Of a stretch of DNA of 64,000 nt, positions 1-64,000 are shown one piece after another. Origin of the DNA: Candidatus Rokuibacteriota bacterium (lineage in GTDB: Bacteria; Methylomirabilota; Methylomirabilia; Rokubacteriales; CSP1-6); NCBI GenBank assembly GCA_030647435.1, contig JAUSJX010000022.1, positions 62,001 through 126,000 of the forward strand, in the 5' to 3' direction. The position numbers and the translations under genes are program-made. The number at the start of each line of letters is the position of its first letter. Position 1 is the first letter of the stretch. The notes below the pieces were generated by a model. The model had not been told where the DNA came from. It made no database searches and saw nothing but the letters and a program-made list of their open reading frames with translations.

Positions 1-65
1 CATGCCGAACGGCATCTTGAAGCGATTGAATTGGCCCACGGTCAACATGCCGAAAGGCATGTTGA
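1..65. repeat. 45-bp-period repeat carrying a GAAA-loop hairpin, at the left edge
   Basis: A 20-base motif at 1-20 recurs at 46-65 with two differences, so the period is 45 bases. The second copy sits in a perfect 9-bp stem (43-51 with 56-64) closed by GAAA. The first copy keeps a 5-bp stem (2-6 with 11-15). On the minus strand the stretch is open and would read as a 15-residue repeat with Met-Pro-Phe-Gly-Met at each unit, but it runs off the left edge and no ribosome site is seen. It may be the end of a longer array. It lies just before the hemB ribosome site and could influence hemB translation. Confidence 0.6.
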
Positions 66-88
66 GGATGAATGAGGAGGCCTGATTT

Positions 89-1072
89 ATGCCGTATCCA
101 CTGTACCGGCCCCGCCGGCTCCGCGAGTCTCCGCTCCTGCGCAAGATGGTCCGCGAGACCGTGCTCCGCACGGACGACCTCATCTATCCGCTCTTTGCCG
201 TTCACGGTCGTGGCGTGCGCGAGCCCATCGGCCCCATGCCGGGGCAATTCCGCCTATCCATAGACGAGCTGCTCAAGGAGTGTAAGGACGCCGCGTCCAT
301 GGGCATCCCCGCGGTGCTGCTTTTCGGCCTGCCGGCGGAGAAGGACCCGCGCGGCGGCGAGGCGTACGCGGAGGACGGCATCGTCCAGCAGGCCGTGCGC
401 GCGGTGAAGGAGACCATCCCCGATCTCCTCGTCGTGACCGATGTCTGCCTCTGCGAGTACACGAGCCACGGCCACTGCGGCGTCGTCGAGGACGGCAGGG
501 TCAAGAACGACCCGACGCTCGATCTTCTCGCGCGCACGGCGGTGTCTCACGTCGAGGCGGGCGCCGACATGGTGGCGCCGTCCGACATGATGGACGGGCG
601 CGTGGCGGCCATCCGCGAGGCCCTCGACGAGTCGGGCTACCAGGAGACGCCGATCATGGCCTACTCGGCCAAGTACGCCTCGGCGTTCTACGGGCCGTTT
701 CGGGAGGCGGCGGACTCGACGCCGCAGTTCGGCGATCGGCGCTCCTACCAGATGGATCCCGCGAACTCGGTCGAGGCGATGCGCGAGGTCGCGCTCGACA
801 TTGACGAGGGCGCCGACATCGTGATGGTCAAGCCGGCGCTGCCGTACCTCGACGTCATTGCCAGGGTCAAGAACGAGTTCGGGCTTCCCGTGGCGGCCTA
901 CTCGGTGTCCGGCGAGTACGCCATGCTTCGCGCGGCGGGCCAGCTCGGCTGGCTCGACGAAGAGGCCGCCATGATGGAGGCGCTGACGGGCATCAGGCGG
1001 GCCGGCGCCGACATCGTCATCACCTACTTCGCCAAGGAGGCGGCGCGGATTCTGGAGCGGGGGCGGAGGTGA
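89..1072 (+). CDS. hemB: Delta-aminolevulinic acid dehydratase (porphobilinogen synthase)
   Basis: Condenses two 5-aminolevulinate molecules to porphobilinogen in the cytoplasm, an early step of tetrapyrrole (heme, B12) synthesis. At 327 aa it has the usual family length. The two Schiff-base lysines are visible as K195 (in MAYSAKYAS) and K248 (in [10 protein letters not shown]). A cysteine set at C120, C122 and C130 ([13 protein letters not shown]) indicates the zinc-dependent class. A clear AGGAGG at 75-80 lies 8 bases before the ATG and fixes the start. The stop overlaps the GTG start of the Rrf2 gene, so the two are probably translationally coupled. hemL follows about 2.3 kb downstream. 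Confidence 0.97.
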
Positions 1073-1515
1073 GGATCTCCGCGAAGGGCGAGTACGCCAT
1101 CAAGGCGATGCTCGACCTCGCCCTGTGCGACGACGGCGAGAGGCTCCAGCCGATCCAGGACATCGCCAGGCGGCAAGGCATTCCCCAGCGCTACCTCGAG
1201 CAGGTGCTGCTCGGGCTCAAGCGGGCGGGGTTTCTCCACTCGCGGCGCGGCTCGGCCGGCGGCTACCGCCTCGCGAAGCCGCCCGCCCAGATCACGGCCG
1301 GCGCGCTGCTCCGCGCCGTCGAGGGCCAGCAGGGGGTCGGTTCCGCCGGGCGCTCCGCGCGCGGGTCGGTCGGTGATGCGGGCGGCGACCTCATGCACCT
1401 CTGGCGGGCGGTGTGGGAGGCCGTGGATTCGGTGGTGGACGGCACGACCCTCGAGGATCTCAGGCGGCAGGCGTTGGAGCGGCGGGCGTCGACCAAGCCG
1501 ATGTACCACATCTGA
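1069..1515 (+). CDS. Rrf2-family transcriptional regulator, no cluster cysteines
   Basis: A 148-aa winged-helix repressor of the Rrf2 family. The N-terminus ([19 protein letters not shown]), the recognition helix region ([25 protein letters not shown]) and the wing ([12 protein letters not shown]) are typical. The only cysteine is C20 in the N-terminal helix, so the three-cysteine cluster site of IscR, NsrR or RirA is absent and no Fe-S cluster is expected. Cluster-free members include CymR, which controls cysteine metabolism together with cysteine synthase. This gene lies directly before a cysteine synthase cassette, so a CymR-like role is a reasonable inference. The GTG start overlaps the hemB stop by four bases. 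Confidence 0.88.
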
Positions 1516-1562
1516 CCTTTTTTTTTGGCTGGGAACCTGCGTTCCCGATAGGATTGGACGCC
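1516..1562 (+). promoter_or_regulatory. T-run and palindrome before cysM, possible operator
   Basis: After the Rrf2 stop there is a run of nine T (1518-1526), then an inverted repeat GGGAAC (1531-1536) and GTTCCC (1541-1546) with a four-base spacer, then 16 bases to the cysM ATG. It could be an operator for the adjacent Rrf2 protein or a small RNA hairpin. The T run comes before the hairpin, so it is not a forward intrinsic terminator. Confidence 0.35.
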
Positions 1563-2507
<945 letters not shown>

Positions 2508-2526
2508 GAACGCAAGGAGAAGGGCC

Positions 2527-2865
2527 ATGAGCATTGACGTCTATATCCCGACGCCGTTTCGCCGCGCCACGAACAACACGGATCGCGTGTCCGTCGATGC
2601 GCGCGACGTCCGCGGGCTGCTCGACGAGCTCGAGGGGCGCTTCAGCGGCCTGAAGGGTCTCGTCCGCAACGAGGCCGGCGAAGTTCACCACCACGTCAAC
2701 ATCTACGTGAACAATGAGGGCATCGAGTCGCTCCAGGGGCTTCAGACGCCGCTGAAGGATGGCGACGAGGTCTCGATCATTCCAGCCCTTGCCGGGGGCG
2801 GGCCAGCCCTTGCAGGCGGCGGGCCGGCCCTTGCCGGGGGCGGGCCGGCCCTTGCGTGGGGCTGA
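2527..2865 (+). CDS. cysO: ThiS/MoaD-fold sulfur-carrier protein, CysO-like, with repeated C-terminal tail
   Basis: A 112-aa beta-grasp ubiquitin-like protein. Residues 1-91 look like CysO/MoaD and reach the expected C-terminal motif (SIIPALAGG), whose Gly-Gly would carry the thiocarboxylate. The protein does not end there: PALAGGG occurs three times, followed by PALAWG and the stop. The tail comes from four 21-bp units. To act as a sulfur carrier the tail must be trimmed to a Gly-Gly end, and the next gene encodes a JAMM protease able in principle to do this. The ATG is 19 bases after cysM, with an AAGGAGAAG ribosome site. Confidence 0.88.
   Translation: MSIDVYIPTPFRRATNNTDRVSVDARDVRGLLDELEGRFSGLKGLVRNEAGEVHHHVNIYVNNEGIESLQGLQTPLKDGDEVSIIPALAGGGPALAGGGPALAGGGPALAWG
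2782..2865 (+). repeat. Four 21-bp tandem units at the 3' end of cysO
   Basis: Units lie at 2782-2802, 2803-2823, 2824-2844 and 2845-2865. The first three encode PALAGGG and the last PALAWG plus stop. Units differ at a few positions (cca/ccg, gccggg/gcaggc). Because 21 is a multiple of three, changes in unit number keep the frame and change only the number of candidate Gly-Gly ends. Confidence 0.95.
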
Positions 2866-2875
2866 CTCGCGCACG

Positions 2876-3335
2876 ATGATCCTGACGCCAGAGGAATACG
2901 CCCGGATCCAGGCCCAGGCGCTTGCTGAGTACCCGTCCGAGTGCTGCGGGGTCGTGATGGAGCGACCAGGTGCTTCGCCCGAGCGTCTCCTCCTGGCGTG
3001 CCGCAACATTCAGAACGAGCTGCATGCCAAGGACCCCAAGCGTCACCCTCGCGATGCGCGGACGGCCTACTACATCGACCCGCGAGACCTGATCGCCATG
3101 GGCCGCCACGAGGCGCAGGGCTTCCGGGTCCTGACGATCTACCACTCGCACATCGACGCCGGCGCATACTTTTCCCCCACCGACAGGGCCAACGCCTTGA
3201 TCAACGGCGAGCCCGCCTATCCCGACGCGGCCTACGTGGTGCTCTCCGTCGCCGAGCGGCGTGTGGCGGAGGTGGAGGCGTTTCGGTGGGACCTGGCGAT
3301 CCGCGACTTCGGCGCCGTCAACTGGAAGAAGCCGG

Positions 3336-3343
<8 letters not shown>
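2876..3343 (+). CDS. mec: JAMM/MPN+ zinc metalloprotease, Mec-like
   Basis: A 155-aa Mov34/JAB1-type isopeptidase. The full JAMM set is visible: E22 (SECCG) and H90-x-H92-x7-S100-x2-D103 ([15 protein letters not shown]). In mycobacteria the homologous Mec+ releases cysteine from the CysO-cysteine adduct. In quinolobactin synthesis a related protease trims the sulfur carrier to expose Gly-Gly. Here one enzyme may do either or both, since the carrier before it has an extended tail. The frame is open upstream through the cysO repeats, but the ATG at 2876 gives the normal N-terminus. The stop overlaps the hemL start by eight bases. Confidence 0.9.
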
Positions 3344-4640
<1,297 letters not shown>

Positions 4641-4946
4641 GCCGGTCCACATTGGCCCGCCGGGCCCTCTGGCCGGACATCGCTATTGACCTCGATTTTC
4701 CAGCGTGATAGGGTTCGCACGGCCGCGAGCCCGGAGCCTCGTCGTTCCATTCACAGGCCAGCTTGGATCGCACGTCTTGGAAGCGCATGTCTTGCCTGCG
4801 CGATGCCGCGCGAGGAGCGTACGAGCGTAGATGGTCTGTGAGCTCGCCGTTTCCGTCCCAGCCTCAACCTCCGGAATCCAAGCGCCCCCGTTTCATCACC
4901 GCAGCAGTTCGGCCCATTCCAGGACAGCCGCTGCAGGGAGAGGTGA
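4641..4946 (+). promoter_or_regulatory. Intergenic leader with candidate promoter for the complex III operon
   Basis: This 306-base gap holds no convincing gene. A GC palindrome lies at about 4653-4665 just after hemL. A sigma-70-like pair follows: TTGACC (4686-4691), 17 bases, TAGGGT (4709-4714), predicting a transcript start near 4721 and a leader of about 225 bases. GGGAGAGG at 4937-4944 is the ribosome site for actB. Confidence 0.4.
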
Positions 4947-7900
4947 ATGAGCGGGATCGATCGCCGGTCATTCTTCAAAATCGTCGCGACCTCCGGGGCG
5001 GCCGTGGCCGCGGGCGGCTGCGGCCAGGACGCAGACGAGCTCTTGGGGCGGGTACCGCAGAAGCTGATTCCATACGTAGTCCCGCCGGACGGGATCGTGC
5101 CGGGCGTGGCGTCGTATTTTTCCACGGTGTGCCGCGAGTGCCCGGCGGGCTGCGGCCTCGTCGCCAAGAACCGCGACGGGAGGGTCATCAAGCTGGAGGG
5201 CAATCCCGACCACCCGGTCAACGCGGGCGCCCTCTGCATCCGTGGGCAGGCCGCGCTCCCGGGGCTGTACCACCCGGACCGCTACCGCGGCCCGCTCCAG
5301 GCCGGCAAGCCGGTCGGCTGGGATGAGGCCGAGAAGCAGCTCGCAGCCAAGCTGGCGGAGCTCGTCAAGGGACGGCAGGGGAGCCGGGTCGCCCTCGTAA
5401 GCGGCCTCGAGACGGGAAGCCTCGGACGGCTCATGGACGAATGGACGCGCGCGCTCGGCGCGAGAGCGCGCATCGCGTACGAACCGCTCGGCTACGAAGC
5501 CCTCCGCGCGGCCAACCGCGCGACCTTCGGCCGCGACGCCATCCCGCACTACGCCATCGAAGACGCGGGCTATTTGCTGTCCTTCGGCGCCGACTTCCTC
5601 GAGACCTGGCTCAACCCAGTCTCTTACGCCGGTTCATTTGCCAAGATGCACGCGCTCGGCCGCGGGCGGGCCGGCACGTTCGTCGCCGTCGAGCCCCGCC
5701 AGTCCATGACGGCCGGCAACGCGGACGAATGGCTGCGCAATGCCCCTGGCACCGAAGGGCTCCTGGCCTTGGCGATCCTCAAGGCGATCGTCGACGAGGG
5801 GCTCCAGGCCAAGGAGGCTGACGCGGGGGCGCTACGCGCCGCGGTCAAGGGCGTGGATCTGGCGAAGGCCGCCCTAGTCTCGGGCGTCTCCGCCGAAGCG
5901 ATCAAGCGCGTCGCCCACGCTTTCGCGGGTGCCAACGGCGCTCTGGCGGTGGGCGGCGGCATGGCCGCGGCGGGGCCTCAGGCTACGGAGACTCTCGTGG
6001 CGGTCAACCTCCTGAATGTCGCCGTCGGCGCGGTCGGGAAGACCGTCCGCTTCGGCGCCGACTCGCCGCTCGGCAAGGCGAGCCCCTACGCCGACATGCT
6101 CAAGCTGGCGAAGGCCATGGCCGCGGGCGAGATCGAGGTGCTGATCCTGGCCGACGTCAACCCGGTCTACGGCATGCCGCCCAAGTCGGGCTTCGTCGAG
6201 GCGCTCGCCAAGGTGCCGCTGGTGGTGAGCTTGGCCAGCCGGCCAAGCGACAGCACGGCGAAGGCCGGGCTCGTTCTCCCGTCGCTGCACCCGCTCGAGT
6301 CCTGGGGCGACTATGCGGCGCGGGACGGCGTCATCGGGCTCATGCAGCCGACGATGGGACCCGTGGTGATCGACGGCAAGCCGGTCGAGGGGAAGGCGAC
6401 GGGTGACATCCTGCTGTCGGTCGGCCGCCAGGCGCTCGGGACGGAAGAAGGCAAGGGCCCGCTCAAGTGGGCGAGCTTCGAGGCCTACGTCAAGGAGCAG
6501 TGGCAGGGGCTCCAGCGGGAGTACGGCGCGGGCAAGCCCTTCGCCGACTTCTGGGAAGAATCATTGAGACGGGGCGGCGCCTGGCGCGCTGCGGTTCCCG
6601 CCGGCGTAGCGGCGAAGATCGACCCGAGCCGCGTGAGTAGAGAGCCCGCGAAGCTGGAGGGCGCCGGCACCCACGCGCTCATCGTCTATCCCTCGTCGCG
6701 CTTCTACGACGGTCGCGGCGCCGACCAGCCCTGGCTCCAGGAAACGCCCGACACCATGACGCAGATCGCCTGGGACGGATGGGTCGAGGTGCCGGTCGAG
6801 GCCGCGGCCAAGCTCGCGCTCGAACGCGGCGACATGGTCAAGCTGACCTCGCCCCACGGCAGCATCGAGCTTCCCGCCTGGCCGTCCAAGACGCTGCACC
6901 CGGCGGCGGTGGCCGTGGCCATGGGGCAGGGGCACGAATTCCCGGGCGCCTTTGCTCGAGGCGGCCGGCTTCGAAGCACCGTTTCCAACGACGTGGTTCT
7001 CAATACGGGCGCCAATCCCATGCACCTTCTCGGCCCCGCGCCCGAGACCGCCTCGGGCGGGCTGCCGCACCTGGCCGTGAGGGTCTCCCTCGCCAAGACA
7101 GGGGCGCGGCGACCGCTCGCCATCCCGCAGGCCACCTTCGACGACGACAACCGCGACATCGTCGAGGTGGTGGGGCTGGCCGCGGCGCGCGAGATGGAGC
7201 TGCGCGGCAAGGCCCCGGAGGGCGCGAGCCACCCGAGCATGTACCCCGCGGTCAAGTACCCCGAGTACCGATGGGGCATGGCGGTGGACTCCGACGCGTG
7301 CACCGGCTGCCAGGCCTGTGTCGTTGCCTGCTCGGCCGAGAACAACGTGCCGGTTGTCGGCAAGGCCCAGGTCGCGTACGGCCGCGCCCAGCAGTGGATA
7401 CGCCTCGAGCGCTGGGAGCACGGCCCGGCGGGCAAGGCCGTCAACGTTTTCCAGCCCATGTTCTGCCAGCACTGCGAGATCGCGCCGTGCGAGCCTGTCT
7501 GCCCGGTCTACGCCGCCTACCACACCAAGGAAGGCCTCAACGCGCAGGTCTACAACCGCTGTGTCGGCACGCGCTACTGCGGCAACAACTGCCCGTACCA
7601 CGTCCGGCGCTTCAACTGGTTCAACTACACGTGGACGGCGCCGCTTGACCTTCAGCTGAATCCCGACGTGACCGTGCGCCAGCTTGGCGTCATGGAGAAG
7701 TGCACCATGTGCCTGCAGCGCATCGAGAAGGGCAAGAACGACGCCCGCGATGCCGGCCGCGCCGTCAAGGACGGCGACGTCCAAACGGCCTGCCAGCAGA
7801 CCTGCCCGACCCAGGCCATCACCTTCGGCAACCTCAAGGAGGCCACAGCAAGGGTGTCGAAGCTCTCCGTGAGTCCGCGAGGCTACCACGTGCTCCGCGA

Positions 7901-7991
7901 GCTCGGCACGCGGCCGGCCGTCACGTACCTCGCGAAGGTGGTCCGCGGCGCGGTGCCCGGCCACGGCGACGGGAAGGAGCACAAGGCATGA
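4947..7991 (+). CDS. actB: Alternative complex III subunit B (molybdopterin-oxidoreductase-like domain fused to Fe-S domain)
   Basis: A 1014-aa exported iron-sulfur subunit. A twin-arginine signal (RRSFFK, residues 6-11) opens the protein. The N-terminal two thirds resemble molybdopterin oxidoreductases, and a cysteine set fitting a 4Fe-4S site lies at C62, C65, C69 and C97. The C-terminal third is a ferredoxin-like domain with many cysteines, starting at CTGCQACVVAC (about 784-794) and continuing through CQHCEIAPCEPVCP, CGNNCP, CTMC and CQQTCP. It would pass electrons from quinol to a c-type cytochrome at the outer face of the membrane. No ActA pentaheme gene precedes it. A polysulfide-reductase-like fusion is possible, but ActD, ActE and ActF downstream favour complex III. 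Confidence 0.88.
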   Translation: MSGIDRRSFFKIVATSGAAVAAGGCGQDADELLGRVPQKLIPYVVPPDGIVPGVASYFSTVCRECPAGCGLVAKNRDGRVIKLEGNPDHPVNAGALCIRGQAALPGLYHPDRYRGPLQAGKPVGWDEAEKQLAAKLAELVKGRQGSRVALVSGLETGSLGRLMDEWTRALGARARIAYEPLGYEALRAANRATFGRDAIPHYAIEDAGYLLSFGADFLETWLNPVSYAGSFAKMHALGRGRAGTFVAVEPRQSMTAGNADEWLRNAPGTEGLLALAILKAIVDEGLQAKEADAGALRAAVKGVDLAKAALVSGVSAEAIKRVAHAFAGANGALAVGGGMAAAGPQATETLVAVNLLNVAVGAVGKTVRFGADSPLGKASPYADMLKLAKAMAAGEIEVLILADVNPVYGMPPKSGFVEALAKVPLVVSLASRPSDSTAKAGLVLPSLHPLESWGDYAARDGVIGLMQPTMGPVVIDGKPVEGKATGDILLSVGRQALGTEEGKGPLKWASFEAYVKEQWQGLQREYGAGKPFADFWEESLRRGGAWRAAVPAGVAAKIDPSRVSREPAKLEGAGTHALIVYPSSRFYDGRGADQPWLQETPDTMTQIAWDGWVEVPVEAAAKLALERGDMVKLTSPHGSIELPAWPSKTLHPAAVAVAMGQGHEFPGAFARGGRLRSTVSNDVVLNTGANPMHLLGPAPETASGGLPHLAVRVSLAKTGARRPLAIPQATFDDDNRDIVEVVGLAAAREMELRGKAPEGASHPSMYPAVKYPEYRWGMAVDSDACTGCQACVVACSAENNVPVVGKAQVAYGRAQQWIRLERWEHGPAGKAVNVFQPMFCQHCEIAPCEPVCPVYAAYHTKEGLNAQVYNRCVGTRYCGNNCPYHVRRFNWFNYTWTAPLDLQLNPDVTVRQLGVMEKCTMCLQRIEKGKNDARDAGRAVKDGDVQTACQQTCPTQAITFGNLKEATARVSKLSVSPRGYHVLRELGTRPAVTYLAKVVRGAVPGHGDGKEHKA

Positions 7992-9334
7992 GCGCGGCGA
8001 CCCAACCGGGGCAGCCGAGTTGGGCGGACGTCAACCGCGACGTCATCCGGACCGTGGGCATGCCGGGCAACACCTACTTCGCCTGGATGTGCCTCGTCGG
8101 GCTGACGCTCGGCGCGGGTGTGGTCGCGTGGAGCTGGCAGATCTGGTCGGGCATGGGCGCGGCCGGCAAGCGCACGCCGCAGATGTGGGCGATGTACATC
8201 ACGACCTTCGTGTTCTGGATCGGCATCGGGCACGCGGGCACGCTGATCTCGGCGGTCCTGTACCTGTTCCGGGCCAGGTGGCGGACGTCCATCTACCGCG
8301 GCGCGGAGGCGATGACGGTCTTCGCCGTCATGACCGCGGGCCTTTTCCCGCTGATCCACGCCGGCCGCATGTGGTTCGCCTACTGGCTGATGCCGTACCC
8401 GAACCAGCGCTACCTCTGGCCGAATTTCAAATCCCCGCTCGTCTGGGACGTCTTCGCCATCTCGACCTACCTGACGATCAGCGTGGTCTTCTTCATCGTC
8501 GGGCTGGTGCCGGACATCGCGGCACTCCGCGACAGCGCGACGGGCTTCAAGAAGAAGATCTACACGGTGATGGCGCTCGGCTGGGAGGGTTCGGACTCGC
8601 AGTGGCGCCACTACCGGCGCGGGTACGGTCTCCTCGCCGCCCTGGCGACACCGCTGGTGCTCTCGGTGCACAGCGTCGTGTCCTTCGACTTCGCGGTGGC
8701 GCTCGTGCCCGGATGGCACTCGACGCTCTTCGCGCCCTTCTTCGTGGACGGCGCCATCTTCTCCGGCTTCGCCATGGTGCTGGTGCTGATCCTGCCCATG
8801 CGCTACGTGTTCAACTGGTACGGCTACATCACGGACAAGCACCTCGACGCGATGGCCAAGCTGATCCTGGTCACGAGCCTGGTCCTGACCTACTTCTACG
8901 CGTGCGAGGCTTTCACGTCCTGGTACAGTGCCGACCACTACGAGCGGGCTTCGCTCTTCGACCGGGCGACCAAGCAGTACGCCTGGGCCTTCTGGCTGCA
9001 GTACCTCTGCAACAGCCTGGCGCCGCTCGTCTTCTTCTGGAAGAAGCCGCGCACCCACGTGATAACGCTGTACGTGGTCTCGATCCTGGTGCTGATCGGG
9101 ATGTGGTTCGAGCGCTTCAACATCATCGTCCTGGGCCTGGGTTTCGACTTCTACCCGTACACCTGGGGCACGTACGTCCCGACCGTGACGGACTCGACCA
9201 TCATCGTCGGCTCCTTCGCGTGGTTCTTCCTGCTGTTCCTGGGCTTCATCCGGGTGATGCCGTCCCTATCCATCGTGGAGGTCAAGGAAACGCTGCCGCA
9301 CCCGTTCAAGCACGCCCACGAAGGGCATCACTAG
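7988..9334 (+). CDS. actC: Alternative complex III subunit C, NrfD-like quinol-binding membrane protein
   Basis: A 448-aa integral membrane protein of the NrfD/PsrC family with about ten hydrophobic segments. It contains the expected N-terminal phrase (WADVNRDVIRT), a mid-protein His (LSVHSVVSFDFA) of the kind placed near the quinol site, and a histidine-rich end (HAHEGHH). It should hold a quinol site and pass electrons to ActB. The ATG at 7988 overlaps the actB stop by four bases. The frame is open much further upstream, but that part is antisense-style shadow of actB. Confidence 0.93.
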   Translation: MSAATQPGQPSWADVNRDVIRTVGMPGNTYFAWMCLVGLTLGAGVVAWSWQIWSGMGAAGKRTPQMWAMYITTFVFWIGIGHAGTLISAVLYLFRARWRTSIYRGAEAMTVFAVMTAGLFPLIHAGRMWFAYWLMPYPNQRYLWPNFKSPLVWDVFAISTYLTISVVFFIVGLVPDIAALRDSATGFKKKIYTVMALGWEGSDSQWRHYRRGYGLLAALATPLVLSVHSVVSFDFAVALVPGWHSTLFAPFFVDGAIFSGFAMVLVLILPMRYVFNWYGYITDKHLDAMAKLILVTSLVLTYFYACEAFTSWYSADHYERASLFDRATKQYAWAFWLQYLCNSLAPLVFFWKKPRTHVITLYVVSILVLIGMWFERFNIIVLGLGFDFYPYTWGTYVPTVTDSTIIVGSFAWFFLLFLGFIRVMPSLSIVEVKETLPHPFKHAHEGHH

Positions 9335-9335
9335 C

Positions 9336-9842
9336 ATGGCCACGGCCAACGTGCTGGGAGTCTTCGCCCACGTCGACACGACACTGGACGCCATCCGGAC
9401 GCTCCGCGACAAGGGCTTCTCGGAGCTGACCGTCTACACGCCGGTGCCGGTCGAGGAGATCGAGGAGGAGATCGAGAAGGTCCGGCCGCTCAGCAAGGTG
9501 CGGCTCTTCACGCTGGTCGGCGCCCTGACGGGGACGGCCACGGGCTTCTTCCTGACCATCTGGTCCTCGCTCAAGTGGGAGCTGGTCACGGGGGGCAAGG
9601 CGCCGGTGTCCTTCCCGCCGTTCGTCATCATCGCCTTCGAGCTGACGATCCTCTTCGGAGGTCTCGCGACCCTGGTCGCCGTCCTCCTGCTGGGCAGGCT
9701 GCCGAGGCTCAAGCCGTCGGCGACCTACGACCCGCGCTTCACCGTGGACCGCTTCGGGGTGGCCGTCGCCTGCCCCGCCGAGACCGCCGACCAGGTCCGC
9801 TCCCTCCTGACCGCCGCGGGGGCGGAGGAGGTCAGGCGATGA
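9336..9842 (+). CDS. actD: Alternative complex III subunit D (DUF3341 membrane protein)
   Basis: A 168-aa protein with a soluble N-terminal part (VLGVFAHVDTTLDAI) and two membrane segments near residues 57-75 and 90-115, the normal make-up of ActD. It has no cofactor motif. In solved complexes the subunit packs against ActC/ActF as a structural piece. It begins one base after actC ends and overlaps actE by four bases (ATGA). Confidence 0.9.
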   Translation: MATANVLGVFAHVDTTLDAIRTLRDKGFSELTVYTPVPVEEIEEEIEKVRPLSKVRLFTLVGALTGTATGFFLTIWSSLKWELVTGGKAPVSFPPFVIIAFELTILFGGLATLVAVLLLGRLPRLKPSATYDPRFTVDRFGVAVACPAETADQVRSLLTAAGAEEVRR

Positions 9843-10345
9843 TGAAGTACGTCTTCGTCCTCGTGCTCCTGGCCGTGGGCGCGGTCGCGGGTGTGCAGGG
9901 CGTGGCCCTCCTGTACCGCTGGAACCACGACATGGCAGAGACCCAGCGCGTGATGCCCGGCGAGATGAACTTCGCGATGGCCCCCGGCAGTCTCCCTCGG
10001 AGCGGCAGCCAGCTCTACTACGCGAAGGAGCAGCGCGAGGCCGCGTCCCTAAGGAAGAACCCGGTGCCGGCCACCCCCGAGTCCACCAAGAAGGGCGGCG
10101 ATCTCTACGTCGTGTACTGCACGCCCTGCCACGGCGCCTCGGGCAAGGGCGACGGCCTCGTGGCGGCGAAGTTCGTGACTCCCGCGGATCTGACCAACCC
10201 CGCCCTCCAGAAGGCGCGTACCGACGGCTACTGGCAGAGCTACCTCTCGGTCGGCGGCGCCGTCATGCCGTCCTATGGCGAGTCGCTGTCCGCCGAGGAA
10301 CGGTGGCACGTGATCAACTACCTCCGGACCCTGGCCGCGAAATGA
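9839..10345 (+). CDS. actE: Alternative complex III subunit E, membrane-anchored monoheme cytochrome c
   Basis: A 168-aa protein. Residues 1-25 form an N-terminal membrane anchor without a lipobox cysteine. One heme c motif is seen, C94-x2-C97-H98 (YCTPCHGASGKGDG), with M143 (GGAVMPSYG) as likely sixth ligand. It is the only heme protein in this operon, so it is the obvious local electron exit from ActB. Two ATG codons overlap (9839 and 9842); the first overlaps the actD stop. Confidence 0.92.
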   Translation: MMKYVFVLVLLAVGAVAGVQGVALLYRWNHDMAETQRVMPGEMNFAMAPGSLPRSGSQLYYAKEQREAASLRKNPVPATPESTKKGGDLYVVYCTPCHGASGKGDGLVAAKFVTPADLTNPALQKARTDGYWQSYLSVGGAVMPSYGESLSAEERWHVINYLRTLAAK

Positions 10346-11499
10346 GCGCCGCCCCTATGGTCGCGCGAAGCGGGGATGCGCAGAGCAGGGGAGAGCACGC
10401 GGGGCTCCTCTGGGCGCTGGCCGTGGCCGGCGCCGCCGCCTTCCTCTGGGGCGTCCTGGGCTCCGACCCTCGGGCGACGTGGGGCATCTACCTCGTCAAC
10501 CTGCTCTTCTGGTCGAGCTTCGGCATCACGGGCCCGGCCCTGGCCGGGATGATGCAGATGACGGAGGCGAGGTGGTCGCCGTCCGTCAAGCGCCTGGCGC
10601 TCACGACCGCGGGCTTCCTGCCGGTGTCCTTCGTCGGGTTCGTCATTCTCTTCTTCGGGCGGTCGGCGCTCTTCTCATGGGTCAGCCATCCGCTCGAGAA
10701 GAAGGCGGCCTGGCTCAACGTGCCGTTCATGTCGCTGCGGATCGCGTTGGGGAGCCTCGCGCTCTACTGGGTGGCGCTGACCTTCGCCAAGGCGGTGTTC
10801 GCCCAGGACGCGCCGGGAGCGGACTCTCCCGAGGCCCACGCGCGCCGCAACAGGCTCGCGACCGTGCTCCTCATTCTCTTCGTGACGATCCTGTCGCTCT
10901 GGGGCTTCGACCTGATGATGTCGCTCGACCCAGCCTGGTACAGCGGCCTCTTCGGCGGCTACTACGTGGTCACCTCGCTCTACTCGGGATTCGGGCTGGT
11001 AACGTTCCTGACGATCCGGGCCAACGCCCGCGGGGTGATTCAGGTCACCCCGTCCGTGATCCAGGACATGGCCAAGCTGACCTTCGCCATGTGCGTCATG
11101 TGGATGTACTTCTTCTTCTCGCAGTACCTCGTGATCTGGTACGGCAACGTGCCCGTCGAGACCCGGTTCTTCCTCAACCGATTCTTCAATCCGCCGTGGG
11201 GGCACATCGCCTGGGCCATCTTCATCGTGGGCTGGCTCGTCCCGTTCGCGTACCTGCTGAAGCGGCTGACGGGGCGCCCGCCGACGCGCCACAAGGTCTT
11301 CACGGTCATCCTCTTCATGGGCTGGATCGCCATCTTCGTCGAGCGCATCCTGATCATCTTCCCATCGCTCGACAAGAACATCGCCTTCCCGCTGGGGCCC
11401 ACCGCGGTCCTGATCACCGCCGGGTTCTTCGCGCTCTTCTCGCTGAGCCGCCGGCGGTTCATCGCGAAGTATCAGCCGGTCCTCCGCCAGCCCAAGTAG
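10342..11499 (+). CDS. actF: Alternative complex III subunit F, NrfD-like membrane protein
   Basis: A 385-aa polytopic membrane protein with about ten hydrophobic segments, paralogous to ActC in fold. ActF is present in all characterised complexes and probably contributes to proton movement or stability. The ATG overlaps the actE stop by four bases; in-frame codons upstream belong to actE in another frame. It is the last gene of the operon, and no oxidase gene follows. Confidence 0.9.
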   Translation: MSAAPMVARSGDAQSRGEHAGLLWALAVAGAAAFLWGVLGSDPRATWGIYLVNLLFWSSFGITGPALAGMMQMTEARWSPSVKRLALTTAGFLPVSFVGFVILFFGRSALFSWVSHPLEKKAAWLNVPFMSLRIALGSLALYWVALTFAKAVFAQDAPGADSPEAHARRNRLATVLLILFVTILSLWGFDLMMSLDPAWYSGLFGGYYVVTSLYSGFGLVTFLTIRANARGVIQVTPSVIQDMAKLTFAMCVMWMYFFFSQYLVIWYGNVPVETRFFLNRFFNPPWGHIAWAIFIVGWLVPFAYLLKRLTGRPPTRHKVFTVILFMGWIAIFVERILIIFPSLDKNIAFPLGPTAVLITAGFFALFSLSRRRFIAKYQPVLRQPK

Positions 11500-11534
11500 C
11501 CAGGCCGCGTGCCCCGGCCGGCGGCGGCCCGCGG

Positions 11535-11570
11535 TACAATACCCGCGTGATCCAGGTCCCCGCGTGATCC
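11535..11570 (+). promoter_or_regulatory. Promoter -10 and six-codon leader ORF before moeA
   Basis: TACAAT (11535-11540) is followed after six bases by a GTG at 11547 that opens a six-codon frame ending at TGA 11565-11567. That stop overlaps the GTG start of moeA (11564). An 11-base motif (CCGCGTGATCC) occurs at 11543 and again at 11560, so the arrangement arose from a 17-bp duplication. The transcript would begin at or next to the first GTG. Confidence 0.45.
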
Positions 11571-12793
11571 CTGTAGAGGAAGCCCTCGAGCGTATCCTGG
11601 CCCGCGTGGGCGTGCTCGGCGACGAGCTGGTGCCGCTGGCGCGCGCGCTGCGCCGCGTCCTCGCCGAGAGCGTCGTCTCGGGCTTCGACGTCCCGCCCTG
11701 GCCCAATTCGTCCATGGACGGCTATGCGCTCCGGAGCGCCGACACGCGGCGCGCCTCGACGACGGCGGCGGTCCGTCTGACCATTGCGGGGCGGGTGGCT
11801 GCGGGGCACGTCGCCCTGCGCGCGCTCGGGGCGGGTGAGGCCTTCCGGATCTTCACGGGCGGGCCGGTGCCCGAAGGCGCGGACAGCGTCATTCCCCAGG
11901 AAGACGTGAGCAAGGACGGTGGAGCGATCGTCGTGTCGCGCCCGGTCAAGACGGGCGACTTCATCCGCCCCCAAGGCGAGGATATGCGGGCGGGCGATGG
12001 TGTCCTCGAGCGCGGGCGGCTGCTGGGCCCCGCCGAGATTGGTCTGCTGGCGGCGCTCGGCCGCTCCCAGGTGCGCGTGCTCCGGCGGCCGCGAGTCGGC
12101 GTCCTGTCCACGGGCGACGAAATCGTGGACCTGGGCGGGCACCCGGGACCGGGGCAGATCTTGAACTCGAATACGTATTCGCTGATGGCGCAGATCGACG
12201 AGGCGGGCGGCGATCCCGTCTCGCTGGGCGTGGCGCCGGACCGGCTGGACGAGATCGAGACGCGACTCCGCTGGGGCCTCGACTGCGATCTCGTGATTTC
12301 CTCGGCGGGCGTCTCGGTCGGCGAGCACGACTTGGTCAAGGCCGCGCTCGAGCGTCTCGGCGCGGAGCAGCACCTCTGGCTCGTGGACATGCGGCCCGGC
12401 AAGCCCATCGCCTTCGCGACCATTCCATCCGCGGGCAAGCGCGCGCTGCCCGTCTTCGCGCTGCCGGGCAACCCGGTCTCGGCCATGGTCACCTTCGAGC
12501 TCTTCGTGCGCCCCGCCCTCCTGAGGCTCGGCGGTCACGCGCGGCTCCAGCGGCCCGTCGTCCGGGCGCGCGCGGAGGCGCCCATCGCGAATCCGGAAAG
12601 GCGCCGCGGCTACCTTCGCGTGACGCTGTCCGTTGGCGAGGACAGCGGCTATCGCGCGCGGCTGACGGGCGACCAGAGCTCGGGGATCTTGCGCTCCATG
12701 GTGGCCGCCGACGGCCTGGCTGTCGTGCCGGGAGATACGACGGTCGAGGCGGGCGCAACCGTCCCGGTCATTCTGCTTCGCGAGGTCCGCTAG
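11564..12793 (+). CDS. moeA: Molybdopterin molybdotransferase
   Basis: Inserts molybdate into adenylated molybdopterin, the last common step of molybdenum cofactor synthesis. The protein is 409 aa. Family motifs are PPWPNSSMDGYA near residue 45, STGDEIVDLG in the middle domain, and LPGNPVSAMVTFELFVRP late in the MogA-like domain. The GTG start gives the standard N-terminus (PVEEALERIL). A short leader ORF overlaps this start. moaA, an early gene of the same pathway, lies at 32.5 kb, so the genes are scattered. Confidence 0.95.
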   Translation: MIPVEEALERILARVGVLGDELVPLARALRRVLAESVVSGFDVPPWPNSSMDGYALRSADTRRASTTAAVRLTIAGRVAAGHVALRALGAGEAFRIFTGGPVPEGADSVIPQEDVSKDGGAIVVSRPVKTGDFIRPQGEDMRAGDGVLERGRLLGPAEIGLLAALGRSQVRVLRRPRVGVLSTGDEIVDLGGHPGPGQILNSNTYSLMAQIDEAGGDPVSLGVAPDRLDEIETRLRWGLDCDLVISSAGVSVGEHDLVKAALERLGAEQHLWLVDMRPGKPIAFATIPSAGKRALPVFALPGNPVSAMVTFELFVRPALLRLGGHARLQRPVVRARAEAPIANPERRRGYLRVTLSVGEDSGYRARLTGDQSSGILRSMVAADGLAVVPGDTTVEAGATVPVILLREVR

Positions 12794-12799
12794 GACCGA

Positions 12800-13795
12800 T
12801 CAGCGCGTCGTGCCGTAGAGAGCGCGAAGGGTCAGCCAGCCTCCGACGAGCATGGAGGCGAGGGTGACGAGGCTTCCGAGCGCGAGCGTGGATCCGTTCG
12901 TCAGCCCCTGCGTGATGTTGCATCCCTCGGCGAGAATTGCCGAGCCCCCCATGAGCAGCCCGCCGGAGAATATCTTCACGAGGGACCACCCGGGCGGCAG
13001 CTTCCAGCGGAAATCGCCCGACGGCCACGCGGCGGCGAAAGCGCCGACCGGTACGGCCACCAGCATGACCATGCTCCAGTTGACGCGGTTGGGGAACCCG
13101 ACCAACGGGTAGGTCAGGAGCTCGCCTGTGTTGACGGCAAAGGTCAGCCCGACGGGCGGCTCGCCAACGGTCGACGCCCACCAGCCGGCGGCGATGAGGA
13201 CGCCGACCGCCGCGCCGGTGACATGCCAGGGCCACTTGCCGTGGTGCGACTGCCCGCGCGCGCGCACGAGCCAGATACCGCCCACGACCCAGAGCGCGGC
13301 GATCACGAGCCACGGGGAGACGCCGAGCGCCGTCGCGAGAGTGGGCGGCGCGTCGCCGATCGTGATCGTGGGGACCTGGAGCGCGGCGCGCAGCGGGGAG
13401 AGCGAGCCCAGCCTCACCGTCGTGGCGCCCATCGCGAAGCCCAGCAGGATGACCCACGCGCCGACCGCGCCCTCGCCCACGCGGTACCACGTGCTGCCCG
13501 AGCAGCCGCCGGCCAGCACCATGCCCACGCCGAAGACGAGCCCGCCGATGGAGTTCGACATCCAGTGGAACGGCCGGATGGGGAACTCGACGAGCCCGGC
13601 GGCGGAGAGCGCCTGCACGGAGGCCATGGCGACGAGGAGGGCCAGCACGTACGCGCGCGCGATGGCCGTATCGCCCATGAGGAACAGGTTGGCCAGCGCC
13701 CGCATGAGGCAGAAGCCGCCGCGCTGGATGACGTAGCCGAACGCCGCGCCTGCGATCGCGGCCGAGACGTAGAAGGGCCAGGCGGCGTCGGCCAT
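12800..13795 (-). CDS. YeeE/YedE-family transporter, thiosulfate-uptake (TsuA) type
   Basis: A 331-aa membrane protein with about nine or ten hydrophobic helices in two YeeE/YedE repeats. Conserved cysteines are visible: C29 (RGGFCLMRA), C98 (LAGGCSGSTWYR) and one near residue 296 (LAEGCNITQG). In TsuA these lie along the thiosulfate path. Sulfur import would match the cysteine cassette at the left of the window, though the genes are not linked. The gene converges on moeA with six bases between stops and is divergent from the CpoB-like gene. The ATG is preceded by a promoter placed for a leaderless transcript. Confidence 0.88.
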   Translation of the reverse strand: MADAAWPFYVSAAIAGAAFGYVIQRGGFCLMRALANLFLMGDTAIARAYVLALLVAMASVQALSAAGLVEFPIRPFHWMSNSIGGLVFGVGMVLAGGCSGSTWYRVGEGAVGAWVILLGFAMGATTVRLGSLSPLRAALQVPTITIGDAPPTLATALGVSPWLVIAALWVVGGIWLVRARGQSHHGKWPWHVTGAAVGVLIAAGWWASTVGEPPVGLTFAVNTGELLTYPLVGFPNRVNWSMVMLVAVPVGAFAAAWPSGDFRWKLPPGWSLVKIFSGGLLMGGSAILAEGCNITQGLTNGSTLALGSLVTLASMLVGGWLTLRALYGTTR

Positions 13796-13801
13796 GTGCG
13801 C

Positions 13802-13830
13802 ATGCTAGCGAAAAGCCCCCGGCGAGTCAA
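13802..13830 (-). promoter_or_regulatory. Promoter of the YeeE/YedE gene, leaderless spacing
   Basis: Read on the minus strand: TTGACT (13830-13825), 17 bases, TAGCAT (13807-13802), then six bases and the ATG at 13795. A start site seven bases after the -10 falls on the A of the ATG. No Shine-Dalgarno sequence can fit. Confidence 0.75.
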
Positions 13831-13856
13831 AGTTGCGGGGGGCGCGGGTTGCGAGT

Positions 13857-13886
13857 TTGACTTGGCGTGGAGGCGGGTGCTACGGT
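13857..13886 (+). promoter_or_regulatory. Promoter of the CpoB/YbgF-like gene, leaderless spacing
   Basis: TTGACT (13857-13862), 18 bases, TACGGT (13881-13886), then seven bases to ATG 13894. It is arranged back to back with the promoter of the YeeE/YedE gene, with 26 bases between the two -35 boxes. Confidence 0.65.
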
Positions 13887-13893
13887 GGCCGTG

Positions 13894-14718
13894 ATGCTCT
13901 CACTCTCCGTCCGCGCGCTGCTCTGCGGCGTGGCCGCGGCCGCACTTGCCGGCTGCGCGACTGGCCGCGGCGCTCAAACACCCCAGGACGCGCCGCCGGC
14001 CAGGGTCACGCTGGCCGACATGAAGAACACGCAGGACGCGCAGGTGCAGGAGATCGCGCGCCTCGCGGGCGACGTCAAGGCAATGGACGCGCAGCAGGCA
14101 TTCCTCGTGGCCGAGATCAAAAATCTCAGCGAGCAGATCGCAAAGCTCAAATCGTCGCTGAGCGAAGCCGAGGGCGCGATGCGCTCCCTGCGCGCGACGC
14201 CCGTGCCGCCGGAGTCGCGCCCCGCTCCCGCTGTGGTGCCGCCCCCGGCCCCGCCCGTCACGCCCGTTCCGATTCCCGCGCCCGCGCCGAAGCCCGCCGC
14301 GCCCGCGCCGGCCGCGCCTCCCTCGCGCAATGCGGAGGCGAACCGGCTATTCGCCGCCGCGCTCGCCAAGCTGCGCGCTGGGGATAACGGGCAGGCGGCG
14401 CTCGAGTTCACTGAGTTCGTGGTCCAATACCCCGCGCACCCGCAGGCGGCCGCGGCGCAGAACCACATCGGCGAGGCGTACTACCGCCAGCGCGACTACC
14501 GGCAGGCGATGGCGGAGTTCCAGAAAACGGTGGACGGCTACACGCAGGCCGCCCAGGTCTCCGAGGCCCTGTTGAAGATCGGCCTCTGCCACCGCGCGCT
14601 GGGGGACGCCGCGCGCGCGAAGGCCTCCTGGGAGCAGGTGGTCAAGCAGTTTCCGAAGAGTGACGCGGCCCGACAGGCCCGCACGCTCCTGGCTTCGCGG
14701 GCCCCCCCCGGGCGCTAG
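13894..14718 (+). CDS. CpoB/YbgF-like TPR lipoprotein
   Basis: A 274-aa envelope protein. It starts with a lipoprotein signal (lipobox LAGC). A coiled-coil-like part follows (about 40-105), then a Pro/Ala-rich linker, then a C-terminal tetratricopeptide domain (about 150-270) with the YbgF pattern NRLFAAALAKLRAGDNGQAA and AYYRQRDYRQAMAEF. CpoB/YbgF works with Tol-Pal in linking outer membrane constriction and cell-wall synthesis. No tol or pal gene lies next to it here; an OmpA-type lipoprotein lies at the far right edge. The ATG at 13894 is preferred over the GTG at 13867 because it gives a compact signal peptide and matches the promoter spacing. Confidence 0.85.
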   Translation: MLSLSVRALLCGVAAAALAGCATGRGAQTPQDAPPARVTLADMKNTQDAQVQEIARLAGDVKAMDAQQAFLVAEIKNLSEQIAKLKSSLSEAEGAMRSLRATPVPPESRPAPAVVPPPAPPVTPVPIPAPAPKPAAPAPAAPPSRNAEANRLFAAALAKLRAGDNGQAALEFTEFVVQYPAHPQAAAAQNHIGEAYYRQRDYRQAMAEFQKTVDGYTQAAQVSEALLKIGLCHRALGDAARAKASWEQVVKQFPKSDAARQARTLLASRAPPGR

Positions 14719-14730
14719 CAGGATGCTGAA

Positions 14731-14923
14731 AAACCCGCAGGCCGCTCAAAAAGGTCCAGATGCGAGGCGGCGCCCCGCTGTTCGAGTTGAGCGACGGCCT
14801 GTGCCGTCGCGAGACGAGGGCTGGGCTGATTCTGCACGCGAGGCGTACTCCCTGTACGTTGAGCGTGCGGCCGAGGGCGCCAACGAAGCAGATGGGCCTT
14901 TTTCAGCGGCCTGCTGGGGGTTT
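14731..14923. repeat. Hairpin repeat element, copy A
   Basis: Ends are imperfect inverted repeats: 14731-14757 (AAACCC, GCAGGCCGCT, AAAAAGG) against 14894-14923. The interior holds a motif shared with copy B at 48.2 kb in the opposite orientation, including a five-pair GTAC-centred hairpin and GAGCGTGCGGCCGAGGGCGC. Copy A has about 58 extra bases relative to copy B. It begins 12 bases after the CpoB-like stop and may work as a REP-like 3' structure. Confidence 0.8.
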
Positions 14924-14947
14924 GAGGGGGCGGCCATGGCGGTCTGC

Positions 14948-14953
14948 TATACT
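14948..14953 (+). promoter_or_regulatory. Possible -10 element of dprA
   Basis: TATACT at 14948-14953 is a good -10 match and would give a start near 14960, 27 bases before the dprA ATG. No -35 at the normal distance is convincing. Confidence 0.3.
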
Positions 14954-14986
14954 GATTTTCATTCCGTCGAGCCGACGGACAAAGCC

Positions 14987-15919
14987 ATGAACACCACGCG
15001 CGAATGTATCCGGACAGAGACAGGCCGCGAGCCGAGGCAGATCGCGCTCGGCGACACGGCGTACCCTGCCAACCTCCGCGAGATCCAGGCGCCGCCCGCG
15101 CGGCTCTACGTTCGCGGCGCGCTCGCGGAGGACGACGCCCTCGCAATTGCCATCGTCGGCTCGCGCGCGGCGACGCCCTACGGCTTGGCCGTGGCGGAAC
15201 GGCTCGGGGCCGATCTCGCAGCCCGCGGCGTCACCGTGGTGAGCGGACTCGCTCGCGGCATCGACAGCGCCGCCCACCGCGGGGCACTTCGGGCTGGTGG
15301 CCGGACGATCGCGGTGCTGGGCTCGGGAGTGGACGTGATCTACCCGCCCGAGAATCGCCCGCTCGCGGGAGAGATCGAGGCGTCTGGCGCGCTCGTGTCG
15401 CAGTTCGAGCCCGGGACGCGGCCCCTGGCGGGATATTTCCCGGCCCGCAACCGTGTGATCGCGGGCCTGTCGCTCGGCGTGGTGGTCGTCGAGGCCGCTT
15501 CGAGGAGCGGCTCGTTGATCACGGCGGGGCTGGCGGGCGAGCTTGGCCGCGAGGTCATGGCCGTGCCCGGGCCGCTGACGAGCCCGCGGAGCGTTGGCGC
15601 GCACCGGCTGATCCAGGACGGTGCCGCGCTGATCCAGGGCTGGGAGGACGTCGTAGGCCAGCTGCCCCTGCGGTGGCGCGATCGGGTCCGCGCGCTGCCG
15701 CGAAGCGCCGAGGCCCACGGGGAGTCTCTACCCGAGGACAACACGGAAGCGGGTCTACTCCTCCGGATCATCGGTGAAGAGCCGGTGGGTATCGACAGCA
15801 TCATCGAGAGCAGCGGGATGGCGGTGGGCCGGGCTTCGGCCCTGCTCGTCACGCTCGAGGTCGAGGGGCGCATCCGGCAGCTGGACGGCAAGCGCTTCGT
15901 ACAGGTGAGGCTCGGATGA
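14987..15919 (+). CDS. dprA: DNA-processing protein DprA (Smf)
   Basis: Binds incoming single-stranded DNA and loads RecA during natural transformation. The protein is 310 aa from the chosen ATG. The Rossmann-like core is clear: a VGSRAATPYGLAVAE turn, SGLARGIDSAAHRGAL, and a GxVVVEA strand, with a winged-helix-like C-terminus. The reading frame is open upstream through repeat copy A, but that part has no family similarity. The stop overlaps the topA ATG by four bases, starting a dprA-topA-xerC-hslV-hslU run known from many bacteria. Confidence 0.93.
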   Translation: MNTTRECIRTETGREPRQIALGDTAYPANLREIQAPPARLYVRGALAEDDALAIAIVGSRAATPYGLAVAERLGADLAARGVTVVSGLARGIDSAAHRGALRAGGRTIAVLGSGVDVIYPPENRPLAGEIEASGALVSQFEPGTRPLAGYFPARNRVIAGLSLGVVVVEAASRSGSLITAGLAGELGREVMAVPGPLTSPRSVGAHRLIQDGAALIQGWEDVVGQLPLRWRDRVRALPRSAEAHGESLPEDNTEAGLLLRIIGEEPVGIDSIIESSGMAVGRASALLVTLEVEGRIRQLDGKRFVQVRLG

Positions 15920-18270
15920 AGGCCAAGGTCGCCCAGAAGAAGTCTCCGACGGAGACGAAGTCGCCGGCGCCGGCAAAGTCGCCCGGGTCGGTAAAGTCGC
16001 CCGCATCGGCAAAGTCGCCCGGGTCGGTAAAGTCGCTGGTGGTGGTGGAATCGCCCACCAAGGTCAAGACGATCCAGAAGTACCTGGATTCGAGCTTCAT
16101 CGTCAGGGCCTCGATGGGGCACGTCCGCGACCTGCCCAAGAGCAAGCTGGGGGTGGACGAGAAGAAGAGTTTCAAGCCCGACTACCGCGTGCTGCCGGCG
16201 AAGAAGAAGGTGCTCGACGAGCTCAAGAAGGCGGCCGAGAAGGTCGGCGCCCTCTATATCGCCACGGACCCGGACCGCGAGGGCGAGGCGATCGGCTGGC
16301 ACCTTGCCCAGGAGCTGGGCGTGCCCAAGGCCAAGACGTACCGGATCATGTTCAACGAGATCACGGAGCGGGCGGTCAAGGCGGCCTTCCAGCACCCCGG
16401 CAAGATCGACACGAACAAGGTGGACGCGCAGCAGGCGCGGCGCATCCTGGACCGGCTGGTGGGCTACAAGCTGTCCCCGCTGCTCTGGCAAAAGATCCGG
16501 CGGGGGCTCTCGGCCGGCCGCGTCCAGTCCGTCGCGGTGCGGCTCATCACCGAGCGCGAGCGCGAGGTCCTGGCCTTCGTCCCGACCGAGTACTGGTCGC
16601 TGCACGCGCGGCTCAAGGGCAAGAACCCGCCGGAGTTCATCGCCACTCTGCGCGAGGTCAAGGGCGAGAAGGCCGCGCTGGCGACCGAGGCCGCCACCAT
16701 GGCGGTGATGACGTTGCTACACGGCGCGTCCTGGCAGGTCAAGAGCGTCACGCGCGGCGAGCGCCGGCGCAATCCCTCTGCGCCGTTCATCACCTCCACG
16801 CTGCAGCAGGAGGCGAGCCGCAAGCTCCACTTCACGGCCAAGAAGACCATGATGCTGGCGCAGCAGCTCTACGAGGGCATCGAGCTGGGCAGCGAGGGTG
16901 CGGTCGGCCTCATCACCTACATGCGCACCGACGCCGTGCGGGTCGCGGGCGAGGCCCAGGACGAGGCGCGGAGCTGGATCACGGGACGGCTCGGCCGGGA
17001 GTATCTCCCCGATGTCCCGCCGTTCTACAAGGCCAAGAAGAGCGCCCAGGAGGCCCACGAGGCCGTGCGGCCGAGCTCGGTCGCGCGGGAGCCCAAGGCG
17101 GTGGCGCGCTTTCTCTCCAAGGACCAGCTGGCGCTCTACCGTCTGATATGGGAGCGCTTCCTGGCGAGCCAGATGCTCCCGGCCGTCTACGACACCGTGG
17201 CGGCGGACATCGAGGCCGGCACGTGCCTCTTCCGGGCCCAGGGCTCGACGCTCAAGTTCGCGGGCTTCATGGCGGTCTACGTCGAATCACGCGAAGAGTC
17301 GGAAGTCGTGCCCGAGGAAGAGCAGGAGGCCGTGGTGCCCCCGCTCACCCAGGGCGAGATCCTCAAGCTCCTGGCGCTCGACCCCAAGCAGCACTTTACC
17401 CAGCCGCTGCCGCGCTACACCGAGGCCTCGCTGGTCAAGACGCTCGAGGAGCGGGGGATCGGTCGGCCGTCCACGTACGCCCAGATCCTCTCGACCATCC
17501 AGGACCGCGAGTACGTGCGGCGGGAGAAGGGCACGCTGTTCCCGACCGAGCTGGGGATGCTCGTGACGGACCGGCTGGTGCCGTTCTTCCCGGAGGTTAT
17601 GGATATCGACTTCACGGCCCAGCTCGAGGAGTCGCTCGACAAGGTCGAGGAGGGCGACGCCGACTGGGTGGAGCTGGTCGGGAAGTTCAACAGGCAGTTC
17701 GACAAGGACCTCCGCAAGGCGAAGTCGGGCATGCCGGACAACAAGGTCGGGGAGGACACGGGAAAGAAGTGCCCCGACTGCGGCAAGCCCGTCCTCGAGA
17801 AGTGGGGACGGTTCGGCAAGTTCCTGGCCTGCTCCGGCTACCCGGACTGCAAGTACACCAAGGACCTCAGCGGCCGCGAGAAGCCCGCCGACGAGATGAC
17901 CGACGAGGCCTGCCCGACGTGCGGCAAGCCCATGGTCATCAAGCACGGCCGCTTCGGGAAGTTCATCGCCTGCTCGGGCTACCCCGAGTGCAAGACGACC
18001 AAGCCCGTGACCCTCGGGATCGCCTGCTCGGAGGCCGGCTGCGGCGGCCAGCTCGTCGAGCGCCGGAGCAAGCGGGGCAAGACCTTCTACGCCTGCAGCA
18101 AGTACCCCGACTGCAAGTTCGTCGCCTGGACGCGCCCCATCGCGGAGCCGTGCCCGCGCTGCGCCGCGCCGTTCCTGACCGAGCGGATCGCCAAGGGCGG
18201 CAAGCGAACCCGCGCCTGCATCCGCGGCGAGTGCGGCTACAAGGAAGAGGTCGCCCCTTCGGTGGCGTGA
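15916..18270 (+). CDS. topA: DNA topoisomerase I
   Basis: Relaxes negative supercoils. The protein is 784 aa. The TOPRIM domain begins at SLVVVESPTKVKTI (about 38), after an unusual N-terminal tail of five Lys-Ser-Pro-type hexapeptides. The active tyrosine is Y335 (ITYMRTD). The C-terminus carries a series of topoisomerase zinc fingers: CPDCGKP with CSGYPDC, CPTCGKP with CSGYPEC, C-x4-CGGQL with CSKYPDC, and a last CPRCAAP pair. The start overlaps dprA. The basic, Pro/Ser-rich tail resembles flexible DNA-binding tails but is repeat-derived and may be neutral. Confidence 0.97.
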   Translation: MKAKVAQKKSPTETKSPAPAKSPGSVKSPASAKSPGSVKSLVVVESPTKVKTIQKYLDSSFIVRASMGHVRDLPKSKLGVDEKKSFKPDYRVLPAKKKVLDELKKAAEKVGALYIATDPDREGEAIGWHLAQELGVPKAKTYRIMFNEITERAVKAAFQHPGKIDTNKVDAQQARRILDRLVGYKLSPLLWQKIRRGLSAGRVQSVAVRLITEREREVLAFVPTEYWSLHARLKGKNPPEFIATLREVKGEKAALATEAATMAVMTLLHGASWQVKSVTRGERRRNPSAPFITSTLQQEASRKLHFTAKKTMMLAQQLYEGIELGSEGAVGLITYMRTDAVRVAGEAQDEARSWITGRLGREYLPDVPPFYKAKKSAQEAHEAVRPSSVAREPKAVARFLSKDQLALYRLIWERFLASQMLPAVYDTVAADIEAGTCLFRAQGSTLKFAGFMAVYVESREESEVVPEEEQEAVVPPLTQGEILKLLALDPKQHFTQPLPRYTEASLVKTLEERGIGRPSTYAQILSTIQDREYVRREKGTLFPTELGMLVTDRLVPFFPEVMDIDFTAQLEESLDKVEEGDADWVELVGKFNRQFDKDLRKAKSGMPDNKVGEDTGKKCPDCGKPVLEKWGRFGKFLACSGYPDCKYTKDLSGREKPADEMTDEACPTCGKPMVIKHGRFGKFIACSGYPECKTTKPVTLGIACSEAGCGGQLVERRSKRGKTFYACSKYPDCKFVAWTRPIAEPCPRCAAPFLTERIAKGGKRTRACIRGECGYKEEVAPSVA
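15940..16029 (+). repeat. Five 18-bp tandem units at the 5' end of topA
   Basis: Units at 15940, 15958, 15976, 15994 and 16012 encode KSPTET, KSPAPA, KSPGSV, KSPASA and KSPGSV. The third and fifth are identical at the DNA level. The array ends directly at the TOPRIM domain. Confidence 0.95.
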
Positions 18271-18280
18271 GCCTGCGGCC

Positions 18281-19150
18281 ATGAAGGATTCGGCGGCCGA
18301 GTTTCTCCGCTACCTTGATCTCCAGCGCGGCGCCTCGCGCCACACGCTCAGGGGCTACGCCACCGACCTGGCAGAGTTCCGCGCCTTTCTCTCCCGCGAG
18401 GGCATCGGCGACCTCGCTGACGCCGATTCACGGGCGATTAGGGCCTGGCTCGTCCGGCTCCACGACAGGAAGCTCGCCAAGAGCTCCATCGCGCGTAAGC
18501 TCGCCACGGTGAGGAGCTGCTTCAGGTACCTTGCCAGGCTCGGCGTGGTCGAATTCAACCCCGCCCGCCAGGTCAGGAGCCCCAGGCTGCCCAAGCGGCT
18601 GCCCTCCTTCCTGCCCAAGGACGAGTCGAAAGGGCTCTTGGACGCCGAGACGGAGCGGTCGGAGGCGGGACTGCGGGACCACGCGCTGCTCGAACTCCTC
18701 TACGCCACGGGGGTCCGCGTCGCCGAATGCTGCGGCCTCGACCTCGACGACGTCGACCGGCGCCGTGGCGCGGTGCGGGTCATGGGCAAGGGCGGCAAGG
18801 AGCGCGTGGTGCCCGCCGGGGACGCGGCGCTCGGGGCGCTCGACGCATGGCTCTCGGTGCGCGGCGAGGGGAGAGGCGCGCTCTTCACCAATTCGCGCGG
18901 CGGGCGGCTCGGGACGCGGAGCGTGCACCGGATCGTCAAGTGGCGGGCGCGGGCCGCCGGCATCGACAGGCGCGTGACGCCTCATACGCTGCGCCACACC
19001 TTCGCCACGCACATGCTCGGCGAGGGCGCCGACCTGCGCCTCATCCAGGAGCTCCTCGGCCACAGCCGCCTCACCACCACGCAGCGCTACACCCACGTGA
19101 GCCCAGAGCATCTCATGAAGGTGTACGACTCCGCCCACCCGCGCGCGTGA
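18281..19150 (+). CDS. xerC: Tyrosine recombinase XerC
   Basis: A 289-aa site-specific recombinase for chromosome dimer resolution at dif. The N-terminal core-binding domain covers about 1-90. The catalytic set is complete: R146 (ATGVRVAE), K170, H235 and R238 (TPHTLRHTF), H261 (LGHSRL) and nucleophile Y270 (QRYTHV). Its position between topA and hslV matches the codV position in firmicutes and XerC position in many other phyla. It starts 10 bases after topA. Confidence 0.93.
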
Positions 19151-19160
19151 TGCTGTGACG

Positions 19161-19703
19161 ATGGTCAGCGATTCCTTTCATTCAACGACTGTCGCCTGTG
19201 TCCGCCACAAGGGGCGCGTGGCGCTGGCCGGCGACGGGCAGGTTTCGATCGGCCAGACGATCGTCAAGGCCGGAGCGCGCAAGGTGCGCAAGGTCTACCA
19301 CGGGCGCGTCCTGGCCGGCTTCGCGGGCGCGGCGGCCGACGCCTTCACGCTCTTCGCCAAGTTCGAGGCGAAGCTCGAGGAGCACCGCGGCAACCTGTCC
19401 CGCGCCGCCGTCGAGCTGGCGAAGGACTGGCGGATGGACCGCGTGCTGCGCCGCCTTGAGGCGCTCTTGGCGGTAGCGGACGCGGAGGTCTCCTTCATCG
19501 TGTCCGGCACGGGCGACGTGATCGAGCCCGACGACGGGCTGATCGGCATCGGCTCGGGCGGGCCGTTCGCGCTGGCGGCGGCGCGGGCCCTGTGCGCCCA
19601 CTCCAGCCTCCCGGCCGAGCAGATCGCCGAGCAGGCGCTCCGGATCGCCGCGGGCATCTGCGTCTATACCAACGACCACATCACGGTAGAGACGCTCGAT
19701 TGA
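19161..19703 (+). CDS. hslV: ATP-dependent protease HslVU, peptidase subunit
   Basis: A 180-aa proteasome-beta-like peptidase of the cytoplasmic HslUV protease. The N-terminal nucleophile threonine is in [13 protein letters not shown] (T9 or T10), exposed after propeptide removal. The active-site lysine and [13 protein letters not shown] stretch are present. A GTG at 19155 is also in frame, but the ATG at 19161 gives the shorter, usual propeptide. hslU follows after about 100 bases. Confidence 0.95.
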
Positions 19704-19808
19704 GCGCCGCCGACGGAGTGCAGTTCGGATGAGCGCCAGAGGCGCGAAGGAGCACGACCGCAACCCTATGTCATCCAGTTTGAGGCTATCGAAAGAGACA
19801 TTGGACCC

Positions 19809-21170
19809 ATGAGCTTGGCGACCCCGCTGACGCCGACCGAGATCGTCACCGAGCTCGACCGCTACATCGTGGGCCAGCAGGCGGCCAAGAAGGCGGTCGC
19901 CATCGCGCTGCGCAACCGCTGGCGGCGCCAGAACCTGCCGGCCGAGCTCCGCGACGAGGTCGCGCCGAAGAACATCATCATGATCGGGCCGACCGGGGTC
20001 GGGAAGACCGAGATCGCGCGCAGGCTGGCGAAGCTCTCGCAGGCGCCCTTCATCAAGGTCGAGGCCTCGAAGTACACCGAGGTCGGCTACGTCGGGCGGG
20101 ACGTCGAGTCCATGATCAGGGACCTGACGGAGCTCTCGGTCACGATGGTCAAGGCCGAGATGGCGGCCGCGGTGCGCGAGCGGGCCGAAGCCCTGGCGGA
20201 AGAGCGGGTGCTCGACCTGCTGCTGCCCCGCCGCGCGGGGGAGGCGTTCTCGAGCGGGACGCTCGAGGAAGTCTCGCCCGACGCCTCGAGGGACGCAACC
20301 CGCGACAAGCTCCGGGCCCAGCTGAGGGCGGGCAAGCTGGAAGAGCGCATGCTCGAGTTGGACGTCCAGGCTCAGGCCGGACCCATGTTCGAGATCTTCT
20401 CGGGCCAGGGCATGGAAGAGGTCGGCATGAACATCAAGGACATGCTGGCCAATCTCATGCCCGGCAAGACCCGCCGCCGCCGGCTCAAGGTGGGCGAGGC
20501 GAGGCGGCTCCTGGCCCAGGAGGAGGCCCAGAAGCTGGTGGACGTGGACGAGGCGGTCAGCCAGGCCATCCGCCGGGTGGAGGATTCAGGGATCGTCTTC
20601 CTCGACGAGCTCGACAAGATCGCCGGACGGGAGGGCTCTCACGGGCCCGACGTCTCCCGGGAGGGGGTCCAGCGTGATCTCCTGCCCATCGTCGAGGGCT
20701 CGACGGTGACGACGAAGTACGGCATGGTTCGGACGGACCACATCCTGTTCATCGCCGCCGGAGCCTTCCACGCGTCCAAGCCGTCGGACCTGATCCCGGA
20801 GCTGCAGGGCCGCTTCCCCATCCGGGTCGAGCTCGAGCCCTTGACGCGGGAGGATTTTGTCCGCATTCTGATCGAACCGCAGAACGCCCTCATCCGCCAG
20901 TACGTGGAGCTGCTGAAGACCGAGGGCGTGACGCTCGCGTTCGCGCAGGATGCCGTCGAGGAGGTGGCCGAGATCGCCTCCACGGTCAACCAGCGCGCCG
21001 AGAACATCGGGGCGCGGAGGCTCTACACGGTCATGGAGAAGCTGCTCGAGGAGGTCTCCTTCGCCGCGCCCGAGATGCGCGGCCAGGAAGTCAAGATCGA
21101 CGCGCCCTACGTGCGCGCCCACCTGGCCGCCGTCCTCGAGGACGAGGACCTCTCGCGCTTCATCCTTTAA
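19809..21170 (+). CDS. hslU: ATP-dependent protease HslVU, ATPase subunit
   Basis: A 453-aa AAA+ unfoldase that feeds substrates to HslV. It opens with the family phrase [17 protein letters not shown]. Walker A is GPTGVGKT (60-67) and Walker B is [11 protein letters not shown]. The intermediate I-domain lies between them and the C-terminus ends in the usual hydrophobic tail (DLSRFIL) that docks into HslV. Length is normal. Confidence 0.97.
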
Positions 21171-21192
21171 TAAAGCAGGCCGGAGCGACAGG

Positions 21193-22071
21193 GTGGACAC
21201 GGACACGCAGGCGATGGTCCAGCGGGCGGAGGTGCTGCTCGAGGCGCTGCCGTACATCCGCGCCTTCCAGGGCAAGACCCTCGTCATCAAGTACGGCGGG
21301 GCGGCCATGGAGCAGGCCGACCTCAAGGAGCAGTTCGCCAAGGACGTGCTCCTGTTGAGGCTGGTCGGCATGCGCCCCGTCATCGTCCATGGCGGCGGCC
21401 CCCAGATCGGCGCCCTCATGAAGCGGCTGGGCAAGGAGCCGCACTTCGTCGGCGGGATGCGGGTGACGGACGCCGAGACCATGGAGATCGTGGAGATGGT
21501 GCTGGTCGGCAAGATCAACAAGGAGATCGTCGGCCTGATCAACCTCCACGGCGGGCGGGCGGTGGGGCTCAGCGGCAAAGACGGCACCCTGATCCGCGCG
21601 CGCAAGCGGCTGCACCGGCAGGCCGACGGGAGCATGGTCGACATCGGGCTCGTCGGCGAGGTGGAGGCGGTCAACCCCGAGCCCATCCGGGTGCTCGAGG
21701 ACGGCGGCTTCATCCCCGTGATCGCTCCCGTGGGCGTGGGCGCGACGGGTGAGACGTACAACATCAACGCCGACCTCGTGGCGGGCGAGGTGGCGGCGGC
21801 GCTCTTCGCCGAGAAGCTGATCCACCTCACGGACGTGCAGGGCATCAAGAGCGGTGACGGCAAGCACATCTCGACCTTGACCAAGCGGGAAGCGGAGCGG
21901 CTGATCAAGAGCAACGTGATCGACGGCGGGATGCTGCCGAAGGTCGAGTCGGCGCTGCGGGCGCTGGCGGGCGGGGCGCAGAAGGCGCACATCATCGACG
22001 GCCGCGTGCCCCACGCCATCCTGCTCGAGGTGCTCACGAAGGAAGGCATCGGGACCGAGATCGTCCTCTAA
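21193..22071 (+). CDS. argB: Acetylglutamate kinase
   Basis: Phosphorylates N-acetylglutamate, the second step of arginine synthesis. The protein is 292 aa from the GTG. Motifs are KYGGAAM with the phosphate-binding lysine, HGGGPQIG, and the late [14 protein letters not shown]. The N-terminal helix (about 1-25) hints at the arginine-sensitive hexameric class, though that cannot be proved from sequence by eye. argD, argF and argG follow. Confidence 0.96.
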
Positions 22072-22134
22072 AACAGCTACGACGGCATCCCTTAGCACTA
22101 CCTAAAACCGTTTCAACGCGCGAGGAGAGACAAG

Positions 22135-23334
22135 GTGGACACGAAGCGGATGTTCGAGCTGTCCGACAAGCACCTCATGACCTTCACCAAGCGGTATCCG
22201 GTAGCCCTGGTGCGAGGCGAGGGGTCGCGGGTCTGGGACTCGAACGGCAAGGAATACCTGGACTTCACCGGGGGCATCGCGGTGACGGCGCTCGGCCACA
22301 GCCACCCGAAGGTCGTGGGGACGCTGCGCGAGCAGGCGGCGACCCTCGTCCACGTGTCCAACTACTTCTACATCCCCCAGCAGGCGCAGCTGGCGCAGCT
22401 CCTCTGCGAGCACTCCTTCGCCGATCGCGTCTTCTTCTCGAACTCGGGCGCCGAGGCCAACGAGACGGCGATCAAGCTCGCCCGGAAATGGGCCAAGGAG
22501 CACGGGTCGAGCGACCGCGGCGACATCATCAGCATGCGGGGCGGCTTCCACGGCAGGACGCTGGCGACCGTCACGGCCACGGCGCAGGAGAAGTATCACC
22601 ACGGCTTCGAGCCCCTGCCGGGGGGCTTCAAGTACGTCGCGTTCAACGACCTCAAGGCGCTTGAGCGCGCGATCGACAGCCGGACCGCGGCCGTGCTGGT
22701 CGAGCCGATCCAGGGCGAGGGCGGGGTCATCGTGCCCGACGAGGGCTACCTGCCCGGGCTGCGCAAGCTCTGCGACGAGGCGGGTATCCTGCTCATCCTC
22801 GACGAGATCCAGACCGGCATGGGTCGCACCGGCAAGCTTTGGGCCTACGAGCACTCGGGGGTGGCGCCCGACATCATGACCGTGGCCAAGGCGCTGGCCA
22901 ATGGCGTGCCGATAGGCGCGACGCTCGCCACTGAGGACGTGGCCCGGGTTTTCACGCCCGGCACGCACGGGTCTACCTTTGGCGGAAACCCGCTCGCCAC
23001 GGCTGTCGGCGTCACCGTTTTCAGCACGCTCATCGAAGACAGGCTCGCCGAACGCGCCGGGCGCATGGGCAAGCTAATGCTGGAGGCGCTCGAGGCGATC
23101 CGGGCCAAGCATCCGAAGGCCGTGAAGGAGATCCGCGGCCGCGGCCTCCTGGTTGGCCTGGACCTGGTGCCGCCGGTGGGCGACGTGGTGACCGCCTGCC
23201 GCGAGCGGGGGCTTCTCGTGCTCACGGCCGGGGACAACACCCTGCGCTTGGCGCCCGCCCTCATCGTCGCCGAGAAGGAGATCGCGGAGGCCTGCGCCAT
23301 CATCGACGTGGCGCTCAAGGCCGTGACCCCGTGA
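22135..23334 (+). CDS. argD: Acetylornithine aminotransferase
   Basis: A 399-aa class III aminotransferase converting N-acetylglutamate semialdehyde to N-acetylornithine. Visible motifs are [18 protein letters not shown], the PLP aspartate in [14 protein letters not shown], and the lysine in [24 protein letters not shown] ribosome site precedes the GTG. The stop overlaps the argF GTG by four bases. Confidence 0.95.
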
Positions 23335-24238
23335 ACCACTTCGTCTCGATTCGCGACCTCGACAGGAAGCACGTGCTCGACATCTTCAAGCTGACGGCCG
23401 AGCTCAAGGCCGAGCTCAAGGCGGGCCAGCGGGTCACCCCGCTCGCCGGCCGCACGCTCGCGCTCATCTTCGAGAAGCCCTCGCTGCGGACGCGCGTCAC
23501 CTTCGAGGTCGCCATGGTCCAGCTCGGCGGGGCGGCCGTGTACCTCTCGGCCCAGGACATCGGTCCGGGCAAGCGCGAGTCCGTGCCCGACATCGCGCGC
23601 AACCTCTCGCGGTGGGTGGACGGCATCGCCGCGCGCGTCTTCGCCCACAAGACGCTCGAGGAGCTGGCCGCTCACGCAACGATCCCCGTGATCAATGCGC
23701 TCTCAGACCTCGAGCACCCGTGCCAGGCCATGGCGGACCTCTACACGCTCTGGGAGCGGGGGATCGAGCTCAAGGGGCTCGAGCTGGCTTGGATCGGGGA
23801 CGGTAACAATGTCTTCAACTCGGTGCTGCTCCTCTCGGCGCTGATGGGCGTCAGGGTGCGCGCCGCCTGCCCGCCGGGCTACGAGCCTGCGCCAGCCGTG
23901 CTCGACGCCTGCGGCGCCCTGGGCGGCCTGGTGCGGGTCACCACGGACGCCCGCGAAGCGGCCGAGGGCGCCGACGTGCTCTACACCGACGTCTGGATCA
24001 GCATGGGACAGGAGGCCGAGCGCGAGAAGCGGCTCGAGGCCTTCCAGCGATACCAGGTCACCGAGACGCTCCTGGGATTCGCCTCGCCGAAGGCGCTCGT
24101 CATGCACTGCCTGCCGGCGCACCGCGGGGAGGAGATCACCGACGCGGTCCTGGACGGGCCGCGCAGCATCGTCCTCGACCAGGCCGAGAACCGCCTGCAC
24201 GTCCAGAAGGGCATCGTGATGCACCTGTCGGGGGCGGC

Positions 24239-24242
<4 letters not shown>
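23331..24242 (+). CDS. argF: Ornithine carbamoyltransferase
   Basis: Forms citrulline from ornithine and carbamoyl phosphate. The protein is 303 aa. The carbamoyl phosphate loop reads [10 protein letters not shown] (Leu in place of the usual Thr of STRTR), followed by HPCQAMADL and the ornithine motif [11 protein letters not shown]. It overlaps argD and argG by four bases each. Confidence 0.95.
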
Positions 24243-25447
<1,205 letters not shown>

Positions 25448-25460
25448 GTCGCCCCCGGCC

Positions 25461-26255
25461 ATGCGCGTCCACGTGGCGCTGACACCGGGGGAATTCCCCG
25501 ATCTCGTACTCGGCGGCCGAGCGGCCCTCGTTGTGGACGTGCTCCGTGCCACGAGCATGGTCATCGCGGCCTTCGACGCGGGCTGCGCGCGCGTCATCCC
25601 CGTGGCGGGCGCCGCCGAGGCGCGCGAGCGGGCTCGGGCGCTGGCTCCGGAGCCCGTCCTGCTGGCCGGCGAGCGCGGCGGAGAGCCGATCGAAGGTTTC
25701 GATCTCGGCAATTCTCCGCTCGACTGCAGTCCCGAGCGCGTCGGCGGGCGCAGCATCCTGCTCACCACGACCAACGGCACGGCTGCCATGCTCAGGGCAT
25801 CGCAGGCCGACGCGGCGGCTGTCGCCGCGCTGACCAATGTCGGGGCGGCGGTGCGCTGGGCCGTCTCGGAGGGGAGAGACCTGACGGTGCTGTGCGCGGG
25901 CGAGAAGGGGGGGTTCTCTCTCGAAGACGCCGTCTGCGCGGGCCTCCTGGCCGAGGGTATCGTTCGGGCGGCGGCTGGGGCGACGCTGAGCGACGCCGCC
26001 CAAGCGGTCCGCTGCCTGGGGATCCTCTACGGCGCGCGCCTCGACAGGCTGCGGAGCGACTCCGGCTGGGCGCGCCACCTCGAGGCCCGCGCGCGCGGGG
26101 CGGACCTCGACTGCTGTCTGCGGCTCGACACGTCAGCCGTCGTGCCGGTGCTGACGGGCGGGGCGATTACGGCTGGGTCCGGCGTCTTGACTTGGCCCGC
26201 CGCCGGAGCCGATACTCGACCGGGCCGCCCTGCGGGCCCGGGTGCGAATCGATGA
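25461..26255 (+). CDS. 2-phosphosulfolactate phosphatase (ComB) family protein
   Basis: A 264-aa protein with the ComB motifs VVDVLRATSM, GERGGEPIEGFDLGNSP, TTNGT and CAGEKGGFSLEDAVCAG. In methanogens ComB dephosphorylates phosphosulfolactate on the way to coenzyme M. The family is widespread in bacteria without coenzyme M, where the true substrate is often unknown. No comA or comC homologue is near. The last 30 or so residues are Pro/Gly-rich and beyond the family core. The stop overlaps pgsA by four bases. Confidence 0.85.
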   Translation: MRVHVALTPGEFPDLVLGGRAALVVDVLRATSMVIAAFDAGCARVIPVAGAAEARERARALAPEPVLLAGERGGEPIEGFDLGNSPLDCSPERVGGRSILLTTTNGTAAMLRASQADAAAVAALTNVGAAVRWAVSEGRDLTVLCAGEKGGFSLEDAVCAGLLAEGIVRAAAGATLSDAAQAVRCLGILYGARLDRLRSDSGWARHLEARARGADLDCCLRLDTSAVVPVLTGGAITAGSGVLTWPAAGADTRPGRPAGPGANR

Positions 26256-26827
26256 ACCTTCCCATCGCGTTGACGCTGTTCCGGATCGTCCTGGTCCCGC
26301 TCATCATCGTCTTCGTGATCTCCTCCGATCGCCTCTGGGTGCTGATCGCCGCCGTCATCTTCGTCGCCGCCTCGCTCACCGACTGGCTCGACGGGCGCAT
26401 GGCGCGACGCCGGAACCAGGTGACGCGGTTCGGGACCCTGCTCGACCCGGTGGCGGACAAGCTGCTCGTTGCCGCCGCGCTCGTCGCCCTGGTGCAGGTG
26501 GAGATGATCGGCGCCTGGGTCGCCATGGTCATCATCGGCCGCGAGCTGGCCGTGACGGGACTCCGAGGCGTCGCGCTCTCCATGGGCGTGGTGGTGCCCG
26601 CCTCCAAGTTCGGCAAGCTCAAGACCGTCTCCCAGTACGTCGCCATCACGATCCTCATTCTCGAGCGCGGGGTGCCGCCCGAGTACGTGCCCTTCCACCT
26701 CATCTCGGTGGTCGCGCTGTGGGGCGCCCTGGTGCTGACGGTTGTCTCGGGCGCCGACTACTTCTACCGGTTTTTCGTCAAGGCGGGGCCGCGGGCGATC
26801 ATCAAGGACCAGGAACGCTGGCCGTGA
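26252..26827 (+). CDS. pgsA: CDP-diacylglycerol--glycerol-3-phosphate 3-phosphatidyltransferase
   Basis: Makes phosphatidylglycerol phosphate at the inner membrane. The protein is 191 aa with several membrane helices. The CDP-alcohol phosphatidyltransferase motif is complete: D47, G48, A51, R52, G61, D65, D69. The ATG overlaps the previous stop. It is grouped with plsY and gpsA, so this is a phospholipid synthesis block. Confidence 0.94.
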   Translation: MNLPIALTLFRIVLVPLIIVFVISSDRLWVLIAAVIFVAASLTDWLDGRMARRRNQVTRFGTLLDPVADKLLVAAALVALVQVEMIGAWVAMVIIGRELAVTGLRGVALSMGVVVPASKFGKLKTVSQYVAITILILERGVPPEYVPFHLISVVALWGALVLTVVSGADYFYRFFVKAGPRAIIKDQERWP

Positions 26828-27420
26828 GGGCGCTGGGCCTCGTCGGGGTCTATCTCATCGGCTCGATCCCTATCGGGTTCCTGGTCGCCCGCGCCGCGGG
26901 AGGCTTCGACATCCGGGGCAAGGGCAGCGGCACCATCGGCGCCACCAACGTCCTCCGGACTCTCGGCCCCGTCCCCGCGGTGCTGACATTGCTCGGCGAC
27001 GTTGCAAAGGGTTATGTTGCCGTCAGAGGGGCAGAAGTGATTGGGCCCGAGCCCGTGTGGGGCGCCGCGGGGGCGGTGCTCGCCATCGTGGGGAACTGCT
27101 GGCCGGTATTCCTCCGCTTCAAGGGAGGCAAGGGCGTGGCCACGGCGCTGGGGGCCTTCCTCGCGCTGACTCCGAGAGCCATCCTGCTCGCGATGGCCGT
27201 GTGGATTGTCCTCACGGCGGCCTTCCGCTACGTGTCGCTCGCCTCCATCCTGGGGTGCGTGAGCCTGGCGATCGGCGCGTGGCTCTTCGGCTATACGCCG
27301 ATGTACGCGGTGGCGGCGGCCTGCGCTGCCGCGGTCATCGTGTGGCGCCACCACGACAACGTGAAGCGGCTCCTCTCGGGCACGGAGCGCCGGCTTGGGG
27401 AGCGGGCGTCTACCGTATGA
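26824..27420 (+). CDS. plsY: Acyl-phosphate:glycerol-3-phosphate acyltransferase
   Basis: A 198-aa membrane enzyme making lysophosphatidic acid. Family motifs are GSIPIGFL near the start, GKGSGTIGATNVLR, RFKGGKGVATALG and the late WRHHDNVKRLLSGTE. The GTG overlaps the pgsA stop. Its own stop lies in the first unit of a five-unit 17-bp array that leads to gpsA, whose product supplies the glycerol-3-phosphate substrate. Confidence 0.95.
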   Translation: MRALGLVGVYLIGSIPIGFLVARAAGGFDIRGKGSGTIGATNVLRTLGPVPAVLTLLGDVAKGYVAVRGAEVIGPEPVWGAAGAVLAIVGNCWPVFLRFKGGKGVATALGAFLALTPRAILLAMAVWIVLTAAFRYVSLASILGCVSLAIGAWLFGYTPMYAVAAACAAAVIVWRHHDNVKRLLSGTERRLGERASTV

Positions 27421-27498
27421 CAGCCTTTGGCGTATGACAAGCCTTGGCGGATGACAAGCTTTGGCGCATGACATTCCGGGGCGCATGACATCCCGCGG
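27414..27498 (+). repeat. Five 17-bp tandem units across the plsY-gpsA junction
   Basis: Units at 27414, 27431, 27448, 27465 and 27482 each contain ATGACA. The plsY stop is in unit 1 and the preferred gpsA ATG is in unit 5. Because 17 is not a multiple of three, successive units put the ATG and TGA in different frames. Confidence 0.95.
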
Positions 27499-28507
27499 CG
27501 GCGCGGTGGCGGTCATCGGCGCCGGGAGCTGGGGGACGGCGCTGGCCGTCCAGCTCGGCCGGAGCGGCATGGCGGTGCGCCTCTGGGCCCGCGATCCGGC
27601 GCTGGCCCGGGCGATCGGCGGCGCGCGCGAGAACCGGCGCTATCTCCCCGACGTCCCCCTTCCAGAGAGCGTTGTCGCCGGCGCCGACCTCGTCGAGACG
27701 CTCGACGGCAGCGACCTCGTGATCCTCGCGGTGCCGTCTCACTTTCTGCGCGGCGTCCTGCAGCCGATGGCGGCCGCGGTCCCCAGCGGGGCGGTGCTGC
27801 TTTCGGCGACCAAGGGTCTCGAGCCCTCGAGCACGCTCCGCATGTCCGAGCTTCTCTCCCAGATCCTCCCCGCGCACCAAGTCGCGGTGCTCTCGGGCCC
27901 GTCCTTCGCCCGCGAGGTGGCGCTGGGCAAGCCCACCGCGCTGGTCGTGGCTTCGACGGATGCCGGCGTCGCGCGGAGCCTCCAGGAGCGACTGAGCGCT
28001 CCCGCCTTCCGGCTCTACACGAACCGCGACGTCGTCGGGGTCGAGATCGGGGGCGCGCTGAAAAACGTGATGGCGATCGCCACCGGGCTCTCAGACGGGC
28101 TCGGGCTCGGCGAGAACGCGCGCGCGGCCCTCATCACCCGCGGCCTGGCTGAGATGGGGCGTCTGGCGGTCCACCTCGGAGGCCAGCCCGCGACGCTCGC
28201 GGGGCTGGCCGGGCTCGGCGACCTCGTGCTGACCTGCACGGGTTCACAGAGCCGCAACCACCGGCTCGGCCTGGCCGTCGCGAAAGGCCAGAGCTTGGCC
28301 CAGGCGGAAGGGTCGACTCCCATGGTCGCCGAGGGCGTGCGCACCGTCGCCTCGGCCAGGATCCTGGCGGGGCGGACCGGGGTGAGCATGCCGATTTGCG
28401 ACGAGGTCTCGGCCGTGCTCTTCGAGGCGAAACCTGTGAAGGACGCGCTGGTTTCGCTCTTAGCCCGGGAGCCGCGCCCCGAGGAGGAGCACGCCGGCCG
28501 TGCCTGA
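27485..28507 (+). CDS. gpsA: Glycerol-3-phosphate dehydrogenase [NAD(P)+]
   Basis: Reduces dihydroxyacetone phosphate to glycerol-3-phosphate. The protein is 340 aa from the ATG at 27485. The nucleotide loop is VIGAGSWGTALA (10-21). SGPSFAREVALGKPTA, the catalytic lysine region IGGALKNVMAIATG and the C-terminal ARILAGRTGVSMPIC are typical. The start is uncertain because each 17-bp unit upstream carries an ATG in a shifting frame, and a TTG at 27461 is also in frame. The ATG in the last unit gives the family N-terminus. Confidence 0.94.
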   Translation: MTSRGGAVAVIGAGSWGTALAVQLGRSGMAVRLWARDPALARAIGGARENRRYLPDVPLPESVVAGADLVETLDGSDLVILAVPSHFLRGVLQPMAAAVPSGAVLLSATKGLEPSSTLRMSELLSQILPAHQVAVLSGPSFAREVALGKPTALVVASTDAGVARSLQERLSAPAFRLYTNRDVVGVEIGGALKNVMAIATGLSDGLGLGENARAALITRGLAEMGRLAVHLGGQPATLAGLAGLGDLVLTCTGSQSRNHRLGLAVAKGQSLAQAEGSTPMVAEGVRTVASARILAGRTGVSMPICDEVSAVLFEAKPVKDALVSLLAREPRPEEEHAGRA

Positions 28508-29522
28508 GCTGAGGCGCGATCCCGTCGTCGGCCGATGGGTGATCATCTCGACCGAGCGCTCCAGGCGGCCCTCCGACTTCGCCTCCGCGCCGGTCCATCC
28601 AAAGGAGACCGGTCCCTGCGTCTTCTGCCCCGGGCAGGAGTCGCGCACGCCCGAAGAGATCCTCGCGGTGCGCGAGCCGGCGAGCCCGCCCAATGGCCCC
28701 GGATGGGAGGTCCGGGTGGTGCCCAACAAGTTCCCGGCGCTCAGGATAGAGGGAGATCTCGAGCCCGCGGGCGAGGGCGTCTACGACCGGATGAACGGGA
28801 TCGGGGCCCACGAAGTCATCATCGAGACCCCCGACCACGGCGCCTCGCTGGCGGGACTGCCTGAGACCCAGGTGGTCGCCGTGCTCGAGGCGTGGCGCCG
28901 GCGCATGGTCGACCTCCAGAAGGACGCGCGCTTCGAGTACGTCAGCGTCTTCAAGAACCACGGCGAGGCCGCCGGCGCCTCGCTCGAGCACCCGCACTCC
29001 CAACTCATCGCAACGCCCATCGTCCCCATGATGGTCGAGCAGGAGCTGGAGGGGGCGCTTCGTCACTTCCGCATGAAGAAGCGCTGTATCTGGTGCGACA
29101 TCATCCGCCAGGAGATGCAGGGGAGGGCCAAAGGTCTCGGCCGGCTCATCCTGGGCGAGGGGGGCTTCGTGGCGCTCTGCCCGTATGCTCCCCGCTTCCC
29201 ATTCGAGACCTGGATCCTGCCCGAGGGCCACCGTTCGAGCTACGAAGACTCCGAGGGCGTGGATCTCGGGGCCCTCGCGAGGCTCCTGGGCGAGGTCTTG
29301 AGGCGGATGAACCGGGTACTAGGCGATCCCGCCTGGAACCTGAGCCTCCACTCGGCGCCGCTGAAGACTCCGACCCTCGACCACTTCCACTGGCACCTCG
29401 AAATCATCCCAAAATTGACCAAGGTGGCGGGTTTCGAGTGGGGAACCGGCTTCTTCATCAACCCGACCCCCCCCGAGGAGGCCGCCCGGTATCTCCGGGA
29501 GGGAGTGCCGACGGCGACCTAA
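28500..29522 (+). CDS. galT: Galactose-1-phosphate uridylyltransferase family protein
   Basis: A 340-aa HIT-superfamily nucleotidyltransferase. The zinc cysteines C40 and C43 (CVFC) and the catalytic H164-x-H166-x-Q168 (EHPHSQL) are present, as is a second-domain DHFHWHLEIIP motif. The start phrase (ELRRDPVVGRWVII) is typical. It transfers a nucleotide between UDP-glucose and galactose-1-phosphate, or acts in related sugar-nucleotide exchange; members outside Leloir operons may use ADP-sugars. No galK or galE is adjacent. The GTG overlaps gpsA by eight bases. Confidence 0.85.
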   Translation: MPELRRDPVVGRWVIISTERSRRPSDFASAPVHPKETGPCVFCPGQESRTPEEILAVREPASPPNGPGWEVRVVPNKFPALRIEGDLEPAGEGVYDRMNGIGAHEVIIETPDHGASLAGLPETQVVAVLEAWRRRMVDLQKDARFEYVSVFKNHGEAAGASLEHPHSQLIATPIVPMMVEQELEGALRHFRMKKRCIWCDIIRQEMQGRAKGLGRLILGEGGFVALCPYAPRFPFETWILPEGHRSSYEDSEGVDLGALARLLGEVLRRMNRVLGDPAWNLSLHSAPLKTPTLDHFHWHLEIIPKLTKVAGFEWGTGFFINPTPPEEAARYLREGVPTAT

Positions 29523-29523
29523 G

Positions 29524-29552
29524 TTGACACCACCTAAGGCGTTTGTTACACT
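29524..29552 (+). promoter_or_regulatory. Promoter of the tRNA operon
   Basis: TTGACA (29524-29529), 17 bases, TACACT (29547-29552), close to the sigma-70 consensus. The predicted start is near 29559, about 24 bases before the first tRNA. Confidence 0.8.
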
Positions 29553-29582
29553 CCGTCAGGCTTGTGAAGCAGATGATTTCTT

Positions 29583-29657
29583 GCGGGAATAGCTCAGTGG
29601 TAGAGCACAACCTTGCCAAGGTTGGGGTCGCGGGTTCGAATCCCGTTTCCCGCTCCA
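29583..29657 (+). tRNA. tRNA-Gly (GCC)
   Basis: The acceptor stem pairs GCGGGAA with TTCCCGC, then U and an encoded CCA. The anticodon loop TTGCCAA gives GCC. The T-arm contains GGTTCGAATCC. Confidence 0.97.
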
Positions 29658-29707
29658 TTGGTTCGATGCGGGGACCGGGGGTTGGACCGGACCCTGTTGA
29701 CGTATGT

Positions 29708-29783
29708 GGCGGCGTAGCCAAGTGGTTAAGGCGGAGGTCTGCAAAACCTCTATTCAGCGGTTCGAATCCGCTCGCCGCCTCCA
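29708..29783 (+). tRNA. tRNA-Cys (GCA)
   Basis: The acceptor stem GGCGGCG pairs with CGCCGCC, then U and an encoded CCA. The anticodon loop CTGCAAA gives GCA. The T-arm contains GGTTCGAATCC. Confidence 0.97.
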
Positions 29784-29808
29784 CTACAGGCAGGCGGGCG
29801 CAGCAAGC

Positions 29809-29897
29809 GCCGGGGTGGCGGAACTGGGAGACGCAGCGGACTTAAAATCCGCTGGCCCTTTGGGGCCGTGGGGGTTCGATTCCCTCCCTCGGCACCA
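29809..29897 (+). tRNA. tRNA-Leu (TAA)
   Basis: The acceptor GCCGGGG pairs with CCTCGGC with one G-U pair, then A and an encoded CCA. The anticodon loop CTTAAAA gives TAA. A long variable arm is present, as expected for a class II tRNA. Confidence 0.96.
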
Positions 29898-29918
29898 GCA
29901 GTGCGGTGAACTTCAGCG

Positions 29919-29943
29919 CGAGCGCCGCAGCAGGCAGCGCTCG
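29919..29943 (+). other. Hairpin between tRNA-Leu and yjbQ
   Basis: CGAGCGC (29919-29925) pairs with GCGCTCG (29937-29943) around an 11-base loop. No T run follows, so it is a weak candidate for a terminator or processing site. It ends eight bases before the yjbQ ribosome site. Confidence 0.35.
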
Positions 29944-29963
29944 GAATGACGGAGGAGACCTAG

Positions 29964-30401
29964 GTGCAGACCCTTAAGGTCGCGCGCAAGACCTTCACGA
30001 TGTTGAGCGAGCACCGGACGCAGATCCTCGACATCACCAAGACGATCCGCGACGTCATGCTGAGCGCCGACATCAAGGAAGGCATCCTTCTCGTCAACTC
30101 GCTGCACACGACGTGCGCGCTCTTCGTCAACGAGTTCCAGGGCGCCCTGGTCGAGGACCTCAAGTCCATGATCGAGACCCTGGTGGCCGAGAACGACGGC
30201 TACCGGCACGACGACCCCCGCTACTCGGACTGCGAGCGCGGCAACGCGCATTCGCACCTCCGCGCCGCGCTGCTGGGCCGGAGCATCGCCGTCGGCATCA
30301 GCGGCGGGGAGCTGTCGCTGGGCCGCTTCCAGTCCATCCTCTTCGCCGAGCTCGACGGGCCGAGGCCGCGCAGCATCGATGTCCAGATCATGGGCATCTA
30401 G
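29964..30401 (+). CDS. yjbQ: YjbQ / UPF0047 family protein
   Basis: A 145-aa small beta-rich protein of the YjbQ family. The conserved phrase LVNSLHTTCALFVNEFQ, then GYRHDDPRYSDCERGNAHSH and the late HLRAALLG are all present; the histidines and acidic residues would form the active pocket. Some homologues show weak thiamin-phosphate synthase activity, but the physiological role is unsettled. GGAGGAG at 29951-29957 precedes a GTG start. Confidence 0.88.
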   Translation: MQTLKVARKTFTMLSEHRTQILDITKTIRDVMLSADIKEGILLVNSLHTTCALFVNEFQGALVEDLKSMIETLVAENDGYRHDDPRYSDCERGNAHSHLRAALLGRSIAVGISGGELSLGRFQSILFAELDGPRPRSIDVQIMGI

Positions 30402-30471
30402 CGCGGACTCTGCGCGAGGCGCCCCCCCGGTCTCCGCCGCTCCCGCGGCCTTAGCCCCCGACCCTCCGTGG

Positions 30472-30477
30472 TAGACT
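30472..30477 (+). promoter_or_regulatory. -10 element with leaderless spacing before the radical SAM gene
   Basis: TAGACT at 30472-30477 is followed by six bases and the ATG at 30484. No ribosome site is visible. No good -35 is seen at 16-18 bases. Confidence 0.45.
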
Positions 30478-30483
30478 CGTTGC

Positions 30484-32190
30484 ATGTCGTGGAAACTCAA
30501 GAAAAAAGCTCAATCCCTCGTCGCCGGTGAAGAGGGTGTGGTCCGCAAGGACTGGGGCGGCCGCGTCTCGGTCGCGCTGGTCTACCCCAACACCTACGCC
30601 GTGGGCATGTCCAACCTGGGCTTCCAGACGATCTACGAGCACCTGAACGCCCTCCCCGACGCCGTCTGTGAGCGCGTGTTCTTCCCCGATCCCGAGGATT
30701 CCGACGAGTACGCGCGCACCGGCACCGAGCCGTTCTCTCTGGAGTCGCTGCGTCCGCTCCGCGACTTCGACGTGGTCGGGTTCTCCGTCACCTACGAGGG
30801 CGACTACATCAACGTGCTGCGGCTCCTCCGCATGGCGGGGATCCCCGCGCGGCCGGCGGATCGCGGGTCGGGTGACCCGTTGGTGCTCATGGGTGGGGTC
30901 TGCGCCTTCTCGAACCCGGAGCCCATGGCGCCCTTCATGGATGCCATCGCCGTCGGCGAGGGGGAGGAGCTGGTCGGGGAGATCGTCGCGGCCTACGCAT
31001 CCTGCCGCGCCGACGGGCGGGACGGCCAGAGGCAGCGGGTGATAGAGCGGCTCAAGCCGCTCCAAGGCATCTACGTGCCCGCGGCCTACGACGTTCGTTA
31101 CGCCGCCGACGGCACCATCGGCGCGGTCACCCCGCGTGACGCCGACGTGCCGGCCGTCGTGGTCAAGCGCCGGCTCGGCGACGTCAACCGTTTCGAAACG
31201 CGTTCCATTCTCAAGACCCCCAAGGCGGAATACGGCCACATGGCCCTTCTCGAGGTGGGCAAGGGTTGCGGAAGAGGGTGCCGCTTTTGTCTGGAAGGCC
31301 AGGTCTACCGGCCCGTGCGCCACCGGAGTCTCGAGTCGCTGCGCGAGTCCGTCGCCCAGATTGCCAAGGAGTCCAAGCGCGTGGGTCTCGTGGGCGCCTG
31401 CGTGTCGGACTACCCGTGGATAGGCGACCTCATGAAGATGCTCGAGGAGTACGGTGTCGAGGTCTCGATCTCCTCGCTGCGGGCCGACAGCCTGACCGAA
31501 GACCTAGTCGCCTCACTCCAGCGCGGCGGGCACCGGACGCTGACCATGGCGCCCGAGGCGGGCACGGAGAGGCTACGTCGAGTCATCCGTAAGGTCATCA
31601 CGGACGAGCAGCTCTACGCCGCCTGCGACCTCCTGCGCAAGTACGGCATCCCGAACCTCAAGTGCTACTTCATGATCGGGCAGCCGACCGAGACCATGGA
31701 GGACGTGGAAGCCATCCCCGATCTGGCGCGACGCATGCTGGAGCGCCTGCGCGTGCCCGGGCCCGACGGTCACCCCTTCGGCAAGCTGACGCTGTCCGTG
31801 TCCTCCTTCGTGCCCAAGCCGTGGACGCCGTTCCAGTGGGCGCCCTTCGACGAGCCGCGCGACCTCGAGACCAAGCTCGAAGCGATCAAGAGCGGCGCGC
31901 GGCGGCTCCAGGTGCGGGTGGTGCACGAGAACCCGCGCGAGGCGGGGCTCCAGGCGCTGCTCGCGCGCGGCGACCGCCGGGTCGCCGACTTCCTCGAAAT
32001 CGCCGCCCGGCTCGACGGGGACTGGCGCCGGGCGCTTCGCGAGTGGGGGGCGGACCCATCCTTCTACACGCGGCGCGAGCGCCCCGAGGGCGAGATCATG
32101 CCGTGGGACCACTTCGACGTCGGCGTGAAGAAGGCCGGTCTCCTTCGCGAATGGCAGCGCGCCGGGCTGGGCGAGCCGGTGCCGGCATGA
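30484..32190 (+). CDS. B12-binding-type radical SAM protein (TIGR03960-like)
   Basis: A 568-aa protein. The first 200 residues form a cobalamin-binding-like Rossmann domain (VALVYPNTYAVGMSNLG, then GFSVTYEGDYINVLRLLRMAGI). The radical SAM cluster motif is C262-x3-C266-x2-C269 (CGRGCRFC), followed by EAGTERLRRVIRK and SSFVPKPWTPFQW in the barrel. The C-terminus matches the uncharacterised fused family TIGR03960. No substrate is known to me. In related genomes it often stands beside a TIGR03936/DUF2344 protein, which is not seen here. The next genes are a Rieske ferredoxin and moaA, overlapping by four bases each. Confidence 0.85.
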   Translation: MSWKLKKKAQSLVAGEEGVVRKDWGGRVSVALVYPNTYAVGMSNLGFQTIYEHLNALPDAVCERVFFPDPEDSDEYARTGTEPFSLESLRPLRDFDVVGFSVTYEGDYINVLRLLRMAGIPARPADRGSGDPLVLMGGVCAFSNPEPMAPFMDAIAVGEGEELVGEIVAAYASCRADGRDGQRQRVIERLKPLQGIYVPAAYDVRYAADGTIGAVTPRDADVPAVVVKRRLGDVNRFETRSILKTPKAEYGHMALLEVGKGCGRGCRFCLEGQVYRPVRHRSLESLRESVAQIAKESKRVGLVGACVSDYPWIGDLMKMLEEYGVEVSISSLRADSLTEDLVASLQRGGHRTLTMAPEAGTERLRRVIRKVITDEQLYAACDLLRKYGIPNLKCYFMIGQPTETMEDVEAIPDLARRMLERLRVPGPDGHPFGKLTLSVSSFVPKPWTPFQWAPFDEPRDLETKLEAIKSGARRLQVRVVHENPREAGLQALLARGDRRVADFLEIAARLDGDWRRALREWGADPSFYTRRERPEGEIMPWDHFDVGVKKAGLLREWQRAGLGEPVPA

Positions 32191-32495
32191 GCCGCCGCAT
32201 TTTCGTCGGGCAGGTCGCCGACGTCCCGGTGGGAGAGGGGCGGGTCGTGGAGGCCGAAGGCAGGGCTCTCGCCCTCTTCAACGTGGACGGCGCCTTCTAC
32301 GCCCTCGACAATGCCTGCGCGCACCGCGGCGGGCCGCTGGGCGAGGGAGATCTCGAAAGCACGGTGGTCGTGTGCCCGTGGCATGCCTGGCGCTGGGACG
32401 TGAAGACGGGCGCCAACGTCAACAACCCGGCCGTCAAGATACCCTGCTTCCCGGTCTCGGTGGACGGCGACCGTGTCTTCGTGGAGCTGCCGTGA
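32187..32495 (+). CDS. Rieske [2Fe-2S] ferredoxin
   Basis: A 102-aa single-domain Rieske protein of the NirD / dioxygenase ferredoxin type. The cluster ligands are C44-x-H46 (CAHRGGPLGEG) and C63-x2-H66 (CPWHAW). It is soluble with no signal peptide. It sits between a radical SAM gene and moaA with ATGA and GTGA overlaps, so it may supply electrons to one of them; that is inference. Confidence 0.93.
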   Translation: MSRRIFVGQVADVPVGEGRVVEAEGRALALFNVDGAFYALDNACAHRGGPLGEGDLESTVVVCPWHAWRWDVKTGANVNNPAVKIPCFPVSVDGDRVFVELP

Positions 32496-33511
32496 TCCGC
32501 GACGCCTTCGCGCGGCCGCTCCGCAACCTCCGCCTCTCCGTCACCGACCGCTGCAACCTGCGCTGCGCCTACTGCATGCCGGAAGAGGAGTACGCGTGGC
32601 TGCCGCGCGCCGACATCCTGACCTTCGAAGAGATCGCGCGGCTGGTGGACGTCTTCGCCGGCCTCGGCGTGGACAAGGTGCGCTTCACGGGCGGCGAGCC
32701 GCTCCTGCGGAAGGACCTGCCCCGCCTCGTCAAGATGATCGCGGCCGAGCCCCGCATCCGCGACCTGGCCATTACGACCAACGGCATCCTTCTGGCCCAG
32801 GAGGCCCAGGCGCTCCGTGACGCGGGCATCCAGCGCGTGACGGTCAGCCTCGACACCCTCAAGCCGGATCGTTTCCGGGCGCTGACCCGTCGCGACGCGT
32901 ACCAGCAGGTCCGCGAGGGGATCGAAGCCGTCAGCCGCACGGGCTGGCCCGGGCTCAAGCTCGACACCGTGGTGATGCGCGGGGTCAACGACGACGAGAT
33001 GCTCGATCTGATCGAGTTCGCCCGCGGCGTGGCTGCCGAGCTGCGCTTCATCGAGTACATGGACGTGGGGGGCGCCACGCGCTGGTCCATGGACCAGGTC
33101 GTCGCGCGTGCCGAGATCCTCGAGCGCCTGGGCGCGCGCTATGGCCGGATCGAGCCCATCGTGGAAGAGTCATCGGCGCCCGCCGACCGCTTCCGGCTGC
33201 CGGACGGGCTGAGCTTCGGGATCATCTCCTCGACCACGGCGCCCTTCTGCCAGACCTGCGACAGGAGCCGGCTCACCGCCGACGGGCAGTGGCTCCTGTG
33301 CCTGTATGCTACGGCCGGAATGGACTTGAGGAAACACTTGAGGGATGGCACTTCAAAAGATCATCTGGCATTGCTGATCCGCTCGGCATGGGAGAGGCGC
33401 CGGGACAGGGGCGCGGAGCAGCGGCTCCTGCTCAAAGACCGGCAGCCCCTGGTCCAGATCGGCGAGCTCAAGGCCAAGCCCCATCTCGAGATGCACACTC
33501 GCGGAGGGTAG
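32492..33511 (+). CDS. moaA: GTP 3',8-cyclase
   Basis: A 339-aa radical SAM enzyme starting molybdenum cofactor synthesis. The N-terminal cluster is C21-x3-C25-x2-C28 (CNLRCAYC), with TGGEPLLR following. The C-terminal cluster is FCQTCDRSRLTADG then a third Cys in LLCLY. The chain ends in the required Gly-Gly. The GTG overlaps the Rieske stop. MoeA is encoded at 11.6 kb. Confidence 0.96.
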   Translation: MIRDAFARPLRNLRLSVTDRCNLRCAYCMPEEEYAWLPRADILTFEEIARLVDVFAGLGVDKVRFTGGEPLLRKDLPRLVKMIAAEPRIRDLAITTNGILLAQEAQALRDAGIQRVTVSLDTLKPDRFRALTRRDAYQQVREGIEAVSRTGWPGLKLDTVVMRGVNDDEMLDLIEFARGVAAELRFIEYMDVGGATRWSMDQVVARAEILERLGARYGRIEPIVEESSAPADRFRLPDGLSFGIISSTTAPFCQTCDRSRLTADGQWLLCLYATAGMDLRKHLRDGTSKDHLALLIRSAWERRRDRGAEQRLLLKDRQPLVQIGELKAKPHLEMHTRGG

Positions 33512-33520
33512 TGAGCGCGT

Positions 33521-34282
33521 ATGACCACCCCGGGGCCCGGCAAGCCTGACGAGGTCAAGGTGCCAGACGAAGTCAAGGTCCCAGACGGAGTCAAGGTCGA
33601 GGTCGCCGAGCGCGGCGCCAACGGGCAGACCTCGAACCGCCGCCTCTTCATGCAGCTCCAGGCCTTCGGGGGGTGCTCCGAGCCCAAGACCCTGGCCGCG
33701 GCGCTCGAGAGAAGCCGGATCGAGGTGGTGCTGTACGCCGACCTCCAGGACCCTCGCGGCGTGGGCGTGCTCACGTTCGCCGAGGACCCGGCGTTCCTCG
33801 TCACGCGAGCGCGCGAGGTCCTGGCAGCCGAGCCCTTCGCCGGCCTCGTTCCCAAGCCCGAGCTGGCAATGATCGGCAGGACCTACTCGAGCGGCTTCGA
33901 GCCCGACCTCGAAGACTGGCTGCTGAGCCGCCCCCGCCGCACCGTGCTCAACCCGGACTGGCCTTGGGCAGTCTGGTACCCGCTGAGGCGGACGGGCGCC
34001 TTCGCCAAGCTGTCCGCCCAGGAGCAGGGCGCCATCCTCCGCGAGCACGGCACGATCGGACGCGCGTACGGCGACGCCGATCTCGCGCATGACATCAGGC
34101 TCGCCTGCCACGGTCTCGACGCCCACGACAACGATTTCCTCATCGGCCTGGTCGGCAAGGAGCTCCAGCCGCTCTCGCACCTCGTCCAGACCATGCGCAA
34201 GACAGTCCAGACATCGGAGTACATGGCGAGCCTCGGCCCCTTCTTCGTGGGCCACGCCATCTGGCAGAGCCCCCTGCGCTGA
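33521..34282 (+). CDS. Chlorite dismutase / HemQ family heme protein
   Basis: A 253-aa protein of the chlorite dismutase fold, seen from MQLQAFGGC, the second repeat WAVWYPLRRTGAFAKLS, the likely proximal heme ligand H176 (ILREHGTIGRAY) and the C-terminal SLGPFFVGHAIW. The family covers true chlorite dismutases, coproheme decarboxylase (HemQ, ChdC) and unassigned members. Which applies cannot be told here. The first 30 residues are a repeat-derived Lys/Val/Pro tail, not part of the fold. It follows moaA by nine bases. Confidence 0.75.
   Translation: MTTPGPGKPDEVKVPDEVKVPDGVKVEVAERGANGQTSNRRLFMQLQAFGGCSEPKTLAAALERSRIEVVLYADLQDPRGVGVLTFAEDPAFLVTRAREVLAAEPFAGLVPKPELAMIGRTYSSGFEPDLEDWLLSRPRRTVLNPDWPWAVWYPLRRTGAFAKLSAQEQGAILREHGTIGRAYGDADLAHDIRLACHGLDAHDNDFLIGLVGKELQPLSHLVQTMRKTVQTSEYMASLGPFFVGHAIWQSPLR
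33548..33601 (+). repeat. Three 18-bp tandem units at the 5' end of the chlorite-dismutase-like gene
   Basis: Units at 33548, 33566 and 33584 encode DEVKVP, DEVKVP and DGVKVE, close to the start codon and before the conserved fold. Confidence 0.93.
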
Positions 34283-34300
34283 CGTAGCCGGGGCAAGAGG

Positions 34301-34747
34301 ATGAGAGCCGGGACGCGACTCACCGGAAGAGGACGGGGTTTGGGCCCCGTCCTCGGCGCCCGCGCGCTCCAGATTGTTGGATCGCCCAGGAAGACGGTCA
34401 TTGTGCGCCTTGGCAAACCTCGCAAAGAGCCAACAGGGGAGTGGGCGTGTCCCTTCCAAATCACGGGGCTGGGGCAGCGCGGCGTTCAGCACGGCTACGG
34501 CGAGGACGGGATCCAGGCCGTGGGCAACGCGCTTCAGGCGGTTCGGGTGACGCTCGATCGGAGCCGCGCCAAGCTCTCGTTGTTTGGAGGAGAACCCGGG
34601 TGGACGGGCTTCGAACGGTCGATCCCCACCTCTCTTGGTGTGGCCTTTGGGCGGAGGCTTGAGCGTTTGGTCGATCGGGAGATCAGCCGGCGGGTCCGGG
34701 CACTGAAGAGACGCCACCGTTCACGGGTGAGGAGGCGGGAGCGTTGA
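34301..34747 (+). CDS. Small protein, possibly DUF6968 type
   Basis: A 148-aa soluble protein. A central stretch (RKTVIVRLGKPRKE, WACPFQITGLG, then GEDGIQAVGNALQAV) has the look of the DUF6968 family, where a W-x-CPF motif and a G-x-D-x-x-QA helix are shared; this match is from memory and tentative. The C-terminus is rich in Arg and Lys. Function unknown. The start could be later than 34301. Its stop overlaps the TTG of the following lipoprotein gene. Confidence 0.6.
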   Translation: MRAGTRLTGRGRGLGPVLGARALQIVGSPRKTVIVRLGKPRKEPTGEWACPFQITGLGQRGVQHGYGEDGIQAVGNALQAVRVTLDRSRAKLSLFGGEPGWTGFERSIPTSLGVAFGRRLERLVDREISRRVRALKRRHRSRVRRRER

Positions 34748-35121
34748 GCCCCTCACGAGTGGTCAACTTCGCGGGACGGATCGTGCTGGTCATTGTCCTG
34801 GTCGCGGGCTGCGCCTCAGTGCCGTCGAAGCCTCTCACGGACGTCCGGGCCATCGAGGGCAAGTGGCGGGGCACCATCACCGTCGGCATGGGCGCGCCGC
34901 AATTCTACTACCTCACGGTCAACCCCGACTCCACGATCGTCGCGGAATGGGGCCCGAACTGGCAGTGGGGCAAGATCACGCTGAGCGGGGGCCAGGCGCG
35001 CTTCGAGATCTCCCACCTCACGAGCGGCACCCTTTTGTACTTCGATGGGTCGGACGGCCGCGTCATCACGATGACGCCGGATTTCGGCGGCTGGTACGTC
35101 TACGTGACCCCGCTCAAGTAG
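34744..35121 (+). CDS. Small lipoprotein, first of a tandem paralogous pair
   Basis: A 125-aa protein starting at TTG 34744 (GTG 34759 is an alternative). A signal peptide ends in the lipobox VAGC. The mature part is a single beta-rich domain with the pattern IEGKWRGTI, YYLTVNPDSTIVAEWG, WGKITLSGGQARF and a final DFGGWYVYVTPLK. I do not recognise a named family. The next gene encodes a close paralogue. An extracytoplasmic lipocalin-like fold is possible but not shown. Confidence 0.72.
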   Translation: MSPSRVVNFAGRIVLVIVLVAGCASVPSKPLTDVRAIEGKWRGTITVGMGAPQFYYLTVNPDSTIVAEWGPNWQWGKITLSGGQARFEISHLTSGTLLYFDGSDGRVITMTPDFGGWYVYVTPLK

Positions 35122-35138
35122 CCCGGCCGGGATATTCG

Positions 35139-35513
35139 ATGACCACGCCGCGGATGATCGGGCGCGCCACGCTGATCCTGCTCGCCGCCGCCCTCCTCCT
35201 GGGCGCCTCGAACGTGACGGGCAAGCCGATCACGGACATCCGCACGATCGAGGGGAAGTGGCGAGGCCAGATCAAGTTCGCCGGCGGGCCGTACGAGATC
35301 TACTACTTGACGGTCAATCCCGACGCCACGATCGTCGCGTCCTGGGGCGCGACGACGCGCTGGGGCAAGGTGACGCTCAGTGGCGGCAAGGCGCGCTTCA
35401 GCTTCCCCACGTCGAGCGGGGACCTGTACTACTACGAAGAGGCCCAGGGGCGCGTCATCACGCTCAAACCGGACTTCGGAGGCTGGGACGCGCAGGTGAG
35501 GCCGCTCAAGTAG
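35139..35513 (+). CDS. Small secreted paralogue, second of the pair
   Basis: A 124-aa protein matching its neighbour along nearly the whole length: ITDIRTIEGKWRGQI, YYLTVNPDATIVASWG, WGKVTLSGGKARF and DFGGWDAQVRPLK. The N-terminus is a signal sequence (LILLAAALLLGAS), but the lipobox Cys is replaced by Ser. It is therefore likely cleaved and free in the periplasm, or anchored, while its paralogue is lipidated. It converges on gltD with 17 bases between stops. Confidence 0.75.
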   Translation: MTTPRMIGRATLILLAAALLLGASNVTGKPITDIRTIEGKWRGQIKFAGGPYEIYYLTVNPDATIVASWGATTRWGKVTLSGGKARFSFPTSSGDLYYYEEAQGRVITLKPDFGGWDAQVRPLK

Positions 35514-35530
35514 CAGGGTCGGGGCGGAGG

Positions 35531-36979
35531 CTACTTAAGCGGGGCGGGGAGGTCGGACTTGCCCATCAGGTAGAGATCCACGCCACGGGCGGCGCTTCGG
35601 CCCTCGGCGATGGCCCAGACGATGAGCGATTGGCCGCGCTGGATGTCGCCGGCGGTGAACACGCCCGGCACGCTCGTCATCCAGTTCGGGTCCCGCCAGA
35701 CGTTGCCGCGATCGGTGAGCTTGACGCCGAGGTCTGCCAGGAGTCCCTCGCGCCGCGGGCCGAGGAAGCCCATGGCGAGCAGGACCAGGTCGGCCTCCAT
35801 GGCGTACTCGGTGCCCGGGACGTTCTTGAAGCCGATCCGGCCGCCCTCTTTGATCATCTCCACGCGTACCGCATGGAGGGTCGTCACGCGCCCGTCGACC
35901 CCCGAGAAGTGCGAGGTGTTGACGGAGTACTCGCGCACGCCTCCTTCCTCGTGGGCCGAGGAGACGCGGAAGATGTTGGGCCAGAGGGGCCAGGGATTGC
36001 TGGCGGGCTCGCGCTCTTCAGGCGGGCGAGGCAGGATCTCGAACTGCGTGACGGAGCGCGCGCTCTGGCGGTGGACCGTGCCGAGGCAGTCGGCGCCGGT
36101 GTCGCCGCCGCCGATGATGACGACGTTCTTGCCTTCGGCCGTGATGACCTCGCGATCCGGGACGCTGTCGCCCTCGCAGCGCCGGTTCTGGAGCGTGAGG
36201 TAGTCCATGGCGAAGTGGATGCCCCGGAGCTCGCGCCCGGGGATCTGGAGATCCCGGGGCCACTCCGCTCCTCCGGCCAGGACGGTGGCGTCGAAGTCCT
36301 TGCGGAGCGCCTCGACGGGCAGTGTCTCGCCCACGTTCACGCTCGTCCTGAAGGCGATCTCCGCCGCTTCCATCAGCGCGAGGCGGCGGTCGAGAACGCG
36401 CTTCTCCATTTTGAATTCCGGGATGCCGTAGCGGAGGAGTCCGCCGATACGGTCGGCCTTCTCGAACACGGTCACCGAGTGCCCGGCGCGGTTGAGCTGC
36501 TCGGCGGCGGCGAGACCTGCCGGGCCCGAGCCCACCACGGCGACCTTCTTTCCCGTGCGCGCTGCGGGCGGGGCGGGAACGACCCAGCCCTCGTCGAAGG
36601 CGTGGTCGATGATGCCGACCTCGACCTGCTTGATCGTGACCGGGTCGTCGTTGATGCCCAGCACGCAGGAGCCCTCGCAGGGGGCGGGGCAGAGGCGGCC
36701 CGTGAACTCCGGGAAGTTGTTCGTGGCGTGGAGGCGGTCGATGGCCTCGCGCCAGCGGTCCCGATAGACGAGGTCGTTCCAATCGGGGATCAGGTTCCCG
36801 AGCGGGCAGCCCTGGTGGCAGAAGGGGATGCCGCAGTCCATGCAGCGCGCGCCCTGCTTCTTGAGCTTGTCGGCCTCGAAGGGTAGGTAGACCTCCTGCC
36901 AGTCGTGGACCCGCTCGCCGACGGGACGCCGCTTGGGTGTCTCGCGCTTGATCTCGAGAAAGCCGGTGATCTTGCCCAT
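35531..36979 (-). CDS. gltD: Glutamate synthase [NADPH] small subunit
   Basis: A 482-aa flavoprotein that passes NADPH electrons to GltB. N-terminal cysteines for 4Fe-4S clusters are in [14 protein letters not shown] and CPAPCEGSC. The FAD loop is [15 protein letters not shown] and the NADPH loop is [12 protein letters not shown]. The C-terminal [14 protein letters not shown] motif is present. It starts 19 bases after gltB ends. Confidence 0.97.
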
Positions 36980-36998
36980 GAGCCTAGATGTGGGGAGC

Positions 36999-41585
<4,587 letters not shown>

Positions 41586-41655
41586 CGCCATCCCTCTCCT
41601 AGCCTCCCGCGTCCTTGTGAACTCTCGGAACAACCTCGACTTGAGGAGTGAGCCT

Positions 41656-41685
41656 ACACTAGGGCCGAGCATTAGCCAAGGACAA
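41656..41685 (-). promoter_or_regulatory. Candidate gltB promoter
   Basis: On the minus strand: TTGTCC (41685-41680), 18 bases, TAGTGT (41661-41656). The predicted start is near 41649, leaving a leader of about 64 bases. Confidence 0.45.
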
Positions 41686-41702
41686 AATAGAAAAAACATA
41701 GC

Positions 41703-41717
41703 ATTAGAGATTCTAAT
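41703..41717. promoter_or_regulatory. LysR-type T-N11-A palindrome between gltB and lysR
   Basis: ATTAGA-GAT-TCTAAT is a perfect 15-base palindrome with the LTTR T-N11-A core. Its centre is about 61 bases upstream of the predicted gltB start site and overlaps the -10 region of the regulator gene, the usual place for an activator that also represses itself. Confidence 0.6.
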
Positions 41718-41733
41718 AGGATAACCTCGGCCC

Positions 41734-42630
41734 GTGAACCTCGAGACGCTCAAGCTCTACTGCGACGTCGTGAGGCTGCGGAGCTTCTCGCGCGCCGCGA
41801 CGGCCAACGGCGTCACGCAGTCCGCTGCCAGCCAGTCCATCCAGCAGCTCGAGGGCGACCTCGACGTGCCGCTCCTCGACCGCTCTCGCAGGCCGCTGGT
41901 CGCCACAGAGGCCGGCCGCGTTTTTTTCGACGCCTGCCGCGACCTCCTCGAGGGCTTCGAAAAGGCGCGGGCCGGGCTGCTCGCCTCCAGGGAGCGGGTG
42001 GAGGGGACGGTGCGCGTCGCGGCGATCTACTCGGTGGGGCTCCACGACATGAGCCGACACATGCAGCCCTTCATGTCGGCGCATCCGCGCGCGCGGGTCC
42101 TGCTCGAATGCCTGCACCCTCACAAGGTGGTGGAGGCGGTCCAGAACGACGAGGCCGACGTGGGCGTCCTGTCGTATCCCGCGGCGACCCGGACACTCAA
42201 CGTGTTGCCGCTCCGATCGGAGCCGATGGTGCTGGTGACGCATCCGAGCCACCGTCTCGCCAAGCGGAAGCACGTGGAGGCCGGCGACCTCGCGGGCGAG
42301 AAGTTCATCGCGTTCGACCGCGATCTCGCGGTGCGCAAGGCGATCGACCGCGCGCTCAAGCAGCACGGGGTCAAGGTGGAGGTGGTCATGGAGTTCGACA
42401 ACGTCGAGACCATCAAGCAGGCCATCGGCATCGCCGCCGGGGTCAGCATCCTGCCGCGGCCCACCGTGGTGATGGAGTCGGGCATGCGGACGCTGGCCAC
42501 GGTGCCGCTCGCGCTCTCCGGCCTCGCGAGGCCGATCGGGCTCATCTACCGGCGGGGCAAGCGCCTCACTCCCGCCGTCGCGCGCTTCATCGAGACCCTC
42601 CGCAAAGCCGACGAGTCCCCCGCAGAGTAG
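41734..42630 (+). CDS. LysR-family transcriptional regulator, divergent from gltBD
   Basis: A 298-aa LTTR. The N-terminal winged helix ([39 protein letters not shown]) is standard and a periplasmic-binding-like effector domain follows. Its divergent position to gltBD matches gltC in Bacillus, so control of glutamate synthase is likely by analogy. The GTG is 11 bases after TAGGAT (41717-41722), so the leader is very short. Confidence 0.85.
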
Positions 42631-42659
42631 ACGGGCAGGAGCCCGCGGTATCCCGAGGG

Positions 42660-42876
42660 GTGCTGCCGGCAGTGGAGTGCCCTCGTCCGCTCAACCTCCT
42701 CGCCTCGACGCGCCTCCTCGCTCGGGCGCCTCCGCCTGCCCCCCATCCCCCGAGACGGGGGTGCGCTCGCCGCCCCGCTCCGCGGGGACGGCTCGCGCGG
42801 CGGAGGCGCCCTGCGCTTCGGGGCGCGCTACGGCTCGTCGGATTCGCTCCCGAGGGCACCCCACTGCCGGCAGCAC
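42660..42876. mobile_element. MITE-like element with 26-bp terminal and 13-bp inner inverted repeats
   Basis: Outer arms 42660-42685 and 42851-42876 pair over 26 bases with one mismatch. Inner arms GGGCGCCTCCGCC (42724-42736) and its complement (42799-42811) pair perfectly, and a CCCC/GGGG hairpin lies between. Total length is 217 bases with no coding capacity. No target-site duplication is evident. It could instead be a large structured RNA. Confidence 0.7.
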
Positions 42877-42944
42877 GTGGCCGATGACATCGCGGCGGCG
42901 GGACCGACGGACTCCTCGCCAGGAAAATGGCGCGTCGTGCGTGG

Positions 42945-42950
42945 TACGGT
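42945..42950 (+). promoter_or_regulatory. -10 element with leaderless spacing before the MBL gene
   Basis: TACGGT (42945-42950), six bases, ATG 42957. No ribosome site and no clear -35. Confidence 0.45.
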
Positions 42951-42956
42951 AGGGGC

Positions 42957-43988
42957 ATGGCGGAGCAAGTGATGGCGGTGCAGAAGTTTGTGAGCCGGGG
43001 CGGCATCCGGGTCTACGGGATGCCCGTCGAGACCTTCCCGGGCCACGTCAACAACATCTACCTGATCGTCGACGGCGACACGCCGACCCTCGTGGACGTC
43101 GGCTCCGGCACCGAGGACTCGGTCAAGGGGCTCCACCAGCGCTTCGACGAGATGCGCGAGCGCTTCGGCGAGCGCGTCTCGCTCGACGACGTCCGCCACG
43201 TCGTCATCACCCACGCCCACATCGACCACTTCGGCTGGGTCGGCCACTTCACCCGCGAGACCGGGGCCCGTGTCTGGGTCCACGAGCTGGATGCGCGGGT
43301 ACTGAGCCGCTTCGAGGAGCGGATGGTGCTGGCCTCGAAGGACATGCGGGTCTTCCTCGAGCGGGCCGGGGTCAAGCCGGAGCTCCGGGACGAGCTCGAG
43401 ACCATGTACCGGTTCTCGAAGGCCTTCTTCAAGTCCGTCACGATCGACGGCGTGGTCAAGGACGGCCAGCGCATCATCAACGGCTACCGGGTCCACCACA
43501 CGCCCGGCCACTGTCCCGGGCAGATCTGCCTCGAGGTGGACGATCTTCTCTTCACGGCCGATCACGTGCTCTCGCGCATCACGCCCCACCAGTCGCCGGC
43601 CTCCATCACGCCGTTCTGCGGGCTCGAGCTGTACCTCCAGTCCCTCGACAAGGTGCGCCGGCTGGGCGGGATCAGCCTGGCGCTGCCCGGGCACGAGGCG
43701 CCGATCGAGGACATGCCGGCACGCATCGGCGTCATCGCGGCCCACCACGAGCGCCGGCTCGCCCAGGTGCTCGAGTTCTGTCGTGACCCGATGACGCTGG
43801 TGGAGGTCTCCCAGCGTCTCTTCGGGCCGAGGGCGGGCTACACGCGGCTCCTGGCGCTCGAGGAGGCGGGGGCGCACGTCGAGTACCTCTTCCAGCGCGG
43901 CGAGCTCGGCATCGCCAACCTGAGCGAGGTCAGCGAGCAGGCCAATCCCGTCATCCAGTACGAGACCCGACGAGGATCCGCCGCATGA
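42957..43988 (+). CDS. Metallo-beta-lactamase-fold hydrolase
   Basis: A 343-aa MBL-fold enzyme. The metal motif is H86-x-H88-x-D90-H91 (THAHIDHFG), with later ligands in HHTPGHCPGQ, TADH and LPGHEAP. The C-terminal 70 residues form a winged-helix-like tail, as in LACTB2-like hydrolases. Substrate is unknown. The frame is open upstream to 42927, but ATG 42957 matches the -10 spacing. It overlaps the M24 peptidase gene by four bases, so the two probably act together. Confidence 0.85.
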   Translation: MAEQVMAVQKFVSRGGIRVYGMPVETFPGHVNNIYLIVDGDTPTLVDVGSGTEDSVKGLHQRFDEMRERFGERVSLDDVRHVVITHAHIDHFGWVGHFTRETGARVWVHELDARVLSRFEERMVLASKDMRVFLERAGVKPELRDELETMYRFSKAFFKSVTIDGVVKDGQRIINGYRVHHTPGHCPGQICLEVDDLLFTADHVLSRITPHQSPASITPFCGLELYLQSLDKVRRLGGISLALPGHEAPIEDMPARIGVIAAHHERRLAQVLEFCRDPMTLVEVSQRLFGPRAGYTRLLALEEAGAHVEYLFQRGELGIANLSEVSEQANPVIQYETRRGSAA

Positions 43989-45106
43989 CTGCGTCGCTGA
44001 TCATCGCCGCCAGCGAGGGAGACTCGAATCTCTACTACGCCTGCCGGTTCATGGCTCCCGACCCCTTCGTCTTCCTCGAGGCCGGCGGCAGGAAGATCCT
44101 GCTCATGTCCGACCTCGAGGTAGACCGCGCGCGCCAGCAGGCCCGCGTCGACGAGGTGCTGTCGCTCTCCGAGTGGGAAGCCAAGGCCAAGCAGCGCTGG
44201 GCCCAGCCGAAGCTCACCGACACCGTCAGCCTGCTTCTCGAGGACTATGGCGTCGCGACCGTCGAGGTGCCCGCCGACTTCCCGCTCGAAGCTGCCGACC
44301 GGCTGCGCGAGCGCGGGGTCACGGTGCAGGTGAGGCCGCACCCGTTCTTTCCGGAGCGCGTCGTCAAGTCGGCCGAGGAGGTGGCGGCCATCGAGCTGGC
44401 CCAGCGGCATACGGAGACCGCGCTCGCGGCGGCGCTCGCCGTGCTCAGGCAGAGCGTGATCCGCGGTGACGAGGTGGTCTGGAAGGGCCGGGCGCTGACC
44501 TCCGAGGACCTGAAGAAGGTCGTCAACGTGTCGCTGATGGAGAACGACTGCATCGCCCAGCACACCATCATCGCCTGCGGCGAGCAGGGCGTGGACCCGC
44601 ACAACCAGGGCTCGGGCCCCATCCGCCCCAACCAGGGCATCATCTTCGACATTTTTCCGCGCTCCTCGACCTCCCACTATTTCGCCGACATGACGCGCAC
44701 GGTGGTCAAGGGCAAGGCGCCCGACGAGCTTTGCCGGATCTATGACGCCGTCCTGGCGGCCCAGCTGCGCGGGATCGAGCTGGTCAAGGACGGGGCCTCG
44801 GGCGGGGCGGTCCACGCAGAAGTTGCACGCACGATGGAGGCCCGCGGCTATGCGACTGGCGTCGTGGACGGGCGCAACCAGGGGTTCTTCCACGGGACGG
44901 GCCACGGCGTCGGCCTCGACATACACGAGCTGCCCCGCATCAGCCGGCTCGACTACGAGCTCAAGGCGGGGCAGGTGGTGACCGTCGAGCCCGGCCTCTA
45001 CTACCCGAAACGGGGGGCCGCGCGCATCGAGGACATGGTTCTCGTGGAGCCCGGGGGCTGTCGCAACCTCACGCGGTCGCCCAAGATGGAGCTGCTCGAG
45101 CTATAG
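43985..45106 (+). CDS. M24-family (Xaa-Pro-type) metallopeptidase
   Basis: A 373-aa creatinase-fold protein. The dinuclear metal ligands are all in place: D222 (FDIFP), D235 (FADMTRT), H307 (HGTGHGVG), E335 (TVEPG) and E349 (RIEDM). The N-terminal creatinase-like domain covers about 1-130. It is probably an aminopeptidase P or prolidase-like enzyme, though family members include non-peptidases. It is coupled to the MBL-fold gene. Confidence 0.88.
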   Translation: MTASLIIAASEGDSNLYYACRFMAPDPFVFLEAGGRKILLMSDLEVDRARQQARVDEVLSLSEWEAKAKQRWAQPKLTDTVSLLLEDYGVATVEVPADFPLEAADRLRERGVTVQVRPHPFFPERVVKSAEEVAAIELAQRHTETALAAALAVLRQSVIRGDEVVWKGRALTSEDLKKVVNVSLMENDCIAQHTIIACGEQGVDPHNQGSGPIRPNQGIIFDIFPRSSTSHYFADMTRTVVKGKAPDELCRIYDAVLAAQLRGIELVKDGASGGAVHAEVARTMEARGYATGVVDGRNQGFFHGTGHGVGLDIHELPRISRLDYELKAGQVVTVEPGLYYPKRGAARIEDMVLVEPGGCRNLTRSPKMELLEL

Positions 45107-45160
45107 GCCACGGGCCGTGGCGCGGCGCGGCGAACTCCGGCGGTCGGACTGGAGAGAACC

Positions 45161-45189
45161 TTGCCTATCCGAGGGGTTTTGGGTAGCAT
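45161..45189 (+). promoter_or_regulatory. Promoter of korAB
   Basis: TTGCCT (45161-45166), 17 bases, TAGCAT (45184-45189). The predicted start is near 45196 with a leader of about 94 bases. Confidence 0.6.
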
Positions 45190-45289
45190 AAAGCCGTAGC
45201 GGCTCTCGCCTGGAGGGGGTTCCCAGCGACGATGCGTTCGGGGCCGCTCTGCGCCGACGACGGCAGTCACTGAGAGGACGACCGAGACC

Positions 45290-47178
<1,889 letters not shown>

Positions 47179-47182
<4 letters not shown>

Positions 47183-48210
47183 GCACGGTCACGGGCACGC
47201 CCGGAGCGGCGCCGAAGTACACCAAGAAGGACTTCGAGTCCGACCAGGACGTGCGCTGGTGCCCCGGCTGCGGGGACTACGCCATCCTGAGCGCGATGCA
47301 GAAGACGATGCCGGGTCTCGGCATCCCGAAGGAGGACATCGTGTTCATCTCAGGGATCGGCTGCTCAAGCCGCTTCCCGTACTACATGGACACGTACGGC
47401 TTTCACACGATCCACGGGCGGGCGCCGGCCATCGCCACCGGGCTCAAGCTGGCGAGGCCGGAGCTCAAGGTCTTCGTGATCACGGGCGACGGCGACGGCC
47501 TCTCGATCGGCGGCAACCATCTGCTGCACGTGCTGCGGCGGAATGTGGACGTCACGATCCTGCTCTTCAACAACAAGATCTACGGCCTCACCAAGGGCCA
47601 GTACTCGCCGACGAGCGAGCTGGGCAAGGTGACCAAGTCCACGCCCATGGGCTCGGCCGACCGTCCCGTCAGCCCATGCGCCTTCGCCCTGGCGGCCGGC
47701 GCCACCTTCGTCGCCCGCACCGTGGACCGGAGCATCGCGCACATGGAGGAGACGTTCAGACGCGCCGCCCAGCACAAGGGCGCGGCCTTCGTCGAGATCC
47801 TCCAGAACTGCAACGTCTACAACGACCTCGCGTGGAACGTGCTCTACGACAAGGACTCCAAGGCCCTCTACGAGTGCAGGCTCGAGCACGGCAAGCCCAT
47901 CACGTTCGGACCGGCAGACGACCGGCGCGGCCTCGTGCTGGAAGGCCTCAAGCCCAAGGTTGTCAAGGTCAAGGACGTGGCGGAGGGCACGCTCTGGGTC
48001 CACGACGCGACCGACCGTGCCACCGCCATGCTGCTCGCCCAGCTGTGGGCGCCCGAATACCCCGTCCCCGTGGGCGTGCTCCTGAATCTCGAGGGCGAGG
48101 CCACGTACGAAGAGATCGTGATTCAGCAGGAGCAGAAGGCCATATCGGAGCGCGGCCCGGGCGATGTCGCGAAGCTCTTGGTCTCGGGCGAGACCTGGAA
48201 AATAGGTTAA
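47179..48210 (+). CDS. korB: 2-oxoacid:acceptor oxidoreductase, beta subunit
   Basis: A 343-aa thiamin-diphosphate subunit. The cluster and cofactor motifs are VRWCPGCGDYAIL, GIGCSSRFPYY and GDGDGLSIGGNHL followed by NNKIYGLTKGQYSPTS. No separate ferredoxin-like delta subunit is nearby, so a free ferredoxin must accept electrons. Repeat copy B begins four bases after its stop. Confidence 0.95.
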
Positions 48211-48213
48211 CGC

Positions 48214-48336
48214 GGGCCGCCGATAAGGGGCCAGCTGCTTCGTTGGCGCCCTCGGCCGCACGCTCAACGTACGGGAGTACGCCTCGCGTGCGGCCCTTCG
48301 GGCGCCGCCTCGCATCTGACCCCTTCTCGCCGCCCC
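48214..48336. repeat. Hairpin repeat element, copy B
   Basis: Outer arms 48214-48239 and 48311-48336 pair imperfectly (AAGGGG with CCCCTT). An inner stem pairs GGCGCCC (48245-48251) with GGGCGCC (48300-48306), and CGTAC-GGGA-GTACG forms a GNRA-type apex. It is the same family as copy A at 14.7 kb, in opposite orientation, and again lies just after a stop codon. Confidence 0.85.
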
Positions 48337-48360
48337 GTACGCAGTAGCCCAGAGGACACC

Positions 48361-49806
48361 ATGGCGCTGAGTCCCGCTGTTCTTCGTGAGCTTGAGGGGA
48401 TTCTTGGGGCCGGGGGGGTGGTGTCGACCCCGGAAGGGCGCATGGCGTACGAGTGCGACATGCATACGTTCTACAAGGGCGCGCCCGACGTGGTGGTGCT
48501 GCCTGAGACGACGGCGCAGGTCGCCCTGCTGGTGCGCCTCTGCCGGCGCGAGCACGTCGCCCTGGTACCGCGGGGCTCGGGCACGGGGCTGATCGGCGGC
48601 GCCATGGCGCCCCATGGCGGTGTCATGGTCTCGCTGACGCGGATGAACCGGATCCTCGAGCTGGATTTCGCCAACCGCTGCGCGACCGTCCAGCCCGGGC
48701 TCATCAACCTGTGGCTGTCCCAGGCCACCCGAGACGCCGGCTACTACTTCGCCCCGGATCCCTCCAGCCAGATGGTCTCCTCCATCGGCGGCAACGCTTC
48801 GACCAACGCGGGCGGCCCGCACTGCCTCAAGTACGGCATCACGGTCAATCACGTGCTGGGGCTCGAGGTCGTCACGGGGGCGGGGGAGATCCTGTCGGTG
48901 GGCGGCAAAGCGCACGACCACCCGGGCTACGACCTCACGGGCGCGCTCGTGGGCGGCGAAGGGACGCTCGGACTGCTGACGGCGATCACCGTGCGGCTCC
49001 TCCACGTGCCCGCCGGCGTCCGGACCCTGCTCGCGTCCTTCTCCGCAATCGACGACGCCTCGGAGGCGGTCTCGGCCATCGTGGCGGCGGGCATCATCCC
49101 GGCGGCGCTCGAGATGATCGACGAGACCTTCGTCCGCGCCATCAACGAGGGCGTCGGCGCGGGCTATCCCAAGGGCGCGGGCGCCGTGCTGCTGATCGAG
49201 CTCGACGGCCCCGCGGCGGAAATCGAGGCCCAGGCGGGGCGCATCGTGCAGATCTGCCGGGACCACGCCGCTCTCGAGATCCGGGTCGCCCAGGACGAGG
49301 CCGAGCGGGCGCTGCTCTGGAAGGGGCGCAAGGAGGCCGCCGGCGTGGTCGGCCGCATGTCGCCCGCCTGGATCCTGCAGGACGCCGTGGTGCCGCGCTC
49401 GCGGCTGCCGGAGATCATGCGGGAGGTGCAGGCCATCGGCGCGCGGCACCGACTCGTCATCGCCAACGTCTTCCACGCGGGCGACGGCAACCTCCACCCG
49501 ATGATCCTCTACAACGACCTCGAGCCCGGCGAGCTCGAGCGGGCCATCCTGGCCAACGACGAGCTGCTGCGCGCGTGCCTCACCATGGGCGGCAGCGTCA
49601 CCGGCGAGCACGGCGTCGGACTCGACAAGGCCTCGAGCATGCCGCTCCAGTTCGGCGACGCCGATCTGAACTTCATGGCGCGCTTCAGGCGCGTTTTCGA
49701 TCCCGACGGGATCATGAACCCCGGCAAGCTCTTGCCCTCGCACCCGGCCTGCGGCGAAGGCTTCAGGCCGTCCGTCCCCCGGCTTCCGGCCGGCGCCTGG
49801 GTCTGA
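48361..49806 (+). CDS. glcD: FAD-linked glycolate/lactate oxidase subunit (GlcD type)
   Basis: A 481-aa FAD-binding oxidase. The FAD motif is VPRGSGTGLIGGAMA, then NASTNAGGPHCLKYG and GEGTLGLLTAITVRL. The C-terminal FVRAINEG and GEHGVGLDK regions match GlcD and D-lactate dehydrogenases. It should oxidise glycolate or D-lactate with GlcE and GlcF as partners. The last 20 residues are Pro-rich and outside the family core. AGAGGA precedes the ATG. Confidence 0.92.
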   Translation: MALSPAVLRELEGILGAGGVVSTPEGRMAYECDMHTFYKGAPDVVVLPETTAQVALLVRLCRREHVALVPRGSGTGLIGGAMAPHGGVMVSLTRMNRILELDFANRCATVQPGLINLWLSQATRDAGYYFAPDPSSQMVSSIGGNASTNAGGPHCLKYGITVNHVLGLEVVTGAGEILSVGGKAHDHPGYDLTGALVGGEGTLGLLTAITVRLLHVPAGVRTLLASFSAIDDASEAVSAIVAAGIIPAALEMIDETFVRAINEGVGAGYPKGAGAVLLIELDGPAAEIEAQAGRIVQICRDHAALEIRVAQDEAERALLWKGRKEAAGVVGRMSPAWILQDAVVPRSRLPEIMREVQAIGARHRLVIANVFHAGDGNLHPMILYNDLEPGELERAILANDELLRACLTMGGSVTGEHGVGLDKASSMPLQFGDADLNFMARFRRVFDPDGIMNPGKLLPSHPACGEGFRPSVPRLPAGAWV

Positions 49807-49808
49807 GC

Positions 49809-51119
49809 GTGGCCGTCTCGGCTCCGGCGCTCGGGGACGCGTTCGCCGCCATCGTCGGCGGCGAGCATCTCACCACGGCCCCATCGCAGCTCGCGGCCGC
49901 GGCGGTCGAGGGAGTGCCCCCGCGCTGGCTCGCCCGACCGGGTTCCCTTGACGAGGTCGGCAGGGTGATGTCCCTCGCATCCGTCGAGGGGCTGGCGGTC
50001 GCCCCACGGGGCAGCGGCTCGGCGCTCGATCTCGGAGCGCCACCGGCCCGGCTGGACGTGATTCTTGACCTCTCGCGCCTCACGGGTGTTCTCGAGTATG
50101 TCCCCGCCGATATGGTGGCGACGGTGCAGGCGGGCGTCACGCTCGATCTGCTGGCCCGCGAGCTGTGCAAGCACGGGCAGATGCTGGCGCTGGACCCCTA
50201 CGGCGGTGGCTCGCGCAGCGTGGGCGGCGTGCTCGCGACGAATGCCAGCGGCCAGCGGCGCTTCCGCTACGGCACGGGGCGGGACCTCCTGCTCGGAGCC
50301 CGCTTCGTTCAGGCGGACGGCACCGTGACATGGGGCGGCTCCAAGGTCGTCAAGTCGGTGACCGGCTACGACATCCCGAAGCTTTTGACCGGCTCGCTCG
50401 GCACCCTCGGCGTCATCGTCGAGGCGACGCTCAGGCTCCATCCCGTTCAACCCGCCTCCGGATCATGGCTCTTCTCCTTCACCTCGCGCGAGGCCGCGGG
50501 CTCGCTCGCCGCCGCCGTCCTCGCCTCCAGCCTCGAGCCCGAGCGCCTGGCGTGGCTCAATGCCGGGGCGCTCGAGCGCGTCGGGAGCGAGAGGGCCGAA
50601 GCGGCGCTGGCCGTGTCGGTCGCGACGGTGGCCGAGGCGGTGACGTCTCAGGGCGCCCTACTCGGCTCGATGGCGTCGCGACTCGGCGCGCGAGTCTCGG
50701 CGCTCGACGAGGGCTTCTGGACCCGGGTGGGCGGCGGGCTCGCGAGCTCCACCGTGGTGAAGCTCGCGAGTGAGATCCGCCGCCTGCCGTTCTGGGCCGG
50801 TGAGGTGGAGCGAGTGATATCCCGCCACGGCCTGACGGTGTCGCTCGTGGGCGAGGCGGGCAATGGGATTCTTCGCGCCGCAGTCGAGGGGAGTGTCTCC
50901 CCGGACACGTGGGCGAGGGAGATCGTGGCGCCGCTTCGAGAGGCCCTCGCGGCCGAGGGCGGGAGTCTCGTGGTCGAGCGGGCGCCCCTCGACCTGAAGC
51001 GCGCCGCCGACGTCTGGGGACCGGTCCCGGAAACGGCGCTCGCCGTGATGAGGCGGCTCAAGACGGAGTTCGACCCGCGCGGGGTGCTGAACCCTGGGCG
51101 CTTCGTAGGCGGCCTATGA
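49809..51119 (+). CDS. glcE: FAD-binding glycolate oxidase subunit (GlcE type)
   Basis: A 436-aa protein with one FAD-binding PCMH-like domain (APRGSGSALDLG, GGVLATNASGQRRFRYG, GSLGTLGVIVEATLRL) and a C-terminal cap. It is the usual second flavin subunit of glycolate oxidase. It starts at GTG three bases after glcD and overlaps glcF by four bases. Upstream in-frame codons are shadow of glcD. Confidence 0.92.
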   Translation: MAVSAPALGDAFAAIVGGEHLTTAPSQLAAAAVEGVPPRWLARPGSLDEVGRVMSLASVEGLAVAPRGSGSALDLGAPPARLDVILDLSRLTGVLEYVPADMVATVQAGVTLDLLARELCKHGQMLALDPYGGGSRSVGGVLATNASGQRRFRYGTGRDLLLGARFVQADGTVTWGGSKVVKSVTGYDIPKLLTGSLGTLGVIVEATLRLHPVQPASGSWLFSFTSREAAGSLAAAVLASSLEPERLAWLNAGALERVGSERAEAALAVSVATVAEAVTSQGALLGSMASRLGARVSALDEGFWTRVGGGLASSTVVKLASEIRRLPFWAGEVERVISRHGLTVSLVGEAGNGILRAAVEGSVSPDTWAREIVAPLREALAAEGGSLVVERAPLDLKRAADVWGPVPETALAVMRRLKTEFDPRGVLNPGRFVGGL

Positions 51120-52396
51120 GCACGGTGACGGCCGGTGCCGGCGCCGGCGCATTTGACACCACCGACGCGCCGTCCATGGAGGGGTTGAGAGCCTGCGTTC
51201 ACTGCGGCATCTGCCTTCCGCAGTGCCCGACCTACCGCGTTCTCGGTCAGGAGATGGACTCCCCGCGCGGCCGCATCTACCTCATGCGCGCGGCGGCCGA
51301 AGGCCGCATCGGGCTCACGCCGGTCCTGGCGCGCCACCTCGACCTCTGCCTCGGCTGTCGCGGCTGCGAGACGGCCTGTCCCTCCGGAGTCCCATTCGGG
51401 CAGCTCCTTGAGGCGACCCGCGGTCAGCTGGAGCGGCAGGGCATCCGCGCGCCTGAGAGCGACCACGCGACCAGGCGCTGGGCGCTCGAGACCTTTCCGT
51501 ACCCGGCCCGGCTGGCGCCGCTTCTCTGGGGGCTCCGCTTCTACCAGGCTTCGGGGCTCCAGGGCCTCGTGCGCGGGTCGGGTGTGCTGTCGCCGTGGAA
51601 AAGACTCAAATCCATGGAGGCGCTGCTGCCCGCGATGTCGTCGGCCGCCCCGCTTCCCGAGTACATTCCCGCGCGCGGCAAGCCCCGGGGGCGCGCGGGG
51701 CTTCTGACCGGCTGCGTCCAGCGCTTCTTCTATTCGGACGTCAATGCGCGGACCGCGGGGCTGCTCTCGGCCGCCGGATGGGATGTGGTCGTGCCGCGGG
51801 CCCAGGGCTGCTGCGGGGCGCTCCACCTCCACGCGGGAAGACTCGACGAGTTCCGTGGAATGGCCTCGCGCATCATGGCTGTCTTCGGCGAGGTCGTGGA
51901 CGTGGTGGTGACCAATGCGGCCGGCTGCGGCTCGGCGCTCAAGGAGTACGGTCACTGGCTTCCGGATGAGGGTGGGCCGGCCTTCGCGGCGAAGGTCAAG
52001 GACATCTGCGAAGTGCTGGTCGAGTCGGATCTTCCTCTCGGGGAGATCAAGGAGACCGTCGCCTACCACGACGCCTGCCACCTGGTGCACGGCCAGAAGG
52101 TGCGCGCCCAGCCGCGCGAGCTCCTGCGCCGGATACCCGGGCTGACCGTGGTGGACATCAAGGATTCCGACCTGTGCTGCGGCAGCGCCGGGATCTACAA
52201 TCTCACCGAGCCCGCCATGGCCGAGAAGCTCGGCCGGATGAAGGTCGAGCGCATACGCGAGACCGGCGCGCGCATGGTGGCGGCGGGCAACCCGGGCTGT
52301 CTCATGCAGATCGCGAAGCAGGCGCGTGAGATGGGCTTCGAGCTCGAGGTCGTCCACCCGGTCGATCTCCTGGCGCGCGCGCTGAGGGATGCATGA
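51116..52396 (+). CDS. glcF: Glycolate oxidase iron-sulfur subunit (GlcF type)
   Basis: A 426-aa protein with two 4Fe-4S sets: C27, C30, C33, C37 (CVHCGICLPQCP) and C78, C81, C84, C88 (CLGCRGCETACP). Two CCG-type domains follow (QGCCGALHLHAG and SDLCCGSAGIYNL). It takes electrons from GlcD/E to the quinone pool. It overlaps the cupin gene by four bases. Confidence 0.94.
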   Translation: MSTVTAGAGAGAFDTTDAPSMEGLRACVHCGICLPQCPTYRVLGQEMDSPRGRIYLMRAAAEGRIGLTPVLARHLDLCLGCRGCETACPSGVPFGQLLEATRGQLERQGIRAPESDHATRRWALETFPYPARLAPLLWGLRFYQASGLQGLVRGSGVLSPWKRLKSMEALLPAMSSAAPLPEYIPARGKPRGRAGLLTGCVQRFFYSDVNARTAGLLSAAGWDVVVPRAQGCCGALHLHAGRLDEFRGMASRIMAVFGEVVDVVVTNAAGCGSALKEYGHWLPDEGGPAFAAKVKDICEVLVESDLPLGEIKETVAYHDACHLVHGQKVRAQPRELLRRIPGLTVVDIKDSDLCCGSAGIYNLTEPAMAEKLGRMKVERIRETGARMVAAGNPGCLMQIAKQAREMGFELEVVHPVDLLARALRDA

Positions 52397-52746
52397 AGAT
52401 CAGGATCGAAGACCACGTCAAATTCGATGGCGCCAAGATGGCCAAGCTCGCGTTGGCGACGACGGCACGCGCGCAGCTCGACCTCTACTGCGTGGCGCCC
52501 GGCCAGTACCAGAAGCCCCACACCCACGCCGACCAGGACAAGATCTACTACGTGCTCGAGGGCGCCGGGCGTTTCTCTCTCGGCGGCAAGGAGGAGCGCG
52601 TGGCAGCCGGCGAGGCGCTCGTCGCGGCCGCCGGAGTCGAGCACGGGCTCTTCAACGACGGCGCCGATCCGCTGCTGGTCCTGGTGGTCGTGACGCCGCC
52701 GCCTCCCCACGGGACGGCGTCTCATGAATCGGGAGCCAAGTCGTGA
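52393..52746 (+). CDS. Single-domain cupin protein
   Basis: A 117-aa cupin. Metal ligands are H43 and H45 (KPHTHADQDKIYYVLEG) with H84 (AGVEHGLFN). Its place inside the glc-lut operon with four-base overlaps on both sides suggests a metal-binding or sensing helper for this pathway. No specific activity can be assigned. Confidence 0.85.
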   Translation: MKIRIEDHVKFDGAKMAKLALATTARAQLDLYCVAPGQYQKPHTHADQDKIYYVLEGAGRFSLGGKEERVAAGEALVAAAGVEHGLFNDGADPLLVLVVVTPPPPHGTASHESGAKS

Positions 52747-53471
52747 GGGCCTCGATCATGATTACCTGTCTCGGCGACATGTTCTTCCCCGAGGTGGGAG
52801 TGGCCATGGTCACGCTCCTGCGGCGCCTGGGCGTGACCGTGGAGTTCCCCCAGGGACAGACCTGCTGCGGGATGCCGCTCTTCAACTCGGGCTATCACCA
52901 CGACGCGGCGGTCGTGGCGGCGCGGACGGTCGGGCTCTTCGCGGGCGCGGAGCACGTGGTCGTGCCCTCCGGCTCCTGCGCCTGGATGGTCAAGACCGAG
53001 TACCCGGGGCTCCTCAAGCACGATCCGGCGCTGAAGGCGGCGGCCGAGGCCCTGGCGAAGAAGACCTACGAGCTGTCGCAGTTCCTGGTGGACGTCCTCG
53101 GCGTGACCAACGTCGAGTCCTCGTTCAGGGGCAAGGTCACCTACCACGACTCCTGCCATCTGCTCCGCGGCCTGGGCGAGTCGCGCGCGCCGCGGACGTT
53201 GCTCAAGGGCGTCAAGGGCTGCGAGCTGGTGGAGCTGCCGGGCTCGGACGAGTGCTGCGGATTCGGCGGCTCCTTTTCGGTGAGGCTGCCCGAAGTGTCC
53301 ACTGCGGTCCTCGACAAGAAGCTGGCCAACGCGGAGGGCACGGGCGTCGACTGTCTCGTTGCCTGCGACGCCGGCTGTCTCATGCAGATGGGCGGCGGGC
53401 TCACGCGACGGGGATCGCGCGTGCGCGCGGTGCATCTCGCGCAGGTCCTGGCGCCGGCGGAAGTGCCGTGA
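52743..53471 (+). CDS. lutA: Lactate-utilisation Fe-S protein (LutA type)
   Basis: A 242-aa protein with two CCG domains: GQTCCGMPLFNSGYHH and ECCGFGGSFSVR, plus YHDSCHLLRGLG. LutA with LutB and LutC oxidises L-lactate in Bacillus and others. Here it lies behind a full GlcDEF set. GTG start, overlapping the cupin gene. Confidence 0.93.
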   Translation: MRASIMITCLGDMFFPEVGVAMVTLLRRLGVTVEFPQGQTCCGMPLFNSGYHHDAAVVAARTVGLFAGAEHVVVPSGSCAWMVKTEYPGLLKHDPALKAAAEALAKKTYELSQFLVDVLGVTNVESSFRGKVTYHDSCHLLRGLGESRAPRTLLKGVKGCELVELPGSDECCGFGGSFSVRLPEVSTAVLDKKLANAEGTGVDCLVACDAGCLMQMGGGLTRRGSRVRAVHLAQVLAPAEVP

Positions 53472-54898
53472 GCGACGCGAGCCTCCGGACTCCGTTCCCG
53501 GCGCGGGCGCACGCGGCGCTCGAGGACGCGCACCTGCAGGAGGCGCTCGGCATCGCGACGACCAAGTTCATCGGCCTCCGGAAGGAGGCCTTCGCGGGCT
53601 TCCCGGAGGGCGAGGCGCTCCGCGACAGGGCGCGCGCCATCAAGGAGGGGACGCTCCAGCAGCTGGACCGCCACCTCGAGCGCCTGGCCGACAACATCGA
53701 GCGGCTGGGCGGCCACGTCCACTGGGCGGCGACGGGGGACGAAGCGCGCGATATCGTCCTGCGCCTCTGCCGCGAGAATGGCGTCCGGATGGCCGTCAAG
53801 AGCAAGTCGATGGCGACGGAGGAGATCGAGCTCAACGACGCTCTCGAGGCGGCCGGCGTCAAGCCCATCGAGACCGACCTGGGGGAGTACATCATCCAGC
53901 TCGCCCACGAGAAGCCCTCGCACATCATCGCCCCCGCCATCCACAAGACCAAGGGGCAGGTCGCCGATCTCTTCTCGAAGGAGCTGGGCGGCCGCTTCGA
54001 GGCCGACCCGGAGGTGCTGACCGCCGTTGCCCGGAAGGAGCTCCGGCAGAAGTTCCTCGACGCCGACATGGGCATTACCGGCGCGAACTTCGCCGTGGCG
54101 GAGACCGGGACCATCGTCCTCGTGACCAACGAGGGCAACGGGCGCATGGTCACCTCACTGCCGAGGATCCACGTGGCCGTCATGGGTATGGAGAAGGTCA
54201 TCCCGACCATGACGGATTTGATGGTCTTCCTCGCCATCCTGGCGCGGAGCGCGACGGGGCAGAAGCTCTCCTCCTACACGACGCTCGTGCGCGGCCCGCG
54301 CCAGCCCGGCGAGAGCGAGGGGCCGGAAGAGCTCCACCTGATCCTGATGGACAACGGCCGCACCCGCCAGATCGCGGGGACGCTGCGCGAGGCGCTGTAC
54401 TGCCTGCGCTGCGGCGCGTGTCTCAACGTCTGCCCCGTCTACCGCCAGATCGGCGGTCACGCGTACGGCTACACGTACCCAGGTCCCATCGGCATCCTGC
54501 TGACGGCCATGCTCAAGGGCGCGGCCTCGGTCAAGGACCTCGCCCACGCCTCGTCCCTCTGCGGCGCGTGCAAGGACGTCTGCCCGGTGCGCATCGACAT
54601 CCCGCGGATGCTGGTGGACCTCCGCGAGCAGCTCGACAGGGAGAAGATCGCGTCGTGGCCCGAACGGATGCTCTTCAGGGTGGCTCGGCGGATCATGACG
54701 TCGCCCGCGCTCTTCCGCCTCGGCGCGACACTCGGCCGCATCGCCCAGAGGCCCTTTGTCAGGAACGGCAGGCTCAGGGGGCTTCCGCTCTTCTTCGGAA
54801 AGTGGACGCGCACCCGCGACCTGCCGCCTGTCGCGTCCCGCACCTTCAGCGAGCGCTGGCCAGAGCTCGAAAACTCGAAAGACCTCGAGCGGCCATGA
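53468..54898 (+). CDS. lutB: Lactate-utilisation Fe-S/LUD-domain protein (LutB type)
   Basis: A 476-aa protein. The LUD domain occupies about 60-300 (KSKSMATEEIELNDALE, GANFAVAETGTIVLVTNEGN). Two ferredoxin-type sets follow: C312, C315, C318, C322 and C365, C368, C372. This is the normal LutB make-up. GTG start overlaps lutA and the stop overlaps lutC. Confidence 0.94.
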   Translation: MSDASLRTPFPARAHAALEDAHLQEALGIATTKFIGLRKEAFAGFPEGEALRDRARAIKEGTLQQLDRHLERLADNIERLGGHVHWAATGDEARDIVLRLCRENGVRMAVKSKSMATEEIELNDALEAAGVKPIETDLGEYIIQLAHEKPSHIIAPAIHKTKGQVADLFSKELGGRFEADPEVLTAVARKELRQKFLDADMGITGANFAVAETGTIVLVTNEGNGRMVTSLPRIHVAVMGMEKVIPTMTDLMVFLAILARSATGQKLSSYTTLVRGPRQPGESEGPEELHLILMDNGRTRQIAGTLREALYCLRCGACLNVCPVYRQIGGHAYGYTYPGPIGILLTAMLKGAASVKDLAHASSLCGACKDVCPVRIDIPRMLVDLREQLDREKIASWPERMLFRVARRIMTSPALFRLGATLGRIAQRPFVRNGRLRGLPLFFGKWTRTRDLPPVASRTFSERWPELENSKDLERP

Positions 54899-55644
54899 CG
54901 ACCCGCGCCGAGTTTCTCGGGAGCATCCGTCAGGAGATGGCCAAGACGCGCGGCCTGTTCGAAGCGCGGCCCGTGCCGCGTCCCGCCGGCGCCGGACAGG
55001 CCGCCGAGGTCGTCAGGCGCCAGATGCTCGAGCGCTGGCCCCCGGCCCTCGAGCGCTTTCGCGAAGAGTTCGAGCGCGTCGCCGGCGTCTTCCACCGGGT
55101 TTCGAGCATGGACGAGGTCCCGGGGGTGATACGTCGCATCGCCCAGGAGCGCCAGGCGACGAGCGTCCTGTCATGGCATCCGGAAGCGCTGGGCCTCGAC
55201 CTCCGCGGGAGCCTGGGGGCGGACGGGTTCGCGGTTACCGTGGCTCCGGACGGCGACCCTGACGCGGCGGCGCGCGCGAGCCACCGGGACGCCGCGGCCC
55301 GCGCCGAGATCGGCGTGACCGGCGTCGACTGGGCCCTGGCGGAGACCGGCACGCTCGTTCTCGTGTCGGGCAGGGGACGGCCGCGCTCGACATCGCTCCT
55401 GCCGGCGACGCATGTGGCCGTCTTCGGGCACGACAGGCTGGTCGAGTCGCTGGAGCAGGTCGGGGTCATGCTGGAGGCTCTTCACGTCAACCCAGCGCTC
55501 AGCATGTCGGGCGCCGTCATCAACTTCATCACCGGCCCCTCGCGCACCGCCGACATCGAGCTGACGCTCACGCGCGGCGTCCACGGGCCGAAGGAAGTTC
55601 ACGCCATCTTCGTGGAGACGCCCAACTTCGTGAAGACCCAATGA
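54895..55644 (+). CDS. lutC: LUD-domain protein (LutC type)
   Basis: A 249-aa third subunit of the LutABC lactate-oxidising system, with the LUD phrase VDWALAETGTLVLVSGRGRPRSTSLLPATHV split over 138-170 and PSRTADIELTLTRGVHGPKE near the end. Upstream in-frame codons are shadow of lutB. It overlaps the DUF2203 gene by four bases. Confidence 0.9.
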   Translation: MTTRAEFLGSIRQEMAKTRGLFEARPVPRPAGAGQAAEVVRRQMLERWPPALERFREEFERVAGVFHRVSSMDEVPGVIRRIAQERQATSVLSWHPEALGLDLRGSLGADGFAVTVAPDGDPDAAARASHRDAAARAEIGVTGVDWALAETGTLVLVSGRGRPRSTSLLPATHVAVFGHDRLVESLEQVGVMLEALHVNPALSMSGAVINFITGPSRTADIELTLTRGVHGPKEVHAIFVETPNFVKTQ

Positions 55645-56057
55645 CCGAGCGCCTCTTCACGGCGGCCGAGATCAACGCGCTGATCCCGCGGCTCAGCGAT
55701 CTCATGGGCGAGGCGATGGAGCTCCACCGGAGAGCAAGCGCGCTCCAGGAGGCGCTCGGTGAGGAGCGCGAGCGGATCAGGGTCTCGGGCGGCGCCATGG
55801 TGGACCAGCGCGACTGGAAGGCGCGGGCCGAGAGGCTCGATGGCTACGCGATCGAGGTCAAGCAGGTGCTCCAGCAGGTCCTCGACATGGGCGGCGTGAC
55901 GAAGGACCTCGAGATGGGGTTGGTGGACTTTCCAGGGCTGGTGCCCCAGGTGGCGGGGTCCCAGCCGGTCAATCTCTGCTGGAAGCACGGGGAGGACGCG
56001 GTCCGCTTCTGGCACGGCTTCGACGAGGGGTATGGGCAGAGGAGGCCGCTCCCGTGA
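55641..56057 (+). CDS. DUF2203 family protein
   Basis: A 138-aa soluble protein. The N-terminal half is helical (FTAAEINALIPRLSDLM) and the C-terminal half has the family phrase GLVDFPGLVPQ and LCWKHGEDAVRFWHGFDEGY. Function is unknown. It sits between lutC and the HAD gene with four-base overlaps, so it belongs to the same transcription unit. Confidence 0.88.
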   Translation: MTERLFTAAEINALIPRLSDLMGEAMELHRRASALQEALGEERERIRVSGGAMVDQRDWKARAERLDGYAIEVKQVLQQVLDMGGVTKDLEMGLVDFPGLVPQVAGSQPVNLCWKHGEDAVRFWHGFDEGYGQRRPLP

Positions 56058-56800
56058 CGCCGTCGGCCGTCCTCTTCGACCTGTTCGACACGCTCGTCCT
56101 CCTGGACCGCTCGAGGCTGCCTGAGGTGCACGTCAAGGGCAAGACGCGCCGCACGACGGCCGGGCATCTCCACCGCGCCTTCCAGCCGTTCGCTCCCGGC
56201 CTCTCCTTGGAGGACTTCGTCGACGCGCTCTTCTGGAGCTGGCAGGAGGCGGAGCGCATTCGCGGCGAGAGCCTCCGGGAGGTGACGGCGCCCGAGCGCT
56301 TCGGCATGATGTTCGCGCGCCTCGGCCTCGGCCACGGGATGGTGCCCCCGGAGGCGCTCCAGATGCTGCTGGCGACCCACATGCAGGAGCTCTCGAAGGC
56401 CGTGGTCTTCCCCGAGCACCACGGCGACCTGCTGAGGGGCCTCAAGAAGCGCCACAGGCTGGCGGTCGTCTCCAACTTCGACTACACGCCGATGGCGTGG
56501 CACGTCCTCGAGCGGGAAGGGGTGGCCGACCTCTTCGAGACCGTGGTCGTCTCCGACGCGGTCGGCTGGCGCAAGCCCAAGCCCGTCATCTTCGAGCTGG
56601 CGCTGAGACGGCTGAGCGCAGCTCCCGGCGAGGCGCTCTTCGTCGGCGACCGCGCGGACATCGACGTCGCGGGCGCCCAGGGCGTGGGTATGGCCGCGGC
56701 CTGGATCAACCGTGACGGGAGCCCCTTGCCCGAGGGCGTGCAGGCTCCCGAGTTCGAGATACGGGACCTGGCCGAGCTCGAGCACATCTTGGGTGTGTAG
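56054..56800 (+). CDS. HAD-superfamily hydrolase, possible phosphoglycolate-type phosphatase
   Basis: A 248-aa HAD protein of the haloacid-dehalogenase/phosphatase class. Motif I is LFDLFDTLV, motif II SNFDYT, motif III lysine in WRKPKP and motif IV VGDRADIDVAGA. A helical cap lies at about 15-95. At the end of a glycolate/lactate operon a phosphoglycolate phosphatase role is attractive but unproven. The stop is in a 16-bp duplicated unit. Confidence 0.82.
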   Translation: MTPSAVLFDLFDTLVLLDRSRLPEVHVKGKTRRTTAGHLHRAFQPFAPGLSLEDFVDALFWSWQEAERIRGESLREVTAPERFGMMFARLGLGHGMVPPEALQMLLATHMQELSKAVVFPEHHGDLLRGLKKRHRLAVVSNFDYTPMAWHVLEREGVADLFETVVVSDAVGWRKPKPVIFELALRRLSAAPGEALFVGDRADIDVAGAQGVGMAAAWINRDGSPLPEGVQAPEFEIRDLAELEHILGV

Positions 56801-56826
56801 CATCTGGGGCGTGTAGCATCTGGGGC
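56795..56826 (+). repeat. Two 16-bp tandem units at the end of the HAD gene
   Basis: GTGTAGCATCTGGGGC occurs at 56795 and again at 56811 without change. The TAG in the first unit is the HAD stop codon. Confidence 0.93.
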
Positions 56827-56886
56827 ATCCAGGGCCCGATTCGGCGCATCCAAAGGGCGAGACCAAACCGAAGGCGAGGAGAGGAC

Positions 56887-57828
56887 ATGGCACCGACACG
56901 CAAGGTCGTGATCATCGGCTCAGGCCCCGCGGGCTATACCGCCGCCGTCTACGCGGCCCGGGCCAATCTGGCCCCCGTGATGTTCACCGGCATTCAGCCG
57001 GGTGGCCAGCTCATGCTGACGACGCTGGTTGAGAACTACCCCGGCTTCGTGGACGGCATCGACGGCCCGCCCCTCATGGAGACCTTCAAGGCCCAGGCGG
57101 CGCGCTTCGGCACCGAGATGATCGCCGAGGACGTGACGGAGGTGGACTTCAGCAGCCGGCCGTTCCGCGTGAAGGCCGACGACGCGGCCGTCGAGGCCGA
57201 TACGGTCATCATCGCCACGGGCGCCTCGGCCAAGCTCATCGGCCTGCCCAACGAGTCCAAGCTCATGGGGCGCGGCGTCAGCACCTGCGCCACCTGCGAC
57301 GGCTTCTTCTTCAAGGACCAGAACATCATGGTCGTCGGCGGCGGCGACTCCGCCATGGAGGAGGCGCTCTACCTCTCGCGCCTCGGCCGCCAGGTGCAGG
57401 TGGTCCATCGACGGGACTCGCTCCGCGCCTCCAAGATCATGCAGGAGCGCGCGCTGAAGAACCCCAAGATCGAGTTCATCTGGGACACGGGGGTCGAGGA
57501 CGTTCTCGACCCGGCCAAGGGCAAGGTGACGGCGGTACGGCTCAAGAACCTCAAGACAGGCGCCCAGTGGGAGACGCCCGTGGACGGACTCTTCGTCGCC
57601 ATCGGGCACCAGCCCAACACGGCCATCTTCAAAGGGAAGCTCGACCTGCACCCGAACGAATACGTCAAGGTCACGCCGGGGACCACGCAGACCTCCGTGC
57701 CCGGCGTCTTCGCGGCGGGCGACGTCGCCGACTTCACCTACCGACAGGCGGTCACGGCCGCGGGCACCGGCTGCATGGCCGCGCTCGAAGCCGAGCGCTA
57801 CCTCGAGGCACATCACTCAGGCCACTGA
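56887..57828 (+). CDS. trxB: Thioredoxin-disulfide reductase
   Basis: A 313-aa flavoenzyme. The FAD loop is IIGSGPAGYTAAVYAAR, the redox pair is in CATCDG, the NADPH loop is VVGGGDSAMEEALYL and the C-terminal FAD motif is GVFAAGDVADFTYRQAV. It keeps thioredoxin reduced with NADPH. GAGGAGAGG precedes the ATG. Confidence 0.96.
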   Translation: MAPTRKVVIIGSGPAGYTAAVYAARANLAPVMFTGIQPGGQLMLTTLVENYPGFVDGIDGPPLMETFKAQAARFGTEMIAEDVTEVDFSSRPFRVKADDAAVEADTVIIATGASAKLIGLPNESKLMGRGVSTCATCDGFFFKDQNIMVVGGGDSAMEEALYLSRLGRQVQVVHRRDSLRASKIMQERALKNPKIEFIWDTGVEDVLDPAKGKVTAVRLKNLKTGAQWETPVDGLFVAIGHQPNTAIFKGKLDLHPNEYVKVTPGTTQTSVPGVFAAGDVADFTYRQAVTAAGTGCMAALEAERYLEAHHSGH

Positions 57829-58138
57829 GGCGCTCTCGGCCGACGGGGGGCTTGTTGCCGACCGGGACCGAGGCCCCGGCTCACGCAGCGGTGTGATCCG
57901 CCCTTCATCGCTGATGCGTGGCTTCTCCTCGTTGTGTGCAGCCGCTATCGATTCCGTCGCGCTGGATACTGCGCCGCGGTTGCCGGCCCCGTCAATGGGA
58001 CGGCCGCTTGTGGCGACGCATCGGTCGACGATTTCCCGCCGCGGCGGCAGGGCCCCCGTTTGATCTCTCCTCCGCGCTCTGGCAGGATCGCCAGGACATG
58101 CCACCGCTCCTCTGGGATATGACAAGGCTCCTGCGCTA
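57829..58138. other. Intergenic region, no gene recognised
   Basis: About 310 bases between trxB and the transporter. A 102-codon minus frame crosses it, but it is Arg/Pro/Ser-rich, overlaps the end of trxB and matches no family I know. Lower coding regularity than the neighbours suggests decayed sequence. Confidence 0.4.
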
Positions 58139-59797
58139 GTGCCCGACGTTCAGGCCACCTCGCGCCCCGCCCCGCTCGCCGCCGTCTGGGGCTGGATCGA
58201 CCGCAACATTCTCGGCCTGGGCCGCGAGATGCGGTTGTCCTATCTCCCGCCACTGATGGTGTACGTCGCCGCGGGCATCTCAGGGCTCACCGGGATCGTG
58301 GGCACCTTCTTCGTCAAGGAGTATCTCGGGCTATCGGCGGAGTTCCTCGCCGGGCTCGGCTTCTGGGCCGGGCTTCCGTGGGCGCTCAAGATGCCGTTTG
58401 GGCATGTCGTCGACCTCATCTGGAAGCGGAAAGCCGGGCTCGTTTATCTCGGCGCCGCCCTGATCGCGACGAGCCTCCTGATCATGCTCGGCCTGCTCGC
58501 GAAGCGCACGGCGATGGAGCAAGTCATGACCGCCGAGGCGTGGTTCGTGCTGTCGACGCTCCTCGCGCCGATCGGCTATGTCCTGCAGGACGTCGTCGCC
58601 GACGCGATGACCGTCGAGGCGGTGCCCCGCGTGGACGAAAGCGGCCAGCCCATTCCGCCGGAGGAGCGGCGGCCGATGCACGCGACGATGCAGACGCTCG
58701 GCCGCGTGGCGATCATCGGCGGCAGCGTGCTCGTGGCGGCGGCGAACGTGTGGCTCTTCGCCGGCGCCGGCACCATGCCCGAGGCGCAGAAGGTCGCGAC
58801 CTATATCCGCGTCTACGAGCTCGCCCTCCTCGTTCCCGTCGTCTCCGTCCTCGGCGTGATGCTCGCGGGCATCATCCGCCGGCGCGATGACCGTCGGCTC
58901 ATTGCGCGCGGGTTCTCGGCCGAGCAGGCCGAAGCAATGCTCGACCCGCATCCGATCCCACCGCCCGTCAACTGGTGGATCCTGGGCGGCGGGCTGGCGT
59001 TCACGGCGATCAGCCTGAGCGTCGGGCTGGGCATGGTGCCGGCGGCCCAGGAGATCGTGTTCGTCGCGTCGATGACAATCGTGCTCTTCCTCATGTGGAA
59101 GCTCGTGCGCGAGCTCGAGCCAGGGGCCCGCCATACGCTCGTCGGCACCGCGCTCGTCATCTTTGTGTTCCGCGCCCTGCCCGGGCCGGGCGCGGGGTCG
59201 ACGTGGTGGATGATCGACATTCTGGGGTTCGACCAGCAATTTCTGGCGACGCTTTCGCTGATCGGCGGCGTGCTGACACTCCTCGGCCTCTTCCTCTTCC
59301 GTCGTTTCATGGGCGAGCGCGCGATCGCCTACATCGTCGGCTTTCTCACCATCGTGGGGACGATCCTCAGCCTTCCCATCGTCGGCCTGTACTACGGCCT
59401 GCACGAGTGGACCGCCGCCCACACCGGCGGCGTGGTGGATGCACGCTTCATCGTGCTCGTCGACACCGCGCTCGAGTCGCCGCTTGGGCAGATCGCGATG
59501 GTACCGATGCTCGCCTGGATCGCGATCAGCGCACCGGGCAGGTTGAAGGCGACATATTTCGCGGTGATGGCGTCATTCACCAATCTCGCCCTGTCGGCCG
59601 CGCAGCTCGGAACGAAGTATCTGAATCAGCTCTTTGTCGTGGAGCGCGAGGTGAAGGACGCCGCCACCGGCGCGGTCAAGGTCGCTGCCGACTACGGCCA
59701 GCTCGGTGACCTGCTGATTACGACGACGGTGCTCGGCTTCGTGGTGCCGCTGCTCGCGATCCTGTTCGTGAAGACCACTCGATTCCGGAGCGCTTGA
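58139..59797 (+). CDS. Major-facilitator-type transporter, BT1/folate-biopterin family
   Basis: A 552-aa membrane protein with about 12 hydrophobic segments. The opening FVKEYLGLSAEFLAGLGFW and PWALKMPFGHVVDLIW match the BT1 (folate-biopterin transporter) family, and the loop with LLAPIGYVLQDVVADAMTVE is typical of it. The substrate is unknown; pteridines or other cyclic compounds are possible. GTG start. No pathway gene is near. It is flanked by repeat-rich non-coding DNA on both sides. Confidence 0.72.
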   Translation: MPDVQATSRPAPLAAVWGWIDRNILGLGREMRLSYLPPLMVYVAAGISGLTGIVGTFFVKEYLGLSAEFLAGLGFWAGLPWALKMPFGHVVDLIWKRKAGLVYLGAALIATSLLIMLGLLAKRTAMEQVMTAEAWFVLSTLLAPIGYVLQDVVADAMTVEAVPRVDESGQPIPPEERRPMHATMQTLGRVAIIGGSVLVAAANVWLFAGAGTMPEAQKVATYIRVYELALLVPVVSVLGVMLAGIIRRRDDRRLIARGFSAEQAEAMLDPHPIPPPVNWWILGGGLAFTAISLSVGLGMVPAAQEIVFVASMTIVLFLMWKLVRELEPGARHTLVGTALVIFVFRALPGPGAGSTWWMIDILGFDQQFLATLSLIGGVLTLLGLFLFRRFMGERAIAYIVGFLTIVGTILSLPIVGLYYGLHEWTAAHTGGVVDARFIVLVDTALESPLGQIAMVPMLAWIAISAPGRLKATYFAVMASFTNLALSAAQLGTKYLNQLFVVEREVKDAATGAVKVAADYGQLGDLLITTTVLGFVVPLLAILFVKTTRFRSA

Positions 59798-60141
59798 GAG
59801 AGGGGGGGCCACAGACATCACGCCCCCGGTGACACGGTCCCGAGGCCTGCTACGCGTCAGCGCTAGTGCTGCCCTGGCGTGCGAGGACGCCGACGAACGA
59901 CGCGACAAATGCCGTAGACGCTGGGGCGACAGGCTAGAGCGCAGATAACATAAAGCCTGTTCTCAGTCATGGCCTCCCGAGGCCCGGCCCTCGCCTTTGC
60001 AGCGGGATGGGAAAGCTCAGATCGACGAAACGCATGGCGACCGCCATTTGGTGTCGCTTCTCACCGCGGATTGCCAATCGCGGGGTCAGGCTGTGACTTC
60101 TTATCAACCCCGAAGCGGCGTCGAGCGACCACCGGCCATTG
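59798..60141. other. Intergenic region with two repeat pieces and no gene
   Basis: The 344-base gap between the transporter and the NYN gene contains a diverged solo copy of the 38-bp terminal repeat (59937-59974) and the left arm of an inverted repeat (60082-60103). No coding frame is convincing. Confidence 0.5.
59937..59974 (+). repeat. Diverged solo copy of the 38-bp terminal repeat
   Basis: It matches the left arm of the element at 63018-63350 over 38 bases with a handful of differences and ends in the same TTCTCAGTCATGGCC. No opposite arm is found nearby, so it looks like a remnant. Confidence 0.7.
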
Positions 60142-60164
60142 TTAAGAAGTCAAAGCCTGACCCC
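60082..60164. repeat. REP-like inverted repeat at the 3' end of the NYN gene
   Basis: Arms 60082-60103 and 60143-60164 are inverted copies over 22 bases with one mismatch, each with GGGGTCAGGCT-type ends. The right arm contains the stop codon and last codons of the minus-strand NYN gene. It may act as a transcript end or REP-type repeat. Confidence 0.75.
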
Positions 60165-61287
60165 CGGGGGCCGCGCGGCGGCGTCCCCGGCCGCCCCGCC
60201 GCGAGCGCCGACGGCGCCGTCCGGTAGCCGGCTCGGGCACGGGCGCCTCCGCGGCCACCACCGCCGCGACGGGTTCAGCGCGCGCCGGCTCACCCACCAG
60301 CGTGATCATGCCCGTCGGGCTCACGGAGAGCTCCTTGATGCGCCGGAGCCGCGTGACGAGCCGTGGCGAGCCGGGCGGCCGCGCGAAGCCACGCGCCTTG
60401 AGTGTCCGCTCGATGGTGTCGATGAGGACGGCGCCGTTGGACGAACCCTGGGCCAGCTCGCGGACGATGTCGATGATCTCGTCATGGGGCGCGGTGTGCG
60501 CCCCAGCTGGGGGCAGAGGCGCAGGCTCGTGATGGCGCGGCTCGGCGCGTCGAGGCTCGGCGACCGCCACGGCCGATGCGCGCCCGGTGCGCGGGCTCCG
60601 GCGGCCGCGCCGCTCCCGGCTCCTCCTCGGCTCCTGGGCTTGGCGTGGCGCCTCCTTGGGCGTGTCGGTGAGCGAGCGGGACGAGAGCCGGCGGAAGGCG
60701 ATGCCGAGCCCCGTGGCCACGTCGCCCACCGCGTCGAAGGCGCGATCATCCGACACGATCTCCAGCACGTCGCCGGGGCGGGCCGCGGCCAGCCACGCGC
60801 CCGCGCTCACCGCGATGCGGAGATCACTCCAGTCCCGCACCCCGGTCGAGGGCGCGCTGTGGACGAGCTGGGCGCCATGACGGGCGAGCATGCGCGCCGT
60901 CTCGTAGCCGATCACGCGCCAGTTGCCGACGGCGACGAACTCCGTGCGCCAGCCGAGACGGTCGATGGCGAGGTGCTCGATCACCTGGGCGATGCGCCCG
61001 GGCTGGCTTGCGTTCTCGACGTCGAAGAAGATCGCGCGCTGGTTCGCCGGCAGCGGCGGCTCCGGCGTGGGAGGCGGCACGCGCGCCGCGAAGGCGAGCT
61101 CGGGCATGGCGAGCGATGCGACAGGCTCGTGCTCGCCGGCGGGTTCCGGGGAGGGCGCCGGAAGCGCGTCCCTCGGTGGCGGAAGCGCCGCCGGCTCGTC
61201 GAGCAGGGCCTTGGGAACGGTCGTGACTTTTCGGGCAAGGCGCGGTCTTGGAGCGCGGCGGCGGGGGACGGTCTTCTTACGTTTCAT
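60142..61287 (-). CDS. NYN (PIN-like) domain protein with basic disordered tails
   Basis: A 381-aa protein. Residues 1-85 are basic then Pro/Ala-rich. A NYN nuclease-like domain spans about 85-215: AIFFDVENAS with the first metal Asp, FVAVGNWR, WSDLRIAVSAGAW and EIVSDDRAFDAVGD. A second, winged-helix-like part (about 275-345; DEIIDIVRELAQGSSNGAV, RLRRIKELS) follows and the C-terminus is an Arg/Gly-rich RNA-binding-like tail. A role in RNA cleavage or turnover is plausible. The stop lies in a REP-like arm. The frame is open to 61353, but ATG 61287 matches the -10 spacing. Confidence 0.75.
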   Translation of the reverse strand: MKRKKTVPRRRAPRPRLARKVTTVPKALLDEPAALPPPRDALPAPSPEPAGEHEPVASLAMPELAFAARVPPPTPEPPLPANQRAIFFDVENASQPGRIAQVIEHLAIDRLGWRTEFVAVGNWRVIGYETARMLARHGAQLVHSAPSTGVRDWSDLRIAVSAGAWLAAARPGDVLEIVSDDRAFDAVGDVATGLGIAFRRLSSRSLTDTPKEAPRQAQEPRRSRERRGRRSPRTGRASAVAVAEPRRAEPRHHEPAPLPPAGAHTAPHDEIIDIVRELAQGSSNGAVLIDTIERTLKARGFARPPGSPRLVTRLRRIKELSVSPTGMITLVGEPARAEPVAAVVAAEAPVPEPATGRRRRRSRRGGRGRRRAAPGGQALTS

Positions 61288-61293
61288 GCTTGC

Positions 61294-61299
61294 ATCATA
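61294..61299 (-). promoter_or_regulatory. -10 element with leaderless spacing before the NYN gene
   Basis: On the minus strand TATGAT (61299-61294) is followed by six bases and the ATG at 61287. No ribosome site is visible. No good -35 is seen. Confidence 0.5.
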
Positions 61300-61361
61300 A
61301 ACCGTCTTGCCCTTGGAACGAGACCGCTGTGTTCTGCGGGCGGCCGGCGCCACGCGAGGGA

Positions 61362-61619
61362 GACAGCGAGCGGGTCGTCTTCCGGGACGTGGACGCGACC
61401 ATCCGGACCGGCGAGATCGTCGTCCTCGTGGGGCGAAGCGGTTCCGGCAAGTCCACCCTGCTCAACCTGATCCCGCTCCTCACCGTCGGGGAGCATCTGC
61501 TGCTGCCGCTCGAGGTCCCGGGGCAGGCCGACGCGGCCGGCCGGGCGCGGGCCCGGAAGCTCCTCGAGCGGGTCGGCCTCCGGGAAACTGTACCAATTAC
61601 CGGTGGAGACTGTGCTTGA
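61362..61619 (+). pseudogene. ABC transporter ATPase remnant (LolD/MacB type), internally deleted and truncated
   Basis: The frame gives the start of an ABC ATPase: DSERVVFRDVDATIRTGEI and Walker A GRSGSGKST. It then jumps after LLNLI straight to PLLTVGEHLLLPLEV and RKLLERVGLRE, which in LolD-type proteins lie about 45 residues further on, after the Q-loop. The Q-loop, signature motif and Walker B are absent, and an unrelated 10-residue tail ends the frame. No permease partner is near. It cannot work as an ATPase. Confidence 0.75.
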
Positions 61620-61754
61620 CGAACCCGTCGGCCTTGTGCCAAATAGCGCCTACTTCGGGACCTCCTCTGATCGTCTCCTCTCTAGCGTGGGACAGGGTAG
61701 GTCGAGGGGGCGGGTCGAGAGCTGATCGCCGCGACATACAGAGAAGGGAGCGTC

Positions 61755-62408
61755 ATGTTTCCGATCGGTGACGATAACTCTACCCGCAAGACCGCGCCGG
61801 TTGTCGTCTATGCCCTGATTGCGCTGAACCTCGCCTTGTTCTTCGCTGAGCTGAACGGCGGCGACCCGTTCATCGTGCGCTGGGCGTTCGTGCCCCGGCG
61901 CTTCCTCGCAGACCCGGCAGGCGGCTTCGTGACCGTCTTCACCTCCATGTTCATGCACGGCGGGTGGATGCACCTCGGGGGCAACATGCTGTACCTGTGG
62001 ATCTTTGGCGACAACGTGGAAGACCGTTTCGGTCACATGAAGTTCCTGGTCTTCTACCTGCTCTGCGGCATCGCGGCAACCTTCGCGCAGATGGCCTTCA
62101 ACCCGGGATCCAATGTGCCGAACGTGGGAGCGTCCGGCGCGATCGCTGGCGTTCTGGGCTCTTACATCCTGCTCTTCCCCAGGGCGCGAGTGCGGGTGTT
62201 GATGGGAAGGAGCGTCGTGCCGATGCCGGCGCTCGTCGTCATCGGCCTCTGGATCATCCTGCAGCTGGTCAGCGGGATCGGCTCGATTGCGCCCACGACG
62301 GATACGGGTGGGATCGCCTATATGGCTCACATCGGAGGGTTTGCCGCCGGGTTCGTGCTGACGTTGGTCCTGCGTGGGAATCGTGGGGCGGAGGAGGGCC
62401 GCCGTTAG
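61755..62408 (+). CDS. Rhomboid-family intramembrane serine protease
   Basis: A 217-aa membrane protein with six hydrophobic segments. The family motifs are HGGWMHLGGN (68-77), the catalytic serine S127 (GASGAIAG) and the catalytic H192 (AHIGGFAAG). It cleaves transmembrane substrates in the membrane; the substrates are unknown. AGAAGGGAG lies just before the ATG. Confidence 0.93.
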   Translation: MFPIGDDNSTRKTAPVVVYALIALNLALFFAELNGGDPFIVRWAFVPRRFLADPAGGFVTVFTSMFMHGGWMHLGGNMLYLWIFGDNVEDRFGHMKFLVFYLLCGIAATFAQMAFNPGSNVPNVGASGAIAGVLGSYILLFPRARVRVLMGRSVVPMPALVVIGLWIILQLVSGIGSIAPTTDTGGIAYMAHIGGFAAGFVLTLVLRGNRGAEEGRR

Positions 62409-62417
62409 GAACGGCGG

Positions 62418-62918
62418 ATGACCACGCCGGAGCGCCCACGGATGTCAGCGGAACGCAGGCAAGAGGAAATCGTCGTCCGCCGCGCCGACCCGATGGACCG
62501 GCCTCGCATCGAGGCCTTCTCCCGCGAGCGGGGCTACCGGGGCTTCCTGAGCCCGGAAGCCGCTGTCGTCATCGCCGAGCGCGGGCTCGACGTCGCCGGC
62601 CTCGGACGCGTCCAACCCGATAACGGTGTCCTCGTCCTGCGTGGCATGGGCGTCGACTCTGGCTTTCGGCGGCGTGGGATCGGCACCCGCCTGCTCGAAC
62701 TGCTCATCGCCGAGATCGGTGCCCGACGCTGCTATTGCATTCCCTACACCCACCTGCGCGAGTTTTACGGGCGCGCCGGTTTCGTCGACCTCGACCTCGA
62801 CTCCGCTCCCCATTTCCTTCGCGACCGCATCCTCGAATACCGGAATGCCGGAAACGACGTCATCCTGATGTGCCGTCCGGGCGGCGCGGACATGGCGGGA
62901 TCCCCGGCTGGGCCCTAG
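62418..62918 (+). CDS. GNAT-family N-acetyltransferase
   Basis: A 166-aa protein. The acetyl-CoA loop is FRRRGIGTRLLELL, preceded by a VLVLRGMGVDS strand and followed by TRCYC-like and REFYGRAGFVDL, the usual GNAT order. Acceptor unknown. It begins nine bases after the rhomboid gene. An alternative ATG lies nine codons in. Confidence 0.85.
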   Translation: MTTPERPRMSAERRQEEIVVRRADPMDRPRIEAFSRERGYRGFLSPEAAVVIAERGLDVAGLGRVQPDNGVLVLRGMGVDSGFRRRGIGTRLLELLIAEIGARRCYCIPYTHLREFYGRAGFVDLDLDSAPHFLRDRILEYRNAGNDVILMCRPGGADMAGSPAGP

Positions 62919-62921
62919 CCC

Positions 62922-63032
62922 CTATTTCTGCTCGATGCGTCCGACCTTGCGCACGCCGTCGGCGAGGCGTCGCGCGTCCGCGTCGAAGAACTTCTGAAAC
63001 TCCTGGCCCTGCTTGAAGAGCGTAGATAACAT
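62922..63032 (-). pseudogene. C-terminal remnant of a Bug/TctC-type solute receptor
   Basis: The last 32 or so codons before a TAG at 62924-62922 read as an amphipathic end (FQKFFDADARRLADGVRKVG) of the kind that closes tripartite tricarboxylate receptors. Similarity ends within a few bases of the left arm of the repeat element at 63018. The short frame could start at an ATG at 63032 inside that arm. The body of the gene is gone. Confidence 0.5.
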
Positions 63033-63350
63033 GAAGGCCGTTCTCAGTCATGGCCGGCCGAGGCTCAGGCTCTTGCCTCGGCACAGCTGGATGCTCAAGC
63101 CGGGTCGTACCGAGAGCCTCCAGACCCCTAAATTACCCCATCAGTCGGGCTCCGAGGAGTCGAGACCCCTTTATCCGGTAGCGTCGAAGAGTCGACAGTC
63201 AGCCGCGACCACCGTTATAAACTACGCGATACGTCGGCGTTTTTTCTGACGGGCAGTCAACCTTCACTCGGCTGACAAGGCAGGTCCCGAGGGAGGACCC
63301 TCGGGCGAGGCGGGCCATGACTGAGAACGGCCTTCATGTTATCTACGCTC
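63018..63350. mobile_element. MITE-like element with 38-bp perfect terminal inverted repeats
   Basis: Arms 63018-63055 and 63313-63350 are perfect inverted copies over 38 bases. Inside each arm is a further hairpin: CCGAGGC/GCCTCGG (63058-63081) and CCCGAGGG/CCCTCGGG (63286-63305). The 257-base interior has no supported gene and is less GC-rich than the surroundings. A solo arm occurs at 59.9 kb. Confidence 0.85.
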
Positions 63351-63441
63351 AGACCGAAAGTCCACGGTTCCGCGCTGGCGTGCATGTTGCTTTCGAGGTG
63401 GGCGGCTTCGATCGCCCTCAACCCCAGGTAAGGAGGACGCA

Positions 63442-64000
63442 ATGGTGCACATGACAAGGATCGCCGTGCTGCTGCCTGCCGTGCTCATGGTTGTGTCAGG
63501 CTGCGCGACCCGGGACTGGGTCCGCGATCTGATGGGCAAGAAGGAAGTCGAGATCGGCGAGCGGATGGACGGGCTGGGCAACCAGATCAAGACAACCGAC
63601 GCGAATCTCGGCGAGACCACCAAGCTCGCGCGCGGCGCCGGCGAGCGCGCCGACGGCGCCATGGCGAAGGCCGGCGGCGTGGACAGCCGCCTCACGCGCA
63701 TCTGGTCGAACCGCTACAACCACAAGACAGCGGACACGGTCGAGGTCTACTTCGGTTTCGACCAGGCCGACCTCTCGGACGGCGCCCAGACCGCCCTCCT
63801 CGGCGTGGTCAAGGAGCTGGAGGCCAACCCGACGCTCGTGGTCAAGCTCGGCGGCTTCACCGACCCCAAGGGCACCAGGGACTACAACTACGCGCTCGCC
63901 CAGCGCCGGGTCGAGGCCGTCCGCCGCTTCTTCGCGGACAAGGGCGTGCAGCTCTCTCGCGTGCAGGCCATCGGCATGGGCCCGCTCGACGCCCGCGGCA
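63442..64000 (+). CDS. OmpA/Pal-type lipoprotein, partial at the right edge
   Basis: The frame is open from ATG 63442 to the window end, 186 codons. A lipoprotein signal ends in the lipobox VSGC (Cys 21). A helical linker follows (about 30-85), then the OmpA-like peptidoglycan-binding domain, seen from VEVYFGFDQADLSDGAQ, LGGFTDPKGTRDYNYALAQRR and VQAIGMGPLDARG. It would tether the outer membrane to the cell wall. AAGGAGG lies five bases before the ATG. Confidence 0.85.
   Translation, partial: MVHMTRIAVLLPAVLMVVSGCATRDWVRDLMGKKEVEIGERMDGLGNQIKTTDANLGETTKLARGAGERADGAMAKAGGVDSRLTRIWSNRYNHKTADTVEVYFGFDQADLSDGAQTALLGVVKELEANPTLVVKLGGFTDPKGTRDYNYALAQRRVEAVRRFFADKGVQLSRVQAIGMGPLDARG

Follow-up and report, generated by a model that had tools for sequence, protein, structure and literature searches.

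A CysO-like sulfur carrier of Candidatus Rokubacteria encoded with a tail beyond its Gly-Gly end that is made of tandem repeats in one clade

Described systems and the carrier locus

The nearest bacterial cases known to us are QbsE and HcyS, sulfur carriers that are made with residues after Gly-Gly and from which a co-encoded JAMM protease, QbsD or HcyD, removes them. To our knowledge, these tails consist of one or two residues. In Mycobacterium tuberculosis, a cysteine synthase (CysM), a carrier of the ThiS/MoaD fold (CysO), and a JAMM protease (Mec+) are co-encoded, and Mec+ hydrolyses CysO-cysteine (PMC3227635). MoaX of M. tuberculosis, a MoaD-MoaE fusion with its Gly-Gly buried inside a longer chain, needs a cut after Gly82 to work (PMC4326299). 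In the protein-modifier systems of archaea, SAMP precursors are substrates of CsJAMM, and a ubiquitin precursor is cut by CsRpn11 exactly after its Gly-Gly (PMC6043591); we noticed no repeat-made tail in that report. A comparative study of 2006 predicted operons of ThiS/MoaD, E1, JAB, and cysteine synthase genes (rows 4c and 4d) and suggested for JAB the role of releasing ubiquitin-like domains from proteins to which they are fused (PMC1779556). The available part of that study shows gene sets closely similar to the one reported here, and describes neither repeat tails nor carrier-JAMM fusions of the present kind.

The window, a stretch of 64,000 nucleotides, comes from a soil or groundwater bacterium of Candidatus Rokubacteria; organisms of this family are known from metagenomes only. 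Genes for a cysteine synthase, a ThiS/MoaD-fold carrier, and a JAMM protease follow one another on its forward strand. The upstream gene, of the cysK/cysM type (1563..2507), scored 431 bits against NCBIfam TIGR01139 cysK, for which the cut-off is 350.95; the usual substrate of cysK is O-acetylserine, and the synthase that partners CysO in M. tuberculosis takes O-phosphoserine together with the thiocarboxylated carrier. The carrier ORF (2527-2865) encodes 112 amino acids reading ...EVSIIPALAGG and then GPALAGGGPALAGGGPALAWG before the TGA stop codon at 2863..2865. Its body of 91 amino acids (2527..2799), ending in IIPALAGG, has the beta-grasp domain and terminal Gly-Gly that characterize ThiS/MoaD-type sulfur carriers: residues 6-91 matched Pfam ThiS PF02597 (E 2.8e-13, 50.6 bits), and the structures 4n6e, a ThiS/MoaD family protein, and 3dwg, CysO, both matched residues 1-91 and ended there, at the Gly-Gly of their own chains.

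The tail after Gly-Gly (2800..2862) comprises 21 amino acids, so that the C-terminus is laid out as IIPALAGG-GPALAGG-GPALAGG-GPALAWG-stop. An earlier note, made from the sequence alone, had read a PALAGG end followed by repeats as far as PALAWG, and translation and Tandem Repeats Finder confirmed this. The array (2782..2862) contained 3.9 copies of a 21-bp unit, the first of which is the native PALAGG end, with 88% matches and a score of 120. At a lag of 21, the best 60-nt stretch had 53 matching positions, whereas the maximum over all lags from 6 to 60 in 1000 dinucleotide shuffles was 39; the array is therefore far above shuffle expectation. Only the last seven residues of the carrier are repeated, in contrast to polyubiquitin-like precursors, in which the whole ubiquitin-like domain is repeated. 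The AlphaFold2 model of the carrier was of low confidence (mean 61) and was used solely for noting that the tail is unstructured, with pLDDT below 50 at residues 89-112.

The carrier stop codon ends at 2865 and the ATG of the JAMM/Prok-JAB metalloprotease gene (2876..3343, forward strand) lies at 2876, leaving a gap of exactly 10 bases, as the earlier note had stated. The product matched Prok-JAB PF14464 (E 8e-15) with its active-site motif HxH(x7)SxxD intact, and no other protein of the genome matched Prok-JAB above cut-off. A phmmer search of the PDB with this protein at E 0.001 found no relative.

Across 1563-3343, the carrier is thus encoded with a cysteine synthase and a JAMM protease, as is CysO with Mec+. 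CysO of M. tuberculosis (3dwg), however, ends at Gly-Gly, whereas 21 amino acids follow it here and every readable orthologue extends past it; the gene of the E1 enzyme, a predicted selenoprotein, lies at another place in the genome. The residues after Gly-Gly and the co-encoded JAMM with an intact metal site are instead features of the QbsE/HcyS kind of pro-carrier, from which this family differs in tails that reach 29 residues or consist of a whole protease and that, in one clade, are built from repeats of the carrier's own end. The earlier note had contrasted the long tail of this genome with the two-residue extension of QbsE; the contrast is true of this protein and is weaker for the family, because two residues is also the median tail length among its relatives.

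Carrier ends in related genomes

We searched 57 genomes of the same family and 95 of the phylum and could read the orthologue in 54: 53 belong to the family and one to the same order. Outside these, the copy in G042 was frameshifted, and three family genomes had only a second, more distant carrier. The G042 carrier (L060) seems to be frameshifted near its C-terminus, by a sequencing error or in a broken fusion. PALAGG was kept in all readable orthologues, and in none of the 54 was there a stop codon directly after the first Gly-Gly. The earlier note had named such relatives as what would refute it, and the comparison instead supported its expectation that the translated carrier lacks a free Gly-Gly and should need trimming. 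Tails were 1-29 residues long (median 2), and one further tail of 35 residues ran off the contig end; the residue right after Gly-Gly was G, A, or R in 51 of the 54. All readable relatives cover the Gly-Gly, and the cover is therefore a family trait.

In most relatives, the carrier and JAMM genes meet in a 4-nt overlap, ATGA or GTGA. The two genes were adjacent wherever both could be read, and where flanks were available the cysteine synthase gene also lay beside the carrier. The metal-site motif H-S-H-x7-S-x2-D was intact in this genome and in 50/54 orthologous loci; it was not seen in G009, G040, and G047, in which the JAMM was truncated where the contig or stretch ended, or was located elsewhere. 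The three family genomes without the carrier had no Prok-JAB match above cut-off either.

In five genomes (loci L038, L042, L044, L055, and L057), representing three origins on the tree, the carrier and the JAMM formed a single in-frame ORF. The G014 fusion had no ATG, GTG, or TTG within 60 codons past Gly-Gly; the protease would therefore be produced solely as an extension of the carrier. At L044, the JAMM part of the fusion lacks its own start codon. An AlphaFold2 model of a fused carrier-JAMM (mean 86, pTM 0.60) placed a low-confidence hinge at the junction, residues 88-91. MoaX is joined to MoaE, whereas these carriers are fused to the protease itself. In other families of the phylum (Methylomirabilota), the carrier was fused after Gly-Gly to its E1 enzyme, and in the cases examined a JAMM gene lay within the same contig, a few kb away. 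A survey of other phyla found the E1 fusion in several Chloroflexota, and free Gly-Gly was common in Verrucomicrobia and cyanobacteria. Because no orthologue ends at Gly-Gly, and because of the JAMM fusions and the E1 fusions in other families, the comparison supports a requirement for trimming as a trait of the family.

The repeats appear to be a local variation on this family-wide cover. In a tree built from concatenated carrier, JAMM, and cysteine synthase, all repeat-made tails fell within a single nine-genome clade (support 100/99). There were three extra units in this genome, two in each of its two closest relatives, two in G034 (the distal one altered), and one in G053 and G054; G025 had a diverged form of the extra unit, G055 had GPDSVEG in place of GPALAGG, and G022 had no unit. 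The protein of G024 terminates exactly at a later Gly-Gly, ...GPALAGG. Distal units had decayed to PALAWG, PAPAWG, PALAVGRG, and GTPSTRN, and the spacing and frame between carrier and JAMM varied inside the clade. Within a genome, units 0 and 1 differed by a mean of 0.8 nt, compared with 2.4 nt (unit 0) and 2.9 nt (unit 1) between genomes, as if the units had been repeatedly copied or homogenised. The differences between units 0 and 1 were all synonymous, and the proximal GPALAGG was intact in most of the clade. This could reflect selection, but the same is expected if the unit is homogenised with the native end, unit 0, which is constrained; since homogenisation alone suffices, the intact unit is weak evidence of function.

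Proposed maturation and alternative explanations

The most probable reading of these observations is that the carrier is a JAMM-trimmed pro-carrier whose tail is nearly free in sequence and was lengthened in this genome by tandem duplication. The carrier would be translated as a precursor blocked at its C-terminus by the encoded tail, and a protease would expose Gly91, a step suggested by the family's chemistry and by a block that all readable relatives share. The neighbouring JAMM, of the Mec+/QbsD-like kind, would cut after the first PALAGG and free the Gly-Gly. It is the obvious candidate for the trimming enzyme, and its adjacency, its intact metal motif, its standing as the sole Prok-JAB protein above cut-off, and the fusions all point to it. 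JAMM cleavage behind Gly-Gly has firm precedents in CsJAMM and CsRpn11 (PMC6043591) and in Mec+ acting on CysO-cysteine (PMC3227635). The exposed Gly-Gly may then be adenylated and sulfurated by the genome's one ThiF-type E1, and the thiocarboxylate may serve as sulfur donor for the cysteine synthase encoded directly upstream, as suggested by the order of the genes and by the pathway of M. tuberculosis. The JAMM would, in addition, free cysteine from its adduct with the carrier. Because the cut precedes it, the tail would be almost unconstrained in length and sequence. In the repeat clade, the last 21 bp would have been tandemly duplicated, and the array would still be undergoing copying, homogenisation, and erosion.

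We consider repeats without a dosing role the most economical interpretation of the array. The earlier note suggested that the repeat-made tail could make the carrier a zymogen; a special part of the repeats in this is not supported, as most relatives block the end with one or two residues. It also proposed that unit number sets how many cuts or Gly-Gly ends are possible, but the repeat was confined to one clade, varied between sister species, and was decayed or absent in two genomes, and the comparison of unit number across relatives that it called for yielded nothing in favour of a dosing device. The wider claim that the PALAGG units are functional, with the JAMM cutting after each to give a ladder of longer-armed carriers and unit number tuning the speed or yield of maturation, could appeal to the three intact PALAGG sites of this genome, to the proximal extra unit, intact in six clade members and diverged in G025, and to its synonymous differences from unit 0. 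It is nevertheless quite improbable, as 47/54 orthologues have no intact extra unit, the number differs between the closest relatives, the site was lost in G055 and is absent in G022, and distal units decay while homogenisation accounts for the intact proximal one. The chance is remote that the array is a multi-site pro-peptide in which every PALAGG is a JAMM site, sequential cuts delay maturation, and slippage alters the copy number so that populations can adjust the supply of active carrier. That trimming is unneeded, the carrier using the last Gly of its tail or working tail-on as a long flexible arm, would suit G024, whose protein ends in GPALAGG; it is very improbable, since all other tails end differently, five of them are whole proteases, and the work on MoaX showed that a buried Gly-Gly must be freed (PMC4326299). 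Assembly error or a frameshift artefact, the other outcome that the earlier note had named as refuting it, can hardly explain the array. Short tandem repeats are prone to mis-assembly, but the strict two-unit DNA pattern occurred at this locus only, in 6/95 separately assembled genomes of the phylum and with different diverged units, a reversed control in the same 95 genomes gave zero matches, and 81 bp is shorter than ordinary reads.

A role of the tail in translation, by holding the region where JAMM translation starts or an RNA structure through which the two genes are coupled, is unlikely as the reason for the tail, although the 4-nt overlap of most relatives, a CTGA overlap that appears to serve in genus g23, and an array that folds better than shuffles (z = -3.1) are in its favour. 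Overlap forces no tail, for a free-Gly-Gly overlap, GGN-GGA-TGA, can be encoded and is used by 0/54; the second carrier, which has no JAMM after it in this genome, is tailed in 41/51 loci; and JAMM spacing and frame vary within the repeat clade. The better-than-shuffle fold and the CTGA overlap nevertheless make translational coupling of carrier and JAMM plausible as a separate feature. At 2775-2881 of the window, the JAMM start codon can pair with the Ile-Ile codons before PALAGG in a putative coupling hairpin that has the array in its loop. The three genomes of g23 (L012, L013, and L016) have no ATG, GTG, or TTG at the JAMM start, which seems to be the CTG within the CTGA overlap. Two related ideas were rejected: a tail forced by gene overlap, on the grounds of the encodable GGN-GGA-TGA and the tailed second carrier, and ribosomal frameshifting from carrier into JAMM, on the grounds that the frame relation differs in sister genomes (frame 1 in this genome, G000, and frame 2 in G024).

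If the carrier is a JAMM-trimmed precursor, proteolytic maturation seems to be an integral step, much as it is for the ubiquitin precursors of eukaryotes, in a lineage that, across the 54 readable orthologues, never encodes this carrier with a free working end. The natural tails, which range from one residue through repeats to a whole protease and, in related families, a whole E1, would form a panel for the cut-site requirements of the JAMM. The carrier would then resemble the archaeal SAMP and ubiquitin precursors, in which a JAMM cuts a ubiquitin-like precursor after Gly-Gly. A short tandem repeat can apparently grow from a functional C-terminus, because the cut would make the added residues disposable.

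The second carrier and the E1 enzyme

This genome has a second carrier of the same family, encoded beside a threonine-synthase-like gene (L117:6373-6651) and ending in PAIAGG-S; no JAMM follows it. Across the phylum, this carrier had a tail in 41/51 loci, mostly Gly-Gly and one residue, often Arg, and a free Gly-Gly in 10/51; the 51 loci include L096, an E1-fused carrier picked up in place of a second carrier, and most of the free Gly-Gly ends belong to one genus. The difference in free Gly-Gly ends between the CysO-like and second carriers, 0/54 versus 10/51 (Fisher P 0.0004, uncorrected for shared ancestry), indicates that the CysO-like carrier is the stricter of the two. The three Prok-JAB-less family genomes, two of which are incomplete, still encode the second carrier, and in the two that were read it ends in GG-R; other trimming, or tolerance of the tail, is therefore possible there.

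The only ThiF-type E1 of this genome is a rhodanese-E1 protein encoded on the minus strand at G000:C60:103159-103866 (L116), with an in-frame TGA at 4340-4338 in place of the conserved Cys codon and a SECIS-like hairpin after it. Among the 52 genomes of the family in which an E1 was matched, 51 had an E1 gene with one in-frame TGA. Thirty of these copies were read; in them the TGA stands in place of the conserved Cys (GLVPS-U-SEAGVLG), and a SECIS-like hairpin that hardly varies, CCTGGG-CGTGCT-CCCAGG, comes after it; an extra E1 copy in G019 has TGC instead of TGA. A tRNA-Sec was detected in the genome (71 bits). The E1 of this family is therefore predicted to be almost always a selenocysteine enzyme, of a known kind because MoeB-type selenoproteins have already been described (PMC1088965), and the enzyme with this predicted, conserved selenocysteine is the one from which charging of the carrier is expected.

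Follow-up and report, generated by a model that had tools for sequence, protein, structure and literature searches.

Divergent promoters predict two leaderless or near-leaderless mRNAs between yeeE and cpoB in Rokubacteria

Rokubacteria are an uncultured lineage known through soil and groundwater assemblies. The window analysed here is a stretch of 64,000 nucleotides from a Candidatus Rokuibacteriota genome (contig JAUSJX010000022.1), to which all coordinates refer unless stated otherwise. It includes the divergently transcribed genes yeeE and cpoB, whose start codons are 98 bases apart by direct reading (Table 1). The yeeE product can be assigned only to the broad family PF04143; the nearest models are TsuA, all of them under cut-off, and the TsuA thiosulfate transporter model NF052577 is not passed (161.5 bits against a curated cut-off of 400). 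The cpoB product passes the tol_pal_ybgF model TIGR02795 with 95.9 bits (cut-off 90.1), and a lipobox, LAGC, is recognizable by eye in its translation. The yeeE gene is placed between moeA and cpoB (window 12793-12800), with moeA (PF03453, PF00994, PF03454) ending 6 nt from the yeeE 3' end. In several relatives cpoB follows directly after the apparent moeA end, as judged by eye, and yeeE thus appears to have been gained or lost at this position. A scan by short peptide patterns recovered 13 relatives with YeeE, all of them Rokubacteria/Rokuibacteriota, and these neighbours place the window in that lineage.

Table 1. Genes and promoter elements at the yeeE-cpoB locus (window coordinates).
Feature	Coordinates	Strand	Evidence or remark
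YeeE/YedE (Sulf_transp) membrane transporter, TsuA-like, 331 aa	12800..13795	-	PF04143, 6.6e-66
yeeE ATG	13793..13795	-	6 nt past the -10 box (N6)
yeeE promoter: TTGACT 13830-13825, 17-nt spacer, TAGCAT 13807-13802	13802..13830	-	direct reading; partly conserved in relatives
Gap between the -35 boxes, 26 bases	13831..13856	.	direct reading
cpoB promoter: TTGACT 13857-13862, 18-nt spacer with TGC at its end (extended -10), TACGGT 13881-13886	13857..13886	+	
cpoB ATG	13894..13896	+	7 nt past the -10 box (N7); in-frame GTG 13891 is an alternative start
CpoB/YbgF-like lipoprotein with TPR domain, 274 aa	13894..14718	+	TIGR02795, PF13174, PF13525

A preliminary description of the locus had read TTGACT-N17-TAGCAT-N6-ATG ahead of yeeE and TTGACT-N18-TACGGT-N7-ATG ahead of cpoB, and both readings match the letters base for base on the minus and plus strands respectively, as does its count of 26 bases between the -35 boxes. 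It had also placed both transcription starts on the start codon, which is exact for yeeE, whereas the N7 spacing of cpoB puts the canonical start a single base ahead of the A of its ATG. Its phrase of strong -35 and -10 matches is overstated, since the hexamers agree with TTGACA and TATAAT at 9 of 12 positions for yeeE and 8 of 12 for cpoB, and it overlooked the extended -10 of cpoB (TGC-TACGGT). Both sites nevertheless have the elements of a sigma-70-type promoter, namely a TTGACA-like -35, a spacer of 16-18 nt and a TATAAT-like or extended (TGN) -10, with TGN supplementing the lower score of cpoB. A consensus scan of 10000-18500 returned the yeeE site as its sole promoter-like match (1 found against 0.4 expected by shuffle), and the cpoB site was absent from the promoter-like matches of that scan. 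Hexamer scores alone are therefore near chance and do not by themselves prove promoters; the earlier argument that chance is unlikely holds mainly through conservation in relatives, not through these scores.

The reading frames restrict where translation could begin. The TAG of the yeeE -10 box is an in-frame stop, so that there is no yeeE start further upstream in that frame, and the TGA inside the cpoB -35 box likewise leaves no cpoB start upstream of that box. By eye, no GGAG, GAGG, AGGA or AAGG lies within 20 nt before either ATG; a GGAGG at 13869-13873 sits in the spacer of the cpoB promoter, 20 nt from the ATG. Start-proximal RNA folding is ordinary at both starts (z 0.88 and 0.01), and an Rfam scan of 12500-15200 gave no match at E 0.1.

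Orthologs of cpoB were fetched from 60 related genomes and 29 loci were tested, the window's own included; the set consists of 30 loci minus L024 and L027, which are partial matches near contig ends, plus L046. In-frame starts were set by ORF, independently of the promoter, and a locus passed if it had a -35 matching at least 4/6, TANNNT, and an in-frame start 4-13 nt downstream. Nineteen of the 29 loci pass, whereas 200 dinucleotide shuffles average 0.66 passes and never exceed 3; the shuffles control for composition and ignore common descent, and five of the 29 belong to one genus. In every passing locus the spacer is 18 nt and the start codon lies at N7-N10. The extended -10 (TGN-TA[CG][CG][GT]T) occurs in 25/29 loci, that in G012 probably by chance, and in 22/29, again counting the window, TTGACT or TTGACA stands 18 nt ahead of an extended TGN -10 hexamer. 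The ten failures comprise three loci with the promoter and a longer leader containing an SD-like run, two without a -35 (G017 and G035, which keep the extended -10 and the cpoB ATG at N7), and five without a convincing promoter (G027, G016, G011, G037 and G012). In G006 the gap between the -35 boxes of the divergent promoters is 13 nt by eye. Several genomes with no near yeeE ortholog (G020, G029 and G018 among them) have an apparent moeA end upstream of the cpoB promoter, also by eye, and this promoter is therefore independent of its divergent partner.

The yeeE promoter was tested in 19 of the 30 loci, the class-level loci L050-L060 being left out. Under the strict test (-35 at least 4/6) nine loci pass and ten fail, against a shuffle mean of 0.32 and a maximum of 2 under the same kind of composition control, which ignores common descent, and one of the nine (G024) passes on a spurious spacing, its visible site being TAGGAT-N7-GTG. 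With a relaxed -35 there are 14/19 passes, G024 counted (shuffled sequences average 2.1 and reach 6 at most). The yeeE start codon follows the -10 box at exactly N6 in the window, G001 and G013, and a yeeE fragment in G003, outside the test set, has TAGCAT-N6-ATG as well. Of the 13 yeeE loci from the peptide-pattern scan seven were read, the remaining six having contigs of the same length as loci already used. Among the seven, L231, L232 and L233 appear to repeat G037, G036 and G013; the other four, Rokubacteria loci outside the 19 (L228, L230, L234 and L235), all have TANNNT 6-8 nt before ATG or GTG.

Several relatives depart from this arrangement downstream of the promoter. The three cpoB loci with longer leaders (G019, G023 and G024; L009, L011 and L015) have letters from -35 to -10 identical to those of G010 and G031, followed by a leader with an SD-like purine run. 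The proximal cpoB ATG is absent in G019 and G024, where matching by eye puts CTG (across a gap) and ACG at its position. In G023 it persists but opens a frame of just 6 codons, which closes with a TGA overlapping the main ATG (by eye). We interpret these as probable switches from leaderless to leadered expression, in which the same promoter would be retained and a downstream ATG used. On the yeeE side, the promoter in G002 and G004 is followed by N6 and then by a GTG and an ATG that open frames of 38 and 37 codons (L033:1381-1497 and L034:1384-1497), each ending in TAA-ATG, where the ATG is the yeeE start. Translation of yeeE would here be coupled to that of a leaderless upstream ORF; in G002, given a GAGG ahead of the yeeE ATG, ordinary Shine-Dalgarno initiation after a leader of ~110 nt may apply. 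The insert is part of a genus-wide repeat, with 3 to 36 matches in each of the five genomes searched from that genus. From TTT onwards the two upstream ORFs differ at 8 codons, 5 of the differences being residue-changing (by eye), so that we claim retention of the frame only and no selected peptide. An insert of another kind, roughly 170 bp with GTACTGGGCC...GGCCCAGTAC ends, lies between the yeeE and cpoB promoters in G003 (L003), and an element similar to it by eye is found downstream of cpoB in G004.

The same spacing was sought in a 726,479-base sample of the genome (5.79 Mb), in which 530 ORFs were called by a home-made codon model. TANNNT occurs 6-9 nt before the candidate start in 35 of 274 first genes, both window genes included; other 4-nt bins between 2 and 37 hold 20/274 (at 10-13) or 5-16 (elsewhere). 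When a -35 of at least 4/6 is also required, the counts are 10/274 at 6-9, 6 at 10-13 and 0-5 in other bins. Operon-internal genes show a weak rise, with 6/208 at 6-9, 7/208 at 10-13 and 0-4 elsewhere, and the -10 signal is thus enriched in first genes over operon-internal ones (35/274 vs 6/208). Relative to a background of ~10, the mean of bins other than 10-13, the excess at 6-9 nt is ~25 genes, or ~9% of first genes. Shine-Dalgarno cores are likewise enriched at their expected distance, so that the sampled genome is mixed in its initiation mode.

Pattern counts were summed over 36 genomes of the family and 12 of family f5 from among the 60, the other 12 being left out. In the 36 family genomes TTGACN(17-19)TANNNT-N6-8-ATG occurs at 853 sites, compared with 445 when GAT replaces ATG, a control count inflated by GATG overlaps, and 273 with the ATG at N16-18. 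The enrichment is weaker in f5 (315 vs 258 and 204), and G045 of that family has no clear peak among 234 sampled ORFs; for these reasons the leaderless claim is not extended to f5. The window's own genome contains 61 near sites, counted with RTG as start, and 28 far ones. Coding-like ORFs are headed by 18 of the 30 near sites read and by 13 of the 28 far sites, all of which were read; many pattern matches are therefore not leaderless genes, and the pattern is no gene caller. A candidate second divergent leaderless pair at G000:C36:15601-15718 (L183, L184), with divergent near-start promoters and a 311-codon ORF headed by the plus side, was rejected because the minus-strand GTG opens just an 11-codon frame.

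We consider it probable that divergent sigma-70-type promoters give rise to two leaderless or near-leaderless mRNAs (leaders of 0-4 nt) at this locus. The original proposal of two leaderless transcripts gains support from the conserved -10-to-start distance of 6-10 nt, found far more often than in shuffled controls, and from enrichment of the same spacing in first genes and much less in operon-internal genes. Given the conservation, a chance origin of the promoter pair appears very unlikely. On the minus strand an RpoD-type RNA polymerase would start at 13795, from the -35/-10 promoter of yeeE; on the plus strand it would start at 13893 or 13894, from the cpoB promoter with its -35 and extended -10 (TGN). 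Transcription would begin at or within one base of the A of the ATG, yielding a leaderless mRNA, and the ribosome is predicted to load straight onto the 5'-terminal AUG with no Shine-Dalgarno site used. The head-to-head order of yeeE and cpoB accounts for the back-to-back placing of the promoters, and with typical footprints the 26-base gap would leave the polymerases just abutting or slightly overlapping upstream, so that mild mutual interference is possible.

In terms of sequence, leaders of 1-4 nt are indistinguishable from leaders of 0 nt, chiefly for cpoB, where relatives extend to N10, and this bears on the closest alternative, that the promoters are real and the leaders are very short (1-5 nt), initiation being functionally leaderless or relying on an unstructured AUG close to the 5' end. 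The cpoB spacings of N7-N10 among relatives would fit such leaders, as would the second, lower TANNNT hump at 10-13 in first genes (20/274), but first genes of the sampled genome peak at 6-9 (35/274) and yeeE is held at exactly N6 in the window, G001 and G013, and we regard this alternative as unlikely.

It is highly improbable that the -35 and -10 matches are fortuitous or secondary, the true promoters being placed more distally, where they overlap the other gene, and the leaders carrying a weak Shine-Dalgarno sequence or none. Hexamer scores near chance (1 found, 0.4 expected) and the pattern matches that are not gene starts speak for such an account; sequence, spacer and start distance are nevertheless conserved, and the Shine-Dalgarno sequence is absent within 20 nt of either start. 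To the notion that translation begins at other codons, which would undo the leaderless reading of the mRNA given here, we give next to no credence. The cpoB codons GTG 13891 and GTG 13867 are both in frame, yet GTG 13867 is within the promoter spacer and hence upstream of any transcript from that promoter; passing relatives beyond G001 have an ATG (GTG in G033) at N7-N10 and no GTG-ATG pair, and a lipoprotein-type signal sequence, identified by eye, opens the ORF from the ATG.

Leaderless initiation has been amply described for Actinobacteria, Deinococcus and archaea. Two leaderless or near-leaderless mRNAs from yeeE and cpoB would have close parallels among known bacterial systems. Zheng et al. 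2011 (PMC3160421) report leaderless genes in 207/953 bacterial genomes, take a TAnnnT placed ~10 bp ahead of the start codon in high-GC genomes for the -10 box of a leaderless gene, and describe changes of initiation mechanism between genes of common ancestry. As a mark of such TA-led genes we looked for TANNNT 6-8 nt before the start, a range that includes both yeeE (N6) and cpoB (N7); the part of that survey listing groups with TA-led genes names neither Rokubacteria nor Methylomirabilota, and has one genome as 'unclassified'. In Mycobacterium tuberculosis, Cortes et al. 2013 (PMC3898074) describe a TANNNT -10 and about one quarter of the genes with a primary start site as leaderless; divergent promoters are often juxtaposed, and leaderless mRNAs come from both prpD and the regulator Rv1129c divergent to it. 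That leaderless transcriptome lacks a conserved -35 motif according to the same study, whereas yeeE and cpoB both have TTGACT, cpoB with an extended -10, and their 5' ends are predicted from sequence. For Deinococcus-Thermus, Zhong et al. 2025 (PMC12340547) take TANNNT ~6-7 bp before an ORF as a promoter and assume a leaderless mRNA; the share given there for D. radiodurans is nearly one third of genes, compared with ~9% of sampled first genes above background here. The StartLink paper (PMC9581028) summarises leaderless transcription predicted by GeneMarkS-2, and Rokubacteria are not mentioned in that summary.

Leaderless gene starts are thus already known in other bacteria, and for Rokubacteria no earlier report was found: searches of the open-licence literature for leaderless initiation in Rokubacteria, Methylomirabilis and Methylomirabilota, and for Rokubacteria with Shine-Dalgarno, returned none, the sole match for Methylomirabilota and leaderless merely citing a gene-finder paper. 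We hold it an even question whether leaderless initiation serves a real minority of transcription units across Rokubacteria, with the variants at yeeE-cpoB (coupling in G002 and G004, the switch to Shine-Dalgarno in G019 and G024) displaying its evolution. If the prediction of leaderless mRNAs holds, leaderless initiation would extend to this uncultured lineage, and its gene starts should not be called from Shine-Dalgarno signals alone. The locus would offer a compact natural series of leaderless, leaderless-upstream-ORF and SD-led forms on one ancestral promoter, useful for studying how initiation modes interchange.

Downstream of this region, the longest dprA ORF (window 14660-15919) begins within cpoB. 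The conserved dprA start is more likely an ATG near 14987, with TATACT 33 nt upstream, as seen in G001 and consistent with the window translation, and the first 109 codons of the longest ORF are probably not coding.
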